From the NCBI RefSeq assembly GCF_017939705.1, contig NZ_JAGKSQ010000002.1:620001-684000 (forward strand): a DNA stretch of 64,000 bases, written 5' to 3'. Source of the stretch: Halalkalibacter suaedae. GTDB lineage: Bacteria; Bacillota; Bacilli; Bacillales; Bacillaceae_D. Shown one piece after another: positions 1 to 64,000 of the stretch. The notes under the pieces are model-generated. The model saw nothing but the letters and a program-made list of their open reading frames with translations, ran no database searches and had not been told where the DNA came from. A program made the position numbers and the translations under genes. Position 1 is the first letter of the stretch; each line of letters opens with the position of its first letter.

Positions 1-823
1 AAATTACAATAAACAACAAACCAAATAGAATAGAAATTGGGTCCCATTCAATCATTCTAAGTACAAAAATCCCAGCACACGCGATCAAAAATAGGGAAAC
101 ACTATACAGGACAAAACTAATCTGTAGGTTAAGCGATTGTCTCGCTTGTGCATGAATCCAATCCGATTTTGCCCGGACAACATATAAGAACAGTAGCGAA
201 AATCCAATATTCAACAATGGAATAGGAACAATCGCAAAGCCGTGAGCTACAGCCGCAATCACTCTGTCTACAGCGGTTTTCTCGGCCTCATCATGGCCTT
301 TGGTTGTCTCATCATCTTTAACAATAGAAGGTTTGATTTCGACTTTTAGTTTTTCTTGAACCATATGACGTAATTGATTAAGTTCATCTTGACTAGAGAA
401 GAAATGCTTTGGGATAACAATCGCTTTTACTTTTGAAATATATATAAGGATCAGATTCTTCACCTCATAATAGCCTTGCAGATCATCCCAACAATATTCC
501 GTCCGACTTCTTTCTGAACTAACAGTTACCTGCTCTTCTGTAAAGTGGTACGTCTGCTCAAGCTTCATCAGTGATTCATTTTCATAGATGCTCTTTGCAC
601 GTTGGTAAACCGACATGACCAAAACAAATATTCCACCAGCCGCAAAGAACAATGACAAAATGATCATCCCCCATCCAACCGACATATCAAGAAGCAGCTG
701 GAGTAATAAAACGATCATGAATAAAATAAAAAACATCGACACTAATCGTTTGCGTACATGAAAGATCTGTAACGTACTCAAATCCTTCAAGGTAAGAAAT
801 CCTGAAATTTTAATATCTGACAT
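1..823 (-). CDS. YcxB-like / DUF4870-like membrane protein (partial)
   Basis: The reading frame starts at an ATG at 823 behind a GAGGGGG ribosome binding site and stays open to the window edge, so the C-terminus is missing (at least 274 residues are present). Two membrane segments lie near residues 28-75, followed by a soluble YcxB-like stretch (EEQVTVSSERSRTEY... IVIPKHFF). A second hydrophobic module then resembles DUF4870, with HGFAIVPIPLLNIGF and ARQSLNLQISF. The function of these families is unknown, and localisation is inferred to be the cytoplasmic membrane. The combination of the two modules in one protein is seen directly; the family names are recalled rather than searched. Confidence 0.8.
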   Translation of the reverse strand, partial: MSDIKISGFLTLKDLSTLQIFHVRKRLVSMFFILFMIVLLLQLLLDMSVGWGMIILSLFFAAGGIFVLVMSVYQRAKSIYENESLMKLEQTYHFTEEQVTVSSERSRTEYCWDDLQGYYEVKNLILIYISKVKAIVIPKHFFSSQDELNQLRHMVQEKLKVEIKPSIVKDDETTKGHDEAEKTAVDRVIAAVAHGFAIVPIPLLNIGFSLLFLYVVRAKSDWIHAQARQSLNLQISFVLYSVSLFLIACAGIFVLRMIEWDPISILFGLLFIVI

Positions 824-1106
824 CAAGCACGTCCCCCTCTCTATCCTTCCCTTACCATCTTTATGGAAGGGATTGAAGATACATGACATTCATTGAAAGG
901 TCAACTAGTTGTAAATCCTTGTCTCCGATTAAAATTCAAAATAACACCTTCTAAAAAAAACAATAGAGACTATCCGATAGTAAAAACACGAAAGGAGAGC
1001 CTCTATCTTTGTTATATATATTTTCTCATACTATTAATCTAAAACTATTGCAGAAAAAACTATTTAATGGTAAATTAGAATTAATATAAAATAGGAGGTG
1101 AAAAAC

Positions 1107-1262
1107 ATGGCACAAACTATATTATGTGAAGTTTCTAACTGTGTATATAACGCTGAGAGCAGAAAGTGTACAGCTTCAGAAATTTTCGTCGTAAGTCACC
1201 ACGGCAAACAAGCTTCTTCTAATGAAGAAACTGATTGCAAAACGTTCGAAGCTCAAGTTTAA
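1107..1262 (+). CDS. DUF1540 domain-containing small protein
   Basis: This 51-residue protein starts at an ATG 8 bases after AGGAGGTG. It shows the DUF1540 layout: Cys7 and Cys12 in LCEVSNCVYN, a third Cys in RKCTASEIFV, and a C-terminal DCKTF. The four conserved cysteines suggest metal binding, and proteins of this type are common in endospore formers, but no function is established. The gene stands alone and is followed by a good hairpin terminator at 1293. Confidence 0.85.
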   Translation: MAQTILCEVSNCVYNAESRKCTASEIFVVSHHGKQASSNEETDCKTFEAQV

Positions 1263-1292
1263 TTTTCTAGTTTAATACTTAATTTCTAATTT

Positions 1293-1321
1293 GGTAGTCA
1301 TTCCAGTGGCTACCTTTTTTT
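1293..1321 (+). terminator. Rho-independent terminator of the DUF1540 gene
   Basis: An 8-bp stem GGTAGTCA / TGGCTACC (one G-T pair) around a short loop is followed directly by a run of seven T. It lies 31 bases after the stop of the DUF1540 gene. Confidence 0.75.
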
Positions 1322-1460
1322 ATCTTTCTCTTATGATAAAGATTATCAATTTCATTCATAATTGTCAACCCTTCCACACTATTTTCTTGAAAACTTTTAT
1401 CAATTAGACATTAAGGAAGCAGTCTCCGTCCGATAATCAACGTAAACATATCTAGTTCGG

Positions 1461-2240
1461 TTATAATAAGAATAGGAGTTGCGTCTTTTCACCAATCTTT
1501 ATAAATCCATTCTTCTTATACATATCTTTAGCCGTATCTTCACTATCTGCAACTAAGTAAGCTAACTCGATGTTTTCATGGAAGGCTTTTCTAAGCAAAT
1601 ATTGCAAGACAGCCGTACCATAGCCCTGTCTCTGATACTCATTCAAAATATCGAAATCCTCTAATTTCACTATTCCCTTTGATGTCATATACTCAATATT
1701 ACCAATTGGTTTTTCATTAAGATAACAAACAAAAAGGTTCATCTGTTTGTTAACATCATTGTAGATATCAGTTTTCCTACCAATTCTTCGTTTGGCAAAG
1801 TCTAGTCCCATTCCTTGCTCGTTTGCTGCTATGTCTACTTTAATTCCATCTTCTAATACTGATCTATCTTCCGCACTTCTAATTATCGTAGCTGGATTTC
1901 CTTTTCGTTCTCCAAATCGTTTTGTCTCAATATACATAAGATCAAACCTAGTTATTTGGGGTTTAAAAGGCAAACAGTCAATCAACTCATTGCTAATGAA
2001 ATAAGGAGTCTCAACCTGCAGGAATCCTCTTGTTTTTGTCTTAGCCTTGCTAAGTTCATTGCAAATCCAGTCCACCAATCCCTGTTCTGAATGGTACAAT
2101 GTGAAATTATGGCAGTACATCTCAGGAAGTTTTGCATCAGCATATGAAATAGCACCTTCCCCCTCCGTTACTTCAGAAAATAAGCGGACATATTCTCTTT
2201 CCATTTCCAAAAAACGATTCAACAATAACGTTTTGTTCAA
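1461..2240 (-). CDS. GNAT family N-acetyltransferase
   Basis: This 259-residue protein starts at TTG, chosen because GGGGAGG lies 8 bases upstream. The C-terminal ~100 residues carry the GNAT acetyl-CoA-binding pattern: a beta strand (NLFVCYLNEKPIGNIEYM), then NEYQRQGYGTAVLQYLLRKAF (the R/Q-x-x-G-x-G/A loop), and a terminal DMYKKNGFIKIGE. The first ~130 residues are not recognisable and may be a separate substrate-recognition domain. The substrate is unknown. It is transcribed alone, convergent with DUF1540. Confidence 0.8.
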   Translation of the reverse strand: MNKTLLLNRFLEMEREYVRLFSEVTEGEGAISYADAKLPEMYCHNFTLYHSEQGLVDWICNELSKAKTKTRGFLQVETPYFISNELIDCLPFKPQITRFDLMYIETKRFGERKGNPATIIRSAEDRSVLEDGIKVDIAANEQGMGLDFAKRRIGRKTDIYNDVNKQMNLFVCYLNEKPIGNIEYMTSKGIVKLEDFDILNEYQRQGYGTAVLQYLLRKAFHENIELAYLVADSEDTAKDMYKKNGFIKIGEKTQLLFLL

Positions 2241-2363
2241 GTAATGAACCTCCCCTGGGTCAAAGAAGAAACTTTTTTGTTCCCTCGATCATATGGCATT
2301 TTCCTTTATTTTCTATTATTATGATATCACATTAAGTTAGCTAGGATTGGAGAAAATTCCCTT

Positions 2364-2765
2364 ATGAAGAAAACGATTAATGTTGTCGCAGCTATTATTG
2401 AAAATGAACAAAATGAAATCCTATGTGCACTGAGGTCCCCGCAAATGTCGATGCCGAATCTATGGGAATTTCCAGGTGGCAAGGTGGAGAAAGAGGAGGA
2501 TATCTATACCTCAATTACACGGGAGATTAAAGAAGAGCTAGCTTGTGAGATTGAACCGATTACGTTGTTTCACGAGAATGTACATGAATATGAATCAATT
2601 ATTGTGAACTTATTTGCGATAACTTCGAGGATTGTTGATGGAGTGCCAGTTGCCAGCGAGCATGCTAAACTACTGTGGCTCAAAAGGGAGAACCTCTCCT
2701 CTCTTAGGTGGGCACTCGCAGACATACCGGCGGTGAAGAAATTAATTGATCAAAAAGATACTTAA
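2364..2765 (+). CDS. NUDIX hydrolase, MutT/8-oxo-dGTP diphosphatase-like
   Basis: This 133-residue protein has a clear Nudix box near residues 38-60: GGKVEKEEDIY followed by REIKEEL, i.e. G-x5-E-x7-R-E-U-x-E-E. The size, and WEFPGGK before the box, fit the MutT-type (d)NTP pyrophosphohydrolases that cleanse oxidised nucleotides. A TTGGAGA ribosome binding site precedes the ATG. The NTP substrate cannot be read from sequence. Confidence 0.85.
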   Translation: MKKTINVVAAIIENEQNEILCALRSPQMSMPNLWEFPGGKVEKEEDIYTSITREIKEELACEIEPITLFHENVHEYESIIVNLFAITSRIVDGVPVASEHAKLLWLKRENLSSLRWALADIPAVKKLIDQKDT

Positions 2766-2847
2766 AGATTGCAACACTCTCAAAAAAATGAATTAATTAT
2801 GATTAAGAAGTATGTAGAGCTTGCAATTACTAAAAGAATATTAAACC

Positions 2848-4056
2848 TTATAAATTTATTAACTGCCCAGCCTCAACAAACGTAGGAAACCGATCATTAA
2901 AATTGTTCCAATTCTGATTCATTTCCTCATCGGTTAATAAACATTGATTTAGTGACCTTTCCACTTGTTGTTGATCTAAATCAATGCCAATCAACACAAA
3001 TTCCGTCATTCGATCACCGAAGACTGGATGCCACTTACGCTCTAAATCTGGTTCCCCTTTTAAAATCGCCTGTTGCTCTTGATGGGACAAAGCTCCAATC
3101 CAGTATGCGGCTGGTTCAAATCCAATTGATGTCCCTGCTTGTGAGATAAGGATCGCCATATCATTACGGGAGGCTAGCCAAATGATTCCCTTTGCTCGAA
3201 CAATTTCATCTGGCCAATCCTCCATCCACAGATGAAGTCGTTCAGGATGAAATGGTCGCTGCCTACGGTATACAAACGAGGAAATACCATACTCTTCTGT
3301 CTCTGGTGTATGTTCTTCTTTTTGAAGCTCCTGAAGCCACCCCGGTGCATTAAGTGCTTTTTCGAAATCAAATAATCCTGTATGTAAAATGTCATTAGGA
3401 TTCACTTTGCCTTGAACTGTTCGAATGATTTTTGCAGAAGATTGAAGTTTTCTGAGTACCTGTTCTAATTCATTAAGATCCTCCTCTTCAACCAAATCGG
3501 TTTTGTTCAAAAGTAGCACATCACAAAATTCAATTTGATCGATGATTAGGTCAACAACTTCTCGTCGGTCATCTTCACCTAGTGCTTCTTTTCGATCAAG
3601 CAGACTTTCACCTGAAGAAAAATCATGCCAGAAGCGATTCGCATCAACAACGGTCACCATCGTATCGAGCTGACAAAACCTTGTTAGATCAATTCCGAGC
3701 TCTTCGTCAATATAGGAAAATGTTTGGGCAACAGGGATCGGTTCACTGATTCCTGTTGATTCAATGATAATATAATCAACCTCTCCCTGCTTTGCCAGCT
3801 TCTCTACCTCAAGAAGTAGATCTTCACGGAGTGTGCAACAAATGCAGCCATTTGACAGTTCAACAAGCTTTTCTTCTGTTCGTGACACTCCTGCATTCCT
3901 TACTAAATCAGCATCTATATTGATTTCACTCATGTCATTGACAATGATTGCTACCTTCAAACCCTTTTGATTGTTTAACACATGATTTAGAATCGTTGTC
4001 TTTCCAGCTCCTAAATACCCACTTAATACTGTAACTGGTATTTTCTTATTTGACAT
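2848..4056 (-). CDS. CobW/YciC-type GTP-binding metallochaperone
   Basis: A 402-residue G3E-family GTPase (COG0523). It has a P-loop GYLGAGKTT (residues ~11-19), the metal-binding GCICCTLREDLL (CxCC) motif, IIESTGISEP as Walker B region, NKTDLV for guanine recognition, and a C-terminal CobW domain containing FHPERLHLWM. Zinc-responsive members such as B. subtilis YciC deliver zinc under starvation. The ATG at 4056 is preferred over an in-frame GTG at 4065, because AAGAGGTG lies 6 bases upstream and overlaps that GTG. A sigma-A promoter with a Zur box just downstream sits in front of it, so expression should rise when zinc is scarce. Confidence 0.9.
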   Translation of the reverse strand: MSNKKIPVTVLSGYLGAGKTTILNHVLNNQKGLKVAIIVNDMSEINIDADLVRNAGVSRTEEKLVELSNGCICCTLREDLLLEVEKLAKQGEVDYIIIESTGISEPIPVAQTFSYIDEELGIDLTRFCQLDTMVTVVDANRFWHDFSSGESLLDRKEALGEDDRREVVDLIIDQIEFCDVLLLNKTDLVEEEDLNELEQVLRKLQSSAKIIRTVQGKVNPNDILHTGLFDFEKALNAPGWLQELQKEEHTPETEEYGISSFVYRRQRPFHPERLHLWMEDWPDEIVRAKGIIWLASRNDMAILISQAGTSIGFEPAAYWIGALSHQEQQAILKGEPDLERKWHPVFGDRMTEFVLIGIDLDQQQVERSLNQCLLTDEEMNQNWNNFNDRFPTFVEAGQLINL

Positions 4057-4079
4057 ATGTAACACCTCTTATTAGAATT

Positions 4080-4100
4080 AAATCGTAATCATTTCGATTT
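4080..4100 (-). promoter_or_regulatory. Zur box (zinc uptake regulator operator)
   Basis: A 21-bp dyad with half-sites AAATCGTAAT and ATTTCGATTT around one base matches the Bacillus Zur consensus (AAATCGTAAT-N-ATTACGATTT) except for one position. It lies just downstream of the cobW-type promoter and upstream of its start, where a bound repressor would block transcription. It is also in the ~108-bp region shared with the divergent flavoprotein gene. Confidence 0.85.
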
Positions 4101-4107
4101 AAGATGT

Positions 4108-4136
4108 ATAGTAAGGTAGTTTGAAAAAATTGTCAA
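4108..4136 (-). promoter_or_regulatory. Sigma-A promoter of the CobW-type gene
   Basis: On the minus strand TTGACA (4136-4131) is followed by a 17-base spacer and TACTAT (4113-4108). The Zur box begins 7 bases downstream of the -10. Confidence 0.75.
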
Positions 4137-4164
4137 TATTATTTTTCTAAGGAGAGACAAATAT

Positions 4165-5328
4165 ATGTATGATTGGCTAATTATTGGCGGTGGAGTTCAC
4201 GGTGTAACAATGGCTACATATCTAATAAAATCAGGGAAGACAACTGCCCAAAAACTTGCCATTATTGATCCATATCCTTCTCCGCTGTGGAAATGGAAAC
4301 AAAACACAACCAGAATTAAGATGCCTTATTTACGCTCACCTTCTGTTCATCAGCTAGATCCAGATCCCTTTGGTTTAGAAGCATTCGCAAAAAAGAATGG
4401 CTACTCTTCATGCAATCACTTCTACGGGAGGTATGATCGACCTTCTCTATCGTTATTTAATGAGCATTGTGATCATCTATATTCAGAGCTTCAGCTTAAA
4501 GACTACTGGATCCAAGGAAAAGTTTGTACGTTATCAAGAATCGAGAACCTCAATGCATGGAAAGCAACACTTAATTCCGGGACAACAATTGTTTCGAAGC
4601 AGGTGATTCTAGCTGTAGGATTATCAGACCAACCATATTATCCGGACTGGGCAGCTCCTTTAAAACAGCAAGGAATCCCAGTCCATCATATTTTTGAAGA
4701 TCACCTTCCTGCACTAGTACCTGACATTACTATTATCGGGGGCGGCATAACAGCAGCCCATTATGCTATTCGACTTGCGAATGAATATCCTGGGAAGGTC
4801 ACATTGCTATCCCGTCATTCTTTTCGAATCCATAAGTTCGATTCTGAACCAGGCTGGCTTGGCCCTAAAAACATGCGACAATTCAATCGTACCTCTTGCT
4901 ATATAGAACGTAGAAACATGATTAAGAATGCACGCCATAAAGGATCTATGCCGAAAGAACTGTATACGAAACTTATGTATGCTGAGAAAAAAGGGCTTCT
5001 TTCAATCATTGTTGATGAACCGGTAGCTGTGAATGAGGTAAATGGCACCATTTTCATTGCATTGAAAGACAAAAGCTTCCTTAAGACAAAGTCACTTGTA
5101 CTAGCAACAGGATTTCTCCCCACTCTTCCACACTGGCTGTTACATACAGTTCAAACAGAGATCTTGCCTTGTGCCACTTGCGGATATCCGATTGTGTCTC
5201 CGGAAACACTTGAATGGAAGAAAAATTTATTCGTCATGGGTGCACTAGCTGAATTAGAGATTGGCCCTGTTGCCAGAAATATTGCAGGAGCCAGAAGAGC
5301 AGCAGAACGTATTTTAAAAGCAACGTAA
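4165..5328 (+). CDS. FAD/NAD(P)-binding oxidoreductase, possibly zinc-regulated
   Basis: A 387-residue two-dinucleotide-fold flavoprotein. The N-terminal FAD fold starts with WLIIGGGVHGVTMA (residues ~4-17). A second Rossmann motif, ITIIGGGITAAHYAIRL, occurs at about residues 190-206, and ALVLATGFLP-like SLVLATGFLPTLP near residue 310 closes the pattern. A C-terminal CATCGYP places two cysteines close together. It resembles the lysine/ornithine monooxygenase-like group (SidA/IucD superfamily) in layout, but the substrate is unknown. It starts with AAGGAGAGA before the ATG and is divergent from a Zur-controlled metallochaperone, so a role in zinc limitation is plausible but inferred. Confidence 0.75.
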   Translation: MYDWLIIGGGVHGVTMATYLIKSGKTTAQKLAIIDPYPSPLWKWKQNTTRIKMPYLRSPSVHQLDPDPFGLEAFAKKNGYSSCNHFYGRYDRPSLSLFNEHCDHLYSELQLKDYWIQGKVCTLSRIENLNAWKATLNSGTTIVSKQVILAVGLSDQPYYPDWAAPLKQQGIPVHHIFEDHLPALVPDITIIGGGITAAHYAIRLANEYPGKVTLLSRHSFRIHKFDSEPGWLGPKNMRQFNRTSCYIERRNMIKNARHKGSMPKELYTKLMYAEKKGLLSIIVDEPVAVNEVNGTIFIALKDKSFLKTKSLVLATGFLPTLPHWLLHTVQTEILPCATCGYPIVSPETLEWKKNLFVMGALAELEIGPVARNIAGARRAAERILKAT

Positions 5329-5565
5329 CATTTTCAATTATAAATGAGACTAGAAAGAGATATGTATTTAACTAGCCCTGCAATGAGTGAAGCCATTGCT
5401 ACTTCCATTAACTAAAGATAATCAATGCGAAAATGTGCGTAATATATCTCTATCCTCTATTACAATACAAATAGTATGACTTCTGCCCATTTCTCTGATA
5501 AGATTACACACCCAATTCATTCTTGCATATAGTGTTAGTGTAATAGCAGAAAGGAGTGATTGAGC

Positions 5566-5700
5566 ATGTTCGGTTACGGACACACACCATGCGGATACGG
5601 GTACGGTGCTCCAGTCGCACCAACTACAGGAGGTAATGGCTTCGCGTTAATCGTCGTGTTGTTCATTCTTCTAATTATTGTCGGGGCTTCTTGGCTTTAA
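5566..5700 (+). CDS. YjcZ family sporulation miniprotein
   Basis: A 44-residue protein behind AAAGGAGTG. It has a Gly/Tyr/Pro-rich head ([14 protein letters not shown]) and a C-terminal membrane segment [20 protein letters not shown], the hallmark of YjcZ-type proteins found in spore formers. A paralogue with the same tail is at 41988. The function is unknown; insertion in a spore or mother-cell membrane is inferred. Confidence 0.85.
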
Positions 5701-5715
5701 TTTAAGAAAATAAAA

Positions 5716-5748
5716 AAGGGTGACTCATTGTTACGGTGAGTCACCCTT
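5716..5748 (+). terminator. Hairpin terminator after the YjcZ gene
   Basis: A perfect 12-bp stem AAGGGTGACTCA / TGAGTCACCCTT with a 9-base loop lies 16 bases after the stop. A-rich on the left and mixed TC on the right, so it may work in either direction. Confidence 0.75.
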
Positions 5749-5984
5749 CCTCTATTCTTATGATCTTTAATTTTAAGACATTATCAACTATTTTTATTGG
5801 ACTCGCAAAACATTGAACGAAATAGTTGTTTTGATTTAACGTGTGCAGACGTTATTTCTTCTCAAATTTATAAAAGATACGTTTTAAAATTTCATATTAG
5901 TATACAAATAACAAAGACTAAAAGGGTGATAGCTACCTAAATTTACATACCCAACAAACAGAAAAGGTCGTGGTTTAGATCCTA

Positions 5985-6175
5985 GAAGGTGCTTACGGAC
6001 ATCGGTTCCGCTAAACAGTGAGAAAAACGAGAATTCGTGTAGTAACGGACATATGATCCGTTATTCTCTATTATAACTGGCATTTCTTTGCGATTTATAT
6101 GAAATAACGGATCATATGTCCGTAAACATGGTAAGGAAGGGGAATTATTGAGGTTTAAGGGATCATATGTCCATA
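5985..6175. repeat. Cluster of ACGGACATATGATCCG inverted repeats
   Basis: The 600-base stretch between the YjcZ terminator and 6381 holds no convincing gene. It contains two 21-bp copies of the same sequence in opposite orientation, at 6045-6065 (ACGGACATATGATCCG...) and 6103-6123, 37 bases apart, so they can pair into one long hairpin. A 13-base third copy (GGATCATATGTCC) is at 6160-6172, and a diverged one (ACGGACAT..GTTCCG) is near 5996. The arms are almost self-palindromic around CATATG. No promoter or RNA family is recognised here. Confidence 0.6.
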
Positions 6176-6380
6176 AAGAGTTCTACAAACCTTACTCTGT
6201 ATAAAGAGATACCCTTCAAACTGGTGGAAATCTTGCTACTTCATTGTATCTGCTAAAAATAGCACTTTTTCAGTGACCTCCCTCCCCTCCTGCCGTCTTG
6301 TTCGTAAATTAAATAACTCTATCGATCCAGTTGTTTTAGTGAGAATTATTTTTATTCAACATGTCTTTGGTATTTGATCA

Positions 6381-7968
<1,588 letters not shown>

Positions 7969-8082
7969 TCAAAACATTTAACGATTCTAATAATGCATAT
8001 TGTATTATCGCTACCTATTTTGAAACAATACAAAGAAGAGATGAGATTCATGCTGAAATGAGATGATAGAGTCTATGGCACT

Positions 8083-8265
8083 TTAGACATTAACTCTATT
8101 ATCTCTTAATTTTGGGAACGTACTAAAAGCACGTTGATGGATTGCCTTATATTTATTATTTATCATTGCCATCTTCTTCTCCAACTCATTTTCATCAACA
8201 TTTGGTTTTACATAATCATCGATGATTACTTGGCGTTGCCACTCGCTCCATTCATTTCTCTTCAT
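8083..8265 (-). CDS. Small hypothetical protein
   Basis: Sixty residues from the internal ATG at 8265, chosen because GGGGTGAAT lies just upstream; a longer frame to 8331 lacks any signal. The sequence is hydrophilic (NEWSEWQRQVIIDDYVKPN...). The spaced tryptophans and following helix-like stretch faintly recall a SANT/Myb-type DNA-binding fold, which is a guess. It sits between gdhA and the LysR gene on the gdhA strand. Confidence 0.5.
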   Translation of the reverse strand: MKRNEWSEWQRQVIIDDYVKPNVDENELEKKMAMINNKYKAIHQRAFSTFPKLRDNRVNV

Positions 8266-8492
8266 TCCATTCACCCCACATGTATAATTTAATAAACTTT
8301 GTATTCTAAATATTCTGTACTTGAATGACATACTACGATTCGGTTAGCATACTAGTCCCATTTTTTTATTTTTTGGGTACTTGATAAATTTAAATTTTGT
8401 TGTCATGATGTATTTTATAATTGTCTATTAATCTAATCAATATGAAGAAAAGATAATATTAATATCAGATTGAGATGAACGGGAGAGAGAAA

Positions 8493-9389
8493 ATGGAATT
8501 AAGGCAGTTGACGTACTTTATCGAGGTCGCCAAGCGTGAGCATATGACAGAAGCTGCAGAAGCATTACATGTTGCTCAGTCAGCTGTAAGTCGGCAAATA
8601 AGCAATCTCGAAGGAGAATTAGGTGTGGATCTCTTCATTCGACATGGCCGTCGGGTAAGGCTAACACCTATCGGAAAATTATTCTTGGAACATATTACAG
8701 AGGCAATGAAAATGATTCAGAATGCAACTCAACAGGTTAATGAACACTTAGATCCTGAGCGTGGAACAGTTCGCATTGCCTTTCCAATTAGTATGGCTGC
8801 ATACACGTTACCGAAAGCAATTTCAGCATTTCGCTTGTTATACCCGCAGGCAAAATTCCAACTTAAGCAAGGTACCTACTATAACCTTATTGATCATGTT
8901 ATAGATGGCAACTATAATATGGCACTACTAGGGCCTGTGCCTATGAATGAGGATTATGTAACAGGACACATCTTATTTTCAGAGAAATTAATCGCCCTTT
9001 TGCCAATAGATCATCCATTAGCAAACGAACCTGTACTTAAGATTCAACAGCTCCGAGATGACCCTTTTATTCTGCTGCCAAAAGGAATGTATTTCCGAGA
9101 CATGGTGATCAATGCTTGCTTGGAAGAGGGATTCATGCCAAATGTTTCTTTCGAAGGGGATGACGTCGACGCCTTGAAGGGATTGGTTTCAGCTGGTTTA
9201 GGGATCACACTTATTCCAGAAATGACGGTGATCGAAAACATCCCACGTTCAACCGTGAAAGTTCCTATTGCTGACCCGGAAGTTACTCGAACCGTCGGAA
9301 TTATTACTCCGAGCGACCGGAAGCTACTACCAACTGAAAAACTATTCTTTGATTTCTTAGTTGAATTTTATAAAGGTAAATTCTATTAG
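8493..9389 (+). CDS. LysR-type regulator, GltC-like
   Basis: A 298-residue LysR protein. Residues 1-60 form the winged helix-turn-helix (MELRQLTYFIEVAKREH, AEALHVAQSAVSRQI). The effector domain holds LDPERGTVRIAFP, ALLGPVPM and GLVSAGLGITLIPE, matching the arrangement I recall for GltC, the activator of glutamate synthase in B. subtilis. The start at 8493 is preferred over 8475, since GGGAGAGAG lies just before it and MELRQL is the usual beginning. Here the neighbour is gdhA rather than gltAB, so the target may differ. Confidence 0.85.
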   Translation: MELRQLTYFIEVAKREHMTEAAEALHVAQSAVSRQISNLEGELGVDLFIRHGRRVRLTPIGKLFLEHITEAMKMIQNATQQVNEHLDPERGTVRIAFPISMAAYTLPKAISAFRLLYPQAKFQLKQGTYYNLIDHVIDGNYNMALLGPVPMNEDYVTGHILFSEKLIALLPIDHPLANEPVLKIQQLRDDPFILLPKGMYFRDMVINACLEEGFMPNVSFEGDDVDALKGLVSAGLGITLIPEMTVIENIPRSTVKVPIADPEVTRTVGIITPSDRKLLPTEKLFFDFLVEFYKGKFY

Positions 9390-9517
9390 ATAGAAGAATA
9401 AATTATTTTATTGGAATAATAATTTTCGTGCACCATACTCACCTATTAAATATTCGAAGACAGATTAGCTTGGGCCAATCTGTCTTCTTTTCCTTGCTAT
9501 ATAAAAATACATCCTAC

Positions 9518-10939
9518 TTAACTTCCGCCATAAATAAGCTCACTATTCATCGCATCAATATACCGAATCGGAATTCTTTTGTGTTGATCACAAGCTTTAT
9601 AAACAAGAACATAAGGTTCTTCTTCACCTTCATAATCCTTTTCCCAAGACAATTCAAAATCCAAATGATCTAAGAATATTTTGCTCGCTTCTTCACGTGA
9701 AACAGTTGGTTCCCCGGGAGTTGTACGCAATTGATCAAGTTCAAAACTCGGACCGCTATAATAATCAATTTGTCCTGTTTTAGGATTCACTGAAACAATG
9801 ATGATCTCTGACTCGACAGGAATCCCATTCCCATTGTGAATCCGAAAAGAAAACACTGCTTTGTTTTGAGTACCTTCCTCCTCTTCTTGTACAATCAGGT
9901 TTAAATAGTCAAGAGAGTTAGGTATGATCAATTGCAGAAAATCTGTCGCAACTTGCAAACATTCTTTACGAGTAAGCTCAAGGTTACCACTTCGTTCTTT
10001 AAACCAGGAGAAGCTTCTGACCTTTCCTGTCTTCTTTGAGACGAAGGCTTTAACAGTCTCTTCTGTTTGTTTCTTAAAAAAGCCATTTATCGATAAATCC
10101 TGAACAGTCGCCTGCCAGTTCTTATCACGCCAGACAACGCCTGTCTCCTCGCCCATATCAACTTCGCGGATGATCTCCATATCATCAGGAATCCCAATAA
10201 TCTCATTAAGTGTTAAATCTGCTTCTATCGCCTTATAAGAAGGAGACGAAAGTGGGATCGTTTTTTCTGAAACTTCATCGTCATGAATGATGCTCAACGT
10301 CGGTTCCAAGGCATTAGCCCTAAATGACATAAAAAATGGCTCTGGCTCATAAACGACACGAAGCCTCCCCTCTACCGAATCCCCACTCGAATAATGGTTT
10401 ACAATCTGCAGCTGAAAATTAAGTTGGTTTTTAATATATTCAATTAGTTGTTCTTTAGTAATTAATGTTGTTGGTATTTCAGGAAGGTCTCTCAGCTTTG
10501 TATACGAGAATCCAACAATGACTCCATTTGAATCGACATTAATCATGCAACCAGCATGTCGTAGAGGTAAACCCATGACAAGCCGCTCATAGTAAAAGCG
10601 ATAGAAATGACTTAGTTCCTTCCCTTCATAAAAGGTCAAATCTTCTAAGGCATCCGGATAGAATTTTAATAAGAATTGCTCCGCTCGTTCTCGTCTCTCT
10701 GCTATGTCTAAAGGAACGAGTTCGCAAGCATCATGATTGAGCTCCACCGATAACTTGATTAAATTCCCCTCTAAATCCAATTCTATTGAAATTCCCTCAT
10801 CGCTTTCTTCTTTCACCCAAAAAAATAATGCCGCACCTTCTCCATTCTCTCCCTCAATATATTCTTCAATGAGCGGTTTAAAATCAGGTGGGATAGTGAC
10901 GATTGCTAATGCCCGTCTTCTTAAATCTTCCTTTAACAT
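9518..10939 (-). CDS. YcdB/YcdC repeat-domain protein of unknown function
   Basis: A 473-residue protein starting at ATG 10939, 10 bases after GGAGGTG; an upstream in-frame TTG overlaps that site. It is acidic, with no signal peptide or membrane segment. It contains two related halves in which a PepSY-like pattern recurs (VDSNGVIVGFSYTKLRDLP... and VNPKTGQIDYYSGPSFELD, each followed by a KEQLIEYI / REEASKIF helix). This matches YcdB/YcdC domain proteins of Bacillus and Paenibacillus, whose role is unknown. It is monocistronic. Confidence 0.65.
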   Translation of the reverse strand: MLKEDLRRRALAIVTIPPDFKPLIEEYIEGENGEGAALFFWVKEESDEGISIELDLEGNLIKLSVELNHDACELVPLDIAERRERAEQFLLKFYPDALEDLTFYEGKELSHFYRFYYERLVMGLPLRHAGCMINVDSNGVIVGFSYTKLRDLPEIPTTLITKEQLIEYIKNQLNFQLQIVNHYSSGDSVEGRLRVVYEPEPFFMSFRANALEPTLSIIHDDEVSEKTIPLSSPSYKAIEADLTLNEIIGIPDDMEIIREVDMGEETGVVWRDKNWQATVQDLSINGFFKKQTEETVKAFVSKKTGKVRSFSWFKERSGNLELTRKECLQVATDFLQLIIPNSLDYLNLIVQEEEEGTQNKAVFSFRIHNGNGIPVESEIIIVSVNPKTGQIDYYSGPSFELDQLRTTPGEPTVSREEASKIFLDHLDFELSWEKDYEGEEEPYVLVYKACDQHKRIPIRYIDAMNSELIYGGS

Positions 10940-11191
10940 ACTATATAGGCACCTCCACAAGATAATAGTTATCCACTAAAAGATAGAATTTTGTCCCTCC
11001 TACTAGTCGACTTTATTAGGAACTGTTGCTTCGGCTTAAACTTGCTACGATTGCGTTTCTAATAATAGGTTTCTAAAGTTGATGCCATCGCTACTGCTCA
11101 GAATCTGTTCTCACCCATCTTGGGTAATTACACTATTTATCGAATCAAATATAGTATACTATTTTTACCAACTACATTGAGGTGAAAAATT

Positions 11192-12388
11192 ATGTGGAAT
11201 ATCACGAAAGAAGCAAAAGATACATTCGTCAAAAATAATCTTCTTCCGATTCACGAATCAGACGACGAATGGGAAGGTGCTTTCAAAGAGGCGGAAGAAG
11301 AAGGAGAAGATCTTGTCAGCCGTTTAGTAGAAGAGCTCAATGAAATCAAATCAGAATTACGTCACGTCCTGCCAAGTCGCTTCATCCCATATTTAGAAGA
11401 TGGTTCATTAAATCAACCGACACTACCCCAAGCCATCCGAGACGATTATCTTCAATGGACGAAAGAATCAGACGAGAAATTTCGTAAAGTGCTGGAGGCT
11501 GCGTCTGAACGTACAAATCAAGCTCTATCTTTCTGTCCAGTGACCGTACAAGAAATCTTTGCAGAAAGCTTACATGATTCAACGATTGAGCGAATTGAGC
11601 GAGAGCAGGATACACTTCATCTTTACGTTAATACAGACGGTGGATTTTCATCGAAAGCACTTATTCATTTCACTTTTAATGGTGTGATTTCTGAAGAAAC
11701 GGATGAACCACTTCAGCTCGGACAATGGTTTATTTACGATGAATTACAGAAAACTGATAACGGATTTGCCTTTCGCGTCTTATTCGAATGTCCAGAAAGC
11801 CAGTGGACGATTGAGATGAAAGATCTTGACGCCCGTTATTTTTATCACCCAGCGGAATATACGAAATTAAGAGATGAAGAAAAGCTTGATTATATGTCAA
11901 TGACCGAATACACAGCAAGATTAAATCCAGACTACCTCTACTGGTTTATCACACCAGATGTTGAGTGTGTCATTCAATCAATATCGGGGAGTATGCTGAT
12001 CGAAAACGGGTCAATTGACTTCCAAGAAAATGAGATGATTGTAACAGTTGGTCGTGAGCATTATTCATATCATTTAAATGAGTATAATCCCATTTCATTT
12101 ATTTATACGAACGTGTATGAGGACCCATATGAACATCTTAACGAACCTGTGCCCTCCGAAGATCTTGTAAAAGCAGCCTTAAGCAACGATCTTGAATGGC
12201 AGGTACGAGCATGGAACACAATGTATGCAAATCCTCATGAACTTGCCGAAAGTATCAATCAAGTATTATCGATATTGGAACTAAAGGAAGAGAATGAATT
12301 GATGCTAAGTGTGCATGCAGGGCATTTTCATAAGGAGGGAATCTTAAACGAAACCATTATTAAGAAATATCGAAACATTCTTGAGTAG
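11192..12388 (+). CDS. Hypothetical protein, possibly DUF4085 family
   Basis: A 398-residue acidic cytoplasmic protein starting ATG after TTGAGGTGA. It opens with MWNITKEAKDTFVKNNLLP and a charged helix DEWEGAFKEAEEEGEDLVSRL. A middle beta-rich part with LYVNTDGGFSSKALIHFTFNGV follows, then a helical C-terminus. The opening reminds me of DUF4085 proteins of Bacillus, an assignment made from memory only. No catalytic motif is visible and no operon partner is present. Confidence 0.6.
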   Translation: MWNITKEAKDTFVKNNLLPIHESDDEWEGAFKEAEEEGEDLVSRLVEELNEIKSELRHVLPSRFIPYLEDGSLNQPTLPQAIRDDYLQWTKESDEKFRKVLEAASERTNQALSFCPVTVQEIFAESLHDSTIERIEREQDTLHLYVNTDGGFSSKALIHFTFNGVISEETDEPLQLGQWFIYDELQKTDNGFAFRVLFECPESQWTIEMKDLDARYFYHPAEYTKLRDEEKLDYMSMTEYTARLNPDYLYWFITPDVECVIQSISGSMLIENGSIDFQENEMIVTVGREHYSYHLNEYNPISFIYTNVYEDPYEHLNEPVPSEDLVKAALSNDLEWQVRAWNTMYANPHELAESINQVLSILELKEENELMLSVHAGHFHKEGILNETIIKKYRNILE

Positions 12389-12510
12389 CTGATTAGTGAA
12401 AGTACCTTGCTGAAGTTCAATGTGTGTTTTATACTAGGACTATATCCCGAATAATTCAGGCTGGACCTAGAGTATTTGCCCAATTACACCTGAATGGAAG
12501 GAACTAAATT

Positions 12511-13539
12511 TTGATAAATAAAGCAGATACATTCGACAACATTAAGAGAACCATTTACTTCTTTGCAAGCATCTTTATTTTGATCTATTTAACAGGTAAT
12601 TTATTTTTAGTGGAAAACAATCAGCACATTGATTTGATCATCATTCTGCTGATTACATATTTTCTCATCAGCTTACTTTTACTAAAAAGCAAACGCTTCA
12701 TTCGTTATCATGAACTAATCAATATTGCCTTAACAAGCACCTATTTAATCGGGGAGTTTTATCGTGTTATCCATGTGGAATTCCTGCAGCATCAGAACGA
12801 GTTGCTCGGGGACTTCATCATTTGGATGCCAGTGTATACAATTTATCTGTTTGTTGTTTTTGGTAAAAAATATGGATTACTCGCATCTTCATTCGTCTTT
12901 TTTATTAATTTATTAGTAAGTCTACCCTTTATTAATGAGTTAACAGGACAACAAATCGACTCTGTTATTCTTTATAATATGGCTTGCTTAATCTATATTT
13001 TAGTGATTTACTCCTCTCATATTTTTGTATCAAAATATGCTGAATTGCAGGCACTGGAGAAGTATGCATATTATGATACGTTAACAGAAATTGCAAATCG
13101 TAGAAAGAGTACACAGGTGTTTGAGCAATTAATTGAAGATGCACAATCAACCCCCAACCCATTTTCTATAATATTCGTAGATATTGATTATTTTAAATTG
13201 ATCAATGACAAATATGGCCATGATACTGGAGACATTATTTTAAAGGAATTTTCTTCACTTATCCAACAACAGCTGTCAGCTAATGAGTTTGTCGGAAGAT
13301 GGGGAGGAGAAGAATTCATTATTTTCACACCTACTATACTGCAAGAAGCGATTTATCAAGCTGAACAATTACGTAAAACGATTGAAGTGAATCAGTTCAC
13401 GAACGTTCCAGCTGTTACTGCAAGTATTGGTGTAGCTAGTTATGCTAATCAAGACAACGTCGATTCTCTATTTAAGCGAGCTGACTCGGCTTTATATGAG
13501 GCAAAGAAAACGGGTAGAAATTGTGTGTGTAGTATGTAA
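12511..13539 (+). CDS. Membrane-bound GGDEF diguanylate cyclase
   Basis: A 342-residue protein starting at TTG, 7 bases after GGAAGGA. Six hydrophobic segments occupy residues ~10-175, followed by a GGDEF domain from about residue 185 (YYDTLTEIANRR). IIFVDIDYFKLINDKYGHDTGD and the active-site variant GRWGGEEFIIF are intact, so c-di-GMP synthesis is expected. The inhibitory I-site RxxD is absent five residues before GGEEF (SANE instead), so product feedback through that site is not expected. The input signal of the membrane part is unknown. Confidence 0.88.
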   Translation: MINKADTFDNIKRTIYFFASIFILIYLTGNLFLVENNQHIDLIIILLITYFLISLLLLKSKRFIRYHELINIALTSTYLIGEFYRVIHVEFLQHQNELLGDFIIWMPVYTIYLFVVFGKKYGLLASSFVFFINLLVSLPFINELTGQQIDSVILYNMACLIYILVIYSSHIFVSKYAELQALEKYAYYDTLTEIANRRKSTQVFEQLIEDAQSTPNPFSIIFVDIDYFKLINDKYGHDTGDIILKEFSSLIQQQLSANEFVGRWGGEEFIIFTPTILQEAIYQAEQLRKTIEVNQFTNVPAVTASIGVASYANQDNVDSLFKRADSALYEAKKTGRNCVCSM

Positions 13540-13579
13540 ATGGTGGTTTTAATGATGGTAGATGATAATGCAATTCTTA

Positions 13580-13630
13580 AAGGATAGGTATCACAGTATA
13601 TTTATTGTATCCCTATCCTTCTTCATTTTC
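13580..13630 (+). terminator. Terminator of the GGDEF gene
   Basis: A 9-bp stem AAGGATAGG / CCTATCCTT with a 23-base AT-rich loop is followed by CTTCATTTTCAT, 40 bases after the stop. Confidence 0.6.
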
Positions 13631-13845
13631 ATCTGTTAATAATGAGCTTTGTATACAATCACATATATATTTTATTAGCTTTTTTTACCTCGCGTTTATC
13701 AATCTTTGTACTTACTAGTTTGTTCTTTCCTTTACTTCACCGTTATTTGATGTTCAGCAGCCCATTCAAGTGCGATCTCCTTTCCCACGAATCACATTGA
13801 GAAAAAGTTGTTGGGTAGCTTGATTCTCGATACATGTACCAACCA

Positions 13846-14196
13846 TCATTCGACCTCGACTTGCAGAGAGATCTCTTCATCACTAGACTCTTGATAATTC
13901 TCAATCCATTTCTCTTTTCTATCAAATATAAAAATAAATAAGACAAGTTCACCAGCTACCATTAAGCCAACACCTAATACAAAACCCGCAATTAAAACAA
14001 ACAAGCCCATGCCCCAGGCAAACGAAAACCAACAGAAAAATGCAAGGACACTTAGTCCCACATGCATGAAACCTGCAATGGTTGAGTGTATATCAAACTG
14101 TCCCGTTTCCCTTGTCATAAAGGAAGCATACAAAATACTACCATAGGTGGCTAATCCCATAAAAATGATATATAGTACAATTGCCAAAGCGATCAT
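13846..14196 (-). CDS. Small four-helix membrane protein, unknown
   Basis: A 116-residue protein. ATG 14196 is chosen with AAGGAGG 8 bases upstream; an in-frame GTG at 14202 sits too close to it. Hydrophobic stretches (ALAIVLYIIFMGLATYGSILY, IAGFMHVGLSVLAFFCWFSF, MGLFVLIAGFVLGVGLMVAG, LVLFIFIF) predict three to four membrane helices, with an acidic cytoplasmic tail EESSDEEISLQVEVE-like. The family is not recognised. Confidence 0.65.
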   Translation of the reverse strand: MIALAIVLYIIFMGLATYGSILYASFMTRETGQFDIHSTIAGFMHVGLSVLAFFCWFSFAWGMGLFVLIAGFVLGVGLMVAGELVLFIFIFDRKEKWIENYQESSDEEISLQVEVE

Positions 14197-14425
14197 GTTC
14201 ACGTCCTCCTTCTAGTTTTCATCGATTCATTCTTCTTAATCGGAAAAGCCCTTTGATCATTCATACGTATCTTTAATTAAGACAATAACTAAAAAAGAGA
14301 AATAATTGACTGTTAAACGTAATTCCACTCAACTCACACTGAATCTAGATAGAGCTTGTGTTAGAATAATAGAGGATATTTACGAACAATAAGCAAACCA
14401 TGACAGCTTTAGGAGCGAATCATTC

Positions 14426-15586
14426 ATGAACAAAAAAGATATTGGGCATTTCCGAAAACAATTTAAACTAGACAATGATTTACTTACGATTAATGAGATC
14501 TTTAATGTGTACATCATGAAGGAAACAAGCGAGGTGTATCATCACCAGAGTTTGCCGTTTGAGATGGTCGACCAAGATCAGCAAGAGCTATTTCTCAACA
14601 ACTTCAAGAAGCTACTTACTGGGCAAATTGATGAAAAGTTATTTGAGCTCCGCTTCAAACGAGATGCTGAAAATAGCAGTCAGCTCATCCTCCATCAAGG
14701 CTTGCTAACTGATGTAGAGGGCTGGAAGCAGCAAATGCTTATCATCGTCGATAAAATGTTAAAGGATCGACAATTCGAAATGGATATTGTCATTACTTTT
14801 ATCCGAGGTGAGTATTTCAAACCAACGAAACGAAGCAATGATGAAACCGAGGAAAGTGACCGTGACACGGTGTATTCCCACTCGTTTATTTTATGTAGTC
14901 TTAATCAAACACAGGACCCGAAAAAAGAATTGCTGTTTGACTATGTCGAGAAGGAATTTAAATATAATGTAGTTGTTGATCCGGTTATTAATCTGAACGC
15001 ACCCGTCGGCGGCTTTCTGTTTCCTTGCTTTACTGATAACACATCGGATGTTAATCATATTCTCTACTCGGCTGGAAAAGCACATGAGCCTGACTATCAT
15101 TTCATTGAAGAGATTTTAAATGCAGAAGAAATTATGACCGCCAAGGAAGATAAGATCGTATTTGAGGAGATCGTCAAAGATGTCACTGGCGATCAGTTAA
15201 ATACCTCAACACTTGCTAATGTATACGAGGAGATTAATCGAGTCATTGAAGATAATGAAGAAGACGAACCACCGAAGCTCGATTACAGAGACGTCGAACG
15301 TGTACTGAAGATGAGCGGAATTGAAGATGTCAATTCCGAAAAGGTCGAGCAAGCATTTAAGAAGGTCATAGACGATGAGAAATATGAGCTAAAAGCAACG
15401 AATGTCGTCCCAAAATTTAAAACAAAATCAATTAAAATCAACACCAAGCTAGCCAACATCGCCGTTAGCCCGCAAGATTTAAAATATGTTAAGCAAGTCA
15501 CCCTACAAGGAAAACGATATTTAATGATTGAGGTCGAAGAAGACACTGTCATTGAAGGATTTACGATGATTCCAGAGGCTTTTTAA
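14426..15586 (+). CDS. DUF4317 domain protein
   Basis: A 386-residue soluble acidic protein beginning MNKKDIGHFRKQFKLDNDLL, the usual opening of DUF4317 proteins of Firmicutes, which have no assigned function. VVDPVINLNAPVGGFLFPCF in the middle and SPQDLKYVKQVTLQGKRYLM near the end are other recognisable stretches. AGGAGCG precedes the ATG, and a hairpin follows the stop by 9 bases. Monocistronic. Confidence 0.75.
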   Translation: MNKKDIGHFRKQFKLDNDLLTINEIFNVYIMKETSEVYHHQSLPFEMVDQDQQELFLNNFKKLLTGQIDEKLFELRFKRDAENSSQLILHQGLLTDVEGWKQQMLIIVDKMLKDRQFEMDIVITFIRGEYFKPTKRSNDETEESDRDTVYSHSFILCSLNQTQDPKKELLFDYVEKEFKYNVVVDPVINLNAPVGGFLFPCFTDNTSDVNHILYSAGKAHEPDYHFIEEILNAEEIMTAKEDKIVFEEIVKDVTGDQLNTSTLANVYEEINRVIEDNEEDEPPKLDYRDVERVLKMSGIEDVNSEKVEQAFKKVIDDEKYELKATNVVPKFKTKSIKINTKLANIAVSPQDLKYVKQVTLQGKRYLMIEVEEDTVIEGFTMIPEAF

Positions 15587-15595
15587 TAATAAAAG

Positions 15596-15632
15596 GACCA
15601 GCTCAGATTGTTGATGAGCTGGTCTTAATTTC
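15596..15632 (+). terminator. Terminator of the DUF4317 gene
   Basis: A 10-bp stem GACCAGCTCA / TGAGCTGGTC with a 9-base loop is followed by TTAATTTCC, starting 9 bases after the stop. Confidence 0.75.
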
Positions 15633-15824
15633 CTTTAGGTTTATTTATTGATAGCTTGGCGTACCTATCGTCCATGGAAAGTTAATTTATGATACCATCT
15701 TCATGAAACAATTCTATCCTTTCTTGAACCCACTCATTATTTTCGATATTTCTCCACTCGATTATCATATAAATATTGCTGATGTCATTGATTGTAAGAA
15801 ACTGGCCGCCTTGATCAGAAATAA

Positions 15825-16682
15825 CTATTCAACACTCCCCAGCTTTACAACCACAATCTCTGGCAAATTAAACAGACGGAATGGAAAGAGGCTGTTCCCT
15901 AGGCCACGATTAACAATCATCTTCGTCTGTTCAGCTTCATACACACCAGCCGTATACTCCGGTAGTAGCCCTTGATGTGGTGCAATTAACCCACCTATGA
16001 ATGGGAATCGAAATTGTCCACCATGTGCATGGCCTGAGAAGACAAGATCAATTCCGTACTCACTATAAAGAGTGAACAATTCAGGACGATGCGACAAAAG
16101 AATTTGAAAATGGTCATCATTTTTCTGGTTAGAAATTGCTTCCTGAATCCGTTTCTCTACTGCATCTCGTTCCGACTGCCCTTCTGCATTAGCAGGATCA
16201 TCAATTCCTATCAACTGAATACTCTCATTACCATTCGTCAACAGCTCTACCGTATTTCTCATCACATGAACACCAATATCCGTTAACGCCGTCTCTAACT
16301 GAGCAAACTTCCCCGAATGCCATTCGTGATTGCCTGTCACATAATACACTGGAGCTATCTTAACAAGTTCTTCCATAAGAATTAAGCTAGGTTCCTCATT
16401 ATATCTTCTAGAGTCAATTACATCACCAGTAAAAACGATCAAATCCGGCTTCGCTTTTTCAACTTTCTCGACAAGTCTTGATTGGCGATCGCCAAACGAC
16501 TTACTATGTAGGTCTGATAATTGTACAATCGTATAACCATCAAATGCTGCTGGCACTTTTTTTGATTGAATTGAATGTTCACTCGTTACCAAAATATTGT
16601 TCTGAGAATATAAAAATAAAGCCATCAATATCACACTACCAACTAAAATAGCAATCCACTTCTTTTTTCTGAGAATCTTCAA
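15825..16682 (-). CDS. Membrane-anchored metallophosphoesterase (YkuE-like)
   Basis: A 285-residue calcineurin-like phosphoesterase with an N-terminal anchor (KKKWIAILVGSVILMALFLY, residues ~6-25). All metal-binding blocks are present: QLSDLHS, FTGDVIDS, VTGNHEWH, LLSHRPE and FSGHAHGGQ. It starts at TTG with AGGAGTGA 6 bases before it. Relatives such as YkuE of B. subtilis act at the cell envelope; the substrate here is unknown. Catalysis should face the outside if the anchor is a type II signal-anchor. Confidence 0.85.
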   Translation of the reverse strand: MKILRKKKWIAILVGSVILMALFLYSQNNILVTSEHSIQSKKVPAAFDGYTIVQLSDLHSKSFGDRQSRLVEKVEKAKPDLIVFTGDVIDSRRYNEEPSLILMEELVKIAPVYYVTGNHEWHSGKFAQLETALTDIGVHVMRNTVELLTNGNESIQLIGIDDPANAEGQSERDAVEKRIQEAISNQKNDDHFQILLSHRPELFTLYSEYGIDLVFSGHAHGGQFRFPFIGGLIAPHQGLLPEYTAGVYEAEQTKMIVNRGLGNSLFPFRLFNLPEIVVVKLGSVE

Positions 16683-16730
16683 CTATGTTCACTCCTAACC
16701 TTTATAGCTTTTTCATAAAGATGATTGTAC

Positions 16731-17120
16731 TTAAACGCTTTTTCGAAACCTTAGAATCCCGTAGAATAAATAAATCATGATTAAAAGCATGGCAAAAATC
16801 AACACCAAAGGATGGCGAATAATAACAATCATCAATACACAGGTCAGTAATACAACCCCCAAGCCTAAAACCAATCTCGTAAGCTCAATAGTCACGTCAG
16901 AAAAATCGGGCTCATCATGGTAAGTCCATCTGTACCCTAACAGCCTGAACTTCACTGGATTTTTATAACCCCAAATAAATAAACTATACACCCCAATTAA
17001 AAACAACGTAGTGAAAAAAAGTTCCAAACACAACACTCCTAGAATATAACTTAATATACTTAGACTTTGATCAAATAGTTTCGTTTTTTCATACTCTTTT
17101 TTAACTGCTGTTAACTCCAA
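16731..17120 (-). CDS. Membrane protein, possibly DUF6199-like
   Basis: A 129-residue protein with four hydrophobic segments. The middle GYRWTYHDEPDFSDVTIELTR between helices 2 and 3 resembles the W-x-EPSD-x-TR pattern I associate with DUF6199, an uncharacterised family. The start is TTG, with no convincing ribosome binding site, so the N-terminus is uncertain. It follows the phosphoesterase gene upstream on the same strand, 48 bases apart. Confidence 0.55.
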   Translation of the reverse strand: MELTAVKKEYEKTKLFDQSLSILSYILGVLCLELFFTTLFLIGVYSLFIWGYKNPVKFRLLGYRWTYHDEPDFSDVTIELTRLVLGLGVVLLTCVLMIVIIRHPLVLIFAMLLIMIYLFYGILRFRKSV

Positions 17121-17198
17121 TTATTAAATGATTCTCTGCAACTTCCTTTAACATTTCATCAAGATGATGTTAGCATAATAATGAAAGGTGGAATGACA

Positions 17199-17801
17199 AT
17201 GGATGGAAGTTCTTCTGAAACCGATAATAAACTAACAATGAAACTCTTAATTCTTTTTATAGGTCTAACAACATTAGGGGGAGCCTATTTAATCAATAGT
17301 ATTTATCCATTCGGTTCAGAGTATTTATATTTGTACAGTTTGGTTGTTCTTTATGGGATATTAATTATTTTTGCTTTCATAAAACTACCAAAAGATCTAT
17401 CGAAATATATCATTATTTTATTATTAATCATTATCGGACAACATACCATACGGTACCAGTATAAGAGTGAACAACTAGCTAATTTCACTACAATTTCAAA
17501 ATGGAAAAGCGAACCTGAACTACAAGTGTATCGTCTATTCGATCTCCTCCAAGAAAACCTCTATCTAGAAAAGTCCCAAGAGGAAATTCAAGAGATCATG
17601 GGAGTTCCAAATAAGACGGAATATCAAGACGGAGAAACAGCTTATTCGTATATATATGAAGGCATCTGGGGTTGGAACAAATGGACAACCGTAGTAAGAA
17701 TATATTTTGGTGAAGATAATATAGCGTATAATCACCGTTACGGAATCATTGATGCTGTAGAGAATCCAAATGACTTAAGACGCCCTCAATATGAAAATTG
17801 A
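17199..17801 (+). CDS. Membrane protein with BamE/SmpA-like tail
   Basis: A 200-residue protein. The third of three close ATGs (17199) is chosen because AAAGGTGG lies 8 bases before it. Residues ~15-95 contain three membrane segments. The C-terminal ~90 residues (LLQENLYLEKSQEEIQEIMG, VPNKTE, a YIYEG strand) resemble the two-helix three-strand SmpA/OmlA-type fold that is common in Gram-positive lipoproteins. The function is unknown. A small hairpin GCCCTCAAT/ATTGAGGGC overlaps the stop codon. Confidence 0.6.
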   Translation: MDGSSSETDNKLTMKLLILFIGLTTLGGAYLINSIYPFGSEYLYLYSLVVLYGILIIFAFIKLPKDLSKYIIILLLIIIGQHTIRYQYKSEQLANFTTISKWKSEPELQVYRLFDLLQENLYLEKSQEEIQEIMGVPNKTEYQDGETAYSYIYEGIWGWNKWTTVVRIYFGEDNIAYNHRYGIIDAVENPNDLRRPQYEN

Positions 17802-17929
17802 GGGCATAGGATCTGATAACAACCTTTTTTATTTACAGACGTATTTATTCTTACTGATGTTCCTCAATATAGTTGTATTCACTTATATCGTTCGGACGAC
17901 ACCTTGTAGTAGTAGCACCCTATGCAAAA

Positions 17930-18247
17930 TTAAAATGGATTTTCTCCTTTAATAAAAGGAACGAGAATGATATAAATTGAGACAATAAATAAGAGCCAAA
18001 AAATGTTTGATCTGAGCAATCTTTTATAGAATGTCACTTCCTTAAATAGAAAAACCCCCATGATTATCGTATAGATCACAAAGAGAAAGTACGAAATTCC
18101 GAACCAATTAACCCAAATATTCCCCATGAATTCAATCCCATAGCTCCCATAGAAACGCCCAGCAAAATCAGAAGTTAAATAAAGTCCTAATACGAGAAAA
18201 AATAATAATTCAATTGACCTTCCTACATCTTTTAAAAAAACGATCAA
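17930..18247 (-). CDS. Small membrane protein, unknown
   Basis: A 105-residue protein with three or four hydrophobic helices (ELLFFLVLGLYLT, NWFGISYFLFVIYTIIMG, IFWLLFIVSIYIILVPF). The TTG start is supported by AAGGTGAG inside the end of the upstream gene, only 12 bases past that gene's stop. This implies translational coupling with the SRPBCC protein. The family is not recognised. Confidence 0.6.
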   Translation of the reverse strand: MIVFLKDVGRSIELLFFLVLGLYLTSDFAGRFYGSYGIEFMGNIWVNWFGISYFLFVIYTIIMGVFLFKEVTFYKRLLRSNIFWLLFIVSIYIILVPFIKGENPF

Positions 18248-18259
18248 AAAACACTCACC

Positions 18260-18733
18260 TTACCCTTCGTCAGTAGATCCAACATTCTTTTCCGCCAGAT
18301 TCTTCAGCTCTCTTGCTCTTAAAGCAATGAACTCTTTCATATATCTCTCCAAAAATAATTTGTCAGCTATCAAACCAATCATTCCAAACGGTGACTTATA
18401 TTCGAAGATATCATTCATAACTGTACCGTCTCTATCTTTTAGAAATTGATGTGTGTGTGTAAATGATGCAAATGCTCCTTTTACCATAATATCAACAAAC
18501 TGTATAGGCTTTTCCATTTGGATTACTTTTGCAGTTAGCCTTTGTTTTATGCCGAAATGAATTGCCTCCCAAGTAACCGTGTCACCCTTCTCTAGTAGTC
18601 CCCTCGTAACTCCATCAACAGCTCTTTCCTGGGTATTAGCTGTAGTTTTGATGTGTACGTCTACATTTCTTGCAAGGTCAAAGCAAACCTCTACAGGTGC
18701 CTTGATATATTCTTTATGAACTATAATAGGCAA
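18260..18733 (-). CDS. SRPBCC (START-like) family protein
   Basis: A 157-residue protein with the START/Bet v1-like signature of a hydrophobic ligand pocket: IKAPVEVCFDLARNVDVHI at the start, GIKQRLTAKVIQMEKPIQFVD in the middle and a long C-terminal helix. It resembles proteins annotated as cyclase/dehydrase-like or SRPBCC in Bacillus; the ligand is unknown. The TTG start lies 5 bases after AAGGAGAG. It forms a two-gene unit with the small membrane protein downstream. Confidence 0.75.
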   Translation of the reverse strand: MPIIVHKEYIKAPVEVCFDLARNVDVHIKTTANTQERAVDGVTRGLLEKGDTVTWEAIHFGIKQRLTAKVIQMEKPIQFVDIMVKGAFASFTHTHQFLKDRDGTVMNDIFEYKSPFGMIGLIADKLFLERYMKEFIALRARELKNLAEKNVGSTDEG

Positions 18734-18794
18734 GTGAACTCTCCTTTTAACGGCTGTAAGTGTAATAGCTTAACTCCTAACTTACAATTACGTG

Positions 18795-19349
18795 CTACTG
18801 ATTTGAACTACCTTTAAAGGATAGTCTATGAAATGTATTAAGATATCTAAACAGCTCTTCTCCCGTTGTCTCCCTTAGTTGAGAAGTTAATGGGAAATAC
18901 ATTGCTTGATAGGCTTCCGGTACCCAAATATATTGATGGACATAATCTGTGAGAAGAAAGCCACATGATTGCCAGAAATGAATTCTTTTTTTGTTATTAG
19001 GTGTATCCTCTGCCTCTGTCTCAATCAGTAGATTACGATACCCTTCAGCCAAGGCCTTTTTTTGAATATCCTTTACAAATTGTTGTCCAAGTCCCTGCCC
19101 ACGCTCATCTTTAGAAACTGCCAAATAATCAATAATCATCACACGATTAGTTGATAGTTTCCCTGTCAGAGCCATACCAACCGCTGTATTTCCTTTATAG
19201 CAGACATGTAAATCTGCAATTCCTTGGTCTAACATATGTTTAATAACCTTAACTGGCTTTGCTCCCCTATCTCCAAAAGCTTGGAAATAAAGTGGACCCA
19301 CATCGTTCCAGATTTCTTCGTCGAACCTACTAAACGTTTTAATATTCAT
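18795..19349 (-). CDS. GNAT family N-acetyltransferase
   Basis: A 184-residue acetyltransferase. MIIDYLAVSKDERGQGLGQQFVKDIQKKA contains the acetyl-CoA pyrophosphate loop (R-G-Q-G-L-G), followed by LLIETEAEDTPNNKKRIHFWQSCGF, typical of the GNAT fold. The C-terminal ~40 residues (YVHQYIWVPEAYQAMYFPL) suggest a substrate-specific lid. The substrate is unknown. ATG after AGGAG. Confidence 0.8.
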   Translation of the reverse strand: MNIKTFSRFDEEIWNDVGPLYFQAFGDRGAKPVKVIKHMLDQGIADLHVCYKGNTAVGMALTGKLSTNRVMIIDYLAVSKDERGQGLGQQFVKDIQKKALAEGYRNLLIETEAEDTPNNKKRIHFWQSCGFLLTDYVHQYIWVPEAYQAMYFPLTSQLRETTGEELFRYLNTFHRLSFKGSSNQ

Positions 19350-19564
19350 ACGGATGTGCTCCTGTCTATCCTAGCTTGTTGCATGCTAAAAACACTGACC
19401 TATCGCTTTGAGTAAGCTGATCTCTCTCATAGTACTCTATATTAAGTTTCGAACCCAACAACTTATTTTTCTATATCACTTGCAATTTTAACAATAATTC
19501 CCTTATTGTTAAAGGAACTATTTTTATACATTGAGAACTATATCTTTGATCTGGACGAAATTCA

Positions 19565-19978
19565 TTGAATACCAAACGTAAATTCATCTTAATTCTTGCG
19601 GTATTTTTAGTAATTGTAGTGGTTCATAACATCCTACCTAAGAACGAAGCTCCTACGCCTACAGTGGAAACCGAAGATAATAGTAGTGAGTTATATGGTT
19701 TTTGGGTCGCATTAGATTCATACATAGTCATTTCTGGAAAGGAAATGTTTCTAACAGAATACATTCGTAATGAAAGCCAAATTGATCACGGCAGGTTCAC
19801 ACTAACCTCCATTAATGAAAATCTGTTTCAAGCTGAATTCTTAGAATCTGGCAAAGCGTTTTCCTTGGAACTAACTGAGAATGGAAAGAAACTCACTATA
19901 GCTAATGACAAGAAAACAATAACTTACAAATACACCGAAGTAACCCCAGACGAGTATGTCTCACGTTATAACCAATAA
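19565..19978 (+). CDS. Small exported or anchored hypothetical protein
   Basis: A 137-residue frame from a TTG codon with only a weak GGACGA before it. One N-terminal hydrophobic helix (KFILILAVFLVIVVVHNIL) is followed by an extracytoplasmic beta-rich part (LYGFWVALDSYIVISGKEMF...), similar to small lipocalin-like or DUF-type envelope proteins. There is no lipobox cysteine. The family is unknown. A terminator follows immediately, which supports it as a real gene. Confidence 0.6.
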   Translation: MNTKRKFILILAVFLVIVVVHNILPKNEAPTPTVETEDNSSELYGFWVALDSYIVISGKEMFLTEYIRNESQIDHGRFTLTSINENLFQAEFLESGKAFSLELTENGKKLTIANDKKTITYKYTEVTPDEYVSRYNQ

Positions 19979-20006
19979 AAGCACCCCAGACCGGGATGCT
20001 TTTTTC
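19978..20006 (+). terminator. Terminator after the 19565 gene
   Basis: The stem AGCAcCCC / GGGaTGCT, with one mismatch, is followed by six T, overlapping the stop codon region. Confidence 0.65.
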
Positions 20007-20098
20007 ACGTGTGTTGTTATAACTATTTCAAAGTTAGTCATGCCAATAATAGCAAACAGCAAGGGTTTTTAGCAGAAATAGAATAAAGTATATCCAAT

Positions 20099-20515
20099 CT
20101 AACCTTCAATCTGATCTATTAATTTGTCTTTTACACTTACACACTTCTTGTCACTGCATATAACAGCATGATCTATATCTAAAAATAAAGTAGCTTCCTT
20201 CTGCCCATCCACTAAATCATTTTCTTCAGACACTAGCTTGATCAAATAATCGCTTTCATAATTTCCGGTCTGATCAATCGGAGTTGAGTCTTCCAAGTAT
20301 ACGAGAAAGTCTTCTGCACTCTCGATATGAAGTAACGTAGAATCCTTATAAATCGCAACGCTCTTAAGATAGTCAAACTCCGTTGCGAACATATTATTAT
20401 AACTAACTTCTAACTGAGATTTCACTGAACTTCCATCAACTAGAACACAGCCAACTAATAAGGGAGCATATAATAGAATAATGAGAAAACAAATCACTCT
20501 TTTTAAATAGGCCAA
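20099..20515 (-). CDS. Putative lipoprotein, unknown
   Basis: A 138-residue protein with a lipoprotein signal peptide: CFLIILLYAPLLVGC, with Cys near residue 23 as the lipidation site. The mature part is short and acidic, with two cysteines in CSDKKC near the C-terminus. It starts at TTG with AAGGGAG 10 bases upstream. No family is recognised, and the gene is isolated. Confidence 0.65.
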   Translation of the reverse strand: MAYLKRVICFLIILLYAPLLVGCVLVDGSSVKSQLEVSYNNMFATEFDYLKSVAIYKDSTLLHIESAEDFLVYLEDSTPIDQTGNYESDYLIKLVSEENDLVDGQKEATLFLDIDHAVICSDKKCVSVKDKLIDQIEG

Positions 20516-20763
20516 TGAAAATTAACTCCCTTCTCTAGAAACAAGATCTTCGTACCTGTACTAACTCAATTCATTATTACTTGTTTACATCATTTCTCAA
20601 TCTAGATAATACTTCCATCTTACTCTATTCTTAGGAGTATGTCTTTATAGTCACAGCGTCAATTACAAATTATTGCTCTCTTGCAGATAGATAGCTATGA
20701 ACGTAGGATGTAACAAAACAAAATTCTTGATACACTACTGGAAAAACTTGTAGTTGTTTCTGC

Positions 20764-20769
20764 TATAAT
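20764..20769 (+). promoter_or_regulatory. Extended -10 promoter candidate for the Bce-type regulator
   Basis: TGCTATAAT (extended -10, 20761-20769) lies ~84 bases before the response-regulator start; no good -35 is seen. Nothing else is recognised in the 337-base gap 20516-20852. Confidence 0.4.
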
Positions 20770-20852
20770 AATTTTGATTAAACTTCGAACGTTCATTTTA
20801 CGGCTATACAGCTATTATTTACATACTTAAACTCACAGGAGATGTAAAATCC

Positions 20853-21524
20853 ATGTATAAAATACTAATTGTTGAAGACGATGAGATTATTGCTAAGTCT
20901 ATCAAAAATCACTTACAGTCATGGGGATACGCCGTTGAGTGTGTCGAAGAGTTTAAAGAGGTCATGACTCATTTTGTTGAATATGGTCCTCAGCTTGTGC
21001 TACTAGATATTTCATTAACCTCTTATAATGGCTTTCATTGGTGTAGCGAGATTCGGAAAGTTTCTAAGGTGCCGATTATTTTTATTTCCTCTGCTGCTGA
21101 TAATATGAATCTTGTTATGGCCATTAATATGGGTGGTGATGACTTTATCCCGAAGCCATTTGATCTTACTATCCTTACTACGAAAGTACAGGCACTGCTA
21201 AGGCGTACGTATGAGTTTTCAACAAACAGTCAGCTTCTAGAGCATAAAGGGGCGATACTTAATATAAGTGATTCGACACTTATCTATCAGCAAAATAAAA
21301 TAGAACTATCAAAAAATGATTTTAAAATCCTTCATATTCTACTTGAAAATAAAGGGAAAACAGTCACTAGAGATGCTCTAATGACTAAACTATGGGAAAC
21401 CGATCATTTTATTGATGATAACACCCTTACGGTAAATATGACTCGTCTCCGTAAGAAGCTTGAAGATTTCGACTTAACTGGCTTTATAAAAACGAAGAAA
21501 GGCATAGGCTATTTGGTGGATTAA
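20853..21524 (+). CDS. Response regulator, BceR/OmpR type
   Basis: A 223-residue two-component regulator. The receiver domain (1-115) has VEDDE, phospho-acceptor LLDISL (Asp near residue 52) and PKPFD. The C-terminal winged helix (ELSKNDFKILHILLENKGKTV, RLRKKLEDFDLTGFIKTKKGIGY) is OmpR-like. The operon with an intramembrane-sensing kinase and, next, an ABC pair is the Bce architecture, in which the regulator activates the transporter when antimicrobial peptides are present. AGGAGATG precedes the ATG. The stop overlaps the kinase start. Confidence 0.88.
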   Translation: MYKILIVEDDEIIAKSIKNHLQSWGYAVECVEEFKEVMTHFVEYGPQLVLLDISLTSYNGFHWCSEIRKVSKVPIIFISSAADNMNLVMAINMGGDDFIPKPFDLTILTTKVQALLRRTYEFSTNSQLLEHKGAILNISDSTLIYQQNKIELSKNDFKILHILLENKGKTVTRDALMTKLWETDHFIDDNTLTVNMTRLRKKLEDFDLTGFIKTKKGIGYLVD

Positions 21525-22531
21525 TGATGAAACAATTGATTCTCTCCTATCTTAAACGTCAACTAGCAAACTATTCTCTATTCTTTCTGTTTGCAGGTGT
21601 TTTTGCCATTGTTTTTTCATTATATACCCTGCCAGTTGAACCAGTGCTTTATGCGACAATCATCTGTGCCTATATTGGTCTCATCTTTAGTTTGATCGAC
21701 TTTTCAAAATATTACAAGCGTCATAGGCAATTAAATGATCTACAAAAAACGATCACATTGCATGTCGACACCCTTCCTTTTGCTAGAGACCAAATTGAAC
21801 AAGATTATCTTGATTTACTTAAACGACTCCATGATGAAAAAGTATATGTGGTATCGAAAGCCGATCAAACTCAAACGAATTTAATCGAATATTTTACGCT
21901 ATGGGTTCATCAAATTAAGACACCAATTGCTGCGATGGATTTATTAATTCAATCTCAGGAAAATGAAAAAGAGCATAATCCAGAATTATCTATCGAACTA
22001 TTTAAGATTGAACAATATGTCGAGATGGTCCTACAATATTTGCGACTTGATCACATGTCCTCCGATTTATTACTAAAAAAATATTCACTCGATGATTTAG
22101 TTAAACAATCGATTCGTAAATATGCGAAGTTGTTCATCCGTAAAAAGATCCGCCTTTCTCTATCTGAGCTGAACTGTACCGTCTTAACAGATGAAAAATG
22201 GCTCGGATTTGTAATTGAACAATTACTATCAAATGCCATTAAATATACAAAAGAGGGCACAATTTCAATCTATATGGACACGAAGGCTGAACAAACATTG
22301 GTCATTGAGGATACTGGAATTGGTATAGAACTCGAAGATCTTCCTCGTGTGTTTGAGAAAGGATTTACAGGATACAATGGACGCTCTGATAAAAAGTCAA
22401 CCGGGATTGGGCTCTACCTCTGTAAGGAAATTGCAACTAAGCTTTCCCACAAGATTAGTATCCAATCTGATGTTGGAAAAGGTACTAAGGTGCTCATTGA
22501 TCTACAGCTGAATGAAATTAGGGTCGAATAA
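21524..22531 (+). CDS. Intramembrane-sensing histidine kinase, BceS type
   Basis: A 335-residue kinase with two N-terminal membrane helices (~18-62) separated by only a few residues, so there is no extracellular sensor domain. The H-box WVHQIKTPIAAMDLL, the N-box QLLSNAIKYT, and G-boxes DTGIG and STGIGLYL are all present. BceS-type kinases sense peptides through the partner transporter rather than directly. Two start codons, 21524 and 21527, overlap the regulator stop (TAATGATG), implying coupled translation. Confidence 0.88.
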   Translation: MMKQLILSYLKRQLANYSLFFLFAGVFAIVFSLYTLPVEPVLYATIICAYIGLIFSLIDFSKYYKRHRQLNDLQKTITLHVDTLPFARDQIEQDYLDLLKRLHDEKVYVVSKADQTQTNLIEYFTLWVHQIKTPIAAMDLLIQSQENEKEHNPELSIELFKIEQYVEMVLQYLRLDHMSSDLLLKKYSLDDLVKQSIRKYAKLFIRKKIRLSLSELNCTVLTDEKWLGFVIEQLLSNAIKYTKEGTISIYMDTKAEQTLVIEDTGIGIELEDLPRVFEKGFTGYNGRSDKKSTGIGLYLCKEIATKLSHKISIQSDVGKGTKVLIDLQLNEIRVE

Positions 22532-22544
22532 GAGACTTCCAACC

Positions 22545-22558
22545 TTACAACAATGCAA
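22545..22558 (+). promoter_or_regulatory. BceR-type operator upstream of the ABC transporter
   Basis: TTACA-ACAA-TGCAA matches the recalled Bce regulator consensus TNACA-N4-TGTAA in nine of ten fixed positions. It lies ~55 bases upstream of a TATACT -10 (22613-22618), a normal place for an activator site, and in front of the transporter genes rather than the regulator. Confidence 0.6.
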
Positions 22559-22649
22559 GGTTAACGATGTAAATGTAAGCTAAAGTTATGTTTGCTCGGT
22601 ACCCTCCTTTTGTATACTTAACTTGAAATGAATGACGGAGGGTGAAAAG

Positions 22650-23417
22650 ATGTTTATATTAGAAGCGAATAATGTAAAGAAGGTATATACTTCACGATTT
22701 GGCGGTAATCAAGTTCAAGCATTAGCGGATGTGAACTTTTCAGTTGAGAAAGGTGAGTATGTCGCAATAATGGGTGAATCTGGCTCAGGGAAAACAACCC
22801 TACTAAATATCCTAGCTGCACTTGATAAACCAACGAGCGGTGAGGTTTTGTTAAATGGTAAAAGCATTGTCTCTATTAAGGAAAAAGATATCTCCATGTT
22901 TCGTCGTGAAAACCTTGGCTTTGTTTTTCAGGACTTTAATCTACTTGATACCTTTTCGATCCAGGACAATATCTTTCTACCACTCGTTCTCTCTGGCAAG
23001 GCCTACCCTGAAATGAATACTCGGCTTACTCCAATCGCAAAAAAGCTTGGAATTGAAGCAATTATGCAGAAATTCCCTTATGAGGTGTCAGGTGGACAAA
23101 AACAGCGAGCTGCTGTCGCAAGAGCATTAATTACAAATCCTCAACTAATCCTTGCAGATGAACCAACAGGGGCTCTCGATTCTCATTCAACTGAAGGGTT
23201 GCTTCGAATTTTTACTGAGATTAATGACGAAGGCCAAACAATCCTAATGGTCACTCACAGTACAAAAGCTGCCAGTCACGCCAATCGTGTTCTTTTCATT
23301 AAGGATGGCAAGGTGTTTCATCAACTTTATAAAGGAAGCAAAACCACTGATGAAATGTACCAAATGGTTTCAAATACGTTGAACATCATCGCAACTGGTG
23401 GTGCTCGAAATGAGTAG
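22650..23417 (+). CDS. ABC transporter ATPase, BceA type
   Basis: A 255-residue ATPase from ATG 22650, preferred over 22632 because GGAGGGTGA lies just before it. It has Walker A GESGSGKTT, a Q-loop FVFQDFNLL, the ABC signature VSGGQKQR, Walker B LILADEPTGALD and an H-loop MVTHS. It pairs with the permease downstream (8-base overlap) to form a Bce/MacB-like transporter that frees the cell-wall target from peptide antibiotics such as bacitracin-type or lantibiotic compounds. The peptide recognised here cannot be told. Confidence 0.88.
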   Translation: MFILEANNVKKVYTSRFGGNQVQALADVNFSVEKGEYVAIMGESGSGKTTLLNILAALDKPTSGEVLLNGKSIVSIKEKDISMFRRENLGFVFQDFNLLDTFSIQDNIFLPLVLSGKAYPEMNTRLTPIAKKLGIEAIMQKFPYEVSGGQKQRAAVARALITNPQLILADEPTGALDSHSTEGLLRIFTEINDEGQTILMVTHSTKAASHANRVLFIKDGKVFHQLYKGSKTTDEMYQMVSNTLNIIATGGARNE

Positions 23418-25383
23418 ATTTTTCTATGCCAAGCTAGCCATTACCAATATTCAAAAGAATGGAAAAACCTATTACCCATATATTTTCACGTGCATCGGAA
23501 CGATCGCGATGTATTATATTATGCATTTTATCTCAATCAATGACGGTTTGAACAATATGTCAGGAGGAGATTCGCTAAAAATCATCTTGAACTTAGGAAC
23601 CTATGTGATTGCGATTTTTTCAGTCATCTTCCTCTTTTATACGAATAGCTTTCTGATCAAACGTCGCAAAAAGGAATTTGGTCTATTTAATATCCTTGGT
23701 ATGGAGAAAAAGCATATTGCTAGAGTGATGCTATGGGAAGCGTTCTTTGTTACCGTTACTAGCTTACTTTTCGGCTTGGTCACTGGTGTGTTGGCAAGTA
23801 AATTGATGTTTCTGTTACTACTGAAAATCCTCAATTTTACTGTCCCTTTTGGATTTGTAATCTCAGAGAAGTCCCTTTTAACTACGGTAGCTATATTTTT
23901 AGGGATATTCGTGCTAACACTGTTAAACAACCTTAGACAAATTCATCTAGCGAACCCAATTGAGCTCATTAAAGGCGGAGAGGTTGGAGAGAGAGAACCG
24001 AAAACAAAATGGCTGATGACACTTATCGGCATGATCTGCCTTGCAATCGGTTATTATATTGCTCTTACAACAGAATCACCATTATCTGCATTAAACATGT
24101 TTTTCTTAGCAGTGATTCTTGTGATTGTCGGTACATTTGCTCTATTTATTGCTGGCACGATCACCCTACTGAAAATGCTCCGCAAAAACAAAGCATTTTA
24201 TTACAAGACAAAGCACTTTATTAGTATCTCTGGAATGATCTATCGAATGAAACAAAACGCAGCTGGACTGGCAAGTATTTGTATTCTTTCTACTGCAGTG
24301 CTTGTGATGCTTTCTTCAACCGTTTCTTTGTATGTTGGAATGGAGGATCTTCTGGATCAAAGATATCCAAAAGATATTACGATTTCTGCTAATAATCTAT
24401 CGGAAGAGGCTTCAGAAGAATTGCGTAGTATTGTATTTGCCGAAGCTGAAACACAGGTTGATCTGAAGAATCCGGTTCATTATCGTTATCATTCCTTAGG
24501 TGCCTTTCAAAATGGTCATTCTTTTTTACTAAGTAATGATGAAACATCAATTAATAAGATGTCTCTTTTACATCTCATACCTCTAAGTGAATATAATCGC
24601 ATGGAAAATCGATCGGTGAATCTAGAACCGAATGAAGTTTTGCTTGCAACACTTGATGGTAAAATAGCTGGTAACTCGATAACTATTGCAGACAGTACTT
24701 TTCAAATAAAAGAACGCGTCAATAACCTTACAATAGATGGATTAGGTCAATTTATGTTAGTTAATACGTACGTAATTATTATGCCAGATCCTGAAACCGT
24801 TCTTACTCTAAGTCAGTCTGCTGATGACTCTATAATTACAACTACAGACCTTTCTTACTATCTAGGATTTGATGCGAACGGTAATGTAGCTAACGAAATT
24901 GAATTAACAACAAGTATTAATAGCATTCTAAAAGAGAACTCTATCAATGGCCGTGCAGAAGGACTTGAAAGCTCAAAAGAATCTTTCTATTCTGTCTATG
25001 GTGGACTTTTCTTTCTTGGAATTTTCCTAGGCGGACTCTTCATTATGGCCACTGTCCTCATCATCTATTACAAACAAATCTCTGAAGGATTCGATGATAA
25101 GCACAGATATGAAATCATGAAAAAGGTTGGTCTCTCTAATGCCGAAATAAAGAAAACGATTCGAAGCCAAGTAGTCGTCGTCTTCTTCCTACCTTTGATC
25201 ATGGCAGTTATCCATATCGCATTTGCATTTAAAATAATTGCTAAGCTACTCGCTTTATTAAATTTGACCAATGTTTCATTATTTGCGATTTCGACCGCAG
25301 GAACCATTATCGTCTTTGCCATCCTATATGCAATCGTCTATGTTCTAACGGCTCGAGTGTATTACCGGATTGTTAGCTCGTGA
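23410..25383 (+). CDS. ABC transporter permease, BceB type
   Basis: A 657-residue permease from ATG 23410, overlapping the ATPase stop. It has ten predicted membrane helices in the BceB pattern: one, then three (with KRRKKEFGLFNILGMEKKHI between), then a large extracellular domain of ~200 residues (about 310-520), then three C-terminal helices with KHRYEIMKKVGLSNAEIKKT. The extracellular domain is the presumed peptide sensor and binding site. The operon ends at a repeat element acting as terminator. Confidence 0.88.
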   Translation: MSRFFYAKLAITNIQKNGKTYYPYIFTCIGTIAMYYIMHFISINDGLNNMSGGDSLKIILNLGTYVIAIFSVIFLFYTNSFLIKRRKKEFGLFNILGMEKKHIARVMLWEAFFVTVTSLLFGLVTGVLASKLMFLLLLKILNFTVPFGFVISEKSLLTTVAIFLGIFVLTLLNNLRQIHLANPIELIKGGEVGEREPKTKWLMTLIGMICLAIGYYIALTTESPLSALNMFFLAVILVIVGTFALFIAGTITLLKMLRKNKAFYYKTKHFISISGMIYRMKQNAAGLASICILSTAVLVMLSSTVSLYVGMEDLLDQRYPKDITISANNLSEEASEELRSIVFAEAETQVDLKNPVHYRYHSLGAFQNGHSFLLSNDETSINKMSLLHLIPLSEYNRMENRSVNLEPNEVLLATLDGKIAGNSITIADSTFQIKERVNNLTIDGLGQFMLVNTYVIIMPDPETVLTLSQSADDSIITTTDLSYYLGFDANGNVANEIELTTSINSILKENSINGRAEGLESSKESFYSVYGGLFFLGIFLGGLFIMATVLIIYYKQISEGFDDKHRYEIMKKVGLSNAEIKKTIRSQVVVVFFLPLIMAVIHIAFAFKIIAKLLALLNLTNVSLFAISTAGTIIVFAILYAIVYVLTARVYYRIVSS

Positions 25384-25432
25384 ATTAAGTTAGAGAGCAG
25401 CTTTATTCATATCACTAATATAGTTAATAATC

Positions 25433-25684
25433 AAAAAAAGAGGCTGGGACAAAAGTGATTTAACTAATAGAAAATCCGAACAATGGTGGTTGGCAGACGT
25501 AAACCGCTCCTGAAATATACTTCGCTTTCCGCGGGAAGCCGGTGAGCCTCCTCGTGCTTCGCACTGCGGGGTCTCACCTTTGGCTTTTAGGTCCCGCAGG
25601 AGTCTACGTATATTTCATCCGCTACGTGATTGCATTATTCGGTAATTCAGTTAGGCACTTTAGTAATGTCCCAGCCTCTTTTTG
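25433..25684 (+). repeat. Interspersed terminally inverted repeat, copy A
   Basis: About 250 bases with near-perfect ends AAAAAGAGGCTGGGAC / GTCCCAGCCTCTTTTT. Inside is a second long inverted pair (GAAATATAC..., TTTCCGCGGGA versus TCCCGCAGGAGTC, GTATATTTC), a shape expected of a single large hairpin. It fills the gap between the convergent BceB-type and GGDEF genes, and each end has a T run on the exiting strand, so it likely terminates both. Other copies: B-F in this list. Confidence 0.85.
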
Positions 25685-25715
25685 CTAGTTAAGCTACACT
25701 AGTTAAGGTTATGAT

Positions 25716-27302
25716 TTAGTTAGATGAATAATCTAAAGAACATATAGTCGTCTGATTTCTACCATTTGATTTAGATTCGTATAATGCTTTGTCAGCACAT
25801 GAAAATACGTCAGTTGTACAGGTAGAATGTATGGAGGATTCTGAAATACCCAGCGATATTGTAATCGACTTTCCTACTGGGCTAATTCGCTGCTCTATTG
25901 TCTTTCGGATTCTTTCGGCAAAATGGTAGGCTTCTGAAGACTTTATATTTGGCATAACCAAAACAAACTCTTCCCCACCATAACGAAACAACGAATCTTG
26001 TCTTCTTATAACTGATTGAACCGTTACAGCCAAATCAACTAAAACCTCATCACCGGCTTGATGCCCGTAAGTATCGTTAATCAATTTAAAATGATCTATA
26101 TCCAATACGACTAAAGAAAATAATTGTCCCTCTTTTTCAAAATCAGACATCATTTCATTTAGTTTTCTTCTATTCGCTAAGCCTGTAAGAGGATCTGTCG
26201 TTGCGGCTTCTACAAGTTCACTGTTATTTTTATTTATTGTTTTTATCGCAATCCTCACACTTTTACTTAGAAGATCGACCTCCCGATTCCAATGGGATTT
26301 AATAATGGGTGGCTGAACTTCCTTATCAGAACCTAAATCATTCACAGTATTCGCTAGCACAATAAATGGTTCAGCAAGCTTTTTAGCAAACGCTAACGAT
26401 ATTAAAAGCAATAATACAATAGGAAAAAGAATGGTAATGATAAGATCTTTAGTACGTTCTTGCAATGCTGCATCAATATACGAAGCAGGTGTTTGCTGGA
26501 CAACTCCCCAACCTATTTCTGGAATATAATTATAAGCTGCATACATTGCTACGCCTTGACTATTTATCACAAACTGCTTTCCACTTTGTCCGAGTAGAAT
26601 CCTTTCAATTATCGGATTTTCATTTACATCATCACCAATACGATCACTGTTAGGATGAAATAATAATTTCCCTTCTGGTCCGACTACATAATAATAGGAC
26701 CCATTCTCGTCAACTATGTCATTACCAAGAATATCATTAAGAATGTTTGGTTCTTGTAAATAGATCGATCCTCCAATAATCCCCCTATATATTCCATTTG
26801 CGTCATAAATCGGTTCACTCATTAGAACAATCATACGACCAGTAGGTGCTCTATATGGGACAGTTAAGGTCGGACGTTTCAAATCAACTACATCCTTTGT
26901 AATTCCGGTCACCTTATCTCCTTTCAGACCAACACTAATTGGGGCAATACTGCGAACCAATGACGTTTCATCTATCCAAACTAATGAATTAAAGAATCTA
27001 TTACTATTCCTTAATAGCACCAGCTGTTCCTGAATTTCTTCATCCGTCATTTCAGGATGCTCTGAAAGAAAATTAGCCGTCTCTTGCAAGCTTATTCTCA
27101 TTGATTTAAATAAGGAATTCACTGAGCTACTGATTTTTTCAGACTTTGAAGAATTAAGTGCCAAATGTGTATCAATCAATGTATTTCTTTCAGCTTGATG
27201 TGATACGAATACTAAGATCGTTGTAATCAGTACGACAGATATTGAAATGAGAGTCATTAACAATGTGGTAAGTTTATATTTTCGGTTTAATAATATTTTC
27301 AT
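25716..27302 (-). CDS. Diguanylate cyclase with extracellular Cache sensor
   Basis: A 528-residue protein from ATG 27302; a TTG at 27314 is adjacent to its would-be site and less likely. A membrane helix at ~15-35 and another at ~285-305 flank a ~250-residue double-Cache-like domain (GKVTGITKDVVDLKRPTLTVP, SYYYVVGPEGKLLFHPN). A short HAMP-like linker follows, then GGDEF with FSLVVLDIDHFKLINDTYGH and FRYGGEEFVLVMPN intact. It should make c-di-GMP in response to a small external ligand, which is unknown. The I-site is not evident (RRQDSLF precedes by the usual spacing only partly: R-x-x-D is present as RRQD). Confidence 0.87.
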   Translation of the reverse strand: MKILLNRKYKLTTLLMTLISISVVLITTILVFVSHQAERNTLIDTHLALNSSKSEKISSSVNSLFKSMRISLQETANFLSEHPEMTDEEIQEQLVLLRNSNRFFNSLVWIDETSLVRSIAPISVGLKGDKVTGITKDVVDLKRPTLTVPYRAPTGRMIVLMSEPIYDANGIYRGIIGGSIYLQEPNILNDILGNDIVDENGSYYYVVGPEGKLLFHPNSDRIGDDVNENPIIERILLGQSGKQFVINSQGVAMYAAYNYIPEIGWGVVQQTPASYIDAALQERTKDLIITILFPIVLLLLISLAFAKKLAEPFIVLANTVNDLGSDKEVQPPIIKSHWNREVDLLSKSVRIAIKTINKNNSELVEAATTDPLTGLANRRKLNEMMSDFEKEGQLFSLVVLDIDHFKLINDTYGHQAGDEVLVDLAVTVQSVIRRQDSLFRYGGEEFVLVMPNIKSSEAYHFAERIRKTIEQRISPVGKSITISLGISESSIHSTCTTDVFSCADKALYESKSNGRNQTTICSLDYSSN

Positions 27303-27535
27303 TATAGATTCCAATCCTAATTAAAAATGTATTTCCTTCCTTCTTTATTATACACGGAAAATAAATATGACTTTTATAAAATTGATCATTTTTCTTGAAT
27401 TCTTTTAACATAATCCGCAAAAGGACACGATTACCCCTTTTTTATATAATACTTACTTCTCTAAGAAAAAGACGAGAACATATATATGTTCTCGTCTAAC
27501 TAGATTATTATTGCTGTTCGTTCGCTATACAAGCA

Positions 27536-28543
27536 TTAACTCGGCTTCGTAATTTCCTGACGATCAACAGTATGTGGTGGCTTCTCCATCCATCCATTTG
27601 TGATCATGAGTTCTGCACCATCAGTTGCATAATTTCCTACCTCACCAATAAATCGAATATAATGTAGACCGATATCTCTTCTTGGACTTCCACCTAATGA
27701 AGAACCATAATTACCTAGAGATAAAGCATTCATTGTCAATGTTTGATACATCATCAATTTGTCGGAAAACGGAGATACAGTAGATCCGGTTACGGTACCA
27801 TCCCATGTTTGCGGTGAAGACGTATTATCATCTTTTAACACCTTTGTTAAGATATCAATTTGTTTTTTTCCGATCTCGAATCCCCTTGAAAAGTATTTTT
27901 TTACTTCTTTCATTTGAGCGACCTGTGCAAACCCCATTAACATTGACGTCCCTACTGAATTCGATTCAACATTTGTGGCAATATGAGCGATTTCAATCGA
28001 AGTCAAAGTCCTTTTTTCACCAAAGAATCCTGTCAAAAAACTCTCTTTATGGACATATTCATTGTTTGTGGGATACGCAATATATGGCGAACGAACAAAT
28101 ATACCTTTTTTCAACATAACTTCTGCTGCTTTATCAAAGAGTGCAGCAGATGAAAAGAGGCACGACCTAAAAAAATCTCTAATATCTTTTCTTGCAGACG
28201 TTCCATGTGCAAGCGAATAGGTTACCTCGCCGTTTCTCCCCATGAATTCAAGATATCTACACAAAAAAGCATCAGAGTATAAACGAGGAGCGTCAACATT
28301 AACATCTGAATCAGAAAAACCATAAGGAACCGGAATTTTTTCTTGTTCAAAAATTCCTTTTATCTTTGCGATATTTTTTTCCGAAGTAGCTAATCCAAGT
28401 TCAATTACTCCTTGAATTTCTGAGTCTTTTACAATCGACAAGCTATACTTTAATATACATTTTGCCATTGTATTCTCTATATACCCGCTCCATAACATTG
28501 CTAACTCGGTGGATGTTAGTTGCTGTGAATTCTCTACCATCAT
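27536..28543 (-). CDS. DUF3231 family protein
   Basis: A 335-residue protein built of two similar ~160-residue halves rich in helices (ELAMLWSGYIENTMAKCILKYSL versus SIEIAHIATNVESNSVGTSML), as in DUF3231. Proteins of this family in spore formers resemble CotF-like, ferritin-like helical bundles; the role is unknown but probably connected with sporulation. AAGGAAGGG precedes the ATG. It is on the same strand as a kinase upstream, 150 bases apart. Confidence 0.8.
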   Translation of the reverse strand: MMVENSQQLTSTELAMLWSGYIENTMAKCILKYSLSIVKDSEIQGVIELGLATSEKNIAKIKGIFEQEKIPVPYGFSDSDVNVDAPRLYSDAFLCRYLEFMGRNGEVTYSLAHGTSARKDIRDFFRSCLFSSAALFDKAAEVMLKKGIFVRSPYIAYPTNNEYVHKESFLTGFFGEKRTLTSIEIAHIATNVESNSVGTSMLMGFAQVAQMKEVKKYFSRGFEIGKKQIDILTKVLKDDNTSSPQTWDGTVTGSTVSPFSDKLMMYQTLTMNALSLGNYGSSLGGSPRRDIGLHYIRFIGEVGNYATDGAELMITNGWMEKPPHTVDRQEITKPS

Positions 28544-28693
28544 TTACAAATTCCCTTCCTTTTTAAACTATCAGTAGTATTCACAAAGGAAATAGGATAT
28601 ATGTAAAAAACTGTAATTCGATTGACTATGGGTGTATTTTTGTAAAGATACACTTGTACATTTAGTTTCTAGATAGGATCTTCATTCACTCAA

Positions 28694-30403
28694 TTAACTC
28701 TCCACTAATCCAACCCTTGTCTTAGGCAATGTTATAGTAAACGTCGTTCCAAGATTAACCTCACTTTGTACATCTATTGTCCCTTGGTGATTTTCAATAA
28801 TTTGATAACAGACCATAAGGCCGATGCCTGTCCCTTTTTCTTTCGTTGTGTAAAAGGCTTCCCCAATTCGCTCCAACAACTCTCTCGGCATACCTGTTCC
28901 TTGATCAATAACCTGGATTTCAATATCACTGCAAAGTTCTTTGATCTTAAGAAAGATCGTACCACCATTTCCCATAGAATCGATTGCATTTTTGATCAAG
29001 TTGATGAAAACTTGCTTAATCTTATGACTGTCACAGGTTATATTTAATTCTGCCGAATCCGTTTCGAGTAAAATACGAATATTATTCATGTTCGTTTGCG
29101 AGGTAAGTAGTAGCTTCACTTCTTCAATAAGCCGAACGGCATTGTGTTCTTTCCAATTATCTATATGAGGCTTTGCTAGGGAGAGTAGCTCACTTGCGAT
29201 TTGCTCAATACGCGAAAGCTCATCATCAATGATCGTATAATACAAATCCATCTTTTCATTTGTCGTCTTCATCATCTGAAAAAAGCCTTTTACCGAAGTT
29301 AGAGGGTTCCGTAATTCGTGGGCAATACTTGCTGCAAGCTCCCCAACAATCGCCATTTTTTCAGATCGTATGAGGAGCTTCTCATTCTCTTTCTCCTGTG
29401 ATAAATCAACAAACGAGTGCATCACTGCTTGTTCGTCTTCATACATTAAATCAATTGAATACACGACATAGTAGTGGATTGAATCAATCAAAAGTGGCTG
29501 TTCTGATAAATTCCCTTCTGAATGTTGATGATCATAGTTTTCAAAAAACTGTAACACTTCTTTGTGATGATTCGTTAGCAGAAATTGTTCCTTTGCTTCA
29601 TTATTAGAAAAGATAACACCTGTCTTGTTCCTTATGATAATAGGGATTGGAAGTTCATTAATGATCATTCTAAGTTTTTGTTCACTTTGTTCAATTGCCT
29701 CTTTTTTTAATTTGACTAAATTATTTTCATATTCCAAACGGTGGTTAACGTCTTTGAGATTGTTGAATTTCTTTTCTAGTCTTTGAAGCCTCTGCACCTC
29801 ATGTACAGACAGTGGTTTATGGTCACCGTTATCGAACAAAGGCGAAATCGAAAATGATTCATCCGTCATAAAATGGGTATGTGTTTTGAATAATTCATTC
29901 TGCAAAAAGGCCGGGATTGTTAGTGCATTATAAGCACATACTGAAGTCATTCTTTCTTTAGAAATAAAGACATCACAATCACATTCATACGTTCGAACTC
30001 GGTCAAATGTCGATTCATGATTAGGAAGAGGCACCGCTCCCCACGTACGAACAGCATGGCCTTGATCGAGTAATGGTCGCATTAGACCTGTTAGCTCGTT
30101 TCCAGCTCTCTCAACATCAAGTTCTCCTTCATTAAGATAAAACTCATGTGAACTCATATAAATAAAATTAGTTTTGTAATCATCCTCAAGTTCAAATTCA
30201 TCTAACCTATTAACAATTTGATTAATAACATCCTTTTCCTCAACAAATAACACCTTTTCTCCTTTTATTAGACCCTGATAGATGTAATCTACCGCATTTT
30301 CTATGTATTTATCTAACTCATTAAACATGTACAAAATATGCCCAGTACTTTTAACCACTGCTGCGTCGTTAAGCATAGATATGATTGGATGGATCCTTTT
30401 CAT
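28694..30403 (-). CDS. Histidine kinase with MEDS and PAS domains
   Basis: A 569-residue soluble kinase. Residues ~15-190 form an MEDS-like sensory domain (GHILYMFNELDKYIENAVDYI, GEKVLFVEEKDV, RTWGAVPL). A coiled coil at 205-245 and a PAS-like stretch follow (IINELPIPIIIRNKTG). HisKA has ELAASIAHELRNPLTSVKGF, and the ATPase domain has IKNAIDSMGNGG, DQGTGM and GTGIGLMV. This HisKA type is shared with the Spo0A kinases KinA-KinE, so input into sporulation phosphorelay is plausible. No membrane segments and no adjacent regulator, so it is an orphan kinase. Confidence 0.85.
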   Translation of the reverse strand: MKRIHPIISMLNDAAVVKSTGHILYMFNELDKYIENAVDYIYQGLIKGEKVLFVEEKDVINQIVNRLDEFELEDDYKTNFIYMSSHEFYLNEGELDVERAGNELTGLMRPLLDQGHAVRTWGAVPLPNHESTFDRVRTYECDCDVFISKERMTSVCAYNALTIPAFLQNELFKTHTHFMTDESFSISPLFDNGDHKPLSVHEVQRLQRLEKKFNNLKDVNHRLEYENNLVKLKKEAIEQSEQKLRMIINELPIPIIIRNKTGVIFSNNEAKEQFLLTNHHKEVLQFFENYDHQHSEGNLSEQPLLIDSIHYYVVYSIDLMYEDEQAVMHSFVDLSQEKENEKLLIRSEKMAIVGELAASIAHELRNPLTSVKGFFQMMKTTNEKMDLYYTIIDDELSRIEQIASELLSLAKPHIDNWKEHNAVRLIEEVKLLLTSQTNMNNIRILLETDSAELNITCDSHKIKQVFINLIKNAIDSMGNGGTIFLKIKELCSDIEIQVIDQGTGMPRELLERIGEAFYTTKEKGTGIGLMVCYQIIENHQGTIDVQSEVNLGTTFTITLPKTRVGLVES

Positions 30404-30715
30404 GTCCGTTTCTCCTACTTTTAATATGGCTTAAAACTATCGTATCAATTGTGCTGGTGCATGTCACTATCGAAAACAGTATTTTCCTTTTATGTGGTTC
30501 TATTTCAAAAATAAAATTGGTTGGTCCAGCATGATCAGGACCACTTGGCTTGTAAAATGGTTACATAGGACAGTAAATTTATTAATCAGGCTAGTAAAGT
30601 GCCTGAATCGGCTAGTAAACGAATAAATTACGCCAGACACCTAAGATATTCACAAAAACGCGGGTAACAAACAAGACTTGGCTCAATTAATAAAGTAAGT
30701 ACTCTCCTCAAACGA
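30404..30715. repeat. Intergenic gap with a short cluster of AGTAAA repeats
   Basis: AGTAAA/AGTAAA/AGTAAA begin at 30572, 30593 and 30614, i.e. exactly every 21 bases (CAGTAAATTTATTAATCAGG, CTAGTAAAGTGCC, CTAGTAAACG). This is the same period and core as the large array at 45709. The rest of the gap shows nothing recognisable. Confidence 0.55.
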
Positions 30716-30721
30716 ATTCCA

Positions 30722-30762
30722 ATAAAAGAAACCGAGTCAGGATTCTTATCCGCGACTCGGTT
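30722..30762 (-). terminator. Terminator of the APH-kinase fusion gene
   Basis: On the minus strand the stem AACCGAGTC / GACTCGGTT (9 bp) with a 15-base loop is followed by TCTTTTATT, 11 bases past the stop. Confidence 0.8.
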
Positions 30763-30772
30763 ATTACACTAT

Positions 30773-32491
30773 TTACATACAACTCGCTCTACTCCATTCA
30801 GATTCCAATTCTAATAGGGACTGATGGCGCTTGTCTCTATTATCGCTGACCGCTTTTAACGCCACTTTGAACAATCCCTCGCCTAATCGCCACTTTTCAA
30901 TCGTTCTATCTGTTTCATCACCAAAGAGGGCAAACGCAGTGGCTCCCATTAGATACACATTTGTTCTCTCATCAATTACTGCACCTAACGTATATTCTTC
31001 AGGTGCCATAAATCGTGAGGAACCCCACATTCTTCCTATCGTATTGAGATATGGGCTTTTCGAATAAAAATCGATATCACAAATATGCGTCTTTTTAGAG
31101 TTGAAATCATACATGATACTTCCATCGTAAAAATCAATGGCTACATACCCCTTTTTGATAACATGAATATGAAAGGCCACTATATCTTCAAACACTTCAA
31201 GCTTCGTATTGTCAGGCATCTGCATAAACTTTTCTCTAGACGCCGGATACATTTTTCCCATACACTCTCCATCAGTCCATTCAAAAATAACAGCGAAGCC
31301 ATTTCCCACTTCTTGTGCCCTAATAAAAGTAATCAAAGTGGGATGGGCTAAGTCTTGGTAAATCAGGACGGACGCTTTTAGCTTTTCAATTGCCTCTTCA
31401 GGCTTTCCGGAATACCGCTCTGTTGGTGCACCCGCAAATTTAACAAAATATTTCCTTCCAGCGTTTTCTACTCCGAAGCAGATATTGCCTGAATCTTGAT
31501 CATCAAAAACCTTAAAAACCTTCCCATATTGTCCAATAAACGAGAAATCAAAAGGAGCTTTCAATTTGTATGGAATCGTATCTATGCATTGAATATAAAA
31601 ATCTGCTAAATACCAAGTCGGTAGAGGATTCTTCATGCCATCAAACCAAGCAAGAACAGCTTTTGCTTGATCTTTCATAACATTAATCTCATCTTCACCG
31701 AATGGAATGGCCCAAGGGATTGACGATAGCATATTGCTACTTATATAAAAAGCCAGTAGCTTAAAGAACTGCATAGGTGGATTCCCATTAAAGTAACCGT
31801 TAATCTGCCCTGTTGCAAAGTGTGGACTAGCCGCCGCACTCCACACAATACGATTAAACTCCTCCCACGGATCTCCATAATCATTACGGTTGAAATCAAT
31901 GATTTTCAGTTCTCCCTCTGCTGAAATGACCATATTACCTACATGATAGTCGCCATGTTGAAAAGATTGCGGCCTATTTTCAAGGAGATGTCTGTTCTCC
32001 TTGAGATAAGTAATGACTTTATCATCACCATCTATTTTAATCCCACAATTATGATAGTTTTTTATTTTAGTATCCGTTTTTCGGTTGAACCGAGTTCCCC
32101 ATTCCTCTTGTCCATTCGGTGCAGGGATATTGTGAATCTCTCTTAGTATTTGCCCTGCTTTAATACCTAGTACGTATTGCTCGGTCTCTGTCTTTCTAGG
32201 CAAAACAATATCAGCATCTTCGCCTTCACACCAGGTAAAAAGCGAGTAGACTTTCCTACCGTTGTCGCATATCCCAAAGTCAATAGGCTCTGACATTGGT
32301 ATACCGTCCTTAGCTAGTTCTCTCATCATCTCGAACTCACTCTTTTTCTTCTCGTATTCTGAAATATCAGCTAATCGAAGAAGTCGTTTTTCTTTCTTTA
32401 TGGTCTCAATATAATACTTCTTGTCACTTGACCACCCTTTGTTAATTGGTTCAATTGTTTCAAACGTATTATAATTTTTGATATCGAACAT
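30773..32491 (-). CDS. Aminoglycoside phosphotransferase-like / protein kinase-like fusion
   Basis: A 572-residue cytoplasmic protein with two kinase-fold units. Residues ~1-290 are APH-like: catalytic HGDYHVGN (179-186) and IDFNRNDYGDP (~198-208). Residues ~318-570 look like a Ser/Thr kinase: YFVKFAG with the likely ATP Lys (~350), hinge VIFEWTDGE, catalytic-loop region AIDFYDGSIMYDF replacing HRDxKxxN, metal site CDIDF replacing DFG, RFMAPEE for APE, and DERTNVYLMG for the F-helix. Both substrates are unknown. GGAGGG lies 7 bases before the ATG. Monocistronic between two hairpins. Confidence 0.75.
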   Translation of the reverse strand: MFDIKNYNTFETIEPINKGWSSDKKYYIETIKKEKRLLRLADISEYEKKKSEFEMMRELAKDGIPMSEPIDFGICDNGRKVYSLFTWCEGEDADIVLPRKTETEQYVLGIKAGQILREIHNIPAPNGQEEWGTRFNRKTDTKIKNYHNCGIKIDGDDKVITYLKENRHLLENRPQSFQHGDYHVGNMVISAEGELKIIDFNRNDYGDPWEEFNRIVWSAAASPHFATGQINGYFNGNPPMQFFKLLAFYISSNMLSSIPWAIPFGEDEINVMKDQAKAVLAWFDGMKNPLPTWYLADFYIQCIDTIPYKLKAPFDFSFIGQYGKVFKVFDDQDSGNICFGVENAGRKYFVKFAGAPTERYSGKPEEAIEKLKASVLIYQDLAHPTLITFIRAQEVGNGFAVIFEWTDGECMGKMYPASREKFMQMPDNTKLEVFEDIVAFHIHVIKKGYVAIDFYDGSIMYDFNSKKTHICDIDFYSKSPYLNTIGRMWGSSRFMAPEEYTLGAVIDERTNVYLMGATAFALFGDETDRTIEKWRLGEGLFKVALKAVSDNRDKRHQSLLELESEWSRASCM

Positions 32492-32758
32492 GATGGTACC
32501 CTCCGGATCTACTATAAAAATTCACACTCAAGTCAATTAGCCATACACTTTTTTAAAATTTCTAGTTTTCTTATCTTATCTAGAAGATACTTTAACACAA
32601 AATGACAATTAATCGATTGTAAGGAGAGCTTTCTAAGCACATTATGTAAAAAGTGAGTCTTTGCCTCAATTTATCTCTTTCTAGTACATCTACCTTTTCA
32701 CTTGTCACTCTTGTGAATAGGATACGATATCTTTTGAAAGAGGAGTCGATGTGTTTAT

Positions 32759-33961
32759 ATGACAACAACGAAACAACTAATTGTTTGCTTCAAACCTGGA
32801 ACGAAGAGAACGAGTTGCATGCATGTGCATGATAAGTCAAAAGCGAAATTGGTTAAGGAACTTAAGGATATGGATATACATGTTGTAAATGTCTCTACCG
32901 AAGAACTATCCTCCTGTCTATCAGGATATACGGCCTCTGAGGATGTTCAATATGTCGAGGAAGATTATCGTATTCAAGTAGAACCAATTGAAGAGATGAG
33001 AGAGCTGTCTTCAGTTGAACCAATAAGGACGACTGCTTCAACGACCGATCCGCTATTTGCGAGGCAATGGGGGCTAGAGAACATCAATGCACAAGCTGCA
33101 TGGGAGCTTGCACGGACTTCTACTCGCTCAGCAAAGATAGCGATTTTGGATACGGGTGTTAATCAGATTCATCCGGACTTAAGAGGCAAGGTTATTCATC
33201 AGACAAATTTATCGGATGCACTGACAGCTGAAGACGTTCACGGTCACGGAACGCATGTAGCAGGAATTGCCGCAGCAATAACGAACAATGGCAAAGGAAT
33301 TTCGGGGATAAGCTATAATGCAGCTAGTATTATGAATATAAAAGTATTGGATGACACAGGTGGCGGGTCATCAAGCGATGTGGCACAAGGAATTATTTAC
33401 GCCACTAATCGTGGTGCCAATATTATCAATTTGAGTTTAGGGTCTGAAATGAGTAACGAAACACTACGAAATGCGGTTCGATATGCAGCCAGCAATGGTG
33501 TGCTACTAGTTGGGGCAGCTGGTAATAATGGTTCTGATAAGATGAACTTTCCAGCAGCTTACGATGACGTACTCGCAGTAACCGCCACAAATCGAAACAA
33601 TGAACTCGCCGAATTCTCTAACTATGGCTCTTGGGTAGACGTTGCTGCACCTGGTGAAGATATTCTGTCAACCTTCTCAGGAGAGTTGTCTCAATCATCA
33701 AGCCTGTACCGAGTCGTATCCGGGACCTCACAAGCGACCCCGTTCATAAGTGGCTTAGCAGGATTATTGAAGGCGTCGAACCCAGCGTTAACAAAAGGAC
33801 AAATCCGAGCCGTTATTCAACGTTCATCGATCCCAGTATCTCCAGGTACAATTCGATTTGGTAAGGTTGATGCAATGAAAGCAATAGAACTTTCCCAAAA
33901 TGCGGTAAGAAGTTTACCAGGTAAACTTCCTCCCGTTTGGTGGTTTCATAGAAACAGGTAG
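32759..33961 (+). CDS. Subtilisin-like serine protease without signal peptide
   Basis: A 400-residue S8 peptidase. An I9-like prodomain (IVCFKPGTKRTS ... VQYVEEDYRI, residues ~7-78) precedes the catalytic domain: Asp in ILDTGVNQIHPDL, His in HGHGTHVAG, oxyanion Asn in GAAGNNG, Ser in SGTSQATPF (Gln replaces the usual Met after Ser). There is no N-terminal hydrophobic segment, and an in-frame stop at 32735 rules out an upstream extension. Secretion by Sec is therefore not expected. An AGAGGAG lies 13 bases before the ATG, a long spacing. A strong terminator follows. Confidence 0.85.
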   Translation: MTTTKQLIVCFKPGTKRTSCMHVHDKSKAKLVKELKDMDIHVVNVSTEELSSCLSGYTASEDVQYVEEDYRIQVEPIEEMRELSSVEPIRTTASTTDPLFARQWGLENINAQAAWELARTSTRSAKIAILDTGVNQIHPDLRGKVIHQTNLSDALTAEDVHGHGTHVAGIAAAITNNGKGISGISYNAASIMNIKVLDDTGGGSSSDVAQGIIYATNRGANIINLSLGSEMSNETLRNAVRYAASNGVLLVGAAGNNGSDKMNFPAAYDDVLAVTATNRNNELAEFSNYGSWVDVAAPGEDILSTFSGELSQSSSLYRVVSGTSQATPFISGLAGLLKASNPALTKGQIRAVIQRSSIPVSPGTIRFGKVDAMKAIELSQNAVRSLPGKLPPVWWFHRNR

Positions 33962-33988
33962 AAACTATTATTATTGTTAAAAACACTT

Positions 33989-34043
33989 CGTCCGGATGGT
34001 GTACACATAATAGAAGTGAACAGCATCCGGACGTTTTTATTTT
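33989..34043 (+). terminator. Terminator of the subtilase gene
   Basis: A perfect 10-bp stem CGTCCGGATG / CATCCGGACG with a 25-base loop and TTTTTATTTT directly after. It also lies just beyond the stop of the convergent gene at 34058. Confidence 0.85.
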
Positions 34044-34057
34044 AATCAGTATAGGTC

Positions 34058-35407
34058 TTATTGTGATAACACTTTAGAAATAACTCCAATTTGATCAATA
34101 TTATCCTTTGCTCTGCCAAAGAACCCTGCAATATAATGACCTGAAGGAGCTGTGATCGTCATTGCTTCTCCTGTCTTGGTACCGCCTGAGATCACACGAC
34201 CGGTGTTTGTTTTAAATTCCGCATAAAAGATACGATTATCTCCATTATAGTTTTTCTTGTAAAACGTAGCTTCAGTTAGATACTCATTAGCCGCTAATTG
34301 CAATGTCTTTACAGTTCCACCTGTGCCACCTTGTCGTAATACGGTCCCATTCTTATAATTCATAGACAATCCATCTACACGTGCGCCTGCATTTATCGTT
34401 AATGAGGTTGGTTTAGAGTTAACTACTGCTTCATTTGATAAGAAATTAAATGCATTTCCACCAGAACCACCCCAAGCAGTGCTCATATCAATAGTAAGAT
34501 TCTTTTTATATTCGAATGTAACAGCTATAGGATAATGATCCGAAAGTTGTTGTCCATTACTATCAACAAAGATTGAATCTTCTAATCTATAGGATAATGC
34601 GGTTAAATCTAGTGACGGACTACTTCTATAGAATACTTTGTCAACAACCTCGAAGTTCACACCATTCTTATTACTACCATCCATTAAAGCTTCTCCATCA
34701 GCAGGTACCATCCCGTTTCTTACAAGATCAACCCACGGATCCCGCAAACCGGTAGCCTCAAGTAATACTTCTTCAAAATTGTCATCGCCTCTCGTATAAC
34801 GAGAGTTGGTATCCCCTAGAACAATCACTGCGTTGCCCGCTGAATGGGTGTTAATATATTCAGCCAATTGAATCATATTATCTCTTCTAGCTGCAAGTGA
34901 CCCGCTATCTCCTCCTGCATCTGTATGCACTGTATAAACATCAACATATACACCTGGCTCTACCATCATCTGTGAATACATAAATCCTTTTGGTGTTAAC
35001 TGATCATCACCATTGCCTAGGAAGCCATGTCTTTGTCTCCACGTTATTCTTTTAGTATCCTTAATCGGAAATTTAGATAGGAAGTTCATTCCGTCCCCAA
35101 ATGGAACGTTCCCAGAATGTGCGGTTAAATAAGGATGTGTCGTCTCTCTAATCAAATCGTTATGATAAGCAAAGTCCTCCTGCACCGCTACAAGGTCATA
35201 TCGATTCAATAATGGGCTTATTTTACTCGTGTTCACCTGCGGATTTTCACCAGTTAATATATCTGGTAGACCTGCTACATTATACGTCGAAACGCTAAAT
35301 GTTTTTGTGCTTGCGCTAGCAGACAACGGCTCTTTGTTCACGACCACCAATAGCAACAATATGATTCCTACTACTAACCCTGCTTTTTTACATTTACTCA
35401 AAAACAA
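34058..35407 (-). CDS. Secreted EEP-family phosphodiesterase (nSMase-like) with jacalin-like tail
   Basis: A 449-residue exported enzyme. TTG 35407 is chosen with GAGGAG 8 bases before; a GTG at 35416 directly abuts the site. A signal peptide (AGLVVGIILLLLVVV ... SASAS) leads into an endonuclease/exonuclease/phosphatase fold with STYNVAGLP, VAVQED (metal Glu), VHTDAGGDS, VIVLGDTNSRY and SDHYPI (catalytic His), the pattern of neutral sphingomyelinases and related enzymes. The last ~130 residues (AWGGSGGNAFNF, GARVDGLSMNYKNG, RQGGTGG) match a jacalin-like lectin fold. A role in binding sugars plus phosphodiester cleavage is inferred; the substrate may be lipid or nucleic acid. Confidence 0.8.
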   Translation of the reverse strand: MFLSKCKKAGLVVGIILLLLVVVNKEPLSASASTKTFSVSTYNVAGLPDILTGENPQVNTSKISPLLNRYDLVAVQEDFAYHNDLIRETTHPYLTAHSGNVPFGDGMNFLSKFPIKDTKRITWRQRHGFLGNGDDQLTPKGFMYSQMMVEPGVYVDVYTVHTDAGGDSGSLAARRDNMIQLAEYINTHSAGNAVIVLGDTNSRYTRGDDNFEEVLLEATGLRDPWVDLVRNGMVPADGEALMDGSNKNGVNFEVVDKVFYRSSPSLDLTALSYRLEDSIFVDSNGQQLSDHYPIAVTFEYKKNLTIDMSTAWGGSGGNAFNFLSNEAVVNSKPTSLTINAGARVDGLSMNYKNGTVLRQGGTGGTVKTLQLAANEYLTEATFYKKNYNGDNRIFYAEFKTNTGRVISGGTKTGEAMTITAPSGHYIAGFFGRAKDNIDQIGVISKVLSQ

Positions 35408-35797
35408 TTTAACCACTCCTCTGATATAGTATTAAATTTGAATTTGAACTGTAACTTGCCTAGCTGCTAATAGAAAGTATAACTACTAATTGTTAATAGA
35501 ATTCTATGAATAAGAAAAGGTTATGTAAATTTTACCATTTAGGTGCTTAGGAATACCGTTCTAATCTACCAATTCACTCACTAGCCTTTCCTGTCAAAAA
35601 ATGCTGAATCATATTATTTTTCAAGAAATAATTTGAAATTGTCACTACGAACAAAACGATATTCCCCATAAAAAAATGCCTGACCACTATGGACAGACAC
35701 TTAGTTATTATCATCGTTTTCTCTCTATCAAGTTGCTTATAGTCACGCCTGCCATCAACCACCAGTTCCTTTCACGCATACTTACTCTGTTTCAAGG
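35408..35797. other. Intergenic gap, probable decayed sequence
   Basis: No convincing gene. 35591-35634 is repeated at 38775-38818 with about four differences in 44 bases. A 62-residue frame on the minus strand (35574-35762) covers the repeat but has no ribosome binding site. The duplicate suggests remains of a mobile element or a duplicated gene end; no transposase can be named. Confidence 0.4.
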
Positions 35798-36745
35798 TTA
35801 AACTGACTCCCCCTCATCAGCTAGAGAAGGATAGGAACCCGCTTTATCGATAATTAAATGATCGATTCCGATACTGTGTTTATTATCTCGAAATGCTCCA
35901 GCAGAAACCCCCATCGTCTTTCTGAACACTTTGTTGAAGTAGTTCGCGTTTGAAAAGCCAACCTTTTCTGAAATATCGGTTACAGTCGCATCAGTAGAGC
36001 GCAACAACCCGACTGCTTTTTGTATTCTGATTTTTGTCAGATATTGCATTGGTGGCATTTTCAGTTTTTGTTTGAATTGCTTAATAAAATAAAACCGCGA
36101 GTAACCTGATACAGATGCGATTTCATCAAGTGTGAGTGGTTCATGATAATGTGAGTGAATAAATGAGAGAGCCTTTGTCATTTGTTGGCTGAGGGGATCC
36201 TCTGCTTCTTCGATACTACGAACAAAACGATAGCCTTCCATAATAAACTCATACGCCTTTGCAGAAGCATAGTATGGATCTGTGATCTTATCTTCTTTCG
36301 TGCTTTGATAGATTTCAAAAACTAGGTCAATTAACTTCGAATCTGGCGGAACCTTTATCACAGGTCCCTGTTGATTTCCGATCAACTCCCAGCATTTCGC
36401 AGCTTCATGACCCTCCAATGTTAAGAATACGAAATCCCATCCTTTACTTTCTTCAGGAAAATAATAACGATGCTCACTTGGTACCTTAACGACAAATGCT
36501 TCTCCTGGTTCCACTGAATACGTCATACCATCCATATCGATCATTCCAAATCCAGCAATTGTATACTGAAATACATAGGTGTCGACATCTTTTCGTTTTA
36601 AACCATGCCAGTCGTATAGATCACCAGGCTTGAGCTCTTCCCGACCCACTACTCTAAGATTAGCTACATGATTAGGACCTGTATCGAAAAAACGAAACCC
36701 GTACACTCCGTACTTTGCTTGACCTTCATTAGCTGTCAATCGCAC
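35798..36745 (-). CDS. AraC family transcriptional regulator, divergent from melA
   Basis: A 315-residue regulator from GTG 36745, 7 bases after GGAGGG; a TTG at 36760 overlaps that site. An N-terminal cupin (ligand) domain contains MDGMTYSVEPGEAFVVKVP. The C-terminal double helix-turn-helix has TLDEIASVSGYSRFYFIKQFKQ and TDISEKVGFSNANYFNKVFRK. It is divergent from melA with a shared ~165-base control region, so it most likely senses melibiose or another galactoside and activates melA. Confidence 0.85.
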   Translation of the reverse strand: MRLTANEGQAKYGVYGFRFFDTGPNHVANLRVVGREELKPGDLYDWHGLKRKDVDTYVFQYTIAGFGMIDMDGMTYSVEPGEAFVVKVPSEHRYYFPEESKGWDFVFLTLEGHEAAKCWELIGNQQGPVIKVPPDSKLIDLVFEIYQSTKEDKITDPYYASAKAYEFIMEGYRFVRSIEEAEDPLSQQMTKALSFIHSHYHEPLTLDEIASVSGYSRFYFIKQFKQKLKMPPMQYLTKIRIQKAVGLLRSTDATVTDISEKVGFSNANYFNKVFRKTMGVSAGAFRDNKHSIGIDHLIIDKAGSYPSLADEGESV

Positions 36746-36790
36746 TATTTTACCCTCCAATCACACTAACTTACCGTTGAGAAGAAATTG

Positions 36791-36804
36791 AAACCGCTTT
36801 ACTA
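36791..36804 (+). promoter_or_regulatory. Possible CcpA cre site between araC and melA
   Basis: TGAAACCGCTTTAC fits the cre consensus TGWNANCGNTNWCA except for the last two bases. It lies in the shared control region. Weak on its own; supported by better sites elsewhere in the glycan region. Confidence 0.4.
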
Positions 36805-36911
36805 TGATTATATCAAGATAAATCAATAAAGGAGAAGTTGTTTTTCCAATTATTTTTAGAACAATTTCTAGCTTAAGTGTCTCGTTACATTATCATTAGG
36901 AGGTAACCCTT

Positions 36912-38216
36912 ATGTCAAAAATAACATTTCTTGGAGCAGGAAGTACGATATTCGCAAAGAACGTCCTCGGTGATTGTATGTTTGTCCCTGCATTAGCAGG
37001 CTTCGAGTTTGCACTATTTGATATTGATGAGCAGAGATTAAAAGACTCTGAAAACATGTTAAACAATCTAAAGAAAAGCCTAAATGCAAATGTAAGCATC
37101 AAAGCTTATTCTGACCGAAAAGAAGCCCTTCGAGGAGCGAAATATGTGATCAATGCTATTCAAGTAGGTGGATACAAGCCAAGCACTGTCATTGATTTTG
37201 AAATCCCTAAAAAATATGGCCTTCGTCAAACGATTGCCGATACAGTTGGAATTGGTGGGATTTTCAGATCACTCCGCACTATTCCAGTTATGATGGACTT
37301 TGCAAAGGATATCGAAGAGGTTTGTCCTGACGCCTTATTTTTGAATTACACGAACCCGATGGCAACCTTAACAGGTGCACTTCTCCGTTATACAAATGTA
37401 AAGACAATTGGCCTTTGTCACAGTGTGCAAATTTGCACAGAGCATCTCTTCCAGTCGCTAGGAATGGATCACGCCGGAATTGAGGAACGAATTGCCGGCA
37501 TTAATCATATGGCCTGGTTACTTGAGGTCAAAAAAGATGGGAAGGATTTATATCCTGAAATTAAGCTTCGTGCAAAGGAAAAACAACAGACCAAGCATCA
37601 TGACATGGTACGTTTTGAGCTAATGGATAAGTTCGGCTATTATGTCACAGAATCCTCCGAGCATAACGCAGAATATCACCCATACTTCATTAAACAAAAC
37701 GAGCCTGACTTAATTGATCGATTCAATATTCCCCTTGATGAGTATCCTAGACGTTGTATTGAGCAAATTGAGGGCTGGAATAATATGCGTGATCAAGTCG
37801 TCAACAACGACAACCTCACACATACACGGTCACATGAATATGGATCACGCATCATTGAAGCGATCGAAACAAACATTCCTTTTAAATTTGGAGGTAATGT
37901 CTTAAATAGAGGAAATCTCATTAGTAATCTACCTGAAAAATCAGTCGTCGAAGTTCCTTGTGTTGCCGACCGAAGCGGGATTAACCCGTGCTATGTAGGA
38001 GAGCTCCCTGAACAATTAGCTGCATTAAACCGGACAAATATTAATACACAGCTTCTTACAATCGAAGCAGCGATGACACAGAAAAAGGAGCATCTCTATC
38101 AAGCCGCCCTACTCGACCCGCACACTGCAGCTGAATTATCAATGGATAAGATTATTGCGATGTGTGATGACTTAATTGAGGCACATGGTGATTGGATTCC
38201 GGTGTTTAAAGCCTAA
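36912..38216 (+). CDS. melA: Alpha-galactosidase, glycoside hydrolase family 4
   Basis: A 434-residue NAD- and Mn-dependent GH4 enzyme that removes alpha-galactosyl residues from melibiose and raffinose. It opens with the NAD fold KITFLGAGSTIFAKNVLGDC. It has NYTNPMA, the GH4 metal/catalytic GLCHSVQ motif (Cys ~174), GINHMAW, and the MelA-type DKFGYYVTESSEHNAEYHPYF. The whole sequence aligns in memory very closely with B. subtilis MelA. AGGAGGTAA precedes the ATG. A clear terminator follows at 38365. Confidence 0.9.
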   Translation: MSKITFLGAGSTIFAKNVLGDCMFVPALAGFEFALFDIDEQRLKDSENMLNNLKKSLNANVSIKAYSDRKEALRGAKYVINAIQVGGYKPSTVIDFEIPKKYGLRQTIADTVGIGGIFRSLRTIPVMMDFAKDIEEVCPDALFLNYTNPMATLTGALLRYTNVKTIGLCHSVQICTEHLFQSLGMDHAGIEERIAGINHMAWLLEVKKDGKDLYPEIKLRAKEKQQTKHHDMVRFELMDKFGYYVTESSEHNAEYHPYFIKQNEPDLIDRFNIPLDEYPRRCIEQIEGWNNMRDQVVNNDNLTHTRSHEYGSRIIEAIETNIPFKFGGNVLNRGNLISNLPEKSVVEVPCVADRSGINPCYVGELPEQLAALNRTNINTQLLTIEAAMTQKKEHLYQAALLDPHTAAELSMDKIIAMCDDLIEAHGDWIPVFKA

Positions 38217-38222
38217 ATGGAT

Positions 38223-38285
38223 AGTTAACATGTCAAGTTGGATAGTAAAGTAGCCAACTTCGATAGTAAACTGCTTTCCAAGTTA
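38223..38285. repeat. Short cluster of AGTAAA repeats after melA
   Basis: AGTTAA at 38223, AGTAAA at 38244 and AGTAAA at 38264 are spaced 20-21 bases and embedded in the pattern GATAGTAAAgtagCcaacTT, as in the array at 45709. The cluster starts immediately after the melA stop. Confidence 0.6.
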
Positions 38286-38364
38286 TACAAAAGATACGCA
38301 AAACACTAACATTCTTGATAAAACGTTGTCCATCTTATCGCTCCCATGTCCAGAATAAAAAACT

Positions 38365-38399
38365 AAGAAGGTGCCGTTTTGAGAATGCACCTTCTTTTA
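38365..38399 (+). terminator. Terminator of melA
   Basis: A 10-bp stem AAGAAGGTGC / GCACCTTCTT with a 12-base loop, ending in TT, about 150 bases after the melA stop (beyond the small repeat cluster). Confidence 0.7.
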
Positions 38400-38495
38400 G
38401 TTCAATGGATTTATGATAAACTAACGCTATAAGACGATCATTGATTGGCTCGGCTCAGCAAAAAGACTAAGTTTAATTAAAAGGAGCGTTACTTG

Positions 38496-38726
38496 ATGTA
38501 CATGATCATTGTACTACCTATAGCGATATTGATCGGTTTTATTATTTTTGTTCTAGTAAATAATAGTAACAAGTCCGGGATGAAGCTAATGTTACTAGGA
38601 ATAAGCGTTATTATAGTTGGTGGGATAATATTACTAGATAACGAGTCTAATTGGGGTGGCTTTGAATATCTTTTCGTACTTAATGGCCTCCTATTATCTG
38701 TTCTCGGTTTTTCGAAAAACAACTAA
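38496..38726 (+). CDS. Small two-to-three-helix membrane protein
   Basis: A 76-residue protein from ATG 38496 with AAGGAGCG 7 bases upstream. Three hydrophobic helices (MIIVLPIAILIGFIIFVLV, MKLMLLGISVIIVGGIILL, FVLNGLLLSVLGF) and little else. The family is not recognised. A nearly equal-length frame exists on the other strand, but it has no ribosome binding site. Confidence 0.6.
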   Translation: MYMIIVLPIAILIGFIIFVLVNNSNKSGMKLMLLGISVIIVGGIILLDNESNWGGFEYLFVLNGLLLSVLGFSKNN

Positions 38727-38950
38727 CCACTTATTGATAGCAACAATCGTGATACATAACCACACCAGTTCGTTCTGTCAAAAGATGTTGAATCATATTA
38801 TTTTACAAGAAATAATCTAAACACGCTATGGATCATCAGAAAATAACAAGGTATGAAAAACGATAGTCTAACCCTAACGTCTATTTGGTTCTAAATGAAA
38901 ACGTTTATGTACATATATTGAAGCATTTCATTTAAGATAGATTAAAACAC

Positions 38951-39189
38951 AAAGAAGCTGTGAGATAATTAAAGGATCTAACTGAAATACCGATAAAGCA
39001 ATCACGTAGCGGATGAAATATACGTAGACTCCTGCGGGACATAAAAGCCAAAGGTGAGACCCCACAGGCGAAGCCGAGGAGGCTCACCGGCTTCCCGCGG
39101 AAAGCGAAGTATATTTCAGGAGCGATTTACGCACGCCAACTATTATTGTTCGTTTTTTTTATTAGTTAAATCACTTTTGCTCCAGCCCA
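38951..39189 (-). repeat. Interspersed terminally inverted repeat, copy B
   Basis: The same element as copy A in opposite orientation, with the core GCGGATGAAATATACGTAG, CTCCTGCGGGA, GTGAGACCCCACAGGCG, GAGGAGGCTCACCGGC, TTCCCGCGGAAAGCG, TATATTTCAGGAGCG. The terminal repeats are more decayed here (AAGAAGCTGTGAGA / TTTTGCTCCAGCCC). It lies between convergent genes (38496 and 39209). A 67-residue frame through it is spurious. Confidence 0.8.
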
Positions 39190-39208
39190 CGATAGATTCT
39201 TATCCCTT

Positions 39209-40618
39209 TTATTTTAAAGTGAAAGAAGCCAAATTAGCTATTCCAGGTCCTCGATAAGTTAGATACAACGCTTGATCTCCGTTTGGTATATTAATATCCG
39301 CAGAATATGTCGTCCACACATTTGTAAATTGAACAGGGATTGTAGCTAAGACTTCACCATCCCAAGCCGTCTTCAATTCAAAAGAACCACTACAATAGCC
39401 TCGAACACTTATGCTTATCGATTTGACATCTTGACAGTTAAAATACTTAAATCCAGCCGTTGCAGAGTCCTTCATATTTGAGATATATCCCGTTTCCTCG
39501 TCGCCATCTTTTCCATCTTGTGTAATTCTAGGAAACTGGCTATCCATCAATAGTTCACCGGTGTAAACAGACTCATCCTTGCAAAAGAGGTTACACGCTA
39601 TATAAGCCGGGTATTCCCCCTGTCCCAAAAGTGCCCCAGCATTTGGACCGCATGATGTCACCTCGACTTGCGGAATGGTTCCATCTTCTAAGAATTCTAT
39701 TTTTTCCAAACATCCCTGCCGACTAAAGCTAGAACCATTCGTATGTCTGTGATAGAAGACATACCAGCTCTCACCGATTTCAACGATACTGCCATGATTA
39801 TTCCCACCATAATACATCGGCTTATCTGCGGGCTTATACGTATCAATACCGAGATCATTATTACTAATAATCACACCTCTATACACAAAACCTTTCGTAG
39901 GATGCTTACTTGTTGCATAGCAAAGCTCATGCATGACAACTGAAGAATAAATCATGTAATACGTATCGCCTACTTTTCTAATAGAAGGTGCTTCAAAAAA
40001 TTCGTGCCCTTCAAAGCCACTGCCTTTACTATAAGGTTTACTTGGAAGAATAAATGTCGGAGCTTCCACAATCGTTAGCATATCCGGACCAAGAACCGTA
40101 GCCATCGCTCCATGTCTCGATGTATCACCCGCTGCACAAAACCCCGTATAGAGATACGTCAGGTCTCCCTCCGTCAAAACACCTGGATCAAATTGAGGTT
40201 CATCCCCTTCACGCTCTCCTAAACGAGTTCCATCCTCATAATGGACATATCCATAAAATTCATATGTACCAGCAGGCGCATCACAAATTGCAACCGATAC
40301 AACAGAAACCTTATCTAACACATAGTACAAGTAGTACCTCCCATCAGGTCCCGCTGTCACATCAGGTGCATACAGACACATATTCCCAGCTTGATTCAGC
40401 GGGTCATCAGTTTTTTTATAACTAACACCTTCATATCGCCAATTTCCTAAATCCTGTACTGGTGCCGACCAGCATACATAATCGTTGAGACAAAATACAT
40501 GACCGTTGAATCGATCGTGTGAACCGTAAACATATACCCGATCGTTAAAAATATATGGTTCACCATCTGGGATGTACTCCCAAGACGGAAGATACGGATT
40601 TAGACCTTGTTTTTTCAT
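39209..40618 (-). CDS. Glycoside hydrolase family 43 with carbohydrate-binding tail
   Basis: A 469-residue cytoplasmic enzyme (no signal peptide) from ATG 40618, 5 bases after GGAGAGGG; a longer frame to 40654 lacks such a site. The opening NPYLPSWEYIPDGEPYIFND with VYVYGSHDRF (catalytic-base Asp) and YAPDVTAGPDGRYYLYYV shows the five-bladed GH43 fold. HEFFEAPSIRKVGDTYYMIYS carries the acid Glu. The last ~120 residues (SISVRGYCSGSFELKTAWDGE, IANLASFTLK) resemble CBM6. Expected activity is alpha-L-arabinofuranosidase or beta-xylosidase on imported oligosaccharides, fitting pectin or arabinoxylan breakdown. Confidence 0.82.
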   Translation of the reverse strand: MKKQGLNPYLPSWEYIPDGEPYIFNDRVYVYGSHDRFNGHVFCLNDYVCWSAPVQDLGNWRYEGVSYKKTDDPLNQAGNMCLYAPDVTAGPDGRYYLYYVLDKVSVVSVAICDAPAGTYEFYGYVHYEDGTRLGEREGDEPQFDPGVLTEGDLTYLYTGFCAAGDTSRHGAMATVLGPDMLTIVEAPTFILPSKPYSKGSGFEGHEFFEAPSIRKVGDTYYMIYSSVVMHELCYATSKHPTKGFVYRGVIISNNDLGIDTYKPADKPMYYGGNNHGSIVEIGESWYVFYHRHTNGSSFSRQGCLEKIEFLEDGTIPQVEVTSCGPNAGALLGQGEYPAYIACNLFCKDESVYTGELLMDSQFPRITQDGKDGDEETGYISNMKDSATAGFKYFNCQDVKSISISVRGYCSGSFELKTAWDGEVLATIPVQFTNVWTTYSADINIPNGDQALYLTYRGPGIANLASFTLK

Positions 40619-40689
40619 TAATACCCTCTCCATTTCTATTGATTTGCTAAACAAATAATAGTCAAGAGTTCACCTCGAAGTGTAGCAAA

Positions 40690-40861
40690 CTAGATGAATA
40701 TGATCCTCCTTCGTGTCGGCAATCTCATTGAACGAATACTTTGTTCGTAATACCTTTACACTGTAGACTTTAGATACCATACCTCTTCGATCTATCAGGT
40801 GTATTTAACCTGACAGCATGATATTGATAATTATCAGACCAGTTTTTCTGTGATTGATCAT
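40690..40861 (-). pseudogene. Decayed 5' fragment of an alditol-oxidase-like gene
   Basis: Reading the minus strand from an ATG at 40861 gives MINHRKNWSDNYQYHAVRLN and then a stop. In a shifted frame it continues KVYSVKVLRTKYSFNEIAD and TKEDHIHL. These match residues 1-20 and ~37-60 of the intact enzyme at 46632-47900 (MKDHRNWAGNYQYHAERLH, SVKVVGTRHSFNSIADT, NEDHISL). The FAD-linking His of TRHSFN has become Tyr, and about 15 residues between the blocks are lost. The rest of the gene is absent. This is a second copy that was truncated and shifted. The cre-like site at 40888 may be its old promoter region. Confidence 0.8.
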
Positions 40862-40887
40862 CAATCTTTAAATCCTATAACTTTAGA

Positions 40888-40901
40888 TGAAATCGCTTAC
40901 A
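40888..40901 (-). promoter_or_regulatory. CcpA cre site upstream of GH43 and the oxidase remnant
   Basis: TGAAATCGCTTACA fits every fixed position of TGWNANCGNTNWCA. It lies 27 bases before the remnant start and ~270 before the GH43 start on the same strand; tgl starts 148 bases away on the other side. Confidence 0.6.
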
Positions 40902-41048
40902 TAAATTACAGGTTCAACAAAGGCTTGTTTAATTCCTTCTAAAGGAGGATTATAACTCTCTAGAAAGATGAAACCTCTATAACATCATTAGAATGAATCA
41001 AGAATACGATAGATCATACATACATTAAATGTTTAAATGGAGGTATAC

Positions 41049-41882
41049 ATGATTCAACTAATGGGAAGACCGTTTCAATTAGATAATTCGACGAACATGA
41101 GCAATATGGAAAAAATGATCATACAATCTATGGATCAAGCACCCGACCTCTATTCGTATCATTCCATGGATGAGTTTTCTTTTGAAATCAACATACGCAG
41201 AAATCTGATTGAAAGTGCGATTAGCATGAGTGAAGGTCAATCACAATTTACAACCTTCGAACATACTAGTTGTAATCCTAGCTATTGGTATGTGTCGGAA
41301 AGTGGCGGGTTCTTATTAAGAAATGACGTCAGGCCATCTGATGGGATTTGGGACATTTATCGTAATAGCTCACTTTATTCCTTTGAATGTGCAACAGCTT
41401 GTGTCATTAACTTCTACCATGCCATTCTTCGTCAGATCGGTGATCACTTGTTTAATTTGATCTTTCAAAATCTCTATTTATACAGCTGGCATACCGATTC
41501 CGACCTTGAGCTGCAGACCTTTTATGGCGATTTATTGCCTGGTGATGTCGTGTATTTTAGTAATCCTGACGTTAATCCCAATACATTTTGGTATCGAGGA
41601 GAAAATGCTGTCTTTCTAGGTAATGATCTTTTTTTTGGACATGGAATTGGCATAAAGTCCGCTGAAGAAATGATCGAAATCTTAAATGAATTTAGACAAC
41701 CACAGAGTACTCAATCCAGCTATTTGACAAATTTAATTACAAGGCCATCATTTTCAAGACTTTATCAATTCCTCTCCCTGCAAAGAAATGACCGAACCTA
41801 TAAAAAACAACAGTACCTAATCCATCATAACCATTGCTCGATTTCCTATTTACAACATCTTTATTTTTTATTTAAACGATAA
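41049..41882 (+). CDS. tgl: Spore-coat protein-glutamine gamma-glutamyltransferase
   Basis: A 277-residue transglutaminase from ATG 41049, 5 bases after GGAGG; the upstream ATG 41037 has no signal. Catalytic Cys lies in LYSFECATACVINFYHA (~residue 116), and the supporting FYGDLLPGDVVYFSNPDV and WRGENAVFLG-like YRGENAVFLGNDLFFGHGIG match the Tgl family. It cross-links coat proteins such as GerQ during spore maturation, in the mother cell. A CATA-CAT-TA at 41019-41027 could be a sigma-K -10, but a matching -35 is not clear. It is ~30 residues longer than B. subtilis Tgl, at a basic His/Tyr-rich C-terminus. Confidence 0.88.
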   Translation: MIQLMGRPFQLDNSTNMSNMEKMIIQSMDQAPDLYSYHSMDEFSFEINIRRNLIESAISMSEGQSQFTTFEHTSCNPSYWYVSESGGFLLRNDVRPSDGIWDIYRNSSLYSFECATACVINFYHAILRQIGDHLFNLIFQNLYLYSWHTDSDLELQTFYGDLLPGDVVYFSNPDVNPNTFWYRGENAVFLGNDLFFGHGIGIKSAEEMIEILNEFRQPQSTQSSYLTNLITRPSFSRLYQFLSLQRNDRTYKKQQYLIHHNHCSISYLQHLYFLFKR

Positions 41883-41987
41883 AAGTGACCAAGGACACAT
41901 ACCCATTTTTATAATAGACGGGCTCAACATTAGTCTAGATGCGTAGTATATAGAGATCTTAGACTAACTCGAAAAGGAAGTGTCAAC

Positions 41988-42227
41988 ATGCATGCTAACG
42001 TTAACGCCCCCTATACAATGGGTGCAAATGTAAATGCTCCATTCACTAATATGGCTGCACCACTAACGATGGGTGCTTATGCTCCAGAACAACCATTTTA
42101 TACTGCCCCTACTTATGGATATGGAATGCCGCCTGCACCTGTAGCTCAAAACGATTCTTTCACACTTATTGTTGTTTTATTTATCCTGTTAATTATTGTT
42201 GGAGCAGCTTACCTGCCTAAATGCTAA
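41988..42227 (+). CDS. YjcZ family sporulation protein, long form
   Basis: A 79-residue protein behind AAAGGAAGTG. It has a Pro/Ala/Tyr-rich head with a duplicated MHANVNAPYTMG / ANVNAPFTNM, then the C-terminal membrane segment [19 protein letters not shown] shared with the 44-residue paralogue at 5566. The head is about twice as long as usual. It follows tgl by ~100 bases on the same strand, supporting sporulation-time expression. Confidence 0.82.
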   Translation: MHANVNAPYTMGANVNAPFTNMAAPLTMGAYAPEQPFYTAPTYGYGMPPAPVAQNDSFTLIVVLFILLIIVGAAYLPKC

Positions 42228-42232
42228 TCGAG

Positions 42233-42267
42233 AACCCCTGTACAATACATTGTACAGGGGTTTTTTT
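42233..42267 (+). terminator. Terminator after the YjcZ long-form gene
   Basis: A 14-bp near-perfect stem AACCCCTGTACAAT / ATTGTACAGGGGTT with almost no loop, then seven T. An 80-residue frame running through it is spurious. Confidence 0.88.
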
Positions 42268-42400
42268 ATGAAAATAATCTTTTACTTATTATTGCTAAGG
42301 GACAGATGCTTATATGACGATACAGCGACTTCATTTTTAGAACAGAAACCAATAGTCCTCAACTTTTCATCAAATTCGTTTAAACTATCAACCTTAACTA

Positions 42401-42645
42401 AAAAAAGAGGTTGGGACATAACTAAAGTGTCTAACTGAAATGCCGAAAAAAGCAATCACATAGCGGATGAAATATACGTAGACTCCTGCGGGATCTAAAA
42501 GCCAAGGGTGAGACCCCACAGGCGTAGACGAGGAGGCTCACCGGCTTCCCGCGGAAAGCGTAGTATATTTCAGGAGCGGTTTATGTCCGCTAACTATTGT
42601 TATTCGGATTTTCTACCAGTTAAATCACTTTTGTCCCAACCTCTT
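42401..42645 (-). repeat. Interspersed terminally inverted repeat, copy C
   Basis: An intact copy with ends AAGAGGTTGGGACA / TGTCCCAACCTCTT and the full core as in copy B (same orientation). It lies between the convergent genes at 41988 and 42664. It is a near twin of copy D and serves as its empty-site reference: CTGCGGGATCTAAAAGCC is uninterrupted here. Confidence 0.88.
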
Positions 42646-42663
42646 CTTTCACCAATTTATTTC

Positions 42664-43203
42664 TTAAACACAGCTAAAGGATTGAATTCGTTCAAGATCG
42701 ATACCGAAATAGACCCATCTAAACCCGTTCCAACGATACCCAGCAACAGAGCGGCGTCCCACGTAGGTTGGATAGAACCAGAACTGTTGAAATCTACTTA
42801 ATCTCACATACGTATATCGATATAAGCAACCTCTAATACTACCTGGATCTACAGCAAATGTACTTACATCTTGTGATTGCGATATTTGCATTGATTGTGG
42901 GATCGTTGAAGGCGGCGGGTTCATTGGTGGTCCAGCTTGCGGTCCTTGTCCAGGTGGTCCGAATGGAGGTTCTCCCTGAGGTCCTTGTCCGGGTGGTCCG
43001 AATGGAGGCCCTCCTTGCGGCCCTTGTCCAGGCGGTCCGAATGGGGGTGGTGAACTAGGTTGGCCGAATTGGCCTCCTCCTTGTGACGGAAAGAAAGGGA
43101 AAAACATTCTATCTTCATATGATACCGTGTCATATCCTTCTGGCATATAAGTAGGGACGTCCGTGAATTGGTTGTGGTAGCCGTTTGAATACATGGAATA
43201 CAC
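42664..43203 (-). CDS. Gly/Pro-rich repeat protein, probably spore surface
   Basis: A 179-residue protein behind AAAGGAGTG. It has a Tyr-rich head, then MFFPFFPSQGGGQFGQP, then three tandem copies of PPFGPPGQGPQG (the third ends QAG), a linker PPPSTIPQSMQISQ, and a conserved globular C-terminus: AVDPGSIRGCLYRYTYVRL, FWFYPTYVGRRSVAGYRWNG, WVYFGIDLERIQSFSC. I recall similar C-termini in Bacillus proteins of unknown function. The collagen-like low-complexity part and neighbouring sporulation genes suggest a coat or exosporium protein, which is inference. Confidence 0.65.
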   Translation of the reverse strand: MYSMYSNGYHNQFTDVPTYMPEGYDTVSYEDRMFFPFFPSQGGGQFGQPSSPPPFGPPGQGPQGGPPFGPPGQGPQGEPPFGPPGQGPQAGPPMNPPPSTIPQSMQISQSQDVSTFAVDPGSIRGCLYRYTYVRLSRFQQFWFYPTYVGRRSVAGYRWNGFRWVYFGIDLERIQSFSCV

Positions 43204-43504
43204 TCCTTTTGTTTAGTCCCCACATTCTATGTTTTAGGCCTTTAACTATCAACTTGTACCCATAAAAATGGGTGATTACCTACCTTTACAGACAAAAAGT
43301 AATTCATCCTCGAACTACACTGGTCATAGCTGGGTTAGCTATCTCTTTCTAACCCCGCCCTTTTTATATATTTTTTCAACTGTAATTATCTACAAATATA
43401 TACTAAATACGGTAAATGAAATTATTAGTTACTCAAATTGATGATCTCATAAGACTTCTATAGGGGAGATTACTTGAGCATGATTTTCTATTCATAGTAA
43501 TAAC

Positions 43505-43922
43505 GAGACTGGACATAAATAAAGTGTCTAACTGAAATACCGAACAAAACACTTACCTAGTGGATGAAATATACGAAGACTCCTGCGGGATGTAAAAGAG
43601 GCCACTGAAAAAGGTATGATTTTCACCTTTTTTTAGGGGCCTTTAAGCAATGAGCGAACCGTTGCATTGTCTTAAGCCTTCTATGAGTGGGTTTCTCATA
43701 GAAGGCTTGCAACGTGTGGAGCCATTGCTGCTTCCTCGAACCTGCCCAAAGGGACTTTTTCAGTGGGCTCATGTAAAAGCCAAGGGTGAGACCCCACAGG
43801 CGTAGACGAGGAGGCTCACCGGCTTCCCGCGGAAAGCGTAGTATATTTCAGGACCGGTTACGTCCGCCACTTATCATTGTTCGGATTTTCTATTAGTTAA
43901 ATTACTTTTGTCCCAACCTCTT
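43505..43922 (-). repeat. Interspersed terminally inverted repeat, copy D (interrupted)
   Basis: The same element as copy C (ends GAGACTGGACATAA / TTTTGTCCCAACCTC) but split by a 173-bp insertion at 43598-43770. Joining the two sides restores GGGATGTAAAAGCCAAGG, matching copy C. Unlike copies A-C and E, it lies between two codirectional genes. The rest of the 800-base gap 43204-44000 shows nothing recognisable. Confidence 0.85.
43598..43770. mobile_element. MITE-like element inserted in repeat copy D
   Basis: 173 bases with 16-bp terminal inverted repeats GAGGCCACTGAAAAAG / CTTTTTCAGTGGGCTC (one mismatch), flanked by the direct repeat ATGTAAAA (43590-43597 and 43771-43778). Inside is a perfect 14-bp hairpin AAGCCTTCTATGAG / CTCATAGAAGGCTT (43674-43687, 43695-43708). 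It has no coding capacity, so movement would need a transposase from elsewhere. The parent IS family is not identified. Confidence 0.85.
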
Positions 43923-44000
43923 ATTTTACTATTCACTTGACTTACTACAACGATACGTACAGGGGCTGAGAGATAAGAGCACTTGATAGGTAAATCCTTT

Positions 44001-45017
44001 CTACTTACTAGCTATAGTCGATAAAAACTCCTCGTAGCTAGCAATGGCCTTATCCATTTTAGCATTAAGCTCTTGGTCAATCGTTTGTTTTTCAGGATGC
44101 TTTTTAAAATAGTCAATCGATTGTTGTATACCTTCCTCAAATGAGGTTGTTGCCTTAAATTCTGGGACAAAGGCTTTTATTTTACTGTTATCAACGATAT
44201 AGCTGTTAGCTGCATCACCAAACAAAGGTGCCTTCATTTCAGGAATAAACAATGAAATACACTCTGATGTCATATGGATCATCTTTGGTTCGACTCCAAG
44301 AACTTTACCAATGGCCGTTAGATACTGATTCCACGTTTTAACCTCATCAGAAGTGATATGAAATGCTTGTCCAATTGTTTCAGGGTTACCTAACAGACCA
44401 ACCAATCCCTTGGCGAAATCCGTATTGTGCGTAATCGTCCATAAAGAGGTTCCATCTCCTGGAACAATCATTTTCTTTCCATTAAGAATCCGGTCAATCA
44501 AGGTCCATGGATGTGCAGCACTTGTGATCGCAAAAGGGATCGCCGTCTCTCCATATGTATGTGAAGGGCGAACAATGGTCATGGGAAAGTTCTTTTCTTC
44601 ATATTCCTCTATCAATCTTTTCTCACAAGCTATTTTGTTTGTCGCATAGTCCCATACCGGGTTATGTTGGGTTGTTGTTTCATCGACTATGTAATAACTC
44701 GGTGGTCGTTCGTAGGTAGCGACTGTACTAATAAAAATATATTGCTTCGTTTTACCTGTGAAATAGTGAATATCTCTTTCGATTTCCTCTGGAGAAAAGA
44801 TAATCCAGTTAACGACCACATCAAACGATTGATCCTGTAACAGCGCTTCCATTTCACTCCGGTTATTAATATCGCCTCGAATCACATTTGCTCCTTCTGG
44901 TACAAAAGCGTCACGATTTCCACGATTTAAAAGATACAAATCAATTCCTTCCGCAACAGCTAATTGTGAAGCCGCACTACTTATCAGACCTGTTCCACCA
45001 ATGAATAAGACTTTCAT
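44001..45017 (-). CDS. Extended SDR, NAD-dependent epimerase/dehydratase-like
   Basis: A 338-residue Rossmann-fold protein with NAD motif VLFIGGTGLISSAASQLA, a DI motif (RGDINNRSEM) and the catalytic Y-x3-K in WDYATNKIACEK (about residue 146). The C-terminal part (AFHITSDEVKTWNQYLTAIG) resembles sugar-nucleotide epimerase/reductase relatives. The substrate is unknown. AAGGAGGGG precedes the ATG. Confidence 0.82.
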   Translation of the reverse strand: MKVLFIGGTGLISSAASQLAVAEGIDLYLLNRGNRDAFVPEGANVIRGDINNRSEMEALLQDQSFDVVVNWIIFSPEEIERDIHYFTGKTKQYIFISTVATYERPPSYYIVDETTTQHNPVWDYATNKIACEKRLIEEYEEKNFPMTIVRPSHTYGETAIPFAITSAAHPWTLIDRILNGKKMIVPGDGTSLWTITHNTDFAKGLVGLLGNPETIGQAFHITSDEVKTWNQYLTAIGKVLGVEPKMIHMTSECISLFIPEMKAPLFGDAANSYIVDNSKIKAFVPEFKATTSFEEGIQQSIDYFKKHPEKQTIDQELNAKMDKAIASYEEFLSTIASK

Positions 45018-45107
45018 TTAATCCCCTCCTTGTTAGGCTATGTTTTGCTGAGCCTATAGTTAATTTTAACACAGATGAAAATGTGGCTGATCTGCTACCG
45101 TAAAACT

Positions 45108-45602
45108 TTATGGCTGAATTCGAACGGGAGTGCCAATTGGAACCAATTGAGCTAACTCTTCCACATCTCGATTGTACATTCGGATACACCCTTTAGAGAC
45201 AGCTTGACCGATCGAGCTGGGATTATTCGTGCCATGAATACCATAATGTTGCTTAGACAAGCTCATCCACATTGTGCCAAAGGGGCCTCCAGGGTTCGGT
45301 GCTTTATTTATAATGATATAGGTGCCGATCGGTGTTTCATGCAGGATTCTTCCGACAGCGATTGGATATTGTTTTTGTATGACTCCATCCTTTATTAATC
45401 GTAACCATCGGTTGTTAATGGATACCTCAATCCGATACGGAATCAAACTGGATGATGGAAATCCTGGGATCACAATCGATTGACCTACAGTGATAACATT
45501 CGGGTTGATTGACGGATTAGCACGGATAATCTCATTTAACGGTTTTCGGTAATCTATTGCGATTTGATTTAGGCTTTCACCAGGTTTGACCACATGAACC
45601 AT
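45108..45602 (-). CDS. LysM and YkuD L,D-transpeptidase
   Basis: A 164-residue protein from ATG 45602, 5 bases after GGAGGTGG; a longer frame to 45635 is not supported. An N-terminal LysM motif ([16 protein letters not shown] ... VGQSIVIP, residues 3-46) binds peptidoglycan. The YkuD catalytic domain has [20 protein letters not shown] with the catalytic Cys and conserved His. No signal peptide is present, as in B. subtilis YkuD, a spore-associated cross-linker. It modifies peptidoglycan by 3-3 cross-linking. Confidence 0.88.
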
Positions 45603-45708
45603 TTTCGCCACCTCCAGAATGGGAACATAATTCATTCTATGTAGGATGTGGAAACAGATTCGTTCATTTTATTGATAAGTCGCAGTTATTTGGTGTGACA
45701 ACTTATTT

Positions 45709-46398
45709 GGACAGTAAAGTGATTTGGGAGGATAGTAAAGGGCCTTGGATAGATAGTAAAGTGCTTTGGACGGGTAGTAAACCGCTTCTTGGACAGTAAT
45801 ATCGCTTTAGTCGACAGTAAAGCCTCTCATTCGGCGAGTAAAGGGCCTTAGCCCGTTAGTAAACTGCTTCTTGGACAGTAATATCGCTTTAGTCGACAGT
45901 AAAGCCTCTCATTCGGCGAGTAAAGGACCTTAGCCGGTTAGTAAACTACTTCTTGGATAGTAATATCGCTTTAGCCGACAGTAAAGCCTCTCATTCGGCG
46001 AGTAAAGGACCTTAGCCGGTTAGTAAACCGCTTCTTGGATAGTAATATCGCTTTAGCCGACAGTAAAGCCTCTCATTCGGCGAGTAAAGGACCTTAGCCG
46101 GTTAGTAAACCGCTTCTTGGATAGTAATATCGCTTTAGCCGACAGTAAAGCCTCTCGTTCGGCGAGTAAAGGACCTTAGCCGGTTAGTAAACTACTCCTT
46201 GGCTAGTAATATCGCCTTGGCCGACAGTAAATCCTCCCGTTTGGCGAGTAAAGGGCCTTAGCCGGTTAGTAAACTACTTCTTGGATAGTAATATCGCTTT
46301 AGCCGATAGTAAAACCCTCTATTCGGCGAGTAAAGTGCCTGCTACCGATAGTAAACCCATCTAGCTGAACAAGTAACCCAATTAAGTTCACTAGTAAA
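45709..46398. repeat. 82-bp higher-order tandem repeat of ~20.5-bp AGTAAA units
   Basis: Some 34 occurrences of AGTAA lie every 19-22 bases. From ~45783 they group into four-unit blocks: GTTAGTAAACnGCTTCTTG, GATAGTAATATCGCTTTAGC, GACAGTAAAGCCTCTCATTC, GGCGAGTAAAGGACCTTAGC. The unit GTTAGTAAAC starts at 45855, 45937, 46019, 46101, 46183 and 46265, so the block period is exactly 82 bases. Blocks diverge more towards both ends. There are no open frames, no spacers of CRISPR type and no constant-length unique parts. It fills the 1-kb gap between the convergent-free neighbours 45602 and 46632. Confidence 0.9.
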
Positions 46399-46477
46399 TC
46401 ACACCCACACTAACTAATCAACACCCCCTCTTATCATTATTCTCATCTGGACTACCTCATCGTTCCCACGTGAACAT

Positions 46478-46512
46478 AAAAAAAGAAGGAGCTTTTCAAG
46501 AAAGCTCCTTCT
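46478..46512 (-). terminator. Terminator of the alditol oxidase gene
   Basis: On the minus strand the stem AGAAGGAGCTTT / AAAGCTCCTTCT (12 bp, 5-base loop) is followed by TTTTTT. Confidence 0.85.
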
Positions 46513-46631
46513 TCTACTATAATTTCACTTAACATTAGCATAACTGCCCCAAAAATTATGATTCAGACACCATCTCGTTCAAAACCCAAACAATCCGCAC
46601 ATCACCACGATCAACTAATAACGCTCCTAGC

Positions 46632-47900
46632 CTACTCCTCACCAAATATATACTTCTTCAGAAACTCATTCTGAAACTTCCCCGTTGGGTCATACTGCTT
46701 CAGAAGCTTTTGAAAATCTGGTAGCTTTTCATAGAGTGATTGGAGCTTGTCTGGTGCCATCGTAAATAGCTTACCCCAGTGAGGTCGTGCATCGAATTGG
46801 GCTAATCGCTCCTCAATCTTTGGTAATACCTTCTGAACCTCTTCCCAGTTATCTTTCCACGTAAAGTGAAAGCCAACCGATTCTCTTTTATAATACGGAC
46901 TCATCCAAAGCTCATCCTTAGCAATCGTACGTATTTCCGATATTTGCAGAAGCGGTGCAATTTCCTCTTTCAATGGGGCGATCGCTTGTAATGCGGTGTA
47001 GGCACGCTCCCTCGCCATGATGTACTCCGTTTGCAGCTCCTTCCCACTACTAGGTAGAAAGTCCATTTTGAAATGAGGTAATCGATCATGCCATTCACCT
47101 GCTACTCCCATTTGTTCTGTGCAATTCTCGACGGCTTGCCCTGGTACAGGGTGGACATTAGCTACAGTCGCAGTTGCTTCAAAAAAATCAGGTGCAATTG
47201 AACAATCGTTATCAACAACAACTTGCTGCTTGAGCCATACTTGGTTAAAGCTTTCGTTCTTCCAATCTGTAAAAAGACTGACACTATAGGCACTTGACGT
47301 AATAGCATCCAATTCATTTTCTAATTGAGACATCGATAGATTCTCATATACGAGCTGCCTAATCTGAAAGGATGGGATCACATCTAATGTCAATTGGGTA
47401 ACGACCCCCAACCCTCCTAACCCTACTGAAACACCGTCCATAATCTCAGGATCTTCATCACGAGAGAAGCTAACCACATCGCCCTCAGCCGTTACGACTT
47501 CCATAGTACGAACTGATGTAGCAAGGCTCTGATTACCATCACCAGATCCGTGTGTTGCAGTTGCACAGGCACCTGCTACAGAAATATGCGGAAGCGAAGC
47601 CAAATTTGGCAATGCAAGCCCTTGAAGATGAAGATACTTACTCAAATCTCCATACGTGATTCCACCTTCAACCGTAACCGTTTGCTTGTCACGGTCTAAG
47701 CTCACAACCCGGTTTAAACGTTCTAAGGAGATATGATCCTCATTCGTATCGGCAATACTATTAAAAGAATGCCGAGTTCCGACTACCTTTACACTGCTAC
47801 TCGAAGCAACTATCTTTTGCACTTCTTCTATCGTTTCAGGCACATGCAGCCTTTCTGCATGATACTGATAATTCCCAGCCCAGTTACGGTGATCTTTCAT
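46632..47900 (-). CDS. FAD-linked alditol oxidase-like enzyme
   Basis: A 422-residue vanillyl-alcohol-oxidase-fold enzyme from ATG 47900, 9 bases after AGGAG; a TTG at 47909 lies inside that site. VKVVGTRHSFNSIADT holds the His (44) that in alditol/xylitol oxidases is covalently bound to FAD. GGITYGDLSKYLHLQGLALPNLASLPHISVAGACATATHGSG is the FAD-binding half; the C-terminal EFRPHWGKLF-like FDARPHWGKLF matches the sugar-alcohol oxidase group. Expected reaction: oxidation of a polyol or lactone by O2, giving H2O2. Being beside GH27 and a galactoside transporter suggests a sugar-derived alditol. A decayed second copy is at 40690. Confidence 0.82.
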   Translation of the reverse strand: MKDHRNWAGNYQYHAERLHVPETIEEVQKIVASSSSVKVVGTRHSFNSIADTNEDHISLERLNRVVSLDRDKQTVTVEGGITYGDLSKYLHLQGLALPNLASLPHISVAGACATATHGSGDGNQSLATSVRTMEVVTAEGDVVSFSRDEDPEIMDGVSVGLGGLGVVTQLTLDVIPSFQIRQLVYENLSMSQLENELDAITSSAYSVSLFTDWKNESFNQVWLKQQVVVDNDCSIAPDFFEATATVANVHPVPGQAVENCTEQMGVAGEWHDRLPHFKMDFLPSSGKELQTEYIMARERAYTALQAIAPLKEEIAPLLQISEIRTIAKDELWMSPYYKRESVGFHFTWKDNWEEVQKVLPKIEERLAQFDARPHWGKLFTMAPDKLQSLYEKLPDFQKLLKQYDPTGKFQNEFLKKYIFGEE

Positions 47901-47999
47901 AGTCTCCAACTCCTCTATCTAAAGATGACACTACTAACATTATAAAATAGTTTCAACGAATGCGTGTCCTTTTCCTTTATATTACTCATAATTACAAAT

Positions 48000-48036
48000 A
48001 ACGTATGGATTTCTCCACTCTCGAAACCCATACGTT
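48000..48036 (-). terminator. Terminator of the GH27 gene
   Basis: The stem AACGTATGG / CCATACGTT (9 bp) with a 19-base loop; on the minus strand the tail is ATTTGTAATTAT, modest in T. Confidence 0.55.
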
Positions 48037-48105
48037 TTGCATGCGACTAGTTTGGTTGTGTCTTTGAAATTATCTTATTTGTAACTCTATTAACAATCGA
48101 ATAGA

Positions 48106-49413
48106 TTAATAGAGTTTAAACAACATCGCTCCGTGTACAGGAATCGTCTGTTCAATCTTATCATTAATCAGACCTACTTCCTCACCCTTCCACAGGTCAC
48201 GAGCATTCATAGCTGATGTAAGGCCAAGCTCATCCAATGTCACACTTACAGATGTCTCTTCCTCCGATGCGTTAAACAAGGCAACATACGTATTGCCATT
48301 ATCATCATTAGCCATCCAGACAATTTTATCATCCTGACGTGAGACTAATTTCGCACTATGACTGTTTTGATGCATTGATAGCACCTCGGCATTTGTTAAA
48401 AGGGAAAGGGTCCATTCATCATTGTCACGTAACTCACCGCCAAACATTAACGGAGACCGGAAAATACTCCACAATGTCATCATCGTCACTTGCTCGTCTT
48501 TTGTGAAACGAGTCCAACGATCACTCCCTCCACCGTCAACAGAGCGAATGCCGATATGCCCTAATGGCAGCATGTCACAATCCGGCCAATTTCCTGGCTG
48601 TACATGGGAATACCATCGTTCACAGCGATCAAACATATCATGAAGCAGTTCCCACTTATCCCAGAAGTCGTCAGTCATTCTCCACATATTCGCATTTGCC
48701 TTTAATTCCTCGGCATGTTCAACTGGAGCTGGTCCAGGAGAAAGACTTAATACGATGTCACGACCACATTTGTCAATTGCTTTCCGAATAAGCTCGATCT
48801 CTGGAAGATGAACATGGTACAATCTAGATGCTGCGATATCATCTACTTTAATAAAGTCAACGCCCCACTCCGCATACATTTGAAATAAGGAATCATAGTA
48901 TTCCTGTGCCCCTTCCTTAGATGCATCAACGCCGTACATATCTGTATTCCATGGGCAGATAGAATTCGGATGGGCGATATCTCTTGCACGGACATTCGTT
49001 CCAAGTAATGCCGTATTTGCATGAACAGCCTGACGTGGAATTCCACGCATAATATGAATTCCAAATTTCAAACCTAGATCGTGTACATATTTAGCTAACT
49101 CTTTGAAACCGTTGCCATTTGCAGCTGAAGGAAAACGGTTCGCTGCTGGCATTAGACGTGAATATTCATCCATTTCTAACGGCACGAACGGTCTGTAGAG
49201 AGAGGAATTGGCTCCTGGCTCATACCATTGTATATCGACTACGACATAATCCCAGCCGTACTCCTTCAAATGCTGTGCCATATAATCAGCATTTGCCCTC
49301 ACTTCTTCTTCTTTTACCGCGGCTCCGTAACAATCCCAGCTATTCCAGCCCATTGGTGGTGTTTGGGCAAATGTACGATGGTTTTTATTATTTAATTGTG
49401 ATCCGTTACTCAT
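48106..49413 (-). CDS. Alpha-galactosidase, glycoside hydrolase family 27
   Basis: A 435-residue retaining glycosidase, cytoplasmic by lack of signal peptide. PPMGWNSWDCYG opens the (beta/alpha)8 barrel. VDFIKVDDIA carries the nucleophile Asp and WRMTDDFWDKW the acid/base Asp, and a C-terminal antiparallel beta domain follows. The SVVDIQWYEP variant and long insert (GANSSLYRPFVPLEMDEYSRLMP) are typical of the bacterial subgroup active on alpha-galactosides or beta-L-arabinopyranosides. ATG 49413 is chosen because AAAGGGATGG precedes it; ATG 49431 lacks a site. Confidence 0.87.
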   Translation of the reverse strand: MSNGSQLNNKNHRTFAQTPPMGWNSWDCYGAAVKEEEVRANADYMAQHLKEYGWDYVVVDIQWYEPGANSSLYRPFVPLEMDEYSRLMPAANRFPSAANGNGFKELAKYVHDLGLKFGIHIMRGIPRQAVHANTALLGTNVRARDIAHPNSICPWNTDMYGVDASKEGAQEYYDSLFQMYAEWGVDFIKVDDIAASRLYHVHLPEIELIRKAIDKCGRDIVLSLSPGPAPVEHAEELKANANMWRMTDDFWDKWELLHDMFDRCERWYSHVQPGNWPDCDMLPLGHIGIRSVDGGGSDRWTRFTKDEQVTMMTLWSIFRSPLMFGGELRDNDEWTLSLLTNAEVLSMHQNSHSAKLVSRQDDKIVWMANDDNGNTYVALFNASEEETSVSVTLDELGLTSAMNARDLWKGEEVGLINDKIEQTIPVHGAMLFKLY

Positions 49414-49527
49414 TTCATCCATCCCTTTCATTTAACACTTTTTTGCTATATAGATTTATAATAATGTGTATCCGTTTAAGCAATCCACAATAAATATTTG
49501 CTATCGGTTGTAATATATTGCTCTTTA

Positions 49528-50412
49528 TTATTCGATCTTTAGCTGGTTAATGGATGTGAGCTGACGTCCAGCACGAAAATCTCCAGGAGAGAAGCCGATC
49601 CACTTCCGAAACACCTTGATAAAATAACTACCATTTGCGTACCCTACTGTTCTCGCAATTTCTTCGATGGTCACATCTGTTTCACGTAAGAGTCTCACTG
49701 CATGTTCAATACGAATTTTCGTTAAATACTCAATTGGAGTATATCCTGTTGCTTTTGTGAAGCTTCGCGTAAAATGATACTTGGATAATTCTACTGATTG
49801 AGCAATATCCTCGAGACTTTGTAGTATTTTATAATGCTGTTCCATTTGTTCAACAGCCATCTGAATTTTCGGAGGCCAGGCTTCTTTTTCTTTTTGGTAG
49901 GACGTGCTAAATCTATAGAGCTCCATCATAAATTGATAGACAATGGAGGATGCACGGTACCCATCGGTAATATGCTTCTTACTTGCAGCATGAACAACAT
50001 CCTGTAATAAAAGAATAACAGAGCTTTCCCTTGGGATTTGAACAACAGGTCCTATTTGCTGATTAAGTTCATGCCATTGCTCTGAAATTGTGTTAGGTCT
50101 CATTAACATAAAATAAAACTCCCATGACTCGCTTGACGAAGGCAGATAATAGCGATGAGAACTCGGGATCTCAACCATAAACGCAGCTCCAGGCTCAACC
50201 TTATATGTAACCCCATCCACCTCGACATGACCGAAGCCGGAAAGAGTATATTGAAACAAGAAAAGAGGTCCGTCAATTCGCTTAAGTCCATCCCAATCAT
50301 AATCCTGACTCGTCACCTTATCAAAACCGACCGCATAAAGCTGACAGAATGCACGACCAAGTGTATCTAGAAACCTGAATCCATATGTATCATAGGGCAT
50401 AGTATTGTTCAT
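49528..50412 (-). CDS. AraC family transcriptional regulator
   Basis: A 294-residue regulator behind AAGGAG. The N-terminal cupin with VDGVTYKVEPGAAFMVEIPSSHRYYLP is closely similar in layout to that of the regulator at 35798. The C-terminal helix-turn-helix pair has SLEDIAQSVELSKYHFTRSF and TIEEIARTVGYANGSYFIKVF. It lies between GH4 and GH27 on the same strand, so it probably controls this galactoside cluster. Confidence 0.85.
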   Translation of the reverse strand: MNNTMPYDTYGFRFLDTLGRAFCQLYAVGFDKVTSQDYDWDGLKRIDGPLFLFQYTLSGFGHVEVDGVTYKVEPGAAFMVEIPSSHRYYLPSSSESWEFYFMLMRPNTISEQWHELNQQIGPVVQIPRESSVILLLQDVVHAASKKHITDGYRASSIVYQFMMELYRFSTSYQKEKEAWPPKIQMAVEQMEQHYKILQSLEDIAQSVELSKYHFTRSFTKATGYTPIEYLTKIRIEHAVRLLRETDVTIEEIARTVGYANGSYFIKVFRKWIGFSPGDFRAGRQLTSINQLKIE

Positions 50413-50650
50413 ATTAGAACTCCTTAGGTGAAAAATAGCTGTTAATATAGCAAATGCTGAGGATACATATGACTATTTTATAACGTTGATCATAATAGTC
50501 AACCAAGATGAAATCACGTTTTGTCAAAGTCTCGAGAAGTTTTCATCTGAGCATTTAATTACTACTTTTCTTTACTAGGATGTACAAGGCATTTAATTCG
50601 CATTTTATATTCGATAGCGTATTGGTTAATTGTTTTCAACATTTAGAGAA

Positions 50651-50693
50651 AACACCTGACCTCCATTAAGGCACCGCTGGATGTCAGATGTTT
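50651..50693 (-). terminator. Terminator of the GH4 gene / sugar ABC operon
   Basis: On the minus strand an imperfect 13-bp stem (CATCTGACATCCA against TGGAGGTCAGGTG, with G-T pairs) is followed by TTTTCTCT, 44 bases past the GH4 stop. The 324-base gap 50413-50736 holds nothing else recognised. Confidence 0.65.
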
Positions 50694-50736
50694 CGTTATG
50701 ATTACAAATGATCTATTGAAAACAACGATGACACGC

Positions 50737-52248
50737 TTAGTTTTTTTGCTGTACGGCTGGTCTATCTTTTGCTTTATCTGATTCCGATGCATTTTTTCGA
50801 GCGGCTTCTTTATTTTGTGCTAATTCTTCTACGGTTTTCACTTTTAATCTCGCAGCGCCCTCATAATTCTTCGTTTCTAATAGATTTCCAGATTCCAATC
50901 TTTCCTTAGCTACTTGAATGGCTTCACTATACTGTGGCAACCATTGCTCCTGAGCGACCAGCATTTCATCGACAAGCTGCCAGATTTCCTTAGGATTACA
51001 AACAGCCCCAACGAGAGGATCCATCATCATGGCTTGTCGAAGCAACCGGTCGTCACCATTAACCGCTGCTTCAACGGCTAGTCTTTGAACAGAAATACTC
51101 ACATTACAAACAGCAGCACAACCAAGTGGCAAATCACCTATATGTGGTATATTAATTCCATTTCGATCAACATAACCAGGAGCTTCGATAACGGCATCTG
51201 CTGGTAAGTTTGTAAGCACGCCATTATTAACAACATTAAAATGGCCTCTATACACACGTCCCGTTTCTAATGCTTCAATAATGTAAGAACCATGCTCCTC
51301 TCCACGCTCCCCTTGCTTATATTCAAAAGCTGGTTCCTTCAGCCAGTTGGGGAAATCCGTTTTAAACCAATTTCTACCTTCTTTACATACTCGGAGATAT
51401 CCACCCGTCTCTCCATTAATCCACGTACCTAGATCAATCCAATCCTTTATTTCTTCTGAACGCTTTCGGTACCAAGGTACATACTCACTTAAATGGCCAT
51501 TAGACTCTGTCGAATAATAGCCAAAGCGTTTGAGCATATCAATTCGGACCTTTTCCGTTTTTGGAAATTCCGGATGGTTCTCAAATGCCTCCAGTACGTT
51601 CGCTGTTAATTCCTCGCCGTCATGCTTGACACTGATATACCACGTTTGATGATTGATTCCAGCACATATGATGTCAACATCCTTTTTCTCGAGTCCAAAC
51701 GCTTCTGCAATCTGCCGATGTCCACCTTGAACGCCATGACAAAGTCCAATAGTCCGAACTCCACCGTATTGATTACACGCCCATGTCACCATCGCCATCG
51801 GATTGGCATAGTTCAGCAATAGGCAATTAGGATCCGCTACTTCACGAATATCCTTACAGATGTCTAACATTTCTATAATACCACGCTGTCCATACATAAT
51901 CCCTCCGGCACAAAGGGTATCTCCTACACATTGATCGATCCCGTATTTCAAAGGAATATCAATATCATATTCAAATGCCTCTAACCCGCCAATTCTCACT
52001 ACAGAGAAGATATATTTAGCATCACGAAATGCCTCTTTCCGATTTTGTGTGGCATCGATTTGAATATCTAACCCATTTTCATCAATGTCTCTTTGGCAAA
52101 GCTGTCTAACCATTTCTAAATTTTCGTGATTAATATCAGTAAAGGCCACCTCAATGTTATGAAACTCAGGGACTGCTAATAAATCACGCAATAAGCCCCT
52201 TGTAAAACCAATACTCCCTGCACCAATAAAAGCAATCTTGAATGACAT
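50737..52248 (-). CDS. Glycoside hydrolase family 4, alpha-galactosidase/glucosidase-like
   Basis: A 503-residue GH4 enzyme. ATG 52248 is chosen because GAGGAGAG lies 8 bases upstream and SFKIAFIGAGSIGFTRGLL is the expected NAD fold; the longer frame to 52329 adds an unrelated tail. The catalytic motif reads GLCHGVQ (MelA has CHSV), with NYANPMA and GINHQTWY also present. About 40 extra C-terminal residues are charged (EELAQNKEAARKNASESDKA). The anomer and sugar are uncertain. It is the last gene of the SBP-permease-permease unit and so likely cleaves the imported glycoside. Confidence 0.8.
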   Translation of the reverse strand: MSFKIAFIGAGSIGFTRGLLRDLLAVPEFHNIEVAFTDINHENLEMVRQLCQRDIDENGLDIQIDATQNRKEAFRDAKYIFSVVRIGGLEAFEYDIDIPLKYGIDQCVGDTLCAGGIMYGQRGIIEMLDICKDIREVADPNCLLLNYANPMAMVTWACNQYGGVRTIGLCHGVQGGHRQIAEAFGLEKKDVDIICAGINHQTWYISVKHDGEELTANVLEAFENHPEFPKTEKVRIDMLKRFGYYSTESNGHLSEYVPWYRKRSEEIKDWIDLGTWINGETGGYLRVCKEGRNWFKTDFPNWLKEPAFEYKQGERGEEHGSYIIEALETGRVYRGHFNVVNNGVLTNLPADAVIEAPGYVDRNGINIPHIGDLPLGCAAVCNVSISVQRLAVEAAVNGDDRLLRQAMMMDPLVGAVCNPKEIWQLVDEMLVAQEQWLPQYSEAIQVAKERLESGNLLETKNYEGAARLKVKTVEELAQNKEAARKNASESDKAKDRPAVQQKN

Positions 52249-52372
52249 AGAACCAACTCTCCTCACATATAGAAATAGCAACTCCACTATAATAAGATTC
52301 ATAGAACGTTTTGTTTTCAATCTCCTCACTAGCCTATATAAACCTTGTCACTTATTTTAACTCTATCAATGA

Positions 52373-53254
52373 TTATCCCTTGACCCCTGTAATAGCGATT
52401 CCCTCAATAATTTGTTTTTGTGCTATGACATACACAATTAAAACAGGGACGATCGAGATTACAGTTCCAGCCATCATTAACGACCAATCAGCCGTATAAA
52501 GTCCCTTAAATTGATTCAATAACAAGGGAACCGTAAAGTTGGTCGGTGAGTTCAAATAAATAAGAGGGTCGATAAAGTTATTCCAAGCACCCATAAACGT
52601 AAAAATACCAATTGCCGCTAATGCAGGTCGAATAAGAGGCAGAATGACACTCCAATAGATACGGAAATAACCAGCTCCGTCCATGACCGCTGCTTCTTCT
52701 AACTCCTTAGGAATGCCCAGCACAAATTGTCTTAGTAAAAAGACAGCAAATGCATTAAATAATGCTCCAGGAACAATTAACGTTAAGTGAGTATCTAACC
52801 ATCCTAACCAATCCATCACCAGGTAAAGCGGGATCATAGTAACCTGCTTTGGAATCATCATTGTTGCTAAAAAAAGGATAAAGAGCAGATTAGCTCCTTT
52901 AAACTTTATTTTTGCAAAGGCATAGGCAGCCATCGATGCGGTAAACAACGTTGCTACGACAATAATCATCGTGATATAGAAACTGTTAAAGTAAGCCTGA
53001 GCAAAAGGCATTGCTTCTAGCGACGAGCGAAAATTATTCCACACGAATGGATCTGGAATCCACTTTGGTGGAATGATAAAGATTTGCGACATATCTTTTA
53101 ATGAACTGAGTACCGTCCAAATAAAAGGAAAGACCATGACTAACGCTCCAAAAATGAGTAAACCATGGAGAAGGAACTTTGATCCCATTTTCCCTTTTCC
53201 TTTTTTACCTACGGTGACCTTAGGAACGGGTGATACGACTACTTTACTGTCCAT
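52373..53254 (-). CDS. Carbohydrate ABC transporter permease, MalG type
   Basis: A 293-residue inner-membrane permease with six helices. The EAA loop ELEEAAVMDGAGYFRIYWSVILPLIRP (about residues 188-214) contacts the ATPase. It overlaps the upstream MalF-type gene by 11 bases (coupled translation). No ATPase gene is in the cluster, so a shared MsmX-like ATPase encoded elsewhere is likely, as is usual in Bacillus CUT1 systems. Confidence 0.9.
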   Translation of the reverse strand: MDSKVVVSPVPKVTVGKKGKGKMGSKFLLHGLLIFGALVMVFPFIWTVLSSLKDMSQIFIIPPKWIPDPFVWNNFRSSLEAMPFAQAYFNSFYITMIIVVATLFTASMAAYAFAKIKFKGANLLFILFLATMMIPKQVTMIPLYLVMDWLGWLDTHLTLIVPGALFNAFAVFLLRQFVLGIPKELEEAAVMDGAGYFRIYWSVILPLIRPALAAIGIFTFMGAWNNFIDPLIYLNSPTNFTVPLLLNQFKGLYTADWSLMMAGTVISIVPVLIVYVIAQKQIIEGIAITGVKG

Positions 53255-54113
53255 AATGAACCCACCTATCTTGAAGCTTGAATTGAATGAGTGTGAACGT
53301 AAGAATTACTACAAATAGTATCATGGCTGCAGCTGCACTTTTACCCATCGTGAAATCGACAAATGCCTGATCATAAATATGAAAAACCATCGTGTAACTT
53401 GCCTTAGCAGGGCCACCATTTGTCATAACAAACGCCTGATCAAATACTTGAAACGATGATATAATCGTCATAATTGTGACAAAGAATGTCGTTGGTGTAA
53501 GTAAAGGTAACGTGATATGCCTAAAACGTTGGAACGTATTGGCTCCATCAATTTCTGCTGCTTCATAATAACTTCTTGAAATCCCTTGTAGACCAGCGAG
53601 GAAAATGACCATGTTATACCCTAGGCCCCACCATATACTTAGTAGTGCAATAGAGGGAATAACCCATTTTGTATCAGTTAGCCAATGTGGGCCGTCAATT
53701 CCGATCTTTTCAAGCATTTGGTTTAAGATCCCAAAATCCCCGTTAAGAATCCACATGAATATAATACCGACTGATACCGAACTCGTCACAACTGGCATAA
53801 AAAAGAAAACTCTATAAAACTCTTTTCCTTTCACTTTATTTAAAGCAACCGCTAGTATAAGAGCGAGTGCAATACCAATAGGAACCACTAATATCATGTA
53901 GTAGACTGTATTGACAATCGCTTTTCCGAAGTCGGGGTTCGTGAACTGTTCGATGTAATTTGAAAGCCCAACAAAGTTAGACGACCCAAAGCCATTCCAA
54001 TCTGTAAAACTTAACCATAGAGCGTACCCTAAAGGAATAAGCGAAAAAATAAGTAAGCCTATAAGTTGTGGTCCAATTAATAGAAAACCCCACAAGTTTT
54101 TCCGTCTATTCAT
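53244..54113 (-). CDS. Carbohydrate ABC transporter permease, MalF type
   Basis: A 289-residue six-helix permease with the EAA loop YYEAAEIDGANTFQRFRHITLPLLTP. It starts at ATG after GAGGTGA. Partner of the MalG-type protein downstream and of the binding protein upstream, from which it is separated by a degenerate hairpin repeat (54129-54275). Confidence 0.9.
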   Translation of the reverse strand: MNRRKNLWGFLLIGPQLIGLLIFSLIPLGYALWLSFTDWNGFGSSNFVGLSNYIEQFTNPDFGKAIVNTVYYMILVVPIGIALALILAVALNKVKGKEFYRVFFFMPVVTSSVSVGIIFMWILNGDFGILNQMLEKIGIDGPHWLTDTKWVIPSIALLSIWWGLGYNMVIFLAGLQGISRSYYEAAEIDGANTFQRFRHITLPLLTPTTFFVTIMTIISSFQVFDQAFVMTNGGPAKASYTMVFHIYDQAFVDFTMGKSAAAAMILFVVILTFTLIQFKLQDRWVHYGQ

Positions 54114-54128
54114 ATACTCACCTCATTG

Positions 54129-54275
54129 AATGGAGGCCGGGACCTATCTAAACTGTTAAACTGAAATGACGAACCGTCATAGCATAGTGAAGTATAGTTT
54201 AGAAGCGACTGCATTTACACTATCTATAGTTGATCGTATTTCCATTTGTTCTAACATGTTAGCCCCGGCCATATT
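54129..54275 (+). repeat. Degenerate short interspersed repeat, copy F
   Basis: About 147 bases with ends GGAGGCCGGGACC and AGCCCCGGCCAT, and internal remnants AAACTGAAATGACGAA and GAAGTATAGTTTAGAAGCG that recall the ends of copies A-E without their GC-rich core. It lies between the binding-protein gene and the two permease genes of one operon, where the terminal stem could lower downstream transcription. Confidence 0.6.
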
Positions 54276-54279
54276 TTTC

Positions 54280-55614
54280 TTATTGAGTAGCCTCTTCCCG
54301 TTCTTTGATCAATTCAACAATATGATCGATTGTCGTTTCAGCATCTTGCTTGCCTAAAAACATAAGATCCATCTCTTCTTCAATATCTGCACTTAATCCA
54401 GGGTATTGTGCATCATAAGCTAAGTTTGAACCATGCGTAAATCCATTATTTCTAGCATCTAGGAAATAGTTGAAATGTTTAGTTGAATCTGTAGCTGCAA
54501 GAGTAGCGTTATCCGCATCAGGGTGAGATGGCATGGCACTACCACCTTCTCCTGTTCTCAACTCTTGGCCTTGTTGTCCGACATAATAGGAAACAAACTT
54601 CATTGCCGCTTCCTTATTCTTGCTAGATCCATTTACAGCCATATAAGCAACTGGCACTCCCACCGGATTTTGGATTTGATCTGTATTACTAGGTAAATAG
54701 ATGTAATCATAGTCTAAATTTGGATTCTGATCAAATTGAGGTGTAAACCATCTTCCACCTGAAATCATCCCTACCTGATTCGACATAAACATGGCATCTA
54801 CACCTTGACCTTGTGGTAAGGACCCCGCATAGATCGCATTTCCATTTTGAACTAATTGATCCATGAACTTGATTCCTTCTTGTCCTTTTTCATTTTCATG
54901 TAAGACAAGTTTTCCGTTCTCATCAAAGATTTGACCACCATTTGACCAAATCCAGCTATACCAATGCCCCCACCAATTTTCTAACACAAATCCTTTTTTA
55001 TCAGCAGCCATTAACTGACTCGTCACTTCTTCAAAGGTGTCCCAGTTCCAATTACCCTCATCATAATATTCTTGTGGTGTCTTAACTCCCGCTTCTTCAA
55101 AAACCCCTTTGTTATAGTAAATAACCATCGGATTCACATCCGGTGTTACCCCATAATACTGACCATCTTTTTTAGCTGGTCCGTATAATCCCTCTGGAAA
55201 ATCCTCAAGTTTTGAATAACTATCTTCAGTAGCAAAGAAATCATTAAGAGGTTCAACAATACCTGCTTCAATCATTTTTGCCATGGTCGGCTCATGTGCA
55301 TAGAACACATCTGGACCACTGCTACCTTGTAATGATGTTAAAAGCTTCTGTTCATACTGTTCTCCAGGAGAAGGTACCATTTCCACTGTAATGTTCGGGT
55401 TTTCTTCCATAAACGCATCTACTGCTCGATTATACACTTCAATTTCTGCCGGGTTTCCCCAGGCTTGAAACGTAATTTTCACCTTTTCATCCTTGTTCGT
55501 CGTTTCGGAATCCTCATTTTGACTATCAGTTGACGTATCTTCACTATTACATGCAGCTAAAAAGACAACACTCATGACAACTAACAATAGTAGAAACTTT
55601 AAAATATTTTTCAT
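54280..55614 (-). CDS. Sugar ABC transporter substrate-binding lipoprotein
   Basis: A 444-residue lipoprotein: signal peptide FLLLLVVMSVVFLAAC with Cys22 as lipid site, then an acidic Ser/Thr/Asp linker and a family-1 (MalE-like) binding fold (KVKITFQAWGNPAEIEVYN, GGSAMPSHPDADNA). First gene of SBP-MalF-MalG-GH4. GGGGGG precedes the ATG. A perfect cre site lies 108 bases upstream, so glucose should repress it. The ligand is probably an alpha-galactoside or pectin oligosaccharide, inferred from the neighbours. Confidence 0.9.
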   Translation of the reverse strand: MKNILKFLLLLVVMSVVFLAACNSEDTSTDSQNEDSETTNKDEKVKITFQAWGNPAEIEVYNRAVDAFMEENPNITVEMVPSPGEQYEQKLLTSLQGSSGPDVFYAHEPTMAKMIEAGIVEPLNDFFATEDSYSKLEDFPEGLYGPAKKDGQYYGVTPDVNPMVIYYNKGVFEEAGVKTPQEYYDEGNWNWDTFEEVTSQLMAADKKGFVLENWWGHWYSWIWSNGGQIFDENGKLVLHENEKGQEGIKFMDQLVQNGNAIYAGSLPQGQGVDAMFMSNQVGMISGGRWFTPQFDQNPNLDYDYIYLPSNTDQIQNPVGVPVAYMAVNGSSKNKEAAMKFVSYYVGQQGQELRTGEGGSAMPSHPDADNATLAATDSTKHFNYFLDARNNGFTHGSNLAYDAQYPGLSADIEEEMDLMFLGKQDAETTIDHIVELIKEREEATQ

Positions 55615-55721
55615 GATTGCCCCCCGAGAAATAGAATTTTAGAACAGTTCACACTATATTCCAAATATTCCTCCTTTGTATTTGATTTCAATTGCTTACT
55701 TCAACATTACCAAAAGATCAT

Positions 55722-55735
55722 TGTAAACGTTTTCA
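55722..55735 (-). promoter_or_regulatory. CcpA cre site upstream of the sugar ABC operon
   Basis: TGTAAACGTTTTCA matches every fixed position of TGWNANCGNTNWCA. It lies 108-121 bases before the binding-protein start, between it and the AraC gene terminator. Confidence 0.75.
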
Positions 55736-55792
55736 AAGATGTAACCTAAATGTTAAAATTTTGTATAATATTTTAACTTCTTTTAAAACTAA

Positions 55793-55820
55793 CAAAAAAA
55801 GAGCAACAATTAGTTGCCCC
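55793..55820 (-). terminator. Terminator of the AraC gene at 55843
   Basis: On the minus strand GCAAC-TAATT-GTTGC (5-bp stem extended by G-C pairs) is followed by TCTTTTTTTG. Confidence 0.65.
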
Positions 55821-55842
55821 GTTATCTTCTTAAAATTTCAGC

Positions 55843-56736
55843 TTATTCGCTATGTTTAAGTATGTTTTGTTCGACTAATTTTCGGTATTGGTGTGGTGAA
55901 TACTGCGTATGTTTTTTAAACAGTAAGCTAAAGTATTGACGGCTATTAATACCCACAAAGGAAGAAATTTCGATAATAGGAATGTCAGTATCAGCTAATA
56001 GCATTTTGGCTTTTTCTATCCGTAAATTAGTTAAGTATTCCATAACCGTCATATTGAAGTGCTTTTTAAAAATTCGATGAAGATAACCAGGATGAAGATT
56101 GACAGCCTCCCCTATCTCCTTCATCTTCAGATCACAATCATAATGATGGTGAATAAACTCGATGACCTTCTTTAAATAGACGTTCGTCTGCTGATGTTCA
56201 ATTTGTTTCTCCTTTTCATCAATAATGATTCTGCAAATCTGTATTAACAACTGAGACAGATGTAGTTGAACCATCATATCTCTTTCCTCTTCCTTCTTAT
56301 CTAGTTCAAGGACAAGATTTTTCAACGTATGGAAGATTTCATTTGAATCCTTTAATACAAGATAGGACTGACTGAATGTCGACAATTCACTTAAGCGCTT
56401 ACTTTTACTAGCTAGTTCTTTTATGGAAGGAAACATTCCTTGCTTTTCAACAAATGATAGTTCGATGTTTAACATCCGGCAAGGAGCATGTTGTTCGACA
56501 ACCAATTGGTGCTCTAAATTGGCATCAAGTAAGACGAAATCGCCTTTTTTCATTGAAATGAGTTTGTCCCTAATTAAAACTGTACATTTCCCCTCAATCA
56601 CATACATAATTTCTAAGTCATCATGAGTGTGATAATCCATTTGAAAGGTTTCCCATGTCTTAAAGTAATAGGCAGAAACAGTTGGGTGGTACTCCTTTTG
56701 TAACAATTCCCGTTGATACAAACGATAAGAACCCAT
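55843..56736 (-). CDS. AraC family transcriptional regulator
   Basis: A 297-residue regulator behind TAGGAGG. The N-terminal cupin (YHTHDDLEIMYVIEGKCTVLIRD, KKGDFVLLDANLEHQL) differs from the other two AraC proteins here. The C-terminal helix-turn-helix has KMKEIGEAVNLHPGYLHRIFKK and PIIEISSFVGINSRQYFSLLFKK. It immediately precedes the sugar ABC operon on the same strand and is the likely activator of it. Confidence 0.86.
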   Translation of the reverse strand: MGSYRLYQRELLQKEYHPTVSAYYFKTWETFQMDYHTHDDLEIMYVIEGKCTVLIRDKLISMKKGDFVLLDANLEHQLVVEQHAPCRMLNIELSFVEKQGMFPSIKELASKSKRLSELSTFSQSYLVLKDSNEIFHTLKNLVLELDKKEEERDMMVQLHLSQLLIQICRIIIDEKEKQIEHQQTNVYLKKVIEFIHHHYDCDLKMKEIGEAVNLHPGYLHRIFKKHFNMTVMEYLTNLRIEKAKMLLADTDIPIIEISSFVGINSRQYFSLLFKKHTQYSPHQYRKLVEQNILKHSE

Positions 56737-57049
56737 TATAACCTCCTAATACAAGCATGTTGTTTTCATTCTTCTATTCTAATCCCTATTTGTTTTAATT
56801 ATATTCTATGTAAATCATTAAGATGCTTTTCCTAAAACCTTTTCCACCTCAGAAATAAAAAAGCCGGCGAAATTTTCAACTGTCAAAAACTCAGGAAGTG
56901 TCTGCTCGTGCATGTCGAGCATACTTCTCGCTTAATATGCTCACGAAGTACCTCAAGTACCCGCATATTATCCCTTAGCAGTATTATCAACGCTTAACCA
57001 TTCTTTAACTGCTTTCCATAATATAAACTCACTTACAATATAAAGTTAT
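56737..57049. other. Intergenic region without recognised features
   Basis: About 310 bases before the BCCT promoter. A minus-strand frame of 27 codons near 56900-56960 and short repeats of GCTCGTGCATG / CGAGCATAC type are present, but no ribosome binding site or terminator makes a case for a gene. Confidence 0.4.
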
Positions 57050-57078
57050 TTGACTGAGATTAATTTTATCACTATAAT
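57050..57078 (+). promoter_or_regulatory. Sigma-A promoter of the BCCT transporter gene
   Basis: TTGACT, a 17-base spacer, and TATAAT. Transcription would start near 57085, giving a leader of about 200 bases before the ATG at 57284. The leader contains a small hairpin AACGAA-CTCGC-TTCGTT just before the ribosome binding site. Confidence 0.7.
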
Positions 57079-57283
57079 ATTAATCTATTACATTCATCTA
57101 ATGAAGAGATTAAACTAAATATAAGAAATAGAGAGGTAGGTGAAATTATCTTAGACGATTATAGTAGGTGCATCCGGTTTAGAAAGACAGCAAGTGGCCC
57201 CTCCGTTCCGTAGTCTTTTCCTCAAGAAGCTAGGTTAAAAAAAAGAACGAACTCGCTTCGTTATAATTTCTAGGAGGAAAAGA

Positions 57284-58816
57284 ATGAATATAAGAAAGAA
57301 TGTAAAAACAGATTGGACGACATTTGCTGTTAGTGGAGGATTTTTATTCCTCTTTGTCATTATTTCACTAATTGATATTGGGAAGGTTGAGGGGTGGGTA
57401 ACTGAATCCTTCAATTGGTCAGTTACCTTTTTTGGTGCGTATTGGCAGTTATTATTACTAGGAAACTTTGTGATCGGTATTATTTTAGCTTTTTCAAAAT
57501 ACGGTAATCTGAAACTAGGTAAAATGGAGAAACCTGAGAATGGTTATTTCCGTTGGATTTCGATGATTCTATGTACACTTCTAGCTAGTGGTGGTGTATT
57601 TTGGGCTGCATCAGAGCCAATCTATCACTTTGTTACAACGCCACCGTTGTTTGAAAGCGATGGGATGACACCGCTAGAGGCGATCATACCGGCTTTAGCC
57701 CAAAGCTTTGTACACTGGGGCTTTCTAGCTTGGGCTTGTTTAGGTACATTAACAACCATTGTCCTCATGTATGCACATTATCATAAGGGATATCCACTTA
57801 AACCACGTGCCATTTTATATCCTATTTTCGGTGAGAAAATATTTCATAAAAGTATTATCGGTTCAACAGCCGATATCGTTTCAATTATTGCAGTAGCTGC
57901 AGGAACAATGGGACCGATCGGATTTTTAGGTCTGCAAATTGGGTATGGTCTGCATTTTTTATTCGGTATTCCAAATACGCTAGCAACAAATATGATCGTT
58001 GTTGGAGCCCTCATTCTTATTGCTGCTATATCCGTAGCAAGTGGTGTGGACAAAGGGATTCAGTTCTTAAGTCGTTTAAATATTATATTCGTTGTGTTAT
58101 TAGCAGCAATCATTCTCATCATTGGCCCAACGATGTTTTTAATAGACTCTTTCATTGGTGCCCAAGCTTTTCAACTACAGCATTTTTTCGAAATGAATTT
58201 ATATCGTGCAGATCAAGCTTGGCTTGGTTATTGGACTGTATTTTTCTGGGGCTGGTTCCTTGGGTATGCTCCAATGATGGCGATTTTCATAAGCAAAATA
58301 TCGCGAGGTCGTACAGTTAGAGAGCTTATTGTAGCGGTATCTATTATCGCTCCGTTGGTTAGTAATTTCTGGTTTGCCATTGTTGGCGGTACTGGGTTAT
58401 CTCATGAGCTCAAAAATCCTGGTTCCATTTCAGGTCCATTAGCTGATGGCGGAATGCCCGCGACCGTAATGGCAATTATGGACCAACTACCAATGGGATT
58501 ATGGATGGCTGTTGGGTTCTTAATCGTTAGTATCGTGTTTGTCTCGACAACCGTTGATTCCATCTCCTATACAGTAGCAGTCACCTTACAAGGAACAGAA
58601 CATCCACAAAAATGGATGAGAGTTTTCTGGGTCGTATTATTTGGTATGTTAACGGTCGTACTACTAACAATTGGTGAAGGAAGTATACAGGCATTGCAGA
58701 ACTTCATTGTCGTCACGGCAGTACCTGTTTCAATATTGCTCCTACCACCACTATGGAGTGCACCGAAAATAGTGAAGCAGATGGCTAAAGAGCTTTCTGT
58801 TGAATCTAGGAAATAA
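57284..58816 (+). CDS. BCCT family transporter
   Basis: A 510-residue, 12-helix secondary transporter of the betaine/carnitine/choline family. Hallmarks are GGVFWAASEPIYHF (helix 4), HWGFLAWACLGTL, the Trp-rich YWTVFFWGWFLGYAPMMAIFISKISRGRT (helix 8), and FVSTTVDSISYTVAV. The unwound helix-3-equivalent reads GTMGPIGFLGLQIGYGL instead of the usual betaine-porter glycine stretch, so glycine betaine specificity is uncertain. AGGAGG precedes the ATG. It ends at repeat copy E. Confidence 0.87.
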   Translation: MNIRKNVKTDWTTFAVSGGFLFLFVIISLIDIGKVEGWVTESFNWSVTFFGAYWQLLLLGNFVIGIILAFSKYGNLKLGKMEKPENGYFRWISMILCTLLASGGVFWAASEPIYHFVTTPPLFESDGMTPLEAIIPALAQSFVHWGFLAWACLGTLTTIVLMYAHYHKGYPLKPRAILYPIFGEKIFHKSIIGSTADIVSIIAVAAGTMGPIGFLGLQIGYGLHFLFGIPNTLATNMIVVGALILIAAISVASGVDKGIQFLSRLNIIFVVLLAAIILIIGPTMFLIDSFIGAQAFQLQHFFEMNLYRADQAWLGYWTVFFWGWFLGYAPMMAIFISKISRGRTVRELIVAVSIIAPLVSNFWFAIVGGTGLSHELKNPGSISGPLADGGMPATVMAIMDQLPMGLWMAVGFLIVSIVFVSTTVDSISYTVAVTLQGTEHPQKWMRVFWVVLFGMLTVVLLTIGEGSIQALQNFIVVTAVPVSILLLPPLWSAPKIVKQMAKELSVESRK

Positions 58817-58829
58817 GTGTTAGTAAAGA

Positions 58830-59079
58830 TAAGAGCCTGGGACAAAAGTGATTTAACTAAAATAAAATCCGAACTCTCTTAGATGGCGGACGTAAATCGC
58901 TCCTGAAATATACTTCGCTTTCCGCGGGAAGCCGGTGAGCCTCCTCGCACGCTTCGCTACTGCGGGGTCTCACCTTTGGCTTTATCATCCCGCAGGAGTC
59001 TACGTATATTTCATCCGCTGCGTGATTGCTTTGTTCGGTATTTCAGTTAGACACTCTATTTCCCAGTCTCTTTTTTTTG
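58830..59079 (+). repeat. Interspersed terminally inverted repeat, copy E
   Basis: An intact copy in the orientation of copy A: ends AAGAGCCTGGGACAAAAG / TTTCCCAGTCTCTTTTTT, and core with TTTCCGCGGGAAGCCGGTG and ATCCCGCAGGAGTCTACG. It lies between the convergent BCCT gene and the pectin operon, and ends in eight T. Confidence 0.88.
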
Positions 59080-59105
59080 TAAAAAAAGCTAGACAAACCT
59101 CATTC

Positions 59106-60739
59106 TTACCTAACAATATAATCAGATAAATCCAAACCTAATTCATCTATCCCCTCTACAACAAGCTCCGCTATCTTCAACGCACCATACTCGCTAAAAT
59201 GAGTATTATCAGGCGGTGTTGTTTCGCCGGTTCGTTGATACCAGGCAAAGAGCTGTTTTGTCTTTTCTTCCCCTAACTCGGTATAGAGTTCGCGTGATTT
59301 TTCCAGCAGATCAATTAGTGGGACCTCTAATTTTTTAGCAAGTTCTTTCATCGCATTAGGGTACTCACCCAGTGTCCGAACGAGTTCACCATCAGCAAAA
59401 AACCTGCGACTTACAGGGGTAATAAGAATTGGTTTCGCACCTTGTTTTTGTGCTGTTTCAATATACAATGTCAGGTTCGTTTGATACATACCCCATGGCT
59501 CAGTTCCTCTTGTTGGGTCTTCTAACTTTTGATCATTATGTCCGAATTGAATAAAGAGATAATCATCTTTGCTAAGGGCATGCTCAAGCTCCAGTAATCT
59601 TCCTTCATCAATAAAGCTTTTCGTACTGCGACCACCTTTTGCTTTATTTATTACGTTCACTTCACTAGAGAAAAATTGTGGTAGTTGCTGTCCCCAGCCT
59701 TGATGATTTCCTAATTCTTCTGCAACATCTTCAACTGTTGAATCGCCAGCTAAGTAGATCTTGATCGTCGCACTATTATCTCCGGCTCGTTTACTTTGAT
59801 TATTAATAAATTCCTTCATCATATCAATTTCAACCTCTTCCTCAGTTAGTTGCCGAGCCCACTTCACTCTATTTTCCTTATGTCCACCAGGACCATAACT
59901 GTCAACTTCCGCATAAAATGCTGTCGTTTCCGCTTCCGGCTTTCCCCAATTATGCCAGCCTTCCTTTTTGATATGCTCCCCCATCCAGCAATTCAAGAAA
60001 ACAGTTTTTGCAAAATCACGCCATGGTCTTCCTAAATAAACGGTATTTGCTGCTGCTGTGCTCGTTAACCGGCAATTATAAAAAACGAACCCAAACGGAT
60101 CACTCTCTAGCGTTGAGGCTGCGGTTATGTAGCCATTTGGATCTGCATCCCGGTTAAGGCTAACAATATTACATTCCTCAAACAGAGCGGTTCCCGAACC
60201 GAAAATGAAATCGACATCACCCTCAATGTAACAGTTGTAAAAATACTTCTTCTCACTTTACCCTCAAGTCCATCACGAGGACCACCGAATGACTCTCCTT
60301 TTAGTGGCTTTGGTGGTAAAGGTGCAAGAAAAAGTGTATCTTGCTGCCCTAAAAATGAACAATTTTCAAATGTCATTTGATCCGCATCTACATACGCAGC
60401 AACCGCTTGACCGACAATGGACCCACTCCCTGCTGAGTTTTCAAATATGATGTTCTTGGCAGTAAAATCGTTACCAATGAACAAGGCGGTTGCCGTTGCA
60501 AAAGTTCCGATTGGTCTGCCATTCTCATCCTTCATTAACGCATAATCATCATATGTTATTTTCACTTTATCTCTTGCTGTTCCTTCTAACGTGAGGTTCG
60601 AGCGATCAATCACTACCTTTTCCTTGTAAACTCCTGCTTTTACAAAGATATGGACAGGATCAGAACTGTCCTTCGGTAACGAATTGACCGCTGCTTGAAT
60701 CGTTCGAAAGTCTCCACTACCGTCCTTTGCGACAATCAT
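59106..60739 (-). pseudogene. Pectin methylesterase / rhamnogalacturonan acetylesterase fusion, frameshifted
   Basis: From ATG 60739 (after AGGAGGG) the frame encodes the first half of a family-8 pectinesterase: MIVAKDGSGDFRTIQAAVNS, then GQAVAAYVDADQMTFENCSF and GQQDTLF. Near 60240-60262 the frame slips by one base (AGAAGAAGT, where AGAAGAAAGT would keep frame). The other frame continues without a break: YFYNCYIEGDVDFIFGSGTALF (catalytic Asp), YITAAST, and YLGRPWRDF (Arg). The same frame runs on past ~59820 into an SGNH esterase: IYLAGDSTVED, GGRSTKSF, QFGHNDQ and PPDNTHFSEYG, i.e. a rhamnogalacturonan acetylesterase. No signal peptide. Repaired length ~544 residues. It could be a sequencing error or a recent inactivation. 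Confidence 0.85.
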
Positions 60740-60751
60740 TTCAGGACCCTC

Positions 60752-61657
60752 CTATACATATGCTTGTAAAAAGGAACAAACCTCCGCCCGCATTTCTGCT
60801 GTCTCAATATGCCCGCATCCAAACCGAAGCATTTTCCACTTCTCAGAATGACCTATTTCTTGATAGTACTTTGACAACTGCTCGTCAATGCGAAGAAAAC
60901 CTTCAACAGGAGTGAGGCGGTCATGGTTACCGACTAAACTTAAATGTGGACGGGGAGTTATACATTGTTGAATATCTGCTGTTTGAAAATAGTTTAGTAG
61001 CTTCGGAACATAGGAATACAATCCATGAAAATCTAATCCCCGTGCCCGGATTAACGAGTCTGCGTCAACTTGTGCACAAATATCGATACAAACACCCACT
61101 CGCTCATCAAGTGCAGCTAACCACCAAGCCATTAACCCACCCATTGACATACCAACAGTGGCTAATCTAGTTGAATCAACATCCTCTCTTGTATGGAGAT
61201 AGTCCACCACACGCATGCTATCGTACACCATCATGCCCCACATTACTTGCCCATTCCAAAGCATTTCCTTAAATAGTTCACTTTCGCTCTTTCCTCGACG
61301 ATCACCAAATCCCCACGCATCGATACAGATCACACCATACCCTAAGTCTGTTAACTGTTTTGCATAAGACACAGATTGAAGATAGTCACTACTTTTCACT
61401 AACTCTGTTTTACCAATGTGAAATTGTCCTCCGTGCGAATGGTTAAATATCACCGTAGGTAATTCTTTTTCGCAGTTAGCAGGTTTTACAAAATAGGCTG
61501 GCACTTGTTCTAGACCATTCAAGTCCAACACTAATTCCTCAAGAACATAGGAGTCAATGAGCTGGTCGTTTATTTTCCTTGCTTGGATATCACGAGTACG
61601 ATCTGGTACATCACCTAGCAATTCGAAGAGCTTTTTTCGGCGAGAATGTATGTCCAT
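60752..61657 (-). CDS. Alpha/beta-hydrolase (acetyl esterase-like) of the pectin operon
   Basis: A 301-residue cytoplasmic hydrolase. The nucleophile elbow is GMSMGG (Ser about residue 165), VIFNHSHGGQF gives the oxyanion region, VGNHDRLTP the acid Asp, and FGCGHIETAEM the His. WGFGDRRGK is shared with acetyl-xylan-esterase and dienelactone-hydrolase-like members. It ends 12 bases before the pectinesterase start, so the two form an operon, and it probably de-acylates pectic or xylan oligosaccharides. The ATG has only a weak GGA-type site in front. Confidence 0.78.
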   Translation of the reverse strand: MDIHSRRKKLFELLGDVPDRTRDIQARKINDQLIDSYVLEELVLDLNGLEQVPAYFVKPANCEKELPTVIFNHSHGGQFHIGKTELVKSSDYLQSVSYAKQLTDLGYGVICIDAWGFGDRRGKSESELFKEMLWNGQVMWGMMVYDSMRVVDYLHTREDVDSTRLATVGMSMGGLMAWWLAALDERVGVCIDICAQVDADSLIRARGLDFHGLYSYVPKLLNYFQTADIQQCITPRPHLSLVGNHDRLTPVEGFLRIDEQLSKYYQEIGHSEKWKMLRFGCGHIETAEMRAEVCSFLQAYV

Positions 61658-61745
61658 AGTGGGGTTATCATCCTTCCATATCTATAATTAACTTTTCAGA
61701 TTCGGCTATGAACTGTAACTTGATTATGTCGACTAGCCCCATAAT

Positions 61746-61759
61746 TTAAAACGCTTACA
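61746..61759 (-). promoter_or_regulatory. CcpA cre-like site upstream of the pectin operon
   Basis: TTAAAACGCTTACA matches TGWNANCGNTNWCA except the second base. It lies 89-102 bases before the esterase start. The rest of the 411-base gap 61658-62068 shows only an unassigned 27-codon open stretch on the minus strand ending at 61956. Confidence 0.55.
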
Positions 61760-62068
61760 TTACCTACTATTATAAGAATTTTTTCTAATTTATGTCAATA
61801 AAGCATTCAACCTACCATTTAGGACAAGGCGCTCATAAGAAGGTCTTTTTAAACTGACAGTTGTTCATATTCTTGCTCGTTTAATTATTGAAAAGCATCA
61901 AAAGAAGCATCCCTTGTTAAAGGAATGCTAGTCATTTAAATAAGAAAAGAGAACTTTACTTATTCTCTGAAAAACTAATTGTCTCATCGTATTCACCTAG
62001 ATTTGTTACCCACGTAAGAGAAATTGTCACATTAGAACTTCAACCCGTTCCCATCCTATTGAATTACT

Positions 62069-62806
62069 TTACTCTTTTACTAATCGTTTCTTAATCAATC
62101 GGATAATCCATACAATGATAATCAATGCTATCATTGCCCAAGCAGTATAGACGATAATAGGATATTCTGAACGTTCGACCGCAATGCCGATTAAGGCCCA
62201 AATAAACACTAGTGGATAGACGAGATCACGATTAAAGATCATAAACCAAATCGCTAATGCTGCAGCAACAATCAAAAGGAAGGCAGTCCAAATTTCCGGT
62301 GCGATACCAAATGTACTAACCTCATTCACGGTTAAGACAATCCCGACATTAACAATCGTGGCGACTGACACCCAACCAAGATAGACGGAGAAAGGCAGTC
62401 TAAATAATGAAGGACCTGTCATCCTATCAATCCGTATATAAATAACAATTAAGCTCAGTAATAGTCCGATCATCGCAATAAGTGTTAAATTAAAATACTC
62501 ATAATGGAATAAAAGCAGCCAAGCAATGTTAAGGGTACAGCTAATGACAAACCAATAGCTGACTCGCTCATAAATGGGATTGTTTTTTGTTTTCGAGAAA
62601 AATTGTGCACCTACCCAAACGATGAGTAATAGGTAAACAAGTCCCCATATTGCAAAAACATAACCAGCAGGTGTAAACATCACTCCAAGACGATCCGAGA
62701 TCTCCCCAGCTGTTTGTCCGTTGATTGGTATTGTATTTGATAAATAGTTCACGATTAAGACTGCAACAAGTGCAATGGCATTAATGATCGCTAAACGACG
62801 ATTCAT
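62069..62806 (-). CDS. TspO/MBR-related membrane protein
   Basis: A 245-residue, seven-to-eight-helix protein from ATG 62806 after AAAGGAGTG (a GTG at 62815 lies in that site). GVMFTPAGYVFAIWGLVYLLL is the characteristic TspO-family stretch (helix 2), and NIAWLLLFHYEYFNLTLI and LPFSVYLGWVSVATIVN also match. It is longer than the 160-residue canonical TspO, as in the related group labelled tryptophan-rich sensory protein. The ligand (porphyrin or other) is unknown. Confidence 0.78.
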   Translation of the reverse strand: MNRRLAIINAIALVAVLIVNYLSNTIPINGQTAGEISDRLGVMFTPAGYVFAIWGLVYLLLIVWVGAQFFSKTKNNPIYERVSYWFVISCTLNIAWLLLFHYEYFNLTLIAMIGLLLSLIVIYIRIDRMTGPSLFRLPFSVYLGWVSVATIVNVGIVLTVNEVSTFGIAPEIWTAFLLIVAAALAIWFMIFNRDLVYPLVFIWALIGIAVERSEYPIIVYTAWAMIALIIIVWIIRLIKKRLVKE

Positions 62807-62922
62807 GATAAACACTCCTTTTTTATCTATAATTATCCTATTCCTCCCTCTACCCGATTATTTAGGAGATTATGTTATCAATTTGAACATACGTCGACGC
62901 TTCTCACAGAAAATGTTATAAA

Positions 62923-63483
62923 TTACGTTCTTTTATGGTAGCTTAGCAAGCTTGCTGCTCTTTCTTTCACTTCAATAGGTAACGACTGTTTCAGTGCTTC
63001 CTCTAACAATTGCGGATACTCTATTCCATTAGTCCTCAAATACCTTTCAATGAGCAACGCTTTTTCTTGTTTGCTTGGAATTAACCAATAGAGGATATAC
63101 CAATCTTCTAGTGAACACAAAGGAATATCCACTCCATTTATTTTTTTGTGAGTTACAATAGATTCCTGTTGTAGCGAGAGCATATAAATCCCTTCTTCAT
63201 GTTGTATTGCAAAACCAGCCATGACATCAATATCAGTTTCATTAATTTTATACTTAGAGAAACTCTTGGTTCGAAATGGATCAGAACTTAATGCCTCTTT
63301 CGGTTTCCCGATTGATGACATTATTGCATTTAGCTTGATTGCATTTCTTTCATCTACCAAAATATCTATATCGTTAGGTTTATCAATGATGTTATAGAAA
63401 CTAAGTAGAAGTGAACCACCAACTCCCCAAGTGATATTGTTATTATTTATTCTCTCGCCGATTATAGATAATGTTTTTAGCAT
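62923..63483 (-). CDS. Nucleotidyltransferase-like protein
   Basis: A 186-residue protein from ATG 63483, 5 bases after AGGGGA; a longer frame to 63531 lacks a site. WGVGGSLLLSF followed by NDIDILVDER is the GG/GS-x(n)-D-x-D signature of the Pol-beta-like nucleotidyltransferase fold, and INETDIDVMAGF supplies a third acidic residue. This is the architecture of MNT-type and aminoglycoside-nucleotidyltransferase-like proteins. No HEPN partner is adjacent. The substrate is unknown. Confidence 0.72.
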   Translation of the reverse strand: MLKTLSIIGERINNNNITWGVGGSLLLSFYNIIDKPNDIDILVDERNAIKLNAIMSSIGKPKEALSSDPFRTKSFSKYKINETDIDVMAGFAIQHEEGIYMLSLQQESIVTHKKINGVDIPLCSLEDWYILYWLIPSKQEKALLIERYLRTNGIEYPQLLEEALKQSLPIEVKERAASLLSYHKRT

Positions 63484-63590
63484 AGTAATCCCCTGCCATT
63501 TCGTTGATATTAGCTGAAAAAGGGTTGTCAATATGACAAACCCTAATTGTGCACTTGCAAATCTTCTGTGTATTGAATCGCTCTCAATAC

Positions 63591-63815
63591 TTAATTTCTT
63601 AACCGTTTAGTTGCGATATTAATAGAAAATGAAATAATGACTTTGGTTAGATAGTAAAATAAGATGATAAATAACAAAACCATTAAAGAAGAAAGAAAGA
63701 TATGATCTAAATCAATTGTCAAACCTAAAACGTCTCTCCCTAGATATCGAGCAAAAATAACTGATATTAGCAATGCAATTAAATCATCGTATTTCGTCGC
63801 TTTTTTCAAAACCAC
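63591..63815 (-). CDS. Small membrane protein, unknown
   Basis: A 74-residue protein starting at GTG after GGGGGTGAG. Two hydrophobic helices (LIALLISVIFARYLG and FLSSLMVLLFIILFYYLTKVIIS) and a basic tail KRLRN. The family is not recognised. Confidence 0.6.
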   Translation of the reverse strand: MVLKKATKYDDLIALLISVIFARYLGRDVLGLTIDLDHIFLSSLMVLLFIILFYYLTKVIISFSINIATKRLRN

Positions 63816-63917
63816 AGTCTCACCCCCGAATCTATTTTTTTAGAAAACCCTTAAATATTCATGTTTCAACAAAAGATAACTAGTGTGTGGACACCGCTCC
63901 GGAAATACTTTTTATAC

Positions 63918-64000
63918 TTACTCCACAATAGGAATCATTTTATCAGAATCAACAGGAAGGTCATTAACGCTATAAAATAAACGAGAGTTATCAGTTATTC
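63918..64000 (-). CDS. C-terminal end of an unidentified protein (partial)
   Basis: The last 26 codons of a minus-strand frame that enters from the window edge: NSRLFYSVNDLPVDSDKMIP then IVE and a stop at 63920-63918. Too short to identify. It is called only because the frame is open to the edge and of ordinary composition. Confidence 0.4.
   Translation of the reverse strand, partial: ITDNSRLFYSVNDLPVDSDKMIPIVE

Follow-up and report, generated by a model that had tools for sequence, protein, structure and literature searches.

Phased 21-bp minisatellite arrays recur, mainly at gene 3' ends, across genomes of Bacillus relatives

The repeat array studied here, in a 64,000-nt stretch of Halalkalibacter suaedae DNA (the window, within which positions are counted), belongs to a dispersed gene-end minisatellite family. 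The best explanation of the family, held tentatively and with a probability of roughly 0.4, is that each array would be a row of sites for a putative sequence-specific DNA-binding protein on one face of the helix, forming an oriented barrier where a transcription unit ends. We infer the protein, its binding and the effect of that binding from sequence comparison.

Table 1. Features of the window that bear on the two arrays.
Feature	Position	Strand	Remark
Second array, three cores at 21-bp spacing, between two minus-strand ORFs	30572..30618	+	
LysM + YkuD L,D-transpeptidase gene, 5'-side neighbour	45108..45635	-	Gene start 77 bp from first core
Tandem array with 34 AGTAA cores, spaced mainly by 21 bp	45713..46397	+	
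82-bp higher-order block (21+21+21+19), 6.9 copies	45771..46335	+	Tandem Repeats Finder
Oxidase-gene intrinsic terminator, pointing at the array's 3' end	46481..46515	-	
FAD-binding / lactone oxidase family gene, 3'-side neighbour	46632..47909	-	

The first-pass annotation of the window reported about 34 AGTAA cores at 19-22 spacing, and exactly 34 were counted on the forward strand, the first starting at 45713 and the last at 46393. In 200 shuffles of the window in two-base blocks, the longest AGTAA chain at this spacing was 3, reached in a single shuffle. The core spacings 21, 21, 21 and 19, which sum to 82, recur along the array and are followed by 21, 22 and 21 at its 3' edge; together with the period of 82 returned by Tandem Repeats Finder (93% matches), they confirm the exact 82-bp block. 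The unit GTTAGTAAAC begins at 45855, 45937, 46019, 46101, 46183 and 46265, as had been listed. Blocks starting at 45855, 45937, 46019 and 46101 are 95-99% alike, those at 45773, 46183 and 46265 show 79-95% likeness to other blocks, and the best unit lag of the array is 4 (0.79). The mean of 20.5 bp, previously taken as the key figure, gives way to the actual spacings of 21 (three in four) and 19 (one in four), the family rule being 21; the 19-bp units allow phase drift within the array. No Rfam family matched at gathering score within the window. A CRISPR array, already considered unlikely for lack of unique spacers, was rejected, as the spacers are 7-9 nt long and recur within arrays, in contrast to the unique spacers of ~25-40 bp in a CRISPR.

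Four AGTAAA at exactly 21 bp were matched in 42 of 397 genomes of the order and in 25 of 135 genera, a raw count of pattern matches that includes at least one genome (G041) with the repeat inside an open frame. Up to 187 matches were found per genome, the backwards pattern was matched in 4 of the 397 genomes, and no match to the forward pattern was found in the other 355, i.e. in most lineages of the order. The carriers include Neobacillus, Fictibacillus, Peribacillus, Kurthia sibirica, Lederbergia, Ectobacillus, Halalkalibacter, Alteribacillus and Salibacterium. Motif and spacing therefore recur in relatives, rather than the motif occurring only here and being randomly spaced elsewhere, and the view of the array as a lone element was not upheld, since it belongs to a dispersed family found mostly at gene 3' ends. 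The loci were found by patterns fixing AGTAA(A) and the 21-bp spacing, and GG as well in one locus set, and the conservation of AGTAA(A), of GG in that set and of part of the spacing is therefore by construction; the remaining motif bases were left free by these patterns. Fourteen loci of other phyla or classes (L103, L107, L110, L111, L123, L127, L128, L131, L138, L153-L156 and L160) were removed before counting; removal of outside loci reduced the set from 174 to 159 arrays, and removal of identical starts reduced it to 149. Arrays from one genome or from congeners are non-independent, and P values are thus nominal. For the complete genome G382, ~30 arrays were estimated from two arrays of at least two units in a 360-kb sample.

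Several related observations were made alongside. Outside the order, loci of Hormoscilla (L111, L123 and L155), Bacteroidetes and Treponema match the pattern GGNNAGTAAA, many of them overlapping ORFs, and were not counted; a viral collection yielded 25 stretches with the four-core pattern. When known arrays were masked in the intergenic DNA of 144 loci and the window, lag 21 was the commonest self-match among lags 8-63 (0.2867), with lags 9, 12 and 42 reaching 0.2843 and most others 0.272-0.281. As lag 21 still leads after masking, further, more degenerate arrays probably exist in intergenic DNA. In Fictibacillus loci L093 and L096, a second series with the core AATCTGTCCGATT, ~21 bp apart, lies on the other strand 3' of the arrays and precedes what looks like the terminator of the convergent gene; it looks like a related motif class in opposite orientation. 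A series of ~20-21 bp with the core ATCGCTCATAAATTT, unlike AGTAAA, follows the pheT stop codon at L365 (G239), and palindrome-like ATAAGCGGAAAATTTCCG sequences, perhaps another dispersed family, recur after the array at L137 (Lederbergia panacisoli).

In the 149 arrays and that of the window, the 21-nt unit consists of 12-14 nt of clade-specific motif, with AGTAAA at its end, and 7-9 nearly free bases. The units of individual clades are AAGTGGACAGTAAA in Fictibacillus, AATTCACGAGTAAA in the group g71, AACCGGTAAGTAAA in Kurthia, ACGGCCAGTAAA in Lederbergia and GAACGGGAGTAAA in genome G081, and the motif in these consensus units is non-palindromic. Within one genome the motif is common to many sites and the spacers are not; in the window array and the rest of the window's genome, the bases before AGTAAA are less uniform. 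Spacing was 21 in 1197 of 1389 intervals (20 commonest interval values), a tally biased by search patterns that demand several 21-bp spacings and by chaining that allowed 19-23 bp or two or three times that. Higher-order periods vary: among 52 arrays of at least 10 cores, the best unit lag was 2 in 16, 6 in 9, 1 in 8, 3 in 7, and 5 and 4 in 6 each. The helical phasing proposed for the window array is supported by the period of 21, which is two turns, and by a 10.5-bp alternation of A+T and G+C, the second harmonic being the largest in the mean profile (0.128 vs 0.061, 0.026, 0.073 and 0.046).

The arrays mostly follow genes on their own strand. Among 148 intergenic arrays, gene and array share a strand in 115 of 141 cases on the 5' side and in 83 of 140 on the 3' side, with ORFs called by length only (at least 90-100 aa), so that small genes and RNA genes are missed. 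Where both neighbours were called (n = 133), both were co-oriented with the array in 67 cases, convergent in 43, divergent in 12 and both opposite in 11. In the convergent pairs, the array lies closer to its co-oriented gene in 34 of 43. By a home-made rule (a hairpin of -9 kcal/mol or better and a T run), a terminator on the array strand lies within 150 nt on the 5' side in 70 of 148 arrays and in 20 on the 3' side, compared with 29 and 21 for the opposite strand and 3 and 1 for shuffled flanks. For co-oriented arrays 41-200 nt from the stop codon, the terminator is on the 5' side, between stop codon and array, in 53 of 70; for gaps of up to 40 nt, it precedes the array in 0 of 24 and follows it in 8 of 24. 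The 5' genes are varied (spoIIP, tatC, argS, rpsA, aspS, pheT, thrS, wecB, prfB, agmatinase and others among 30 proteins), and no common function was seen in these 30 of 109 proteins, 4 of which had no NCBIfam match at 1e-10.

Both arrays of the window depart from this rule, being opposed in orientation to both neighbours. The pattern AGTAA-N16-AGTAA-N16-AGTAA has 26 matches in the window's genome, which fall at both window sites and within contigs C7, C11 and C27, and the backwards pattern has 1. Seven array sites were counted by eye, of which about four appear, again by eye, to follow a co-oriented gene or rRNA: one on C7 (L007), which comes after a sequence read as a 5S rRNA gene and its terminator, C11:664259, and two on C27. 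As judged in the same way, the other three, including both window arrays, do not follow a co-oriented gene, and hence the orientation rule is weaker in this genome. Two genomes of the same genus (G003 and G008) have relatives of the oxidase gene with 60-61% identity and no array of at least three cores in 6.5-7.0 kb, a comparison in which only the oxidase gene aligned. Neither the window array nor a 301-bp stretch of L226 matched any plasmid by blastn, whose low-complexity filter may hide weak matches. Elsewhere in the window (41037-43203), a gene for a spore-type protein-glutamine gamma-glutamyltransferase adjoins an ORF whose 13-residue repeats are Gly/Pro/Gln-rich and whose product may be a substrate for cross-linking.

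Orthologous arrays keep their position while the copy number changes fast. Eleven of 12 fetched loci of G101 match one of 15 fetched array loci of G058, with copy numbers such as 22/12, 20/6 and 21/6, and orthologous arrays in g71 have 71/15, 59/23 and 20/5 cores. This supports the growth by unequal exchange proposed for the window array, or slippage. Each unit was paired with its nearest match, pairs with more than 6 mismatches being dropped and the zero differences at AGTAA being by construction; on this basis, g71 units show 13-24% difference across the seven spacer positions; at motif positions the difference is 0-9%, with a single position at 19%. In the group g30, the first six positions differ by 19-33% and the rest by 0-7%, except four positions at 27%, 26%, 13% and, at the C/T before AGTAAA, 57%. 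The pheT end was read in 30 of the 36 g71 genomes: 18 have at least 3 cores in series, 3 have one or two, and 9, which are the most distant of the 30, have no series, some of them carrying scattered AGTAA. The arrays there range from 1 to 36 cores, and in the 18 genomes with a series the first core lies 54-79 nt past the last sense codon; the array occupies the gap between the pheT terminator and, in our reading, the terminator of a convergent gene. Because 3 of the 21 species in the array-bearing clade have only 1-2 cores there, no individual site seems indispensable.

The group g71 is probably Peribacillus, because proteins of Peribacillus sp. SI8-4 closely match its proteins (two 5' proteins are 82% and 87% identical to those at array-bearing gene ends). 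In one clade of this group, CACGAGTAAA is replaced by GGCGAGTAAA throughout the genome, the CACG/GGCG pairs per genome being 283/0 and 345/0 vs 0/90 and 0/88. Pairs of CACGAGTAAA at 21 bp occur in 18 of the 36 genomes (1 to 345 per genome) and pairs of GGCGAGTAAA in 4 (G427, 90; G439, 88; G435, 2; G429, 1), both types being found only in G429, with one of each; the matches in G427 were grouped, by our own grouping, into 25 places. In a tree of a pheT segment, the clade of G427, G439, G428 and G429 (100/99) is joined by G426 as sister genome (100/99), and all of these nest within the CACG group; G426 carries 8 CACG pairs, and mixed GCG units stand at its pheT end. The pheT array has kept its position through the switch. 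In G437, G428 and G429, with 2, 0 and 1 CACG pairs and 0, 0 and 1 GGCG pairs, almost no arrays are left in the whole genome, as though a factor needed to maintain them had disappeared; close relatives of G437 have about 80-280 pairs. Since spacers differ between sites, copying of whole units between sites fails to explain the switch, and a specificity acting in trans would explain it. A conserved half that is common across a genome and swapped wholesale in one branch suggests that some factor reads the arrays, in line with the sequence-reading factor envisaged in the first-pass annotation.

The motif constraint, free spacer, two-turn pitch, orientation relative to genes and switch together fit a row of protein sites. 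Each 21-bp unit would offer a non-palindromic recognition motif of 12-14 nt and a nearly free spacer, and molecules of the putative protein would line the array in a row along one helix face. The bound array would then be an oriented barrier at the end of the transcription unit, which may stop or insulate RNA polymerase running on beyond the intrinsic terminator, or hold the torsional stress collecting there. Copies would be gained and lost locally by unequal exchange or slippage, with the motif held to what the protein reads. Counted in favour of the barrier are the motif common to sites, the divergence of spacers, the switch, the near loss, the 10.5-bp alternation, the co-orientation and the siting at terminators. 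Counted against it are the shrinkage at the pheT end, the opposed window arrays (11 of 133 are alike), the rule being followed at only about four of seven sites in the window's genome, the 24 co-oriented arrays with gaps of up to 40 nt and no preceding terminator, the phase drift by 19-bp units, the absence of the pattern from 355 of 397 genomes and the partial confounding of leading-strand orientation with gene orientation. A broader proposal, that the arrays cap transcription units beyond intrinsic terminators as a new class of gene-end element, with a fast-evolving, lineage-specific protein that co-evolves and shifts in specificity across a whole genome, is more doubtful.

The strongest rival, in itself unlikely, is a selfish or mutational repeat, in which an enzyme (a single-strand nickase or recombinase) would read the motif and duplicate units; motif units would multiply, spacers drift, and gene ends be where the least harm is done. 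It ranks first among the rivals because arrays come and go without visible cost, changing fast in copy number and nearly vanishing between close species, and because an amplifying enzyme accounts for the motif switch no less well than a binding protein; local higher-order blocks also favour it. A further point is strand bias in G382, in which dnaA lies at position 337 and the skew changes between the 2.7- and 3.0-Mb samples: of 24 sites, grouped from 100 of 104 matches, 18 read with the leading strand and 5 with the lagging one, the remaining site being ambiguous, as expected if the enzyme acts on one exposed strand. The bias is partly confounded with gene orientation; 17 of the 18 leading arrays examined follow their 5' gene, as do 3 of the 5 lagging ones. 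Orientation from replication alone was rejected, since in convergent pairs the array lies closer to the co-oriented gene (34 of 43), and this siting, like the 10.5-bp alternation, is left unexplained by a selfish repeat alone.

An element acting at the RNA level, with array RNA in 3' UTRs or read-through transcripts binding an RNA-binding protein or serving as a processing site, is improbable. The sense orientation of the arrays, the position of some between stop codon and terminator (8 of 24 at gaps of up to 40 nt) and the folding of the sense RNA of the window array, which is no better than that of shuffles (19 of 20 fold at least as well), are compatible with it; however, the terminator precedes the array in 53 of 70 at gaps of 41-200 nt, and RNA has no need of exact two-turn spacing. 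A Rho loading site was rejected separately, the sense strand having no C-over-G excess (A.384, G.241, T.206, C.163); the same base counts give C over G on antisense RNA.

We also give little credence to a topological element, which would require no dedicated protein, the phased alternation of A+T and G+C letting gyrase or a general nucleoid protein wrap the DNA where positive supercoils collect. The 10.5-bp harmonic is the largest in 11 of 14 groups and convergent pairs outnumber divergent ones (43 vs 12), but the groups are related, single-group permutation P runs from <0.001 to 0.26, and a clade-specific exact motif with a genome-wide four-base switch is not accounted for. A translated heptad repeat (xSKxxxx and similar), suggested by the period of 21 being a multiple of three and by one match inside a 181-aa open frame (L036 in G041), is very improbable and was rejected, because stops in the two informative forward frames of 776 units are at the level expected from column shuffling (124 vs 126.2 and 205 vs 202.9), with no open frame protected from them, reverse frames deviate both ways (75 vs 100.6, 125 vs 74.5 and 258 vs 228.8), 100 of 1309 spacings are not multiples of three, and the 19-bp units of the window break the frame; the absence of coding claimed for the window array is thereby supported.

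Like bacterial VNTRs or minisatellites, the arrays are local tandem copies with fast change in copy number, the comparison here being between species. We know of no ordinary VNTR that shares one motif across unrelated sites with unshared spacers, or that switches genome-wide. The Sal-box/TTF-I terminators of eukaryotic rDNA are likewise oriented arrays of protein sites, located downstream of a gene, where they stop the polymerase; they differ in being confined to rDNA and in having a cognate protein, that of the present arrays being only putative. For an iteron- or centromere-type array, bound by its cognate protein, the signs are indirect: the motif common to sites, its constraint relative to the spacers, and the switch. 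REP/BIME elements (BIME-2) of enterobacteria and pseudomonads are, according to PMC1525189, likewise dispersed, extragenic, polymorphic and found at gene ends, often between convergent genes, with REPs serving as binding sites for DNA gyrase, IHF and DNA polymerase I. Their very name marks REPs as palindromic, whereas the present arrays are direct, oriented, phased and apparently non-palindromic, and give no sign of the hairpin: the consensus motif is non-palindromic and the sense strand of the window array, the only one folded, folds no better than shuffles. The TAACTGA repeats of Beggiatoaceae and cyanobacteria, as described in PMC4679880, resemble the arrays as many intergenic sets of short direct repeats in distant lineages whose adjacent genes have no common function. 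They are heptamers lying mostly just upstream of start codons, in contrast to units of 21 bp mostly downstream of genes, and the arrays were not assigned to this type, from which they differ in motif, length and siting. A search of one open-access library, with most subscription journals outside its scope, gave no description of such arrays in Bacillus relatives.

If a protein reads the arrays, Bacillus relatives would have machinery at gene ends beyond hairpin and Rho termination, and natural specificity variants within one genus would make this machinery directly testable. If an enzyme amplifies them instead, they would be a clean natural case of a sequence-specific selfish minisatellite. 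Under either reading, the arrays are highly variable markers in these genera.
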